32,478 nucleotides of DNA from an uncultured Bacilli bacterium (GTDB lineage: Bacteria > Bacillota_I > Bacilli_A > RF39 > UBA660): positions 1-32,478 of the forward strand of contig CALVJM010000006.1 of the NCBI GenBank assembly GCA_944332155.1. The letters run 5' to 3'. This document shows positions 1 through 32,478 of the stretch, in pieces (position 1 is the first letter of the stretch; every line of letters starts with the position of its first letter). The position numbers were made by a program, and so were the translations under genes. A model generated the notes under the pieces. The model saw nothing but the letters and a program-made list of their open reading frames with translations. It searched no databases and was not told the origin of the DNA.

Positions 1-332
1 TCTATCACTTTAGAATCTACTTTATTTAAGTTGGAAATCAATTGAATATTTTCACGCACCGTCATATGAGGAAATAATCCTGTTTGTTGAATCACATATC
101 CCATATTACGGCGTAATTGAATGACATTCATTTCTTTAATATCTTTGCCATTTAATAAAATCTTACCACTCGTAGGTTCAATCAAACGATTAACCATTTT
201 TAAAGTTGTTGTTTTCCCACAACCACTTTCGCCAATTAAACATACCAGTTCTCCTTGGTTAATTTTTAATGAAATACGATGTAATACTTTTTTCTTTTTA
301 TAGTTTTTTGTTACATTTTTAAACTCTATCAT
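1..332 (-). CDS. Glycine betaine/carnitine/choline ABC transporter ATP-binding protein (OpuCA/ProV-like), 3' part outside window
   Basis: The N-terminal 110 residues of an ABC ATPase, read on the minus strand from an ATG at 332 with an AGAGGA ribosome site just upstream; the rest lies beyond the left edge. Walker A (GESGCGKT) is at residues 34-41 and the Q-loop Gln at about 82. The stretch NRLIEPTSG, the LRR before the Q-loop and YVIQQTGLFPHMT are typical of the quaternary-amine (OpuCA/ProV/EgtU) subfamily, which powers uptake of compatible solutes. The signature motif, Walker B and any CBS domains are not visible, so the substrate is inferred from subfamily resemblance only. An in-frame ATG two codons upstream overlaps the ribosome site and is less likely to be the start. 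Confidence 0.85.
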   Translation of the reverse strand, partial: MIEFKNVTKNYKKKKVLHRISLKINQGELVCLIGESGCGKTTTLKMVNRLIEPTSGKILLNGKDIKEMNVIQLRRNMGYVIQQTGLFPHMTVRENIQLISNLNKVDSKVI

Positions 333-550
333 AAACATCCTCTATTCTTCTTCCATTATACCATAGCTATTAAAAAAATAGATGATTAAATCTATTTTTT
401 ATTTTTCCAATAACCAATCAATGATATTTTTGTGAATAATTCCGTTCTGGGAATAATCTAATTTATCCGTTGAATTCATTAGAAAAAACGTGTCTTTTTA
501 CATCTTAAAGTAGAAAAATCTAGATATAAGATTAAAATCCTACAAAACAA

Positions 551-578
551 GTTATATTTTCCTACAGGAAAATATAAC
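551..578 (-). terminator. Intrinsic terminator-like hairpin after the flavin reductase remnant
   Basis: A perfect 12-bp stem (551-562 with 567-578) and a 4-nt loop lie just past the end of the truncated flavin reductase. Read on the minus strand it is followed by TTGTTTTGTAGG, a moderately T-rich tail. A second AT-only hairpin (373-382 with 391-400) lies nearer the ABC gene and is weaker. Confidence 0.5.
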
Positions 579-593
579 CGTTATTTTCATGTT

Positions 594-938
594 TTATTTT
601 TTTAATTGTAAACCATCTTTAAAAGCATTTCCTACTCGTTCACCTATTTTGTAATAACCATGAGTAAATGGATCAAACGCAAGGGCATTTACTAAAGAAA
701 TATCGATCTTGCCGTCTTTTATAACCTGTTCATCCGCACAAACATTCACAACTTTACCAACGACTCCACACCCATATTCTTGGTCTTGATACTCGATAAA
801 TTTACATTCCATACAAATAGGAAATTCATTAATAATCGGTGCGGCTACCAAACTGGATTTAGTTGCGGTTAAGCCACTATTTTCAAACTTATGAAGAGTA
901 TTGTTTCCAGATACTACACCAAAATAGTCCGCTTCATT
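594..938 (-). pseudogene. Flavin reductase (flavoredoxin-like), 5'-truncated remnant
   Basis: The open frame runs from just after an in-frame TAG (939-941) to a TAA at 594, about 114 residues. It is the C-terminal part of a flavin-reductase-like FMN-binding protein: ADYFGVVSGN, INEFPICMECKF, CGVVGKVVNVCADE and ALAFDPFTHGYYKIGERVGNAF are all family-typical. Complete members are about 190 residues, so about 70 N-terminal residues with part of the FMN site are gone. The only apparent start is a TTG at 851 inside the domain, without a ribosome site. The missing part is not found upstream, where the acyltransferase gene ends only about 20 bp away, so a deletion joined the two. Probably non-functional. 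Confidence 0.8.
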
Positions 939-963
939 CTATCTATATAGAAATTATATCACA

Positions 964-1764
964 TTAAGAAAGATAAAAACGATTTTTATGTTTATTTTTA
1001 ACGATATTTTTTTCGATATAATTGATTTTATCTTGAACACATGAAAGGTGTTGTAATTGTTGATCGATTTGTTCTAAAGAACAAGTATATTTATCTTTCT
1101 CATAGACAAACTGTTTCTTATCTTCCTCTTGATACAAAAGACTTTGTTGTTCTTGTTCTTCTGTAAAATCATGAGTAGAATAGTGATAACCAAAGAATAC
1201 GTGTTCTTTCACCTTGCAAGCAGGATTACCAGCAAATAAAGTATTAGATGGAACTCTTTTATTCGCAATCACGGTATGTCCACCAAGAATGCCTCCAGAA
1301 CCAATCACAGTTCCTTTTAATAATAAAGATTCTTGACCAATCCATACTCGATCTCCGATTAAAATACTTTTACTCTCATTAACTCTTTTTGAAAGATTAC
1401 AATCATAAATGATATGAGGGTCTGCAGTTCTAAAATAAGTTTCAAATGATAATAAAAGTTGATTCCCAATAATAATATTTTTTCTTTCCGTCGCATATAA
1501 ATGACTCGTACGATTAACATAACAATCTTTTCCTATATAAATTACCGAATCATTTCCTACACGCATATTTAAAGACATTGGATAATCATTCTCATCAATA
1601 TAAATTAAAGAATGATTCCCTGTAAAACGAACTTTACAATTTTCTAAAATCAATTTGTTTTTACAGTAAAAAACATTATTTATTCCTTTAAAGATAATTT
1701 CTGCATTTTTTAAAATAACATTCCCAATAATTTGATTGGTTCCTTCTTTAACCACTTGTTTCAT
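964..1764 (-). CDS. Hexapeptide-repeat (left-handed beta-helix) acyltransferase
   Basis: A 266-residue cytoplasmic acetyl/acyltransferase. Imperfect hexapeptide turns run from about residue 10 to 190, with the catalytic-type segment IGDRVWIGQESLLLKGTVIG at about 138-157 and the classic closing motif FAGNPACKVKE, as in WbbJ/Vat-like transferases that O-acetylate sugars or antibiotics. The C-terminal 75 residues are charged and helical (Gln/Lys/Glu-rich), which is unusual and may mediate trimer contacts. The ATG at 1764 follows a good GGAGAGGGGAGAG ribosome site. A TATAAT (1793-1798) lies just upstream, after the hairpin that ends the CHAP gene. The acceptor is unknown; a cell-surface sugar is a guess from the family. 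Confidence 0.8.
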   Translation of the reverse strand: MKQVVKEGTNQIIGNVILKNAEIIFKGINNVFYCKNKLILENCKVRFTGNHSLIYIDENDYPMSLNMRVGNDSVIYIGKDCYVNRTSHLYATERKNIIIGNQLLLSFETYFRTADPHIIYDCNLSKRVNESKSILIGDRVWIGQESLLLKGTVIGSGGILGGHTVIANKRVPSNTLFAGNPACKVKEHVFFGYHYSTHDFTEEQEQQSLLYQEEDKKQFVYEKDKYTCSLEQIDQQLQHLSCVQDKINYIEKNIVKNKHKNRFYLS

Positions 1765-1792
1765 ATTCTCTCCCCTCTCCTATGATGTTTTT

Positions 1793-1821
1793 ATTATATC
1801 ATCAAAATTCTATCCACAAAA
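1793..1821 (-). promoter_or_regulatory. Putative sigma-A promoter of the hexapeptide acyltransferase
   Basis: A perfect TATAAT -10 (complement of 1793-1798) with a weak TTTTGT at -35 (1816-1821) and 17-bp spacing. It sits between the CHAP terminator and the acyltransferase start. Confidence 0.45.
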
Positions 1822-1832
1822 GTAATTGGCAC

Positions 1833-1859
1833 AAAAAGACTAGATGTTTCTATCTAGTC
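1833..1859 (-). terminator. Terminator overlapping the CHAP gene stop (ACTAGA hairpin family, copy 1)
   Basis: Arms GACTAGAT (1838-1845) and ATCTAGTC (1852-1859) form an 8-bp stem followed, on the minus strand, by a T5 run. The TAG stop of the CHAP gene (1854-1856) lies inside the stem, so translation termination and the hairpin are tightly linked. Confidence 0.75.
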
Positions 1860-2951
1860 CTGTTTCTTCTGTTCAGTTTGCTTTTGAGTATCACTTTGTT
1901 TCTCAGATTCCTTTATCACTTGTGTCTCGATTTTTTCTTTTTCTGTTTTATCACTTTTTGATTTCTTTCTTTTTTTCTTTTTATAGATCAAAATGGATCC
2001 CGCAGTTATCAAGACTACAACAATAATGCCTCCACCAATACCATAAATTATTGGTGTTTGATTTTCTTTCGTTTCTTCTTTTTTCTCTTCCTTTTTAACT
2101 ACTTTTTTCTTTTCTCTTGTTACTTTAAGAACATATTCTTTTACACTGCCATCTTCCGCTTTAACCGTTATTTTTAGTTCATTCAATCCTACTTTTAAAT
2201 CATGTTCACCTATACCATCAATGGTTGCCTTTTCATCTTCTGCAAGGGCATTCACTGTGATTTTGTTTACTTTATTTTTGACTTTTATTTTATACTCCAA
2301 AACATCTTTATTAAACTCTATCGTTCCATCACTAAGTTCTATATTACTTAAATTGGTGTTATTAGACTTTGGTACTTCTACCACCTCTGGTTCTGTTACC
2401 GTTGGGGTGGTTGATGGTGCCGTATAGGTTGTTTGAGGAGCAACATTTAAATAAATATATCCTGTGATTCCATATTGATCCGGCGATATCGTATATTGAC
2501 AAGCACCTTTTCTAGCATTTTGTTTACAAATACGATCCGTATCTTCGTACATACTATTTTTCATACACTCGATATAAGCTGGATCACTTTCGTCAATACA
2601 TGGTCCTGTAGAATCCCAAACATATAACGTATTTCCCTCGACTCTTTCTACATATCCAACATGTCCATAAGGTGTCCATCCACCCCAAACAATAATGGAA
2701 TTGGCTTGTGGTGTGGTTCCTACACTATATCCAGCATTTTGGGCATCAATATACCAATCTTTCGCATTTCCCCATCCTGGTAAAGCAACACCTGCTTTTT
2801 CATAAGCTTGTTGCCACGCATACCATGTACAATTCGTTCCATAAGGTCCAGATGAACTATATGGATTATAAGCCGCATGAACATCCCCGATTACAACCAA
2901 ACTCATCGTTATTAATAATAACAAACATTTCTTATAAATTTTTTTCATCAT
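1854..2951 (-). CDS. Secreted CHAP-domain protein with cadherin-like domain and C-terminal membrane anchor
   Basis: A 365-residue extracellular protein. A signal peptide (1-26, ending VHA) precedes a CHAP domain (about 28-175) with the expected nucleophile Cys41 in TNCTWYAW and His97 in YGHVGYVE. CHAP proteins are peptidoglycan amidases or endopeptidases. After a Thr/Pro linker, residues about 198-283 resemble a cadherin-like beta-sandwich domain (PF12733 type: LSNIELSDGTIEF, YVLKVTRE). A Lys/Glu linker, one membrane helix (about 302-324) and a long charged Lys/Glu/Gln tail follow, so the protein is anchored by its C-terminus with no LPXTG motif. Two extra Cys pairs within the CHAP domain could form disulfides. 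Start: tandem ATGs after TAGGAGTG. Probably monocistronic. A role in cell-wall remodelling is likely; the exact bond cleaved is unknown. Confidence 0.85.
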   Translation of the reverse strand: MMKKIYKKCLLLLITMSLVVIGDVHAAYNPYSSSGPYGTNCTWYAWQQAYEKAGVALPGWGNAKDWYIDAQNAGYSVGTTPQANSIIVWGGWTPYGHVGYVERVEGNTLYVWDSTGPCIDESDPAYIECMKNSMYEDTDRICKQNARKGACQYTISPDQYGITGYIYLNVAPQTTYTAPSTTPTVTEPEVVEVPKSNNTNLSNIELSDGTIEFNKDVLEYKIKVKNKVNKITVNALAEDEKATIDGIGEHDLKVGLNELKITVKAEDGSVKEYVLKVTREKKKVVKKEEKKEETKENQTPIIYGIGGGIIVVVLITAGSILIYKKKKRKKSKSDKTEKEKIETQVIKESEKQSDTQKQTEQKKQD

Positions 2952-3000
2952 AAAACACTCCTACTACCTTCTACTTCATTATATCATGTAAAATTCAAAT

Positions 3001-3026
3001 ATGACTAGATATTTTCATCTAGTCAT
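3001..3026 (-). terminator. Terminator of the DUF3267 operon (ACTAGA hairpin family, copy 2)
   Basis: A perfect 10-bp stem, ATGACTAGAT (3001-3010) with ATCTAGTCAT (3017-3026), and a 6-nt loop. The minus-strand tail is ATTTGAATTTT, only moderately T-rich. The stop of the preceding small ORF lies in the loop and right arm. Confidence 0.65.
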
Positions 3027-3116
3027 TAAAAGATTCCTTTTTTTACAATCATTCATTAGTATCCATACTCCTACCAAAATACCAAACACAATCACGATTC
3101 CAATTACAAAATTCAT
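3015..3116 (-). CDS. Possible 33-residue single-pass membrane peptide
   Basis: An ORF of 33 codons starting MNFVIGIVIVFGILVGVW and ending in a Lys/Arg-rich tail, predicted as one membrane helix. It follows the 53-residue gene by 14 bp and its TGA lies in the operon terminator. The ribosome site is weak (GAAAG). Position in the operon and the hydrophobic profile support it, but an ORF this short could be chance. Confidence 0.4.
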   Translation of the reverse strand: MNFVIGIVIVFGILVGVWILMNDCKKRNLLMTR

Positions 3117-3130
3117 ATTATATTTTCTTT

Positions 3131-3292
3131 CTACGAACTCTTTTTAAACACTAAAATGGCTTTGGCTGTTCCTGTAATCGACATAGTGATGAATTCATAT
3201 CCTGCTTGCGACATCTCATTTGCTTTTGCTTCTATTTTCTTTGCCATATCATCTGCTTTTGGTGAATATTCAATCACAACCGTTTTATACAT
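3131..3292 (-). CDS. Small uncharacterised protein (53 aa, DUF4177-like)
   Basis: Fifty-three codons starting MYKTVVIEYSP, with a middle stretch KIEAKANEMSQAGYEFITMS and the ending AKAILVFKK. This beta-alpha-beta-beta layout, with a helix before GYEF, resembles the small DUF4177-type proteins of Firmicutes; function unknown. The ATG at 3292 overlaps the end of the upstream membrane-protein gene by 8 bp, and its GGGGGA ribosome site lies in that gene's last codons, so the two are translationally coupled. It is cytosolic (no signal or membrane segment). The family assignment is from pattern memory only. Confidence 0.65.
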   Translation of the reverse strand: MYKTVVIEYSPKADDMAKKIEAKANEMSQAGYEFITMSITGTAKAILVFKKSS

Positions 3293-3695
3293 TTTTACAT
3301 CCCCCTTTATTTATTTTTACAACTAACAATGGTGACAACAAGGTAGTAATAACGACTAAAATCCATAGATTACCATCAAGGAAATTATAAGAATTTAATA
3401 AGTCATGAATACCTCCACCCTCACTAATATACATAAACAAATCAAATAAATTAGTTAAAATAAACCAAATAACGCCAAATACAATATAATCTTTTGATGT
3501 ACAATTTTTAATTCTAGGTATGAATAAATACGCAATTAAAAAGATGAAAATGCTTAAAATAATTCCACTCAATGGTAAAGCGATATCGCCTAATTTAACT
3601 AATATGTGTTCACGTAGGCCACCATTTAAAATCGCTACTGGTATAATCAAAAACCATATACCTATTGCTTGAATATATTTTTTCAAAACCATCAC
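3285..3695 (-). CDS. Uncharacterised four-helix membrane protein
   Basis: A 136-residue integral membrane protein with four predicted helices (about 8-24, 40-60, 68-88 and 108-127). The segment NGGLREHILVKLGDIALPLSG between helices 1 and 2 looks like a conserved family motif (an NGxLRE signature seen in short uncharacterised membrane proteins), but I cannot name a function. It is the second gene of an operon with the DUF3267 protein (21 bp upstream) and is coupled to the following 53-residue gene. Tandem Met codons at the start leave a one-codon ambiguity. Confidence 0.7.
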   Translation of the reverse strand: MMVLKKYIQAIGIWFLIIPVAILNGGLREHILVKLGDIALPLSGIILSIFIFLIAYLFIPRIKNCTSKDYIVFGVIWFILTNLFDLFMYISEGGGIHDLLNSYNFLDGNLWILVVITTLLSPLLVVKINKGGCKNV

Positions 3696-3716
3696 ACTCC
3701 ATATTTATTATTCAGA

Positions 3717-4388
3717 TTATACGATATATTTTATGAATTTAAATATCAATAAAAGAAAAATAATAAGGAAAAAAATCAGACTAGGTTTACTGATCGTCAC
3801 TTTTTTGGTTACTGTCTTTTCTAATTGATGAGCTTCACCAATATAGTTTAAACCCCATCGTTTTTTTCGACTTAAATCTTCACTCGTATATAATCCAAAG
3901 GCTAAAGGATTATCATACTCACTAAATTCAAAATTTTTTAAATGACTTAAACTATAAAACATCACTAAATCACCAGCACTCCCAGACATATTGGCAATCG
4001 ATAAAAGAATCAGTAGATTATTTGATGTTACCATACCTAAGATATAAGTGATGACTCCAATGACAATAAATGGTGCGAGAAGAGAGGCTAGAACATTTCT
4101 TTTAGAGATATTTTGTTTACATAGGCAACACAAAATACCTTTTTCTAAATGTGCACCATAAGTAATCTTTTTAAAGTCCGCTCCCCATAGTACATAAGCA
4201 ATACTATGAATAATTTCGTGAAGAATAAAATACGGAATAACAGTAATCAAGAACAAACCTAAATCAATATCTATCATACTATAACTCGGATTTATAATAG
4301 GTGTCACAATAAATAAAATTAATAATATAATCACCGCAAGAATATTTATACTTTTCATATTCATTTCAAACAAATAATATTTTTTCAT
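3717..4388 (-). CDS. DUF3267 family putative membrane zinc metalloprotease
   Basis: A 223-residue membrane protein with helices at about 13-33, 43-60, 98-120, 122-145 and 203-222. The motif LHEIIH (HExxH; His57, Glu58, His61) sits at the end of the second helix, and a later NMSGSAGDLVMF supplies Asp140 as a possible third zinc ligand, as in site-2-protease-like enzymes. This matches the DUF3267 'putative zincin peptidase' family; substrates are unknown. It is first in an operon with the four-helix protein, the 53-residue protein and possibly the 33-residue peptide. A TATAAT promoter with an overlapping palindrome lies directly upstream. Confidence 0.8.
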   Translation of the reverse strand: MKKYYLFEMNMKSINILAVIILLILFIVTPIINPSYSMIDIDLGLFLITVIPYFILHEIIHSIAYVLWGADFKKITYGAHLEKGILCCLCKQNISKRNVLASLLAPFIVIGVITYILGMVTSNNLLILLSIANMSGSAGDLVMFYSLSHLKNFEFSEYDNPLAFGLYTSEDLSRKKRWGLNYIGEAHQLEKTVTKKVTISKPSLIFFLIIFLLLIFKFIKYIV

Positions 4389-4426
4389 ATCTCATTCCCT
4401 TTAAATATCGTATTTATATCACCTTC

Positions 4427-4455
4427 ATTATAACACTTCACTTCTGTGAAAAAAA
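4427..4455 (-). promoter_or_regulatory. Promoter with 14-bp palindromic operator, DUF3267 operon
   Basis: TATAAT at -10 (4427-4432) and a T-rich -35 region (4450-4455) with 17-bp spacing. The spacer holds an inverted repeat, TTCAC-4-GTGAA (4437-4450). The same arrangement, with the palindrome at the same distance from the -10, recurs at 8514-8537, which suggests a shared regulator. Confidence 0.5.
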
Positions 4456-4465
4456 GACTCTTCAT

Positions 4466-4493
4466 ACAAAAAAACTAGATATTTCTACCTAGT
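4466..4493 (-). terminator. Terminator of the nitroreductase gene (ACTAGA hairpin family, copy 3)
   Basis: Arms ACTAGA (4474-4479) and CCTAGT (4488-4493) pair with one mismatch, and further TA/TA pairs close a small loop. On the minus strand the hairpin is followed by a T-run. It lies 39 bp beyond the nitroreductase stop and just upstream of the DUF3267 promoter. Confidence 0.65.
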
Positions 4494-4531
4494 CATATGT
4501 TTATTCTTAAAAATACAGAAGATAAACTGCA

Positions 4532-5338
4532 TTATATGAATTTAACCGTATCTTTTAAGTCTTTTCTCTGATGGTGAAATGGATTATCAGGGCAATCTTC
4601 TGCTTTATATCCGATTGATATTAAACAAATAGGTTCTATATGGTCCTCTAGATGAAACTGTTTTTTCAATTCCTGTTTATTAAACCTTTCAATCCATATA
4701 TTATCAAGACCAATATTCGTGGCCTCTAGCATCATATGAGTTGCAACAATACAAGCATCCATTTCATAAGTTGAGTAATCATCTAGCACACAAGCAACAT
4801 CTTTATCACTGCACACAATTAAAACAATAGGAGCTCCATAGCGACATGGACTTACTTGATCTATTTTATCTAAAGCTTCTTTAGACCTAGCCACATAAAT
4901 TTTTTGTGGTTGTTTATTTTTAGCCGTTGGGGCTAATCTTCCTGCTTCTACTATTTTATTTATCTTTTCTTCCTCTACTTTTTTATCTTGAAATTTTCTC
5001 GTTGCTGTTCTCTTTCGAATCACCGTTTCAAAATCTTGATTGTCTTTTGAAAAACTTGTATATTGTTCTACTTTCATACTTAAGTGATACTTCTTTCTTA
5101 ACTCTGAGATTTGTTTCATCATTGATGATTTATGGTGCAAATCTAAAGCTTCTTGATTTTCCCAACAATCGATTAACAATACCGTTTCTGGGTCATCTTC
5201 AGGATAAAAATACTCATATCTTTCATTTCCTTTTTCATTACGTACCGCATCAACAATTCCAGTAGAAATCATTTCTTTAGCAAATGCTTTCGCACTACCA
5301 TTCTTTCCAGTATAATATATATTTATGGTTAAACTCAT
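4532..5338 (-). CDS. Fusion of antibiotic-biosynthesis-monooxygenase-like domain and nitroreductase
   Basis: A 268-residue cytoplasmic protein with two domains. Residues 1-95 look like a ferredoxin-like ABM/quinol-monooxygenase-type domain (INIYYTGKNG, YFYPEDDPETVLLIDCWENQEAL, HHKSSMMKQI). Residues 100-268 are a nitroreductase of the FMN-dependent NAD(P)H family: IRKRTATRKF at the FMN phosphate site, AGRLAPTAKNKQPQ, an extended MDACIVATHMMLEATNIGL segment and CLISIGYKAE near the end. The expected activity is reduction of nitro compounds or quinones; the fused domain may bind or process a quinone-like substrate (inference). Start: AAGGAGATGG ribosome site before the ATG. It is probably monocistronic with its own -10-like TATACT near 5370. 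Confidence 0.85.
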   Translation of the reverse strand: MSLTINIYYTGKNGSAKAFAKEMISTGIVDAVRNEKGNERYEYFYPEDDPETVLLIDCWENQEALDLHHKSSMMKQISELRKKYHLSMKVEQYTSFSKDNQDFETVIRKRTATRKFQDKKVEEEKINKIVEAGRLAPTAKNKQPQKIYVARSKEALDKIDQVSPCRYGAPIVLIVCSDKDVACVLDDYSTYEMDACIVATHMMLEATNIGLDNIWIERFNKQELKKQFHLEDHIEPICLISIGYKAEDCPDNPFHHQRKDLKDTVKFI

Positions 5339-5391
5339 ATTCCACCATCTCCTTACTATCTCTAGTATATCACGCTTTCACACTATATATG

Positions 5392-6105
5392 TTATCTTTT
5401 ACAAAAACGCTCTATATTATCAGAATTATATTTTTGATTTTTAATGACTTTAAACGTTTCATGATCCTCATTTACATGACATCGAATAACATCATAAAAT
5501 GGAGTGTCATAGTATACCGCTTTATCTCCTGAAACTTTTACAATTGAAAATCTCGGTGCTTGATGAATGTTAATCACGCTAATATAATCAATAGCTATTA
5601 ATACCAATACAAATAATACAAAATAGCCAAAGTTACAAATTAATCTTTTTCCATGAGTTAATCGTTTCGTAAACCGACTAACCCCTATTAAAGATACAAT
5701 TCCTCCAAAAATGGAATAAATACTCCCCCAACTACTTTCACTAGGAAATATAGCAACTGCAGTAATGGCAATTAAAACTCCAAATACGATGAATATTAAA
5801 CCGATAAGATTATTTTTCTTTTCTATTTTTTGATTCGTATAATCTATGGTATGAATCATATTCTCTTCTAATCTTTCGTGATATTCTTTTTCCTTCACTT
5901 TCTCGCCACTCATCAAATCATTTAATGAAATGTGTAGTTCCTTACACAAAGGTGTAAATAAAGATAAGTCAGGCATGTTTCTTCCATTTTCCCAATTTCC
6001 AACCGTGCGATCTGATACATTTAATTTTTCCGCTAATTCCTGTTGTGTCATATTTTCCTTTTTTCTGCATTCAGCAATAAATCTTCCTATTTTTTCTTGA
6101 TTCAT
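5392..6105 (-). CDS. XRE-family transcriptional regulator with C-terminal membrane domain
   Basis: A 237-residue protein. An N-terminal helix-turn-helix (about 6-60; MTQQELAEKLNVSDRTVGNWENGR) matches the Cro/CI class. A charged helix (about 68-97) links it to three membrane segments (about 99-118, 126-143 and 158-178), and the last 55 residues form a small extracytoplasmic domain with no family I recognise. This layout suggests a one-component regulator that senses something at or outside the membrane. The ATG follows a strong AAAGGAGAACG site. Its target is not evident; the nitroreductase just downstream on the same strand is a candidate. Confidence 0.85.
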   Translation of the reverse strand: MNQEKIGRFIAECRKKENMTQQELAEKLNVSDRTVGNWENGRNMPDLSLFTPLCKELHISLNDLMSGEKVKEKEYHERLEENMIHTIDYTNQKIEKKNNLIGLIFIVFGVLIAITAVAIFPSESSWGSIYSIFGGIVSLIGVSRFTKRLTHGKRLICNFGYFVLFVLVLIAIDYISVINIHQAPRFSIVKVSGDKAVYYDTPFYDVIRCHVNEDHETFKVIKNQKYNSDNIERFCKR

Positions 6106-6278
6106 AAACGTTCTCCTTTCATACTAACATTTTATAATGTAAAAGTTATTTTTAACAGGAAACATTTCAAGGGTACATAAAATAAATATTAATTATTTCT
6201 TTATTATTTACTTATTTAATTCTTTTTCTAAATATTTCATATACTCTTTTGGTTAATTTTTAAATAAGACTTTTTAAC

Positions 6279-6548
6279 TTAACGATTTTCATACCAAATC
6301 AGCCAATCGATCTTTCGATGTGGTTTTTCTACAGATATCTCATTTTTGTTTAAAATAAAATCGATAACTTTTTTGTATTCTTCATATTGAAAATTATTTT
6401 TATATTTTTTTATACTGTTTTTATATAGATTATGTTCTGTCAACATTTGATAATCTTTTTTAGAAATGTACTGATACAAATGTGTTGCCAATACAGAATC
6501 ATAGATTACAAAATCATCTTTATTATAACAATGTACATTATGATACAA
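6279..6548 (-). pseudogene. Orphan 3' gene fragment, uncharacterised protein
   Basis: Eighty-nine codons from a TTG directly after an in-frame TGA, with no ribosome site, so this looks like the tail of a longer gene. The stretch DDFVIYDSVLATHL and the ending HRKIDWLIWYENR resemble the pattern of an uncharacterised Firmicutes family with an IYDS motif and a C-terminal 'iD.yLW' motif. I cannot assign a function. It lies in a decayed patch directly downstream of a DUF4062-like remnant, on the same strand. Confidence 0.45.
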
Positions 6549-6739
6549 TCAATATAGAAACATTTGCTTTAGCTACCGCTTCTATAGTTTCGTTAATAAT
6601 AGTTTAATCTGTTGTATTACCATATGGAAAAACAATAATTTCCTATCCCCTCATCTTTTAATCATTCTATTATATCTTTTCGATAATTTATAGTTTGGTA
6701 ATCCATAGTAGAACTAATAAATAGCTTGGACTTTCCAAT
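6549..6739 (-). pseudogene. Decayed DUF4062-like N-terminal domain
   Basis: No intact ORF, but conceptual translation across frames gives IGKSKLFISSTMDYQT, then NYRKDIIE-stop-LKDEG, a frameshift to IIVFPYGNTTD-stop, and TIINETIEAVAKANVSILIV. The opening 'lFiSST.d' followed by an amphipathic helix and a later 'ETIEA...ANVSILIV' resembles the Rossmann-like DUF4062/TIR-related domains found at the N-terminus of many NTPase and defence proteins. At least two nonsense codons and one frameshift are needed. A tentative call made by eye. Confidence 0.35.
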
Positions 6740-6760
6740 GACGTTTTACATCTAAAAATG

Positions 6761-8194
6761 TTATTCTAAACCATCTTTATAAGGATACCACCAATCTCTA
6801 TTTTGATTACTGGTATCATAATTAATAATCTTCATTTTCATAGCTTCTTTTACAGCATCTCTTGATAAATTAAAACCAACAGAACTATCTTTTGTTCCTA
6901 TCCATGGTACTTGAGGCATTGGAAGATTTACCTCATTAATCCATATCATTCCTATTTGTAAACTATTTATAATATCTTCATGCTTAATAGAATCATTAGT
7001 CCAGAGACTACAACCCAAACCGTAACTTGATTCGTTAATAATTTGCGTTAGTTCTTTTGAATTTTCAAATGATGCGATAAATACAATTGGTGCAAATAAT
7101 TCGGGAATATTTGCTAATTCAAAATTATTAGTTAATTCAATTACTGTTGGTAATACATAATTACCTTTTGAAAATTCATCACCAATTGGGTAATCAGAAC
7201 AAAAAACTTTACATTCTTTACATTTTTTATATTTATTAACTAAATGATTAACTTGTTCAAATTTTTCTTTTGAAATCAATGGACTAATTTCAATACCTAA
7301 TCGCAATTTTTTTATCTCTTTCTTAAGTTTCTTAATAAATTCATCATATATAGTATTTTTTACTAAAATTTTTTCTGTAGCTACACATACTTGTCCTGCA
7401 TTTGAAAAAGCACCCCACACAATACCTTTAACTGCAAGTTCTATATTAGCATCGTCTAAAACAATAGCATAGTCACTACCGCCTAATTCCAAATTTAAGT
7501 TTTTAATTTTATTCTTATTGGTTGTACAGATATCTTTACCTACTATAGTACTTCCTGTAAAAGATATTGCATCTACCAAATTGTTTCTAACTAAAATTGA
7601 TCCTGTCTTATAATTACCTGTAACAATATTTACAACCCCATCTGGTATTTTTGACATTTGCAAAAGCTTATATAGTAACAGACCTGTTTTAGTTGAATAT
7701 TCTGACGGTTTATACACAACAGTATTTCCAGCTATTAATATTGGGATAATAGCCCAAATAGTCATTTCGAACGGATAATTCCATGGTTTTAATACAGCAT
7801 AAACACCTATAGGTTCATATTTAACAAATGAACTTTTATTTGGCCACATACTATTATCTATTTCTAATTTTTTCATTTTAAATAACTCATCATAATCTTC
7901 GTCCAAAAAATATTTAATAATATCACATGATTCTAAAACCTCAGTAATAGCCTCACATTTAGGTTTACAAGTATCATAACAAATCATTTCAACTATTTCC
8001 TCTTGTTTTTCTTCTATTAAACGTAAAAATTGTTTAAGTACGTTTTTTCTTTCTGTTATAGTTTTTATAGACCAACCTGTAAAGGCTCTTTTTGCATTCA
8101 AACACGCTTTATTAACTTTAGAATCATCAAAAATTTCAACATCATATAATTTTTTGTTATTATGTGGTGATAATTTTTCAAAATATTCTGTCAT
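6761..8194 (-). CDS. NAD(P)-dependent aldehyde dehydrogenase
   Basis: A 477-residue cytosolic aldehyde dehydrogenase of normal length with the full active site: PWNYPFE (137-143), Lys162 in YKPSE, Glu236 in LELGGSD and the nucleophile Cys270 in NAGQVCVATEK. It most resembles the succinate-semialdehyde/betaine-aldehyde group; the substrate is uncertain. The ATG overlaps the TGA of a decayed upstream gene as ATGA and follows GGAGGAAAGGAAAG, so the two were translationally coupled. It has more Asn/Lys/Ile and AT-rich codons than its neighbours and is flanked on both sides by broken genes, consistent with an acquired segment. It is transcribed from the palindrome-containing promoter at 8514. Confidence 0.9.
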   Translation of the reverse strand: MTEYFEKLSPHNNKKLYDVEIFDDSKVNKACLNAKRAFTGWSIKTITERKNVLKQFLRLIEEKQEEIVEMICYDTCKPKCEAITEVLESCDIIKYFLDEDYDELFKMKKLEIDNSMWPNKSSFVKYEPIGVYAVLKPWNYPFEMTIWAIIPILIAGNTVVYKPSEYSTKTGLLLYKLLQMSKIPDGVVNIVTGNYKTGSILVRNNLVDAISFTGSTIVGKDICTTNKNKIKNLNLELGGSDYAIVLDDANIELAVKGIVWGAFSNAGQVCVATEKILVKNTIYDEFIKKLKKEIKKLRLGIEISPLISKEKFEQVNHLVNKYKKCKECKVFCSDYPIGDEFSKGNYVLPTVIELTNNFELANIPELFAPIVFIASFENSKELTQIINESSYGLGCSLWTNDSIKHEDIINSLQIGMIWINEVNLPMPQVPWIGTKDSSVGFNLSRDAVKEAMKMKIINYDTSNQNRDWWYPYKDGLE

Positions 8195-8471
8195 ACGCTT
8201 TCCTTTCCTCCCTCATTATAATTCTTTTGGAATAACTTAACCTCATTCATATCATAAATTCCTCAATCTTTACCTAAATTTCTCATTAAATTGATTCCAT
8301 TTGTTAAATCTATCAAACAGATTTTCATTGAAATAATTGCTTTATCATAATTCAACAGAACTGTTTTAAAACCGAATCGATGAGAATTCCTTCTCAACCA
8401 TATTTTTTATTACTTTTTACAATCTCAGCACCTCTTTCTAAATCTTTGTTTGAAATGCATTTTACAGTCAT
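8191..8471 (-). pseudogene. Decayed small gene formerly coupled to the aldehyde dehydrogenase
   Basis: From an ATG at 8471 (GGAAAG ribosome site) one reads MTVKCISNKDLERGAEIVKS, then an in-frame TGA after KYG, EGILIDSVLKQ, a one-base frameshift, LNYDKAIISMKICLIDLTNG, a second TGA after LGKD, and GIYDMNEVKLFQKNYNEGG ending in TGA that overlaps the dehydrogenase ATG. Two nonsense codons and one frameshift break a protein of about 93 residues. The intact ends, the ribosome site, the promoter and the four-base overlap show it was a real gene. I do not recognise the family. Confidence 0.55.
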
Positions 8472-8513
8472 ATTATCACTACTTTCCTTATTCCCCAATC
8501 TAATTATATTTTC

Positions 8514-8542
8514 ATTATAGCATTTCATAGTCATGAAAAAAA
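8514..8542 (-). promoter_or_regulatory. Promoter with 14-bp palindromic operator, aldehyde dehydrogenase transcript
   Basis: TATAAT (8514-8519) with the inverted repeat TTCAT-4-ATGAA (8524-8537) in the spacer and a T-rich -35 region. It repeats the arrangement at 4427-4455, including the adjacent hairpin. The predicted start of transcription lies about 35 nt before the ATG at 8471. Confidence 0.5.
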
Positions 8543-8552
8543 AGATTCTGAT

Positions 8553-8579
8553 ACAAAAAACTAGATATTTCTATCTAGT
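8553..8579 (-). terminator. Terminator after the 64-residue membrane protein (ACTAGA hairpin family, copy 4)
   Basis: Arms ACTAGATA (8560-8567) and TATCTAGT (8572-8579) form a perfect 8-bp stem with a TTTC loop (plus strand). On the minus strand a T6 run follows at once. A strong intrinsic terminator. Confidence 0.75.
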
Positions 8580-8596
8580 AAATACGATTTTAATTG

Positions 8597-8791
8597 TTAA
8601 ATAATTGAAAAAACAATTAATAAAATTCCAACTATTACAAAAATGCCACCCCATACTCTAAGAACATTTTTCATTTTTGGATTTTTTAACCATTTATCGG
8701 GAATTCTAGGGCTTTTAAGTTTCATAAAGAACTGAGGATTCATCATCATAAAAATGGCAACTATCGTAATTAAAACTCCTGTAATTAACAT
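8597..8791 (-). CDS. Small two-helix membrane protein (64 aa)
   Basis: Two predicted membrane helices (about 2-18 and 46-63) flank a basic loop with NPQFFMKLKSPRIPDKW. This resembles the short DUF6199-type membrane proteins of Firmicutes, whose function is unknown; the assignment is by eye. It lies 29 bp downstream of another small membrane-protein gene and is followed by a strong terminator, so the two form a small operon. An AGGAGG-like site (TTAGGAGGTAGTGT) precedes the ATG. Confidence 0.65.
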   Translation of the reverse strand: MLITGVLITIVAIFMMMNPQFFMKLKSPRIPDKWLKNPKMKNVLRVWGGIFVIVGILLIVFSII

Positions 8792-8820
8792 ACACTACCT
8801 CCTAACATTTCTTATAAAAA

Positions 8821-9021
8821 TCATTTGTTTTTTTCATTTTTTGAAATATATAATACCAATAAAATGATTCCTGTTAAATTAATTCCTATTGATAATCCTA
8901 GTAGTAACCCTGAACTAAATTCACCAAATGGTGTGGTTTCATTACCACAGAAAAAAATATATGATAAATACAATACATTTCCGAGTATCATCATCAATAT
9001 TCCAGTTTTCCCTTTATTCAT
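8821..9021 (-). CDS. Small two-helix membrane protein (66 aa)
   Basis: Two predicted membrane helices (about 7-25 and 36-58) with a short polar loop CGNETTPFGEFSSG and a Lys-rich C-terminus. Family not recognised. It is first in a two-gene unit with the 64-residue membrane protein. A ribosome site (GGTGAGG) precedes the ATG, and a TATAAT lies at 9068-9073. Confidence 0.6.
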   Translation of the reverse strand: MNKGKTGILMMILGNVLYLSYIFFCGNETTPFGEFSSGLLLGLSIGINLTGIILLVLYISKNEKNK

Positions 9022-9100
9022 ATTTGTTCCTCACCTTCAAATTACCATTTGTAACCTTGTTAAAACAATTATATCATTTATATTTAAAATTAAAAAGGTA

Positions 9101-9147
9101 AAAAGAACAAAATAAAACTAGATTTTATGTCTAGTTAATAACAAATT
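9101..9147. repeat. Direct repeat copy 1 (tRNA-Met 3' flank), with ACTAGA hairpin copy 5
   Basis: This segment matches 9487-9533 almost base for base outside the hairpin loop: AAAAG(A/G)(A/G)CAAAATAAAACTAGA before it, and TCTAGTTAATAACAAATT after it. The hairpin arms are 9116-9122 and 9130-9136. The copy at 9487 is the downstream flank and terminator of tRNA-Met; here only a degenerate trace of the tRNA end (TTAGCACGGAC) follows. Confidence 0.6.
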
Positions 9148-9361
9148 AGCACGGACAAATAATAATTAACTAAATATCTTAATGCATCTAGCGAAATAAC
9201 TTATGCACATTATTCTACTCTAAAACTCAGTTCAAAATTTCAAATGTTAATTTACACCAATCATTAATTCCCTATGTATCGAAAATATTTTACTCTTTTT
9301 TATCACTTTCAAAATATAAGCATACTATAGATCTTTTTAATTTAGAAGTTCAATAAAAAAT

Positions 9362-9452
9362 GATGGGATACCCAGGCGAGATGAATGCTCACATATAAAA
9401 TATGCTTACTGGCTTTGCCAACACATCGTTAATTTTTCACTAGTATCCCGTC
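9362..9452. other. Unidentified structured element, possible small RNA
   Basis: About 91 nt closed by GATGGGATAC (9362-9371) and GTATCCCGTC (9443-9452): ten pairs with one G-U on the plus strand, or one mismatch on the minus strand. Inside are further complementary segments: GATG with CATC, CCAG with CTGG, a TGGC-TTT-GCCA hairpin (9409-9420 region) and a CATAT/ATATG hairpin. It is more GC-rich than its surroundings. The minus-strand product would end in a T6 run; the plus strand has a T5 run about 17 nt later. I could not match it to a riboswitch or known small RNA. The rest of the 9022-9532 gene-free stretch shows nothing beyond the repeat copy and promoter traces. Confidence 0.4.
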
Positions 9453-9486
9453 TACATCTACATATATCTTTTTGAATTCAAAAGTT

Positions 9487-9533
9487 AAAAGAGCAAAATA
9501 AAACTAGACATAAAGTCTAGTTAATAACAAATT
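9487..9533. repeat. Direct repeat copy 2, containing the tRNA-Met terminator (ACTAGA hairpin copy 6)
   Basis: Arms AACTAGAC (9502-9509) and GTCTAGTT (9515-9522) form an 8-bp stem just after the tRNA 3' end, with TTTTATTTTG following on the minus strand, so this is the tRNA terminator. The surrounding 47 bp recur at 9101-9147. The loop of copy 1 is close to the reverse complement of this one. Confidence 0.65.
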
Positions 9534-9609
9534 GGTAGCGACGAGTGGATTCGAACCACCGACCTACTGGGTATGAACCAGGTGCTCTAGCCAACTGAGC
9601 TACATCGCC
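9533..9609 (-). tRNA. tRNA-Met (CAT)
   Basis: A 77-nt cloverleaf on the minus strand: acceptor GGCGATG pairing with CGTCGCT, D-arm GCTC/GAGC with AGTTGGCTA, anticodon loop TTCATAC (anticodon CAT), T-arm GGTGG-TTCGAAT-CCACT, and an encoded CCA end. The loop sequence and a paired first base fit elongator tRNA-Met rather than the initiator or the CAT tRNA-Ile. The top pair of the anticodon stem is a C/T mismatch. A TTGTCA/TAGAAT promoter lies upstream and a hairpin terminator follows. Confidence 0.95.
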
Positions 9610-9627
9610 ATAACACGTAACAGTATA

Positions 9628-9656
9628 ATTCTATCATATCTCTAAACATTTGACAA
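9628..9656 (-). promoter_or_regulatory. tRNA-Met promoter
   Basis: TTGTCA (9651-9656) and TAGAAT (9628-9633) with 17-bp spacing on the minus strand, about 19 bp before the tRNA 5' end. Divergent from the VOC gene promoter. Confidence 0.6.
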
Positions 9657-9697
9657 GTATAATTTTTAAAAAAGTTAAAATTATGTGAAAGAGATGA

Positions 9698-9703
9698 TAT
9701 AAT
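9698..9703 (+). promoter_or_regulatory. -10 element of the VOC gene promoter
   Basis: TATAAT on the plus strand with a poor -35 (TTAAAA at 9675-9680, 17-bp spacing) ahead of the VOC start at 9722. Confidence 0.4.
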
Positions 9704-9721
9704 AATACTAAGGTGGTCGAA

Positions 9722-10108
9722 ATGAAATTTAATTCTTTAATTCCAGAACTCAGTGTTTCTAATATTCAAAATAGTATTAAGTTCTATACGGATTTAGGAT
9801 TTCACGTTGTGTATGAACGTAAAGCTGATAAATTTGCTTTTTTAGAGTTAGAGGAAAATCAAATCATGATTGAGGAAATTAATGAACATTGGAATACAGG
9901 TCCTTTAGAATATCCTTTTGGTCGTGGGATTAATCTTTCTATGACGGTATCTGATGTAAAAGAAATGGCTAAAAGAATCAAGAAAAAAGGGTATCCCCTC
10001 TTCTTAGATGTAGAAACACATTCTTATATGGTTGATGGGACACTATATGAAGATCAAGAATTCTTAATTCAAGATCCAGATGGATATTTATTACGTTTTA
10101 ATAATTAA
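9722..10108 (+). CDS. VOC (glyoxalase/bleomycin-resistance) family protein
   Basis: A 128-residue cytosolic protein with two beta-alpha-beta-beta-beta modules: LIPELSVSNIQNSIKFYTDLGFHVVYER at the start and YEDQEFLIQDPDGYLLRF at the end. The opening and the DPDGYLLRF ending are typical of BleO-like members, which bind drugs or metals or catalyse isomerase or dioxygenase steps; the ligand is unknown. The ATG at 9722 is preferred over the GTG at 9713 because AAGGTGG (9710-9716) is then correctly spaced. It is co-transcribed with the next gene, 12 bp downstream. Confidence 0.85.
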   Translation: MKFNSLIPELSVSNIQNSIKFYTDLGFHVVYERKADKFAFLELEENQIMIEEINEHWNTGPLEYPFGRGINLSMTVSDVKEMAKRIKKKGYPLFLDVETHSYMVDGTLYEDQEFLIQDPDGYLLRFNN

Positions 10109-10120
10109 AGGAGGAAGAAA

Positions 10121-10828
10121 ATGAAAAAGAAAATCGGTATGATTATTGGCGTTTTAGTTGGTTTATTTGTTGTATGGTTTGGATATTTATTTATTACTAG
10201 TTATATTGAAAACACCAAGTTACTACAAGAAATGGATCGTGTTTATGAATTACTAGATTTTGAAGAACTCGATATGGACAAAATCAATGAACACTTGAAT
10301 AAAACAGTAACGAAAGGAGACTATGGAAAAATTGAACAAGCTGCCAAAAGTTATGTTCGTGATTTTGTAAATCTAACTAAAGCATTTACAGAGTGGTCAC
10401 AAGATGAACAATTCGTTCAAGTTCTAACAGTAGAGAATTATCAATTAGATGGACCTCAATTTACTAAGACGAATGAATATTTAAAACAAAAAAGAGATTC
10501 TTTAAAAGAAATTGAAAAAGAATACAAAGATTTAATGACAGATACCAGAAAAGATTCTTATATTAAGGATTTAGAGTTAGATTCTGTTTATGTAGATATT
10601 TATAATCAAGATCTTATGGGAGACTTTGAAGAGTTACGTACGGATAAAGAACTACAAGATATTTTTAGTGATTTAACAAATATATTAAATGTTTATGATG
10701 AAGCAATTAGCTTTTTAAAAGGGAATGCTTCTGAATGGACGATTGAAAATGATACGCTAATATTCACCAACGATCATCTTTTAAATGAATATAACACAAT
10801 CATAGATCAAATCGATAACGAAAAATAG
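10121..10828 (+). CDS. Membrane-anchored, alpha-helical extracytoplasmic protein of unknown function
   Basis: A 235-residue protein with one N-terminal membrane helix (about 5-27) and a long, charged, mostly helical domain outside the membrane with heptad-like stretches (about 60-155). There is no lipobox and no recognised domain. It resembles the many Firmicutes surface proteins of this layout that have no known role. An AAAGGAGGAAGAAA ribosome site precedes the ATG, and it lies 12 bp behind the VOC gene. Its TAG stop is in the left arm of a terminator shared with the convergent permease gene. Confidence 0.75.
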   Translation: MKKKIGMIIGVLVGLFVVWFGYLFITSYIENTKLLQEMDRVYELLDFEELDMDKINEHLNKTVTKGDYGKIEQAAKSYVRDFVNLTKAFTEWSQDEQFVQVLTVENYQLDGPQFTKTNEYLKQKRDSLKEIEKEYKDLMTDTRKDSYIKDLELDSVYVDIYNQDLMGDFEELRTDKELQDIFSDLTNILNVYDEAISFLKGNASEWTIENDTLIFTNDHLLNEYNTIIDQIDNEK

Positions 10829-10848
10829 AAGATCACTCTTCTATTTTT
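10821..10848. terminator. Bidirectional terminator shared by convergent genes
   Basis: An 11-bp stem AAAAATAGAAG (10821-10831) with CTTCTATTTTT (10838-10848), with A/T runs on both sides. It holds the TAG of the plus-strand gene and abuts the TAA of the minus-strand permease gene, so it serves both directions. Confidence 0.8.
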
Positions 10849-12919
10849 ATTCTTTATGACTAATAATACTTTTACTACAGAAATATGTAATAAGGAAATA
10901 ACCTCCATAGATACAGATTAAGAAGATAGCTGTCATAATAATGGATTCTAATAATCCATCAATTCCCATACCAGCTAATAAATAATTGGCAAATTGAATT
11001 CCAAAATAAGAATGAATGATGGCTAGAAGAAGCGGGAATAAGAAGAAGATTGCGATTTGTCTAAATAAAGCTCGATGAATCATCTTCTCATCGACTCCTA
11101 GTTTTCGTAACATCAAGAATCTTTCTTTATTATCGGTACTTTCTGATAATTCCTTTAAAGCAAGAATAGCCGCACTAGACATTAAGAAGATAATTCCTAA
11201 ATAAAGACCAATAAATGTGACTAAAGCTCCTAAACCAACACTGGCTTCATAAATTGATATTTTACTACTAGCACTTAAATTTAAATGTTGATTTGATAAC
11301 GTTTGATAATTCTCTTCTGAAGTCAATTCATTCTCTATTTGTTGTTTCCCTTCTTTATCAGCAGCGTTATAGTTACCAATGACAAAATTCTTTTTATCAA
11401 ATCCAGTAAAATCAATATTGTCAGGTACGACAAATATTCCTGCATTTATATGATTAGAAGAAATACGAATAAATCCATCTTTACATTCGGAATATTTTGG
11501 TGTTAAAGTTTTACCCCCTACTTCAATTGCTACATCCTTTTTCAAAGCCATATTATGAATACTAATCCAACTATCAAAATCCGCAACAATCATGTATTCA
11601 TCATCTTCTAATTCATAAGTTTCATGACCATAAGACCTAGCTACTTTATTATAATCACTAATCTTTATAAACTCTTCGGCAGAATCATAATAAAGATGAG
11701 GATATGTTTGATATACTTGATCGTAGGCACTTCCAAGTAAAGTACGAACCGTTAATTCTGAATTCGCATAGGTATAAATATCAACAACATCTTTTAACTT
11801 TTTATCTGAATCAAACCCAATACGCTCTAATGTTTCCATAACCGTATAATGAGAGGCATCAATTTCTTCCTTTGTATAGCCATAATCTTCCATGTAAGAG
11901 TCTGGCATATCAACCGTTTTACTTAACTCGATATCAACAGGGGCAAGCTCTTTTAAATTCTTTGTTAGAGAGTTTTTTAAAGATAAAGAACTTGATAAAA
12001 CACAAATCGTAATAAATAGCATTAAACAAATCATGCCCATAGAGAATACCGTAGTATTAATTTTACTACTAATTTGTCTTAAGGTAAAACTATTTAATCC
12101 TTTATAATAAAGTCCTTTCATTGACATGACAATTTTTAAAATTAAACCGGATAAAGACCAAATAATTAAGAAAGTAGATACGACTCCCATAATGATTGGT
12201 GGGAAAATATCGCTTGGATTTTGAATTTGATTTACTCCAGCGGTTACTAAGTAGTATGCATATCCTAGTAAACCTGCACCAAGAATAAAGACAATCGTAC
12301 AAACCCAAGGATTTTTCATATGTACCTTTTCTGATTTCTTATTCGCATATAATAAATCAATTAATTTACATTTACCAACTTGAATGGTATTAAAAATCAT
12401 AACGAGTACATACATAATACCAAAGTAAATAATGGTTTTAATTAAAGCAGATGAAGAAAAAACAAAGGTAAATTCTGTCATATCTACTTCAAACATATTA
12501 GCGACAAAAACACTCATGAGTTGGGAAAGTAAAATTCCAATACAAGAACCAACTACTAAGGAAACACACCCAATTAAGATGGTTTCAAATAATAAGATTT
12601 TTGAGATTTGGCCTTTTCCCATACCTAGTGTCATATAAATACCAAATTCTTTATGACGACGTTTCATTAAGAAACGAGAGGCATAAATAATTAGGAAGCC
12701 TAAGACAAAAGATACAAAGACACTAACTCCTGATAACATATTAATCATAAGATCAATAATCTCACGAGTAGATTCTGTAATATTCATCATGGCGGTTTGA
12801 CTATCAATCGAATTAAATAAGTAAAAGATAGATACACCTAAGATTAGGGTAAAAAAGTAAATCGCATAATCTTTAAAACTTTTTTTAATATTCTTTATTG
12901 ATAACTTAAAGAGCTTCAT
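10847..12919 (-). CDS. BceB-like ABC transporter permease (antimicrobial peptide resistance)
   Basis: A 690-residue permease with the ten-helix FtsX architecture of the BceB/VraG family. Four helix pairs occur before about residue 310, then a large extracellular domain of about 220 residues (315-535) that binds peptide in this family, then three C-terminal helices. RRHKEFGIYMTLGMGKGQI and ERFLMLRKLGVDEKMI are the coupling-helix segments. With the adjacent ATPase it would detect and detoxify lipid II-binding peptides such as bacitracin, and signal to the kinase. Its start overlaps the ATPase gene end by 14 bp. The specific peptide cannot be deduced. Confidence 0.88.
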   Translation of the reverse strand: MKLFKLSIKNIKKSFKDYAIYFFTLILGVSIFYLFNSIDSQTAMMNITESTREIIDLMINMLSGVSVFVSFVLGFLIIYASRFLMKRRHKEFGIYMTLGMGKGQISKILLFETILIGCVSLVVGSCIGILLSQLMSVFVANMFEVDMTEFTFVFSSSALIKTIIYFGIMYVLVMIFNTIQVGKCKLIDLLYANKKSEKVHMKNPWVCTIVFILGAGLLGYAYYLVTAGVNQIQNPSDIFPPIIMGVVSTFLIIWSLSGLILKIVMSMKGLYYKGLNSFTLRQISSKINTTVFSMGMICLMLFITICVLSSSLSLKNSLTKNLKELAPVDIELSKTVDMPDSYMEDYGYTKEEIDASHYTVMETLERIGFDSDKKLKDVVDIYTYANSELTVRTLLGSAYDQVYQTYPHLYYDSAEEFIKISDYNKVARSYGHETYELEDDEYMIVADFDSWISIHNMALKKDVAIEVGGKTLTPKYSECKDGFIRISSNHINAGIFVVPDNIDFTGFDKKNFVIGNYNAADKEGKQQIENELTSEENYQTLSNQHLNLSASSKISIYEASVGLGALVTFIGLYLGIIFLMSSAAILALKELSESTDNKERFLMLRKLGVDEKMIHRALFRQIAIFFLFPLLLAIIHSYFGIQFANYLLAGMGIDGLLESIIMTAIFLICIYGGYFLITYFCSKSIISHKE

Positions 12920-13673
12920 TCAAATCCCCTCCAAGTAGTGTGACTACATCGATGATTTGATCAAAGAACTCTTTACGTGTTTGATCTCCACGTTTTAATT
13001 CATTAAATATTTTTCCATCTTTAATAAATACCACACGTGATGCATAACTGGCTGTAAAAGCATCATGGGTAACCATTAAAATAGTCGCTTGTAATTCTTG
13101 ATTTAATTCACTAAAACGTTCTAGTAATAATTTCGCACTTTTACTATCTAACGCTCCCGTAGGTTCATCGGCAAGTACTAATTTAGGATTCGTAATTAAA
13201 GCTCGGACACTTGCGACACGTTGTTTCTGTCCCCCACTCATTTGATAAGGATATTTTGATAATACCTTACTAATTCCTAGTTTTTGTGCGATACTACGAA
13301 CACGCACGTCAATTTCTTTTAGTTTTACATTTTGAATAGATAACGCTAAAGCAATATTTTCATAAGCAGTTAAAGTATCTAAAAGGTTAAAATCTTGAAA
13401 GATAAAACCTAATTCTTCTCTACGAAAACGATTTAAATCATTTCCTTTAAGAGTTGTAATATCTACTCCTCCAACATAAATGTGACCACTTGTTACACGA
13501 TCAATGGTAGAGATGACATTTAGTAAAGTTGTTTTACCACTTCCACTCGCTCCCATAATCGCCACAAATTCACCATGTTCAACTTCTAGTGAGATGCCAT
13601 CAATCGCTTTCGTTAAATTAGAACGATTGCCATAATATTTTTCAATATCTTCTATTTTTAAAATTGTTTCCAT
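12906..13673 (-). CDS. BceA-like ABC transporter ATP-binding protein
   Basis: A 255-residue ATPase: Walker A GASGSGKT (41-48), signature MSGGQKQR, Walker B LVLADEPTGALDSK and the H-loop VTHD, all intact. It belongs to the MacB/LolD-like group that partners FtsX-type permeases. The start METILKIEDIEKYYG at 13673 is chosen because GGGAGAAAG lies just upstream; a longer frame to 13739 has no ribosome site. It is the third gene of the regulator-kinase-ATPase-permease unit, 86 bp after the kinase and overlapping the permease. Confidence 0.9.
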   Translation of the reverse strand: METILKIEDIEKYYGNRSNLTKAIDGISLEVEHGEFVAIMGASGSGKTTLLNVISTIDRVTSGHIYVGGVDITTLKGNDLNRFRREELGFIFQDFNLLDTLTAYENIALALSIQNVKLKEIDVRVRSIAQKLGISKVLSKYPYQMSGGQKQRVASVRALITNPKLVLADEPTGALDSKSAKLLLERFSELNQELQATILMVTHDAFTASYASRVVFIKDGKIFNELKRGDQTRKEFFDQIIDVVTLLGGDLNEAL

Positions 13674-13759
13674 AATCTTTCTCCCTTCCCCTTCATTATA
13701 GAGGAATTTTTTTAAATATTTCATTGATTTTAATAACAAAAACTTACACTTCTGTAAGT

Positions 13760-14773
13760 TTAATCTCTCGTACCTTGATAAAATTCTTCTTTCGGAAAGT
13801 GTATATAAATTTTTGTATACTCCCCTTCTTTTGATTGTGCCTCTATTTTTAAACCTAATTTAGAAGCTAATTTTTTACATAAATAAAGTCCCATTCCAGT
13901 TGAACTAGCCCCAATACGACCATTTTCTCCCGTAAAGGATTTATCAAAGATACGGGGAAGATCTGAAGGTTTAATACCAATACCATTATCTTCAATCACT
14001 AAAGTTGTATCATCTTTATGATTAATCGTGCTTAAACAAATCTTCGCATCTTTTTCTTTACTATATTTAATACTATTAGATAATATTTGGCCTAACATAA
14101 ATTCTAACCATTTCGCATCACTAAAAACTTCTACATCTACATTCTGTATCTCAATTTGAATGTTACGTAATAAAATATTTTCTTTATGTTTACGAATTAC
14201 CGTATTAACCACATCTTCTAAAGAAGTCTTTTTAATTAAATAATCTTTTTCCGTCGCATTACTACGAGCATAATATAATACTTGATCAATATCTTCTTCG
14301 ATACGACGTATTTCTGGAGCTAGTTTTTTTAACTCAGGATGATTATGCATCATTAAAATACAAGTTGATAGAGGAATTTTGATTTCATGAACCCATAATT
14401 CAATATATTCTTTAAAATCAATCGTATTTTTTTCATAAAGACGAACATATTCATTCATTGACTTACTAGCTTCATATAGAGCTTGATACAATATTTTACC
14501 ATCATAAAATTTCGGTTTAGACATTAATTCAAAAGCTAAATATTTCTTATCTAGCTGTTCTAAAGCATTTAAAAATGTACGATAAAAGAAAGTACGACGG
14601 AGATATTCATACGTAAAAAGAGAAAGTAAAACAAGCACATAAAGAATACCTAATAAATAAATGAGTGTTGGCGTTACTTGAAAAACAATTAATAAAAATC
14701 CAGCAAGAAGTCCAAATCCAAGTAATAAAGCAATCTCTACGATTTTATCTTTGATATAATCTTTTGTTCTCAT
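13760..14773 (-). CDS. BceS-like intramembrane-sensing histidine kinase
   Basis: A 337-residue kinase with two closely spaced membrane helices (about 10-30 and 34-53) and almost no extracellular loop, the mark of kinases that sense through their BceAB transporter. The phospho-acceptor is His129 in LWVHEIKIPL. The ATPase domain has the N box (QILSNSIKYS), G1 (IEDNGIGI), F box and G2 (STGMGLYLCKKLA). Its ATG overlaps the TGA of the response regulator (ATGA). It should phosphorylate the regulator when the transporter engages its peptide. Confidence 0.92.
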   Translation of the reverse strand: MRTKDYIKDKIVEIALLLGFGLLAGFLLIVFQVTPTLIYLLGILYVLVLLSLFTYEYLRRTFFYRTFLNALEQLDKKYLAFELMSKPKFYDGKILYQALYEASKSMNEYVRLYEKNTIDFKEYIELWVHEIKIPLSTCILMMHNHPELKKLAPEIRRIEEDIDQVLYYARSNATEKDYLIKKTSLEDVVNTVIRKHKENILLRNIQIEIQNVDVEVFSDAKWLEFMLGQILSNSIKYSKEKDAKICLSTINHKDDTTLVIEDNGIGIKPSDLPRIFDKSFTGENGRIGASSTGMGLYLCKKLASKLGLKIEAQSKEGEYTKIYIHFPKEEFYQGTRD

Positions 14774-15432
14774 AATAAGATATAACCTTGTCCTCTTCTT
14801 GTTTCAATCACATTTTCTAAACCGATTTCCTCTAACTTTTTACGTAAACGATTCATATTAACCGTTAAAGTATTATCGTCAATAAAGACATTCGTATCCC
14901 ATAAATAATTCATTAAATCATCACGAGTAACAATCGTTCCCACATGTTTTAATAAATAGACAAATATACCAAGTTCGTTTTTGGATAACAATAATGTTTG
15001 TCCTTTTCGTTCTAAAGTACTTTTTAAAGGATTCACGATGACATCTTGGTACTTTAATGTATCTTCATGATGTTCTCTTCTCTTTAGTATGGATTCAATA
15101 TGTAAAAGTAAAATGGTGGGATGGTAAGGTTTACTAATGTAATCATCAGCTCCATAACTCATACTTAATACTTCATCCATTTCTGTATTTTTACTTGTCA
15201 ACATAATAACAAAAACATCTGATTTTTTACGAATTTCTTTTAATATTTGTTCCCCACTTAAAGTAGGTAATGTAATATCTAATAAAACTAAATCAGGGTT
15301 TGACGATAGAATTTCTTCTACAGAATCTATAAAATTGGTAAGGGTTATCGTTTCATAACCATGATGATCCAGTAAACTTTTGACTTCTTCACGTAACGTT
15401 TGATCATCTTCTACAATCATAATTTTTGCCAT
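14770..15432 (-). CDS. OmpR-family response regulator (BceR-like)
   Basis: A 220-residue regulator. The receiver domain carries the acidic pair in VEDD (8-10), phospho-acceptor Asp52 in VLLDITLP and the Lys101 of ISKPY. A winged-helix DNA-binding domain (about 125-220) ends VIETRRGQGYILL. The start MAKIMIVEDD at 15432 is chosen as the normal N-terminus, though its ribosome site (GGTGA) is weak. It is first in the bce-like unit, with a TATAAT at 15448-15453 directly after the rubrerythrin terminator. Confidence 0.92.
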   Translation of the reverse strand: MAKIMIVEDDQTLREEVKSLLDHHGYETITLTNFIDSVEEILSSNPDLVLLDITLPTLSGEQILKEIRKKSDVFVIMLTSKNTEMDEVLSMSYGADDYISKPYHPTILLLHIESILKRREHHEDTLKYQDVIVNPLKSTLERKGQTLLLSKNELGIFVYLLKHVGTIVTRDDLMNYLWDTNVFIDDNTLTVNMNRLRKKLEEIGLENVIETRRGQGYILL

Positions 15433-15447
15433 AGTATCACCAACAAC

Positions 15448-15453
15448 ATTATA
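15448..15453 (-). promoter_or_regulatory. -10 element for the bce-like operon, abutting the rubrerythrin terminator
   Basis: TATAAT on the minus strand, with the matching -35 position (15471-15476) inside the preceding terminator hairpin. Compact terminator-promoter packing. Confidence 0.4.
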
Positions 15454-15457
15454 GCAC

Positions 15458-15482
15458 AAAAAAAGTACCGAAGTACTTTTTT
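15458..15482 (-). terminator. Rubrerythrin terminator
   Basis: A 10-bp stem of AAAAAAGTAC (15459-15468) with GTACTTTTTT (15473-15482) and a CGAA loop on the plus strand, beginning 3 bp after the rubrerythrin stop and ending in T-runs on the minus strand. Confidence 0.75.
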
Positions 15483-15484
15483 GA

Positions 15485-16030
15485 TTAATAGTTTTCTGAA
15501 CGTAATTCAAAGTAAGCTTTTGGATGTGCACATACAGGACATACTTCAGGAGCTTCTACACCATAATGAACATGTCCACAGTTACGACAAATCCAGAAGT
15601 GTTCTTCGTCTCTCTTAAATACACGATCATTATTAATATTTTCGATCATTGCACGATATCTAGCTTCGTGTTGTTCTTCAATTTTAGCAACACTTTCAAA
15701 TAAGAATGCGATATGATCAAATCCTTCTTCACGAGCAACTTTGGCAAATGTAGGATACATGTCTGTATGTTCATAATTTTCACCAGAAGCTGCATCTTTT
15801 AAATTATCTAATGTTCCTGGAATTTCTCCTCCATTAACTAATTTAAACCATAATTTAGCATGTTCTTTTTCATTATTAGCAGTTTCTTCAAAAATGGCAG
15901 CTAATTGTTGATAACCATCTTTTTTAGCTTTACTTGCATAATAAGTATATTTGTTACGTGCTTGACTTTCACCTGCAAAGGCTGTCATTAAATTTTGTTC
16001 TGTTCTTGTTCCTTTTAATTCTTTCTCCAT
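15485..16030 (-). CDS. rbr: Rubrerythrin
   Basis: A 181-residue non-haem iron peroxidase. The ferritin-like domain (about 1-140) carries the diiron ligands in [28 protein letters not shown] and [14 protein letters not shown]. The C-terminal rubredoxin domain (about 145-181) has the two Cys pairs, CRNCG and CPVC. It reduces hydrogen peroxide with electrons from a rubredoxin or NADH system, protecting an anaerobe or microaerophile. The gene follows a PerR-like regulator by 2 bp and should be derepressed by peroxide through the shared promoter. Confidence 0.96.
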
Positions 16031-16032
16031 AC

Positions 16033-16419
16033 TTAACCTTCTTTCTCACTCTCACATTGAGGACATATTCCTTCAAAAACGACACTTGATTTTGTAATAG
16101 TATAGCCTGCTTCTTTTTCAACTAATTTTTGCATTCTTTCATCGACTTTAGATGGTAAATCATAAATATTACCACACTTCACACAATAAATATGGGAATG
16201 CGGTTCAACATTATAATCATACTCATCACTACCATGTGGCATAATAATTCGACGAATAAAATGATGTTCTGCCAAAGTGTTTAAATTACGATAAACGGTT
16301 CCTAAACTAATATTAGGAATGATTTTTCGTACTTGTTCATACACTTCATTCGCACTAAGATGACCATAAGAAGACTGTACAATTTTCAAAATCTGTTCAC
16401 GTTGATAGGAATACTTCAT
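16033..16419 (-). CDS. perR: Fur-family peroxide regulator (PerR-like)
   Basis: A 128-residue Fur-family repressor: a winged helix (about 1-75; [16 protein letters not shown]) and a dimerisation/metal domain with [15 protein letters not shown] and a second zinc pair CPQC. The HSHIYC signature and its placement upstream of rubrerythrin favour PerR over Fur or Zur. It is likely autoregulated: a perfect palindrome overlaps the downstream edge of its own promoter. In PerR, iron-catalysed oxidation of metal-ligand His residues by peroxide releases the DNA. Confidence 0.88.
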
Positions 16420-16430
16420 ACCTCACCCCT

Positions 16431-16451
16431 AAGTAGTAATGATTACTACTT
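16431..16451. promoter_or_regulatory. PerR-type operator
   Basis: A perfect 10-1-10 palindrome with arms AAGTAGTAAT and ATTACTACTT around a central G. Its core fits the 7-1-7 PerR/Fur box type (consensus TTATAATNATTATAA), with changes at two positions in each arm. It lies between the -10 and the ribosome site of the regulator gene. Confidence 0.8.
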
Positions 16452-16458
16452 CATTATC

Positions 16459-16487
16459 AGTATAATTCATAAAACTTTTTTTGTCAA
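16459..16487 (-). promoter_or_regulatory. Sigma-A promoter of the PerR-rubrerythrin operon
   Basis: A perfect TTGACA (16482-16487) and TATACT (16459-16464) with 17-bp spacing on the minus strand. The operator palindrome begins 7 bp downstream of the -10, so bound repressor would block open-complex formation. Confidence 0.8.
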
Positions 16488-16496
16488 TAGTATTTT

Positions 16497-16529
16497 TCAA
16501 AAAGAAAAATAGTTAAAAACTACTTTTCT
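16497..16529 (-). terminator. Terminator of the phosphoglycerol transferase gene
   Basis: A 12-bp stem with one G-U pair (16503-16514 with 16518-16529), a 3-nt loop and then TTTTTG on the minus strand. Between it and the gene stop a second frame stays open for 23 codons (ESEILEKINESFQEEM...IEK) without a start; it may be a trace of an older gene end or chance. Confidence 0.7.
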
Positions 16530-16587
16530 ATTTTTAACATTTCTTCTTGAAAACTCTCATTAATCTTTTCAAGTATTTCCGATTCAA

Positions 16588-18141
16588 CTAGTATAACAAT
16601 CGATGATTATAATAGTTTGATTTTCGCTGTAATTGAGCATCTAGTTTATTTAAACCTAACACTTCAGCTAAAGTTGGTTTTTCTGAGAATAGATTTGTAC
16701 CTAATCCCAATCTATTTCCTTTTATTTTAACACCTAAACTAGCTAAAGTTGTAGGATACATATCAAAAACGGTAAATGTTCTATTCTTGGTATTTTGATA
16801 ATCAACATTTGTATCAACGTTTATGAATGCGTTATAAATAGATCTTTCTCTACTGTCACTAGCAGGAAAAAGATAATTACCCATAACTAAGTGATCACCG
16901 ACAATCACAATAGTAGTATCTTCATAAAAGTCTTGTTCTTGTATCCATTTTACAAACTCGCTTACTTTAGAATCTGAACAAATCACAGAATTCGCATACG
17001 ATTGCGAAGTTGGATTAGTGCACGTTTCATCTTTATAACCTTCAGTAGCGTGTGTATCCGCTGTTAGCATCGTAAAATTAAATGGTTGTTCGGTATCATC
17101 GTCTGCAAGTTCTAATAATTTTTCTTTTGCATAGTCAAATAGTTTAGCATCTTCATAACCCCACCAAACAAAATAATCTTCGTCGATTTTTCCATCATCA
17201 ATCGCTGAATAATAATCATATATGTTATAATCACCATGTTGTTTAAAATAATTAGACCTTCCTCCAAAATCAGAATCGGAACCAAGCATTAAATATTGAC
17301 GATAACCATTATCTTTTAAAATTTCACCTAAACTATACACACCTGGTAAAAATGTAGAATACTGATTCATAGTATTTCCATCAATTGGAATATTTAATGG
17401 AACTCCCGATGTTTGGGCAACCATCGCTGCGACTGTCCAAGTTGTTCCATAAATTGTTTGAGCACCACCTAAGGAATCATTATGAGAAAAATTAATATTA
17501 TCTAAAGCAATTTCTTCTAATCCAGGAATAAGATTATCTTGACCAATATTTAAATCTCCTACATTCGCATATGAGCTCTCCATCGATTCTAAAAAAATAT
17601 AAATTAAATTTCGTTTTTCTTCTGGAAATGTAAGATTTGCCTTTTTAGGATCAACATAATAGTCTTCATATAAACTACTTGCATTTAAATTGTTATGAAT
17701 ATATGTACCAAGATCTAGTGCTTTTGCGCCATAAATAATACTACTAATAAAAACTAAAACATTTATCCACACTAGATAGGTTGTACTATCTTTCACTGTC
17801 CAATGCCAATTAAACTGTTTTTTACCAATTTTTATATTTCCCTTTATCCTAAAAGAATGCTTAAAACATGGGCTCATCATAATTGCAACAATGATAAACA
17901 AAATGAATATATCCCCTAAATAAGGTTTTATATAATTTATATATTGCAGAAAAAAGTCATCATTAGCACCAGTTAGTGGTACTTTTAAATGAAAAATTAA
18001 TTGATCTAAAGTAACATCTGAAAAGGCAATCTTATACCAATCAGCTGATAAAAATATGATTAATCCCAATAACAATAAAATTAAAGAAATACTATTTCGA
18101 AGATTTCTTAATCGACTTCTTTTTTTTCTTAGTCTTTCCAT
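16588..18141 (-). CDS. LTA synthase/sulfatase-family phosphoglycerol transferase
   Basis: A 517-residue membrane enzyme with three membrane helices (about 16-32, 76-91 and 122-138) and a large extracytoplasmic alkaline-phosphatase-like domain (about 175-490). Metal and catalytic candidates are Glu185 in YIFLESMESS, Thr233/234 in YGTTWTVAAM, His364 in ADTHATEG and Asp416-His417 in IVGDHL. The GTxWT-type motif and GVPLNIP are closer to the phosphoglycerol transferase (MdoB/OpgB-like) branch than to classical LtaS, which usually has five helices. It probably moves glycerol-phosphate from phosphatidylglycerol to a surface glycan. The start has AAGGAAGTG upstream and overlaps the preceding gene by 50 bp. 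Confidence 0.88.
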   Translation of the reverse strand: MERLRKKRSRLRNLRNSISLILLLLGLIIFLSADWYKIAFSDVTLDQLIFHLKVPLTGANDDFFLQYINYIKPYLGDIFILFIIVAIMMSPCFKHSFRIKGNIKIGKKQFNWHWTVKDSTTYLVWINVLVFISSIIYGAKALDLGTYIHNNLNASSLYEDYYVDPKKANLTFPEEKRNLIYIFLESMESSYANVGDLNIGQDNLIPGLEEIALDNINFSHNDSLGGAQTIYGTTWTVAAMVAQTSGVPLNIPIDGNTMNQYSTFLPGVYSLGEILKDNGYRQYLMLGSDSDFGGRSNYFKQHGDYNIYDYYSAIDDGKIDEDYFVWWGYEDAKLFDYAKEKLLELADDDTEQPFNFTMLTADTHATEGYKDETCTNPTSQSYANSVICSDSKVSEFVKWIQEQDFYEDTTIVIVGDHLVMGNYLFPASDSRERSIYNAFINVDTNVDYQNTKNRTFTVFDMYPTTLASLGVKIKGNRLGLGTNLFSEKPTLAEVLGLNKLDAQLQRKSNYYNHRLLY

Positions 18142-18484
18142 TCTTCACTTCCTTTATATTATCTTTATCGATAATATCTATTGTAATATTAAAAGAAAAT
18201 GTTTGTTTTATAAATGAAAATATAAAAGGTAATAAAACAGCTAAAAACAACGCAATAGCTAAATACTTCATATTTAATGAATTTGTAAAATGCGCTATAG
18301 ATAGATACACCTCTGCTCCTTCATATATAGTTGATAATACCGTAACTATAATTAAATTAATAAATAAAACATAAAGAACATATAAATAAAACCATTGTTT
18401 CATATTATAATTTTTTTTATTAATTATTTCTGTAACCCATACTGCAATAACAGATGGTAATAAATAACATATCAATTGCATCAT
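18092..18484 (-). CDS. Small polytopic membrane protein upstream of the phosphoglycerol transferase
   Basis: A 130-residue protein with four predicted helices (about 4-20, 29-52, 58-72 and 74-92) and a C-terminal tail of Lys-rich sequence (KTKKKKKSIKKSSK) that should sit in the cytoplasm near acidic lipids. Family not recognised. Its last 50 bp overlap the start of the transferase gene in another frame; part of the Lys/Arg-rich coding on both sides comes from the same A/G-rich DNA. The shared promoter and overlap suggest a transferase partner, possibly supplying the helices the enzyme lacks (inference). Confidence 0.7.
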   Translation of the reverse strand: MMQLICYLLPSVIAVWVTEIINKKNYNMKQWFYLYVLYVLFINLIIVTVLSTIYEGAEVYLSIAHFTNSLNMKYLAIALFLAVLLPFIFSFIKQTFSFNITIDIIDKDNIKEVKNGKTKKKKKSIKKSSK

Positions 18485-18556
18485 ATCACATCACTTCTTT
18501 CTTCAAAATAATACCACTTTAATAATTTCACAACATATTCAATAAGTGTTGGCCAT

Positions 18557-18584
18557 ATTATAACACACGCATATTTTTTGTCAA
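18557..18584 (-). promoter_or_regulatory. Sigma-A promoter of the membrane protein-phosphoglycerol transferase operon
   Basis: Perfect TTGACA (18579-18584) and perfect TATAAT (18557-18562) with 16-bp spacing on the minus strand. The leader is about 65 nt. Among the best matches to the consensus in the window. Confidence 0.8.
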
Positions 18585-18594
18585 ACAAGCATCT

Positions 18595-18621
18595 AAAAAA
18601 CACTCTATTAAAGTGTTTTTT
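18595..18621. terminator. Intrinsic terminator downstream of the toxin-immunity locus
   Basis: A perfect 10-bp stem AAAAAACACT (18595-18604) with AGTGTTTTTT (18612-18621) and a 7-nt loop. It lies about 110 bp after the true SUKH stop and just before the next promoter. A/T runs on both sides make it usable in either direction. Confidence 0.7.
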
Positions 18622-18730
18622 TATCACTATATTTCTACCTTTAAAAGTATCTACAAAAAATATAATTTTTGATAAGATATACTATTTTATTATATTCAAC
18701 TTAAATATGTTTTAACTATCCTAAAAGATT

Positions 18731-19289
18731 TTACCTATATTTCTCAGCAGCTTTCTTTAGCAAATCGTCCAAATCATTACTTAAATTAAGTTCTATATCA
18801 TCTAAATTTATTTGTTCTTTTTGTTCAAATTGAAACTGCATAATAAATTCACTAAAATTATGTGCTACTAAATATGTATCTTCGACTTTGTCATGAATCC
18901 AGAAATAAATATGGTGATTTTTTTTTATCCATACAGACCAGATTTCCTCCTGGTAAATCTGCTATGGGAAATAAGTTTGATGGAATAATATCTTGATAAA
19001 ATAAAATTTTTTTCTCCAAATTATTGGCATCATTACCAAGATCAAAAATAGAATCTAATTCAACACTCTTCTGATTAAGTACTTTTTTCAAAGAAGCACT
19101 AAGCGTAAATAAACAGTTATCTTTTATGTAATCATTTCCATAATATTGTAAATAAAATACATAATCAGCGGGTAAAACTAATGAATATTTTTTTTGAATT
19201 TTTTCAATACAATCCATCCCCCATACATTAGAGTTTTGCTTCATCTCAGTATCAATAATTTCATCTAATTTGATTTTTAAATTATCCAT
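18731..19289 (-). pseudogene. SUKH-family (SMI1/KNR4) immunity protein, frameshifted in an A9 tract
   Basis: The first frame (19289 to a TGA at 18891) gives 132 residues with SUKH features: MDCIEKIQKKYSLVLPADYVFYLQYYGND and IIPSNLFPIADLPGGNLVCMD. The domain should continue, and it does in the next frame: after MDK, removing one A from the run at 18918-18926 reads KNHHIYFWIHDKVEDTYLVA, then HNFSEFIMQFQFEQK, ending AAEKYR-TAA at 18731. The repaired protein is about 185 residues, normal for the family. SUKH proteins neutralise polymorphic toxins. An AGGAGG ribosome site precedes the ATG. A 9-base A run could be a sequencing error, a slippage site or phase variation, so the gene may still be functional. 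Confidence 0.8.
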
Positions 19290-19319
19290 TTATAAATCCT
19301 CCTCAAGAACTAATTTCAT

Positions 19320-19442
19320 TTATTCAGGAAATTCACTATGATACCGTGTGTAACCTGAGAACGTTGTCCATCTGATAAAAAAAGAATTTCAACTAAAGTT
19401 TATCCTTTTCCATCCCTAGTTCTAGTAGAAACACTCCATTAT
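19320..19442 (-). pseudogene. 3' remnant of a second polymorphic toxin C-terminal domain
   Basis: The 123 bp between the PoNi stop and the SUKH gene still carry coding sense: SVSTRTRDGKG, a TAA, TLVEILFLSDGQRSQVT, a frameshift, then RYHSEFPE followed by TAA, with the SUKH ribosome site right behind. This reads like the end of a toxin effector domain sitting directly before its immunity gene, the standard order in polymorphic toxin loci. One nonsense codon and one frameshift are needed and nothing remains 5' of it. The toxin family is not identified. Confidence 0.5.
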
Positions 19443-20156
19443 TTAATCATTGAAATGTACTAAATCATAAGGATAATATTGCTGTTCTTTTAATTCTTTA
19501 TCATCTAATTGTAAAATTTTTGCAATTGCTCCCGCTTCATACGCCCAATAGCCATAATAAGTATCTTGTTTACTCTTATGACTATCATACCAAGCACACT
19601 CATTATGAATTTCATACCACTGTTTTTCTAAGTAATTTTTTAACATTTTTGAAGAAATAAGCTTGTCTTTTTCCTTAATAATCTCTCTAACTGGTTCGTA
19701 AATACCTTTGAATTGAAATTCGTTTGATTTCATTTCCCAAGTTGAGTCAATGAATTTCATTAAGTAATTAAGTAAATAGTCATTTAATTGTTCATTACTT
19801 ATTTTTTCTTGCAAATCTTTAAATTCATTTTTATTTATATTCAATAATATGCCTAACGATAGCACTCTTACTAATTCTATATATCCATATTTTATTTCCC
19901 ATGCAAATGAATAATATTCTAAAAATTTTTTAAAATCTTTTTTAATATCCAAAATAGGCATTCCTAAGGAATATAATAAATTTATTTTTTTTGTATAATA
20001 CATTACTAGGGCATTATATCCATTTCGAGTTCCTTGCGAATCAATCCCCTGTTTTTCTATCACTTGTGGTAAAATTTTTTCAAAATCCTGTATACTTTCT
20101 ATTGTGAATAATAATGATTTTTTTAAATAATCTTCATTTTTTATTTGATCTCTCAT
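19443..20156 (-). CDS. PoNi immunity protein (DUF1910/DUF1911)
   Basis: A 237-residue cytosolic helical protein. The N-terminal half (about 1-115) fits DUF1910 and the C-terminal part DUF1911: WYDSHKSKQDTYYGYWAYEA, GAIAKILQLDD and QQYYPYDLVHF are family-diagnostic. PoNi proteins bind and inhibit PoNe DNase toxins in contact-dependent competition. Here the gene begins 2 bp after the end of the PoNe reading frame, the expected pairing, and is intact although the toxin is not. It may protect against PoNe-armed kin (an orphan immunity role; inference). No ribosome site stronger than GAAAGGAAATT is seen. Confidence 0.88.
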   Translation of the reverse strand: MRDQIKNEDYLKKSLLFTIESIQDFEKILPQVIEKQGIDSQGTRNGYNALVMYYTKKINLLYSLGMPILDIKKDFKKFLEYYSFAWEIKYGYIELVRVLSLGILLNINKNEFKDLQEKISNEQLNDYLLNYLMKFIDSTWEMKSNEFQFKGIYEPVREIIKEKDKLISSKMLKNYLEKQWYEIHNECAWYDSHKSKQDTYYGYWAYEAGAIAKILQLDDKELKEQQYYPYDLVHFND

Positions 20157-20158
20157 CT

Positions 20159-20749
20159 CTAATTTCCTTTCGGTTTTTTACCATTTAAAAAACTCTCAAC
20201 TACATTTCCTTTAGAATCAACATTAATTAATGTATATTGAACATTATCTGGATTTAATGTCATTTCCAACAGAATTTCTTTTGCTTTCTATGTGCCAACA
20301 ACATTCTCTAATCTATCGACAATTCATTTATTACTCATTTGACGAGTGCCATCCTTTAATGTACTTAACTTAGAAGTTCCATATTTTGCTTCACTAATCA
20401 CAAATTTTGGTGGTCCTATCGTTGAATCTTCATAAATTCCATCTATTCCTTGATGTATTTTATCATCCAAAGAAGTTACTCTATCTTTACTGATTCTATT
20501 GAGATTTTTAACAGTTTCTTCATAAAAATAATCTTGAACTATTTCTGCAAAGTTACCTTTTTGTTTGCTGTTTTCAAGAATAATATCATCATTTTTAACT
20601 CTATTAATGATATCATCTGATTCACCAATACTTTTATCTAGCTTTTTACCAATATCATTAATATTCAACCCATTGATTTTATCTATTGATATATTCTGTT
20701 TCTTGAGTTCCACTAATATATCTACTTCCCTCATGTTTGTTTTCCTCAA
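20159..20749 (-). pseudogene. PoNe-type DNase toxin domain with two in-frame nonsense codons
   Basis: One frame runs 196 codons from 20749 (TTG; an ATG lies at 20734) to a TAG at 20159-20161, interrupted by TGA at codon 142 (20324-20326) and TAG at codon 154 (20288-20290). The core matches the PD-(D/E)xK-like PoNe nuclease: KGNFAEIVQDYF (Glu69), RISKDRVTSL, GIDGIYED (Asp103), ISEAKYGTSKL (Glu120, Lys122) and DGTRQMSNK. The region after the stops (VDRLENVV, NVQYTLINVDSKGNVVESFL) is the normal family C-terminus. No delivery domain (LXG, WXG or Rhs) precedes it, so it is an orphan cassette. The truncated 141-residue product keeps the catalytic residues but is probably unstable. Confidence 0.8.
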
Positions 20750-20925
20750 TCTGATTTCATTATCTACATTTTTGTGTTCTTATCTTTCGATAGTTCAAAA
20801 ATTTATCTACACGTTACAATGGATAAAAACGATTTCAAAACCAACGATTATCTTTTTGGTGATTAGTAACTTTATCAGTATACATAGTTTTTTCTAACAA
20901 CAAATATTTATTATGGAAAAAAAGA
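20750..20925 (-). other. Gap upstream of the PoNe remnant with a possible coding trace
   Basis: On the minus strand one frame reads MYTDKVTNHQKDNRWF-stop-NRFYPL-stop-RVDKFLNYRK before breaking up. This could be the tail of another degraded gene. No promoter, delivery domain or repeat is visible here. Confidence 0.25.
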
Positions 20926-22056
20926 TTAAGAGCTTGTTTCTTCATTTAAACTATGAACCCATCGATAATATCGCTTACGTATCTTTATAGAAATTTTTCT
21001 ATTGTAAATAAATTTAAATAGACATTGTCTAAGATATTCAATAATAATACCAACAACAAAAATTAATACTGATACAGCTAACATATAAAAGAAAAAAGAA
21101 AGTGAATAAATAGGTGCAGTACCTACTCCTAATTTTACATATAAACTATAACGCATTAAAGTATGGTCATGTAATAAATATACACCTAATGTACAAGCTG
21201 ATATTTTACTAATCCATGAACTCTTAAAAGAAAACGTTGCGAATAATAGAAAATATGCGAGCGATTGAACAATCACAAATGGATTACTATAGGCCATTTT
21301 CATTCCCAGCATATTTTGGAATAAGTGGTTTGTAATTCTATTCGTATTCATATAAACATCTAATGTTGTATTAAAACAATAATTGGCAATTACACATCCA
21401 ATACAGAGAAAAAATAAAATTAATTGTACTTTACTTTTGGTAAAGCACTTACCAATATTACTCTGTAAAAAAGGATACTTGCGAAAATACGCACCTAGAA
21501 GATATAAAAATAAAAATTGATACAAAGTATAACCATCATTAGGAAACCCTTGTCCTCCTGTAATATAAGGTATAATAGAAAAAAAGACAAATAAACACCA
21601 TAATAACTGTTTGTGTTGACGTTGGTTAATATTCTTAATCATTATATTTAAAAAAGGACTCAAACAATAAAGAATAATGTACATTTTAACAAACCAATAT
21701 TCATCAGTTAAAATGGGTGATAATTGATTTAATAAAGAGACTGGTCCTAAAGTATTATGGAATAACAACACCGCAACTAATACAATCATTATCTTATAAA
21801 ACATGGTTGAATTGATAAGTTGCCAAACTTTAGATGCTTTAAATTGATTTGTACATTGAAAATATCCCGTTACTAATACAAAAGAATTCACATGAACCAA
21901 ACAGATTAAAAGTACTATTTCCGTGATTAAGTATAAAGTATAATTATGAATATTCGCAAGTACATTACCATGTACTATCACATGATACAAGACAATAAAA
22001 AACATGGATAAAATTTTCATCAAATCATAATTTGCATTTCTAGCATTTTTTTTCAT
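20926..22056 (-). CDS. Acyltransferase-3 family membrane protein (O-acetyltransferase)
   Basis: A 376-residue membrane protein with about ten helices. The N-terminal signature NYDLMKILSMFFIVLYHVIVHG carries the conserved His of the acyltransferase-3 (OafA/WecH/OatA) family, and EYWFVKMYIILYCLSPFLN is also typical. Such enzymes move acetyl or succinyl groups onto extracytoplasmic sugars. There is no fused SGNH domain, but a separate SGNH protein is encoded at 25349-26131. AGGAGCC precedes the ATG. It is divergent from the flippase and probably decorates the polysaccharide made by the neighbouring genes. Confidence 0.88.
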   Translation of the reverse strand: MKKNARNANYDLMKILSMFFIVLYHVIVHGNVLANIHNYTLYLITEIVLLICLVHVNSFVLVTGYFQCTNQFKASKVWQLINSTMFYKIMIVLVAVLLFHNTLGPVSLLNQLSPILTDEYWFVKMYIILYCLSPFLNIMIKNINQRQHKQLLWCLFVFFSIIPYITGGQGFPNDGYTLYQFLFLYLLGAYFRKYPFLQSNIGKCFTKSKVQLILFFLCIGCVIANYCFNTTLDVYMNTNRITNHLFQNMLGMKMAYSNPFVIVQSLAYFLLFATFSFKSSWISKISACTLGVYLLHDHTLMRYSLYVKLGVGTAPIYSLSFFFYMLAVSVLIFVVGIIIEYLRQCLFKFIYNRKISIKIRKRYYRWVHSLNEETSS

Positions 22057-22232
22057 AATGGCTCCTAACTACCTAGCCACCTTTTTATCCTAAATAAATC
22101 ATACTAAAAAAGAGGGATAAATGTCAATTATTTATTATTTATTTCTTCATTTTGTATTTCTTAAAAAATAGAACTATTGAAGTATTTTCGACATTTCTAG
22201 TAAATAATCTTTATTATTTAATCAAATTAAGA

Positions 22233-22238
22233 TATAAT
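22233..22238 (+). promoter_or_regulatory. -10 element of the flippase operon promoter
   Basis: TATAAT on the plus strand in the 245-bp divergent gap; no good -35 at 17 bp. The transcript would have a leader of about 55 nt before the flippase ATG. Confidence 0.45.
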
Positions 22239-22301
22239 AGTGATAATGGATTTTTACCCTTAAAAATAGGTATCTATTCATAAAGAAAGGATTCGTTTTA
22301 A

Positions 22302-23537
22302 ATGAAAGATAGAATTAAGAAAAATTTCTTTTGGAACACAATTGGTTCTACTTTAAATGCAATGGTTTCTTTATTTTTTATGATTGCCGTTACTAGAATC
22401 AACGGAAGTGATAAAGCAGGTATTTTTACTTTTGCCTTCTCTACTTCTTGTTTATTACAAGTAATCGGTTTATATTCCGGAAGAACTTATCAAGTCACAG
22501 AGCGAAATAAAAATATTACAGATGATGACTTTATATATAATAAATTATTTTGTTGTTTAATAATGTTAATTGCTTCGCTTCTTTTTGTTGCCTTCCGTGG
22601 TTATGATGGTTACAAAATATCAGTAATTCTCACTCTAGTTTTATACAAACTAATTGAAGCTTTTGCAGAATGTATATATGCGATTATTCAAAAGAAAGAT
22701 GAATTATATAAAGTAGGAATTTCCCTATTTTTGAAAGGGTTAATCGCAACTATATTATTCGTTCTTGTAGATTTACTAACACATAATTTAATCCTATCTA
22801 TTATCGCAATTATTTTAACACAGTTAATCATATTATTCTTCTATGATCTTAAAAATGTAAGTGAAATAAACTTTACAAAATTAAACTTTAATAAAAAGAA
22901 TATTTTATGGATTTTTAAAATGGGAGCTTGTACTTTTTTAGTTACCCTACTAACCCAATATGTGATTAACGCACCTAAATATACCATAGATAGTTATTTA
23001 ATCAACTCTAGTCAAACGATATTTGGAATTATTGTCATGCCTGCCACTTTAGTCATTCTATGTGGTCAATTCTTAATTCATCCATTTTTAAATAAACTAG
23101 CTAATTATCTAAAAGAGAAAAAATTTGACTTATTTAACAAAACTATTATCAAATTATGTTTTTTAATCTTTTTATTGGGATTATTTATCATTGTTGTTGC
23201 TTATTTTATAGGTATTCCATTTTTAGAATTAGTGTATGGTATTCCACTACAAAAATATCTATATGATTTAATTATTATCTTATTTGGAGCCACTTTCTTT
23301 GGTATATCATTCGTTATTTCCAATGCTTTAATCGCATTAAGATATACTTTCGCTCAAGTCATTATTTTTATTATTTCATCTATCTTCACCTTTTTTGCTT
23401 CCCGCTTCTTAATTATTAATTATGAACTTTTAGGCGCTTCACTAGCGTATACTTTCACTATGATTACTCTTGCATTATTATTTATTATTTATTACATCTA
23501 TAAAATTAGGAAGGTGTTCAAAAATGAAAAAATCTAA
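22302..23537 (+). CDS. Polysaccharide flippase (Wzx-like)
   Basis: A 411-residue polytopic protein with about 12 helices of the MATE/MviN/Wzx superfamily. The opening RIKKNFFWNTIGSTLNAMVSLFFMIAVTRINGSDKAGIFTFAFS is characteristic of Firmicutes O-antigen/teichoic-acid-type flippases. It would move an undecaprenyl-linked oligosaccharide across the membrane. AAAGGATTCG precedes the ATG. The last 14 bp overlap the first GT2 gene, and the second GT2 follows 11 bp later, so the three form a transcription unit. No Wzy polymerase is seen in the window. Confidence 0.9.
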   Translation: MKDRIKKNFFWNTIGSTLNAMVSLFFMIAVTRINGSDKAGIFTFAFSTSCLLQVIGLYSGRTYQVTERNKNITDDDFIYNKLFCCLIMLIASLLFVAFRGYDGYKISVILTLVLYKLIEAFAECIYAIIQKKDELYKVGISLFLKGLIATILFVLVDLLTHNLILSIIAIILTQLIILFFYDLKNVSEINFTKLNFNKKNILWIFKMGACTFLVTLLTQYVINAPKYTIDSYLINSSQTIFGIIVMPATLVILCGQFLIHPFLNKLANYLKEKKFDLFNKTIIKLCFLIFLLGLFIIVVAYFIGIPFLELVYGIPLQKYLYDLIIILFGATFFGISFVISNALIALRYTFAQVIIFIISSIFTFFASRFLIINYELLGASLAYTFTMITLALLFIIYYIYKIRKVFKNEKI

Positions 23538-24516
23538 AGTATCTATTATTATACCTGTATATAATGCCGAAAAACATTTAAGTCGATGTATTGAGAGTGT
23601 TTTAAATCAAACATATACACAAATAGAACTAATACTCCTTAATGATGGTTCTAAAGATAAATCAATCGATATTATTAGAAAATATGAGAAAAAAGATAAA
23701 AGAATTATTGTTATTGATAAACAGAATGAAGGTGTTGCGAAAACTAGAAATTTAGGTATTCAAAAAGCAACCGGTGATTATCTTATGTTTATTGATAATG
23801 ATGATTATATTGATCCTGATTATGTGGAAACTTATCTAACAACCGCATTAAAAGAAAAAACAGATATTGTTATGGGTGGTTATAAACGACCTAATACAAA
23901 CGGTAAAATTATTAAAAATGTTAAACTTAAAGATGGATATTTACAAAAGGAAATGATATATAAAATATGTGCTCCATGGGCTAAAATATATAAAAGAAAT
24001 TATATTATACAAAATAAAATAGAATTCCTAGATAACAATTTAGGAGAAGATATATATTTTAACTTACAAGCTCTTATGATTTCAAATAAAGTAACTACTA
24101 TTCATTATGATGGATATAATTGGTTTTATAATGACGAAAGTGTTTCTAATACAACTCAAAAGAAATTTGAAAAGGTAGATGTTTTTCGTTTATTAAATGA
24201 ATGTTATAAAGTTGTTACAGAAAAAAATTTGTTAAAAAAGCATTTTAATTATACAGAATATTTCTTTTATATTTATATCATATGGTTTTTGTGTTTTTCA
24301 CAAAGACATTACTCTTATCATCAGATATCTCAAAATTATGATAAGTTATTTAACTGGTTAAAAGATAAGTTCCCAAATTATAAAAAGAATGAATTTATTG
24401 GTTTTAATAAACCAAAAGACGAAAATTTTATATATAAACTATTCTTCTTTCTCTTCAGCATATTCAATCGTTTTGGAAATGGTAAAATATTAATATATTT
24501 ATATACAAGATTATAA
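23524..24516 (+). CDS. Family 2 glycosyltransferase
   Basis: A 330-residue GT-A enzyme: VSIIIPVYNAEKHLSRCIES (6-25), LLNDGSKDKS (38-47), the AKTRNLGIQKATGDYLMFIDNDD segment with the metal-binding Asp91-Asn-Asp93-Asp94, and an acceptor region (LGEDIYFNLQAL). There is no transmembrane segment apart from a hydrophobic C-terminal stretch (about 295-325) that may attach it to the membrane. The ATG at 23524 is chosen because AGGAAGGTG lies just upstream and the upstream frame is the flippase tail. The sugar is unknown. Confidence 0.88.
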   Translation: MKKSKVSIIIPVYNAEKHLSRCIESVLNQTYTQIELILLNDGSKDKSIDIIRKYEKKDKRIIVIDKQNEGVAKTRNLGIQKATGDYLMFIDNDDYIDPDYVETYLTTALKEKTDIVMGGYKRPNTNGKIIKNVKLKDGYLQKEMIYKICAPWAKIYKRNYIIQNKIEFLDNNLGEDIYFNLQALMISNKVTTIHYDGYNWFYNDESVSNTTQKKFEKVDVFRLLNECYKVVTEKNLLKKHFNYTEYFFYIYIIWFLCFSQRHYSYHQISQNYDKLFNWLKDKFPNYKKNEFIGFNKPKDENFIYKLFFFLFSIFNRFGNGKILIYLYTRL

Positions 24517-24527
24517 CGGAGGTATTT

Positions 24528-25322
24528 ATGAACAAAAATATACATACATTTGTCGTATTAGCGTACAAAGAATCTACTTACTTAGAAGATTGTATCAACT
24601 CAGTTTTAAATCAAAGTATCAAAACTAATGTTGTTATCGCAACATCTACCCCTAATGAATTTATTAATCAAATGGCAGAAAAATATAATTTAAAAGTTAT
24701 TATTAACAAAGGACAAAAAGGAATCGCCTATGATTTTAATTTTGCGGTAAATTGTGTTGACTCAGAACTTGTTACAGTTGCCCATCAAGATGATATATAT
24801 GAAAAAGATTATGCGAAAGAAATTATAGATGCGTATAAGAAAAATAAAAATGCTTCTATTATTTTTACAGATTACTTTGAATTACGTGGATCTGATAAAG
24901 TTTTAAATAATAAGAACCTTAAAATTAAAAGAATCTTATTATTACCACTTAGAATTAAAACACTAGGAAAATATAAATTTTTTAGAAGATGGGTATTACG
25001 ATTTGGAAATTCTATTTGTTGTCCAGCTGTTACTTTTGTCAAAAAAAATAGTATTAAAGATGTATTTATTTGTGACTTTAAGTGCAATGTAGATTGGTAT
25101 ACATGGGAAAAATTATCTAAAGCGCCACATGATTTTATATTTATTCCAAAACCATTAATGGAACATCGAATTTCTGAATCTTCAACTACTACAGATATTA
25201 TTAATCATGGTATTAGAACAAAAGAAGATCTTATTATGTTTGAAAAATTTTGGCCAACATGGTTTGCGAAAGGAATTAATAATTTTTATAAGAATTCAGA
25301 AAAAAGTAATAATTTAAAATAA
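24528..25322 (+). CDS. Family 2 glycosyltransferase
   Basis: A 264-residue GT-A enzyme with a divergent start (HTFVVLAYKESTYLEDCINS), the metal site HQDDIY at about residues 88-93 and a conserved NSICCPAVTFVKK segment. It resembles small capsule glycosyltransferases that annotate as GT2. ACGGAGGTA precedes the ATG, 11 bp after the previous glycosyltransferase. It is the last gene of the plus-strand unit, ending at a bidirectional terminator. Substrate unknown. Confidence 0.82.
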   Translation: MNKNIHTFVVLAYKESTYLEDCINSVLNQSIKTNVVIATSTPNEFINQMAEKYNLKVIINKGQKGIAYDFNFAVNCVDSELVTVAHQDDIYEKDYAKEIIDAYKKNKNASIIFTDYFELRGSDKVLNNKNLKIKRILLLPLRIKTLGKYKFFRRWVLRFGNSICCPAVTFVKKNSIKDVFICDFKCNVDWYTWEKLSKAPHDFIFIPKPLMEHRISESSTTTDIINHGIRTKEDLIMFEKFWPTWFAKGINNFYKNSEKSNNLK

Positions 25323-25349
25323 AAAAGAAAATTGAACATTTTCTTTTTT
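25321..25349. terminator. Bidirectional terminator between convergent genes
   Basis: A perfect 12-bp AT-rich stem (25321-25332 with 25338-25349) and TGAAC loop between the plus-strand glycosyltransferase stop and the minus-strand SGNH stop; the TAA codons of both genes touch the stem ends. Confidence 0.75.
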
Positions 25350-26131
25350 TAAAACTTTTCATTATAATATTTTAATCCACTACTTATTACTTTCTCTTCT
25401 TTATGTATATCACGATTATAAGGTTGTAAAGTTTGAATGAAGTTAGCTAAATAAGGACTAATCTTTTGATATCCTTGATCTGTTAGATGTACTCCATCTA
25501 ATAACTCATTTTTGGTAATTACAGTTGCTAAATCTTTATCATAAAAATTAATATATGGAATTCCCCATTTTTCACAAATCTGAATTAACGCATCAAAATA
25601 TTCTTCTGGTTCACCTGTTTTACCAGTCCATCCATATTCATCCGCATAAGGTGTTGGATACATAATCATTACACCAATAGAAGAACCTTTATAATATTTA
25701 GTTAAATAATAAAATGTTGCATCTAACATACCTGTATAAGTAGATAAATCAAAGTCTTGTAATTGATAAGAATCAGTGAACTCTCCTAATGCAACTGGAA
25801 TCTTCGCATCATTAATTCCACCTTGTAATAAAATATAATCATATTTTTCATCTTTGTGTTCTAATACTTGTGTCACAATCATATTTTCTAAGTTTTCTTG
25901 GGAAAAAGTTGCTCCTCCTTTAGAAGCATTCACACTCTTTTTAAACTTTAAAATATCATTAATATAATTTGTCCAAGAAATACCATTATTGGTTCCACCT
26001 TCAGTAATAGAGTCACCAAAATAAATAATACTTTTATCTGTCATTTTAAAATTCTTATTTTCTTGAGCATTTGTTTCTATAAAAATAAATGCGATTAAAC
26101 CACATAATAGTATTACAAATAACTTCTTCAT
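25349..26131 (-). CDS. Secreted SGNH/GDSL-family hydrolase
   Basis: A 260-residue protein with an N-terminal signal or anchor helix (3-19; cleavage possible after TNA). The SGNH blocks are present: nucleophile Ser41 in YFGDSITEGG, Gly in NASKGGATF, Asn in LQGGINDAK and the Asp/His pair in LLDGVHLTDQGY. The protein is therefore an extracytoplasmic esterase or acetyl-hydrolase. Beside an acyltransferase-3 gene and a polysaccharide cluster, removal or remodelling of O-acyl groups on surface sugars is the likely role (inference). A TTGTAA/TATAAT promoter overlaps the terminator of the next locus. Confidence 0.85.
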   Translation of the reverse strand: MKKLFVILLCGLIAFIFIETNAQENKNFKMTDKSIIYFGDSITEGGTNNGISWTNYINDILKFKKSVNASKGGATFSQENLENMIVTQVLEHKDEKYDYILLQGGINDAKIPVALGEFTDSYQLQDFDLSTYTGMLDATFYYLTKYYKGSSIGVMIMYPTPYADEYGWTGKTGEPEEYFDALIQICEKWGIPYINFYDKDLATVITKNELLDGVHLTDQGYQKISPYLANFIQTLQPYNRDIHKEEKVISSGLKYYNEKF

Positions 26132-26148
26132 AAAACCACCTAGAGCTT

Positions 26149-26177
26149 ATTATAACGAAAAAAGGTTGTTTTTACAA
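26149..26177 (-). promoter_or_regulatory. Promoter of the SGNH hydrolase, nested in a terminator
   Basis: TTGTAA (26172-26177) and TATAAT (26149-26154), 17-bp spacing, minus strand. The -35 lies inside the 3' arm of the terminator that ends the Alg13-like gene. Confidence 0.6.
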
Positions 26178-26187
26178 CCATTTTTTT
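26158..26187 (-). terminator. Terminator of the Alg13/Alg14-like operon
   Basis: A GGTTGT/ACAACC stem with a TTTT loop (plus strand), extended by A/T pairs after one mismatch, and followed by a T6 run on the minus strand. Confidence 0.7.
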
Positions 26188-26201
26188 ATATTTTCAATAT
26201 A

Positions 26202-26681
26202 CTATACATTATCAATAAATTGAGAAATTAACTGAATCATTTGTGTATTATTACTTTTATATGGTTTAGGTTTAAAATCTTTGACTTGAGCTAATGCATC
26301 ATCTAAATTTTCTATATCTGTACAAGGAATTACATATCCTTTTTTTGAAAATTCATGAACAATTTGTAATTGATGATTATTAGTATGTTCACCATATTCT
26401 TTTAATCGTGGGATGACAATTATTTTCTTTTGTTTTTTTAAAGCCTGAATAATAGAACCTACTCCTCCATGCGTAATAATTAAATCAGCTTTACCAATTA
26501 GTTGGTTAAATTCTGTCATAGGAATTAAATCGAATATTTTCATGTGTGATGACTGATACTTAGTAGTTCCTGCCTGTACAACTACTTCATCTTTAATTTT
26601 ATGATCAGCAATTAATTGATCAATCTTTTTTAAAAGTCTAGAAAAGTCTTTATCTTGTGTACCTAATATAACTAATGTCAT
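26202..26681 (-). CDS. Alg13-like glycosyltransferase subunit (PssE/EpsF-type)
   Basis: A 159-residue protein equal to the C-terminal, nucleotide-sugar-binding half of a GT28 (MurG-like) enzyme: MTLVILGTQDKDFSRLL at the start and LIITHGGVGSIIQAL with EYGEHTNNHQLQIV, the donor-binding motifs. It works as a heterodimer with the Alg14-like membrane subunit encoded directly upstream; the genes overlap as ATGA. Bacterial pairs of this kind add a beta-1,4-linked sugar (glucuronate or galactose in known PssDE/CpsFG systems) to a lipid-linked oligosaccharide. Confidence 0.9.
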   Translation of the reverse strand: MTLVILGTQDKDFSRLLKKIDQLIADHKIKDEVVVQAGTTKYQSSHMKIFDLIPMTEFNQLIGKADLIITHGGVGSIIQALKKQKKIIVIPRLKEYGEHTNNHQLQIVHEFSKKGYVIPCTDIENLDDALAQVKDFKPKPYKSNNTQMIQLISQFIDNV

Positions 26682-27154
26682 TTAAAAATCCAACCTCCAT
26701 AAACTGCCTTCGGATATAGCTTTAACATAGATTCCCACTGTACAATAAATAAATCAGCAATTGGATATACCATACGTCCAGAAAGGGTTTTGGTTTCTAT
26801 ATTAGCAAATGTTTCAATATAGATTACTTTCTTACCAAATAGTTTGGCGATATAACACATAGGAACGGCAGTGTGTGTACCTGTTGTAATTACAACATCT
26901 GGTTTTATTTTAAAATAATAATATAGACTTTTTAAACAATTCCATGGAAAAATAAAACAATAAGACAACAAATGATCTTTGGTTCCATATTTTAAATAGT
27001 CTACTCTACACTTATGTTTTTTAGCTAAAAATAACGTAGACTTGGTTTTTTCAGTAATAATGTGATAATCATATTTCCTAAACAGTTGTCTTAATTCTAA
27101 CATTTCTGTTAAATGTCCACCAGTACTTGATATAAATAATACTTTTTTCTTCAT
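26678..27154 (-). CDS. Alg14-like membrane subunit of glycosyltransferase (PssD-type)
   Basis: A 158-residue protein equal to the N-terminal, acceptor- and membrane-binding half of the split GT: KKVLFISSTGGHLTEMLELR (glycine-rich acceptor loop), DVVITTGTHTAVPMCYIAKL and KVIYIETFANIETKTLSGR are diagnostic for Alg14/PssD. A hydrophobic stretch around residue 80 should recruit it to the membrane. The ATG at 27154 is chosen because AGGTG lies 6 bp before it; a GTG three codons upstream is less likely. It is paired with the Alg13-like gene by an ATGA overlap. Confidence 0.9.
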   Translation of the reverse strand: MKKKVLFISSTGGHLTEMLELRQLFRKYDYHIITEKTKSTLFLAKKHKCRVDYLKYGTKDHLLSYCFIFPWNCLKSLYYYFKIKPDVVITTGTHTAVPMCYIAKLFGKKVIYIETFANIETKTLSGRMVYPIADLFIVQWESMLKLYPKAVYGGWIFK

Positions 27155-27192
27155 ACTGTTCACCTATTAATATCATATCATAATTTAATAAC

Positions 27193-27227
27193 AAAAAAAA
27201 GGCTTATCATTTATAATACAATGATAA
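27193..27227 (-). terminator. Terminator at the end of the EamA/SMR pair
   Basis: An 8-bp stem TTATCATT (27204-27211) with AATGATAA (27220-27227), then a T8 run on the minus strand (complement of 27193-27200). The stem includes the last codons and stop of the second transporter gene. Confidence 0.65.
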
Positions 27228-27543
27228 TTGCCCCTAATACTATAAGTGATACACCAATCATTTTCTTTTTTGAAATATACTCTTTTAAGAACAAATAAGA
27301 TATGAACATAGTCCATACATAGGTTAACGATGTAAGTGGTAGTACCATAGAATAATCCATGTTCTTTAAAACAATAATATTTAATATTGCTGCCCCTAAA
27401 TATAGAAAACCACCAATATATAAATTAATATTTAATAATAATTCCTTAATATTTTTAAAAGAAGACGCTTTCTTTAAAAACAGACTAGCAACTGATCCCA
27501 TTATCGTCATTATTAATATTAATATATAATTAATCACGTTCAT
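27211..27543 (-). CDS. Half-size EamA/SMR-type transporter subunit
   Basis: About 110 residues with four membrane helices (about 3-20, 33-52, 60-82 and 89-109) of the EamA/SMR fold. LPLTSLTYVWTMFISYLFLKEYIS followed by IGVSLIVLGAIIIVL is the typical second-half pattern. It overlaps the preceding, related gene by 14 bp. Such heterodimers next to polyprenyl-phosphate glycosyltransferases (ArnE/ArnF-like) flip lipid-linked sugars across the membrane; this is inferred from context. Start ambiguous: ATG at 27543 or GTGs at 27546 and 27549. Confidence 0.8.
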   Translation of the reverse strand: MNVINYILILIMTIMGSVASLFLKKASSFKNIKELLLNINLYIGGFLYLGAAILNIIVLKNMDYSMVLPLTSLTYVWTMFISYLFLKEYISKKKMIGVSLIVLGAIIIVL

Positions 27544-27874
27544 CACCACCTGCGATTAATGTAACACCTATCATAATAATGAGTATACCTATTACTTTGT
27601 TAAGGGTAATAACTTCATTTAAGAAGAAATAACCAAAAATGATACTTAGTACATAGTTTAAACTTAAAAAAGGTTGTATAACAGATAAACTACCAAATTT
27701 ATATGCGATTAACATTATTAGAGCACCTAAACCATAGAAGCCAAATCCTAGAAGTAAAAGTCCAATATTTCCATCATTTGATAACTTCCATAACAATTGT
27801 CCGATACAAGCTAAAATACTAGAAATACAAATGAGATAAATTCCCTTTTGATTTTTTTGAAAAGATTCTAACAT
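27530..27874 (-). CDS. Half-size EamA/SMR-type transporter subunit
   Basis: A 114-residue, four-helix protein related to its downstream neighbour: LSVIQPFLSLNYVLSIIFGYFFLNEVITLNK then IGILIIMIGVTLIAGG. The two probably form a heterodimeric flippase for the sugar lipid made by the upstream glycosyltransferase. The start ATG overlaps the upstream TAA by one base (TAATG), so translation is coupled. Drug export is the alternative, but the context favours sugar-lipid transport. Confidence 0.82.
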   Translation of the reverse strand: MLESFQKNQKGIYLICISSILACIGQLLWKLSNDGNIGLLLLGFGFYGLGALIMLIAYKFGSLSVIQPFLSLNYVLSIIFGYFFLNEVITLNKVIGILIIMIGVTLIAGGDERD

Positions 27875-28803
27875 TATTTCTTATTTCGACTTTCTAATGT
27901 ATTTAAATATAATTCAAATAATTGTCTTTGTTTTTTGACAATTACTTGTAAAATAATTCCTGTAATCCATAATAATATAGAAATAACTAAAAGAATTAAT
28001 CCAAATATTAAAGTGGGAACTCTTGGAACTAAACCGGTATTAAAATATTCAATAAATACTGGCACACAAAATACAAATGAAAGAATTAGTAAAATACATG
28101 CCCAAAGATTAAAGAAAACACCTGGTTTATATTCCTTAAATAAAGTAAATATAGTTTTTAATACTTTTATTCCATCACTAAAAGTATTTAATTTACTTTC
28201 ACTTCCTTCTGGACGATCACGATAATTAGTAGGTACTTCTACCATTTTAAAGTTATTGGCAGCTGCATGAATAGTCATCTCTGTCTCAATTTCAAATCCT
28301 TTTGATAATACAGGAAATGATTTTACAAACTCATAACTAAATGCTCGACTTCCTGTCATAATATCTTTGACATTTACATGAAATAGTTTATTAATTAAAG
28401 TTCGTACTAAGCGATTTCCAGTATTGTGAAACATTCTTTTATTCTCAGTAAAATAAGTAGATGACAAACGATCACCAATCACCATATCAGCTTTTCCTTC
28501 AAGTATTAACTCGGCCATTTTAGGTTCTGGTGGGTTTGTATCATCTCCATCAGCCATAATATAACAATCAGCATCAATTTGACGAAACATACTACGTATT
28601 ACATTACCTTTTCCTTGTTTATATTCATAACGAACAATTGCGCCTGCTTTACGTGCAATCTCATCAGTACCATCTGTTGAGTTATTATCATACACATAAA
28701 TATCTGCATTAGGAAAAGCTTTTTTATAATCTTTTATTACTTTAGCTACCGTTAAACTTTCGTTATAACATGGTAGTAAGACTGCTATTGTTTTATCTTT
28801 CAT
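27874..28803 (-). CDS. Polyprenyl-phosphate-dependent family 2 glycosyltransferase (DPM1-like with C-terminal helices)
   Basis: A 309-residue GT2: AVLLPCYNESLTVAKVIKDY, VYDNNSTDGT, KGNVIRSMF, the metal site MADGDDTNPPEP (Asp85-Asp87/88) and DIMTGSRAFSYEF, then two C-terminal membrane helices (about 232-252 and 265-288). It resembles enzymes that load a sugar onto undecaprenyl phosphate. The ATG at 28803 is chosen because AAGGGTG lies just upstream. It is coupled by TAATG to two half-size transporters, giving a make-and-flip unit for a sugar lipid. Confidence 0.88.
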   Translation of the reverse strand: MKDKTIAVLLPCYNESLTVAKVIKDYKKAFPNADIYVYDNNSTDGTDEIARKAGAIVRYEYKQGKGNVIRSMFRQIDADCYIMADGDDTNPPEPKMAELILEGKADMVIGDRLSSTYFTENKRMFHNTGNRLVRTLINKLFHVNVKDIMTGSRAFSYEFVKSFPVLSKGFEIETEMTIHAAANNFKMVEVPTNYRDRPEGSESKLNTFSDGIKVLKTIFTLFKEYKPGVFFNLWACILLILSFVFCVPVFIEYFNTGLVPRVPTLIFGLILLVISILLWITGIILQVIVKKQRQLFELYLNTLESRNKK

Positions 28804-28818
28804 GTACATCACCCTTCA

Positions 28819-31167
28819 TTATTTAAACCATACATTTCCATCTACTCTGCCATTAATTCCTGATACTGTTTCACTACTAGAATATTGCCATAGAAAATAC
28901 TCTCCATCATAAGTACAATTATGATTATATTGTGCAATCCAACGAATATATTGACGCATAGAACTACTTAAACGATTTCTAATATAAGATAAATTCGCAT
29001 AAACATAACTATCATAACCATTAGCTTTTAAATGATTAATAAAAGTTGTAATAATTCGATCATACATTTCTACGGAAATATTGTTCGAATTCGCATATCC
29101 TAAATCCCAATCTTCAATATCGTAATAAATACCTAAAGTTGGATTCAAATTATATTTTGTAATCATACTTAGTACTCCATTTGCTTCCCCTTTAGCTTCT
29201 ACTTCGTTTTCTGCATAACTAAAAATATAAATACCATATGGAATTCCTAAACGTTTTAATTCTGAAATGTTATAAGCAAGCCATTCATCTTCATAAAAAC
29301 TTCCATATCCAACTCGGACAATAACACCATCTACTAATCCTTGAGCTTTTACTTGATCCCAGTTAATTTTTCCTTGATGCGTAGACACATCTATAATATA
29401 TTTTGCGTCTTTTTTAATTAACTCTCCTAAAGAATTAAAGAAACATTTTACTCCGTCAATCACTTGCCAATCAGTTACCGGTTTGGCATTTTCATCTAAA
29501 AAGTAAGTCTTTCCATTACTTTCACTCCACCCAAGTTTTAAACGACCAATCTCGGTAAAATGATAAACCATTCCGTCAATCTCAATATCACCTGTGGCAA
29601 GTGAACCATCAGTAGTTGCGTAATAATGGTATCCCTCACACCAAAACCAACCATATCTTAATGTTCCATCAACACGACCAAAGAAATAACGTTTTCCGTT
29701 AATTGTCTTAAAACCTGAATATCGTGTACCGTCATTATTAAAAAAGTAAGTTTTTCCTTGGTACTGGATCATTCCACTCATATTAGTTCCATCATCGTTA
29801 AACCCATACACTACACCATCCACGGAAAATATCCCTGTACGCATAGCTCCGCCCCAACGACTAAAGAAATATTTTTTACCATTAATTGTTTTAAATCCTA
29901 AATGAATTTTTCCATTATCACCATAATAACTTGTTCCTTGGTAAGTAGATAATCCATTCATCGCACTTCCATCTTCATTGAAACCGTATAATACACCATC
30001 TATTGTGAAGACTCCTGTACGCATGGCTCCGCCCCAACGACTAAAGAAATATAGTTTACCGTCAATAGTTTGAAAACCTAACTGAATTATTCCATTATTT
30101 CCATAATAACTTGTTCCTTGATAAGTAGATAATCCATTCATCGCACTTCCATCTTCATTGAAACCGTATAATACACCATCTATTGTGAAGACTCCTGTAC
30201 GCATAGCTCCACCCCAACGGCTAAAGAAATATAGTTTACCATCAATTTCTTTAAATCCTAAGTGTACTTTTCCATTATCACCATAATATGTTGATCCTTG
30301 ATAAGTTGATAAACCATTCATCAACGTTCCATCTTCGTTAAAGCCATAATAAGTACCGTTAATACTAATTATTCCTTTTTGCATCACTCCTGTTGCAGGA
30401 TCAAAATAATACGTTTTACCATCTAGCGTTTGAAAACCCATTTGAGCTTGTCCACATTTAAAATAATATGTATTATTATTAAACTGATAAACACCATCTA
30501 CCGCACTTCCATCTTCATTGAAACCGTATAATACACCATCTATTGTGAAGACTCCTGTACGCATAGCTCCACCCCAACGGCTAAAGAAATAAAGTTTACC
30601 ATCAATTTCTTTAAATCCTAAGTGTACTTTTCCATTATCACCATAATATATTGATCCTTGATAAGTTGATAAACCGTTCATCAACGTTCCATCTTCGTTA
30701 AAGCCATAATAAGTACCGTTAATACTAATTATTCCCTTTTGCATCACTCCTGTTGCAGGATCAAAATAATATGTTTTACCATCTAGCGTTTGAAATCCAA
30801 CTTGGGCTTGTCCACGTTTAAAATAATATGTATTATTATTAAACTGATAAACTCCATCTATTGCCGTTCCATCTTCATTGAAACCGTATAATACACCATC
30901 TATTGTGAAGACTCCTGTACGCATAGCTCCACCCCAACGGCTAAAGAAATAAAGTTTACCATCAATTTCTTTAAATCCTAAATGATAACTACCATCTGCA
31001 TTCTGATAATATTTATTTCCATCTTTTTCAATGATACCTGGTATAACATTTGTAACGGTAGTAGGTGATACTTCTGAATTTTGTATAATATCTTCGGTAG
31101 CATATCCTATATTTAAACAACAAGATAAAACTAATACCAATAAAATAATACTAATTTTCTGTCTCAT
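28819..31167 (-). CDS. GH25 lysozyme with long array of cell-wall/glucan-binding repeats
   Basis: A 782-residue secreted protein. A signal peptide (about 1-23, ending GYA) is followed by about 25 glucan/choline-binding-type repeats of roughly 20 residues (about 45-580; motifs such as GKLYFFSRWGGAMRTG and YGFNEDGTLMNG), then a C-terminal GH25 muramidase domain (about 588-782). That domain starts YIIDVSTHQGKINWDQV and has the catalytic-type IYYDIEDWD, IYIFSYAENEVEAKGEAN and WQYSSS. It should bind wall polymer and hydrolyse the MurNAc-GlcNAc linkage during remodelling, separation or competition. The repeats keep the aromatic/Gly pattern but differ from pneumococcal choline-binding modules, so the ligand is unknown. 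GGGGATA precedes the ATG. Confidence 0.92.
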   Translation of the reverse strand: MRQKISIILLVLVLSCCLNIGYATEDIIQNSEVSPTTVTNVIPGIIEKDGNKYYQNADGSYHLGFKEIDGKLYFFSRWGGAMRTGVFTIDGVLYGFNEDGTAIDGVYQFNNNTYYFKRGQAQVGFQTLDGKTYYFDPATGVMQKGIISINGTYYGFNEDGTLMNGLSTYQGSIYYGDNGKVHLGFKEIDGKLYFFSRWGGAMRTGVFTIDGVLYGFNEDGSAVDGVYQFNNNTYYFKCGQAQMGFQTLDGKTYYFDPATGVMQKGIISINGTYYGFNEDGTLMNGLSTYQGSTYYGDNGKVHLGFKEIDGKLYFFSRWGGAMRTGVFTIDGVLYGFNEDGSAMNGLSTYQGTSYYGNNGIIQLGFQTIDGKLYFFSRWGGAMRTGVFTIDGVLYGFNEDGSAMNGLSTYQGTSYYGDNGKIHLGFKTINGKKYFFSRWGGAMRTGIFSVDGVVYGFNDDGTNMSGMIQYQGKTYFFNNDGTRYSGFKTINGKRYFFGRVDGTLRYGWFWCEGYHYYATTDGSLATGDIEIDGMVYHFTEIGRLKLGWSESNGKTYFLDENAKPVTDWQVIDGVKCFFNSLGELIKKDAKYIIDVSTHQGKINWDQVKAQGLVDGVIVRVGYGSFYEDEWLAYNISELKRLGIPYGIYIFSYAENEVEAKGEANGVLSMITKYNLNPTLGIYYDIEDWDLGYANSNNISVEMYDRIITTFINHLKANGYDSYVYANLSYIRNRLSSSMRQYIRWIAQYNHNCTYDGEYFLWQYSSSETVSGINGRVDGNVWFK
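29790..30990 (-). repeat. Nested 360-bp and 180-bp tandem repeats in the GH25 gene
   Basis: The string starting TATTGTGAAGACTCCTGTAC recurs at 30001, 30181, 30541 and 30901, so spacings are 180, 360 and 360 bp, all multiples of the 60-bp (20-residue) unit. The 360-bp copies at 30241-30600 and 30601-30960 differ at only a few positions. One copy encodes KCGQ where the other has KRGQ. Such identity points to recent unequal recombination. Confidence 0.85.
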
Positions 31168-31194
31168 GTTATATCCCCTTTCTTTAATATCATT

Positions 31195-31223
31195 ATTATA
31201 ACATTAGATTATTTATAACGTAA
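31195..31223 (-). promoter_or_regulatory. Putative promoter of the GH25 gene
   Basis: TATAAT (31195-31200) with TTACGT (31218-31223) at 17-bp spacing on the minus strand, about 28 bp before the ATG. The remaining gap to 31278 shows no strong hairpin. Confidence 0.5.
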
Positions 31224-31278
31224 ATTAATTTCAGAAAAACAAGATTATTCGCTAGAACAATCTATATTTATACAAAAC

Positions 31279-31620
31279 CTATTTTTTATGAAGTTCATTT
31301 TTTAACATAGATACTTCCTGAATCAGTAAAGTAATCTTCTTTTTTTGACCAGAAGTAATAATGGTTAATGCCATTGTTAAAAATAATAACAGCGCGATTA
31401 ATATACCAATAATTAAATTAGATATGGTTGCAAATCCTAATAAATCAGCAATAAAATCTAACGCAAGTGGTATGATTGCAACTAAAATAATTACAAAAGA
31501 ACAAAAATACCACAATAAAGAATATTTAATAGGTATACGTCCTTTACGTACTACTGTTGTAGTTACAACACATAATACTAATGCGAAAATAAGTAATGAA
31601 ATACGTAATGTAACAGTCAT
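31279..31620 (-). CDS. DUF2304 family membrane protein
   Basis: A 113-residue protein with three predicted helices (about 5-23, 32-52 and 66-88) and a charged C-terminal coiled segment (ITLLIQEVSMLKNELHKK). The length, the RKGRIPIKYSLLWYF loop and the position right after a GT2 gene are typical of DUF2304, which is regularly encoded beside polyprenyl-phosphate glycosyltransferases and may act as their partner. The ATG overlaps the glycosyltransferase TAA by one base (TAATG), so the pair is coupled. Confidence 0.87.
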   Translation of the reverse strand: MTVTLRISLLIFALVLCVVTTTVVRKGRIPIKYSLLWYFCSFVIILVAIIPLALDFIADLLGFATISNLIIGILIALLLFLTMALTIITSGQKKKITLLIQEVSMLKNELHKK

Positions 31621-32342
31621 TATTTATACCTCCTAACGCCTACCATGATAATTGACAATAAAACATTAATCATATAATATGCATTCTTCCAGCTACGAAT
31701 AGACGAAACACCACCAATACGTTCATTCATACTTACAGGTATCTCAGCTACTTGATATCCTTTTTTTAATAACTCTGTAGTTGTTACAGGTTCAGGGTAT
31801 TCCAATGGATAATTTTTAGCAAATTCCTTAATAATAGATACATTGGCAGCACGAAATCCAGAAGTGGTATCGTATATTTTTGCCCCTGTTACCAAATGCA
31901 TAGTTGCAGAAATCATTCTAATTCCTAGTTGACGAGCTTTGGTAGATTGAAATTTACTGACTTTTTTATCAATAAAGCGTGAACCAATCACAAAGTCGGC
32001 TTTTTCTTCTACAATAGGTTTAATAATGTCTTTTACAAACGCTACATCATGTTGTCCATCACCATCAAATTGAATAGCTATATCATATTGGTGTTCATAC
32101 GCATATTTATATCCTGTTTGAACTGCTCCACCAATACCTAGATTATGAACTAGGGTAATATATGGAATTTGATGTTCTTTTAAAATACTCTCTGTTTGAT
32201 CTGTAGAGCCATCGTTAATTACCAACACCTCATAATTAACATTATGTTCTTTATTATACTTTTTGATTGTATGATATACAGATAAAATATTTTTTTCCTC
32301 ATTATATGCAGGAATAATCATTAAAATTTTCTTCTTTTTCAT
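31620..32342 (-). CDS. DPM1-like family 2 glycosyltransferase
   Basis: A 240-residue GT2 without C-terminal membrane helices: ILMIIPAYNEEKNILSVYHT, VLVINDGSTDQTESIL, HNLGIGGAVQTGYKYA, the metal site FDGDGQHD (Asp93-Asp95) and YDTTSGFRAANVSII. It is a soluble DPM1/polyprenyl-phosphate transferase type and probably works with the DUF2304 protein. The start at 32342 (MKKKKILMII) is chosen because AAAGGAG lies 8 bp upstream; a longer frame reaches 32363 but would start inside the -10 region. Confidence 0.9.
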   Translation of the reverse strand: MKKKKILMIIPAYNEEKNILSVYHTIKKYNKEHNVNYEVLVINDGSTDQTESILKEHQIPYITLVHNLGIGGAVQTGYKYAYEHQYDIAIQFDGDGQHDVAFVKDIIKPIVEEKADFVIGSRFIDKKVSKFQSTKARQLGIRMISATMHLVTGAKIYDTTSGFRAANVSIIKEFAKNYPLEYPEPVTTTELLKKGYQVAEIPVSMNERIGGVSSIRSWKNAYYMINVLLSIIMVGVRRYK

Positions 32343-32361
32343 CGCTTTACTCCTTTCTTTC

Positions 32362-32390
32362 ATTATACATGATAATCTTTTTTTAGTAAA
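32362..32390 (-). promoter_or_regulatory. Putative promoter of the DPM1-like/DUF2304 operon
   Basis: TATAAT (32362-32367) and TTTACT (32385-32390) with 17-bp spacing on the minus strand; a very short leader before the ATG at 32342. Confidence 0.5.
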
Positions 32391-32416
32391 GAAAAAGAGA
32401 GTTTGTTAATTTAAAT

Positions 32417-32440
32417 TTGAAGTGCAACACTTTTCAATTT
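32417..32440. mobile_element. Possible terminal inverted repeat of an IS30-like element at the window edge
   Basis: The minus-strand string AAAAGTGTTGCACTTCAAAT resembles the outer end of many IS30-family elements of Firmicutes. No transposase is visible because the window ends 38 bp later. Confidence 0.35.
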
Positions 32441-32478
32441 GCAAAAAGACATGTGAATCTGTAAAATATCTTTCGTCA

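What the first reader, a model, noticed from the sequence alone, without database searches (positions are those of the whole stretch)
18918..18926. SUKH immunity gene split at an A9 homopolymer
Removing one A joins two frames into a normal-length SUKH protein of about 185 residues. Everything downstream still codes sensibly to its own TAA. A 9-base run is a classic slippage site, so immunity could be phase-variable, corrected by transcriptional slippage, or simply a sequencing error.
Basis: seen in the sequence. Interest (0 to 1): 0.6.

Follow-up and report, generated by a model that had tools for sequence, protein, structure and literature searches.

The report
Frameshifted SUKH immunity gene, likely decaying
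A bacterial gene for an anti-toxin (immunity) protein is knocked out of frame by a single extra A in a run of nine; it sits beside a broken toxin gene and most likely is a freshly inactivated leftover rather than an on/off switch, which makes it interesting but ordinary.

Summary
The minus-strand gene 18731-19289 encodes a SUKH (SMI1/KNR4) immunity protein. It is split at A9 (T9 on +, 18918-18926) into a 132-aa ORF and a 61-codon remainder in another frame, ending in its own TAA. Both halves are recognised independently by a SUKH profile (E 6.5e-47 and 1.6e-19), and the remainder has normal coding statistics, so a real gene was broken once, probably recently. The nearest full-length relatives (30-42% identity) mostly follow T7SS LXG toxins on SPbeta-type phages and plasmids; none checked has the A-run at this site. 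The genome has 30 A/T>=9 tracts. At least seven lie in frame inside intact ORFs and only this one splits a gene, which speaks against systematic homopolymer miscalling or a genome-wide slippage habit. The neighbouring PoNe DNase-toxin ORF ends at a premature TGA followed by TAG, its PoNi gene is intact, and two same-genus genomes lack the cassette. Best reading: an acquired, decaying toxin-immunity cassette whose accessory SUKH gene was inactivated by a +1 slipped-strand insertion. Partial rescue by RNA-polymerase slippage is possible. Phase variation has no positive support but cannot be excluded without reads. -1 ribosomal frameshifting is excluded by direction.

The parts
18731..19289 (-). 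frameshifted SUKH (SMI1/KNR4) immunity gene, whole extent: ATG at 19289, TAA at 18731-18733
   Evidence: Shine-Dalgarno AGGAGG just upstream of the ATG (sequence)
18891..19289 (-). 5' ORF as assembled, 132 aa, last ~10 residues aberrant, ends at out-of-frame TGA
18918..18926 (-). A9 tract (T9 on +), the site of the frameshift
18734..18917 (-). 61-codon remainder of the SUKH gene in the other frame, with the conserved FW-H and F-EF motifs
19443..20156 (-). intact PoNi-type immunity gene (PoNi_N + PoNi_C, DUF1910/DUF1911), 237 aa
   Evidence: (E 8e-22 and 1.3e-34)
20324..20749 (-). PoNe-like DNase toxin remnant, 141 aa, ends at a premature TGA with an in-frame TAG 12 codons further on
   Evidence: 9waq_B, the partner chain of a DUF1911 protein, E 3.1e-6; 51% identity to C. 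coli plasmid proteins; stops

Best explanation
A horizontally acquired interbacterial toxin-immunity cassette (PoNe toxin remnant - PoNi - SUKH) in a low-GC, small-genome lineage is decaying. Its last gene, an accessory SUKH immunity gene, was recently inactivated by a one-base slipped-strand expansion of a coding A-run from eight to nine. Shown: the frameshift, coding conservation on both sides, the prematurely stopped toxin neighbour, the intact PoNi, and absence of the cassette in same-genus relatives. Inferred: that the allele is fixed or majority in the strain, that the 132-aa product is non-functional (it lacks the invariant C-terminal FW-H and F-EF elements), and that loss is tolerated because the matching toxin is absent from the strain or its neighbours. 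RNA polymerase slippage on A9 may leave a little full-length protein.
For: Both halves independently match SUKH. The downstream frame keeps normal coding character, so the lesion is recent. The neighbouring PoNe ORF ends at a premature TGA, with TAG 12 codons on, where the solved PoNe chain continues about 77 residues. PoNi is intact. G164 and G028, same genus, have the acyltransferase - GDSL hydrolase - small membrane ORF - sulfatase block without PoNe/PoNi/SUKH, and only 3 of 291 family genomes, this one included, have any match to the SUKH. The homologous site in nine relatives has no A-run, so the tract is private to this gene. Three of 87 relatives are split elsewhere, and a same-class relative, L140, also has a SUKH with two internal TAA, so sporadic breakage is normal for this family. 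A split esaG pseudogene in a tandem T7SS immunity array is described in S. aureus (PMC9484751).
Against: Only one genome of this species is held and there are no reads, so allele frequency is unknown. PoNi has remained intact, so the whole cassette is not simply rubbish. A clean 61-codon remainder is also what slippage rescue or phase variation would leave. The residues after the toxin's stops could not be confirmed as PoNe by homology (no match).
Confidence: 0.62

Rival explanations
1. Assembly or consensus error: the true tract is A8 and the gene is intact.
For: Draft, MAG-like assembly (1.2 Mb, 111 contigs, 93% complete); A9 is the most error-prone kind of site; the downstream frame is intact.
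Against: At least seven other A9/T9 tracts of this assembly lie inside long intact ORFs in frame, including a YqeH-like GTPase, and none of the 30 tracts splits another recognisable gene, so homopolymers are not systematically over-called. The neighbour's stops are not homopolymer changes.
Confidence: 0.17
2. Transcriptional slippage at A9 restores a fraction of full-length SUKH mRNA, so the gene is leaky rather than dead, as with C. rodentium tssM1 (A11, 20-25%) or Buchnera/Blochmannia frameshifted genes.
For: A9 is the length at which selection against slippage becomes evident in many bacteria (PMC1088944). A9 is depleted in this window relative to shuffles, as expected where slippage is harmful. 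Precedents: PMC4256274, PMC3017870. The remainder is free of stops.
Against: The tract is not conserved in any relative. Restoration needs -1 or +2, whereas the best-documented case here (tssM1) works by addition of As. No sign of a genome-wide slippage-rescued class. Depletion may equally reflect replication slippage.
Confidence: 0.13
3. Phase-variable contingency locus: replication slippage A8<->A9 switches an orphan immunity protein on and off under selection.
For: A coding homopolymer and a clean single-base toggle.
Against: The run is short and not conserved in homologues; no enrichment of long A/T runs in this window (depletion); I found no precedent for a phase-variable SUKH or PoNi gene.
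Confidence: 0.05
4. Programmed -1 ribosomal frameshifting at the A-AAA-AAA run.
For: Poly-A runs are -1 slippery sequences in general.
Against: -1 shifting leads to a ~140-aa product that ends early, not to the SUKH frame; +1 is needed. No stimulatory structure downstream (z = +1.1).
Confidence: 0.01

Closest known systems
SUKH (SMI1/KNR4) immunity proteins of T7SS LXG cassettes, e.g. yokK of phage SPBc2, and SUKH genes directly after LXG toxins on Bacillus plasmids
   Same: 30-35% identity over the full length, same length class (185-198 aa); linked to toxin genes, in one case after another immunity gene
   Different: Here the gene is frameshifted, and its neighbours are a PoNe remnant and PoNi, not an LXG toxin; no LXG domain found in the genome
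PoNe/PoNi DNase toxin-immunity pairs (PMC6688995)
   Same: PoNe-like fragment immediately upstream of a PoNi_N/PoNi_C gene
   Different: Toxin stopped early and without a recognised delivery domain; a SUKH gene follows
Heterogeneous polyimmunity loci / orphan immunity genes (PMC3482391; PMC12247911)
   Same: Unrelated immunity genes (PoNi, SUKH) in tandem without a working toxin
   Different: Only two genes, no recombinase seen beside them in the window, one broken
Poly-A frameshifted genes rescued by transcriptional slippage (C. rodentium tssM1, PMC4256274; Blochmannia, PMC3017870)
   Same: Single indel in an A-run of a gene otherwise in frame
   Different: No evidence of expression or conservation; shorter run (A9 against A11 in tssM1); accessory gene rather than a needed one
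esaG4 pseudogene in the S. aureus T7SS immunity array (PMC9484751)
   Same: Immunity gene split into two ORFs among intact neighbours
   Different: There caused by a short insertion, not described as a homopolymer; many paralogues present

Membership tests
SUKH superfamily (SMI1/KNR4) | Profile match above curated cut-off | tested here: met
   SUKH_6 43.3 bits (truncated) and 62.6 bits (joined), cut-off 27; SMI1_KNR4 38.1 and 58.7 bits, cut-off 25.4
SUKH superfamily (SMI1/KNR4) | Conserved core including C-terminal W-H and F-EF elements in one protein | tested here: not met
   Present in the DNA in the second frame but absent from the 132-aa product as assembled: a SUKH gene by descent, not an intact SUKH protein
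SUKH superfamily (SMI1/KNR4) | Neutralises a cognate toxin | not testable with these tools
   needs an assay; the cognate toxin is unknown
PoNe/PoNi pair | PoNi (DUF1911/DUF1910) gene directly downstream of a PoNe domain | tested here: met
PoNe/PoNi pair | Intact PoNe toxin with a delivery domain | tested here: not met
   premature TGA and TAG; 141-aa ORF, no delivery domain found by Pfam
Gene expressed by programmed transcriptional slippage | A/T run of at least 9 joining two conserved frames | tested here: met
Gene expressed by programmed transcriptional slippage | Run conserved in homologues | tested here: not met
   no A-run at the site in nine homologues
Gene expressed by programmed transcriptional slippage | Heterogeneous mRNA and two protein products | not testable with these tools
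   no RNA or protein data
Phase-variable contingency gene | Tract length varies between isolates or reads | not testable with these tools
   one genome per species, no reads; collection scans found no other copy
Phase-variable contingency gene | Unusually long repeat maintained against chance | tested here: not met
   A9 only; such runs are depleted, not enriched, in the window, and 30 tracts >=9 exist in the genome
Programmed -1 ribosomal frameshift | -1 shift reaches the second ORF, with a stimulatory structure | tested here: not met
   wrong direction; no structure

The most novel reading that the evidence does not exclude
The A9 tract is a maintained stochastic switch or slippage site that keeps an orphan immunity protein expressed in only part of the population or at low level, a bet-hedging form of interbacterial immunity.
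Probability: 0.06. Interest if true: 0.6.

Novelty: new member of a known kind. Interest (0 to 1): 0.17.

Why it matters
If it is a plain null allele, it is one more snapshot of how orphan immunity genes turn over: an acquired toxin-immunity cassette in which the toxin is stopped, the cognate PoNi is still intact, and the accessory SUKH gene has just failed at a homopolymer. If reads showed mixed A8/A9 or slippage rescue, it would be, as far as I found, the first stochastically expressed SUKH immunity gene.

Tried and rejected
Close relatives of the SUKH by single-protein scan of genome contigs and viral contigs: none. PoNi in viral contigs: none. Family (291), order (385) and class (395) searches gave only distant SUKH matches, no second copy carrying the tract. 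Reading TGA as Trp, to explain the toxin stop by a variant code, was rejected: 26 window genes use TGG 85 times, contain no internal TGA (they were chosen as table-11 ORFs, so the TGG count and the two genes ending in TGA carry the weight). -1 ribosomal frameshifting was rejected by direction and lack of structure. The tail of the toxin after its stops, searched as a separate piece, matched nothing. No structure prediction was run: it would not separate the hypotheses.

Full report
Observation. The window's minus strand carries ATGGATAAAAAAAAATCACC..., with nine A at 18918-18926. As assembled the ORF is 132 aa (18891-19289). If one A is skipped the reading continues for 61 codons to TAA at 18731-18733 and gives 185 aa; any other change of the run gives a short product. 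The truncated ORF already passes the SUKH_6 and SMI1_KNR4 cut-offs, and the joined protein matches to the very end of both profiles, with about 20 bits more. Decisively, a profile built from relatives finds the two halves as separate hits in the genome, E 6.5e-47 and 1.6e-19, confirmed with a second profile. (The joined reading was one row of those profiles, but the other rows are independent relatives, and the pairwise alignments show the same conserved positions.) Codon statistics of the remainder equal those of intact genes in the window and those of the other frames do not.

Chance and error. A dinucleotide shuffle of the window expects 11.7 A9 sites on both strands; there is one. Long A runs are therefore avoided here, as reported for coding regions of many bacteria, where nine is the usual threshold (PMC1088944). 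The assembly has 30 tracts of A/T >= 9 (counted). Seven lie well inside open frames of about 240-576 codons and keep the frame (an eighth possibly), and only the SUKH tract has long coding on both sides in different frames. That makes a systematic homopolymer over-call unlikely, and also shows that this genome does not carry a class of A-run frameshifts like Blochmannia (PMC3017870). A single wrong consensus call remains possible, since no reads are available.

Relatives. The best full-length relative is in Oceanobacillus senegalensis (42%, L061), in a locus with further SUKH-like genes and repeated toxin-like fragments. The others at 30-35% are yokK of phage SPBc2 and SUKH genes of SPbeta-like phages and Bacillus plasmids, several placed directly after LXG (T7SS) toxins, or after an LXG toxin and another immunity gene. 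The part after the frameshift contains the invariant FW-H and F-EF positions. None of nine relatives checked at DNA level has an A-run there; the residues at that loop vary. Among 87 related loci, three are split between frames (L067, L089, L153), none at a run of six or more identical bases, and a same-class genome has a SUKH relative with two stops inside. Sporadic loss of such genes is thus common, and the A9 is not a conserved device.

Surroundings. Immediately upstream lie an intact PoNi gene (19443-20156) and, before it, a PoNe-like ORF (20324-20749) recognised by the solved chain 9waq_B, partner of a DUF1911 protein, and by Campylobacter plasmid proteins. This ORF stops at TGA, with an in-frame TAG 12 codons further, while the solved chain continues for about 77 residues past that point; the tail could not be confirmed by homology. 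TGA is not a sense codon here. PoNe/PoNi pairs are DNase effectors with cognate immunity, and PoNi genes may also occur as orphans (PMC6688995). In two genomes of the same genus the conserved acyltransferase, GDSL hydrolase, small membrane ORF and sulfatase genes are present without PoNe, PoNi or SUKH, so the cassette was gained in this lineage or lost in theirs; only 3 of 291 family genomes, this one included, have any SUKH match to this query, favouring gain. The genome has no LXG domain but does have a WXG100 gene beside a short FtsK-like ORF and a pre-toxin TG ORF that ends without a recognised toxin domain.

Mechanism. The simplest account is a replication-slippage insertion in a coding A8 run of an accessory immunity gene with no present use: either its toxin is absent or PoNi covers what is needed. 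The product as assembled would end in about ten wrong residues and lack the last conserved elements, so it should not fold as a SUKH domain (inference). RNA-polymerase slippage could restore some full-length message; C. rodentium tssM1 does so at 20-25% on an A11 run, by addition of As (PMC4256274). Here -1 or +2 is required and the run is shorter, so any rescue is likely smaller. -1 ribosomal frameshifting leads to the wrong frame and there is no downstream structure. Phase variation cannot be tested with one genome and no reads; the literature searches gave no precedent for a phase-variable SUKH or PoNi gene.

Verdict. The finding is real and correctly read, and ordinary in kind: a frameshifted orphan immunity gene in a decaying interbacterial toxin-immunity cassette. 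The distinction between null, leaky and switching needs read-level data.

Noticed in passing
window 20324-20749 (-): PoNe-like DNase toxin remnant with premature TGA and TAG directly upstream of an intact PoNi immunity gene.
   Followed up: partly
window 22302-25322 (+): A multi-membrane, flippase-like ORF and two glycosyltransferase-like ORFs lie on the opposite strand between the acyltransferase (20926-22056) and the GDSL hydrolase (25349-26131); G164 and G028 lack them and have the two flanking genes in swapped order relative to the sulfatase, so this polysaccharide locus is a variable spot.
   Followed up: partly
L138 (own genome contig C51) 47-4058: T7SS-like fragment: WXG100 protein, short FtsK-like ORF, small WXG-like ORFs, and a 305-aa pre-toxin TG ORF that ends without a recognised toxin domain; a large serine-recombinase-like ORF lies at 7393-8877.
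   Followed up: partly
L140 1480-1992 (-): Another broken SUKH relative in a same-class genome, with two internal TAA, next to a DUF4272 gene.
   Followed up: partly
L061 2092-8644: Oceanobacillus senegalensis locus with repeated 'MDDILKVDKDGVAAKRVD' toxin-like fragments and several SUKH-like genes: looks like a polyimmunity array.
   Followed up: no
window 20324-20749 (-): A weak NCBIfam match of the toxin remnant to FliN (23 bits, cut-off 84) is presumably spurious.
   Followed up: no
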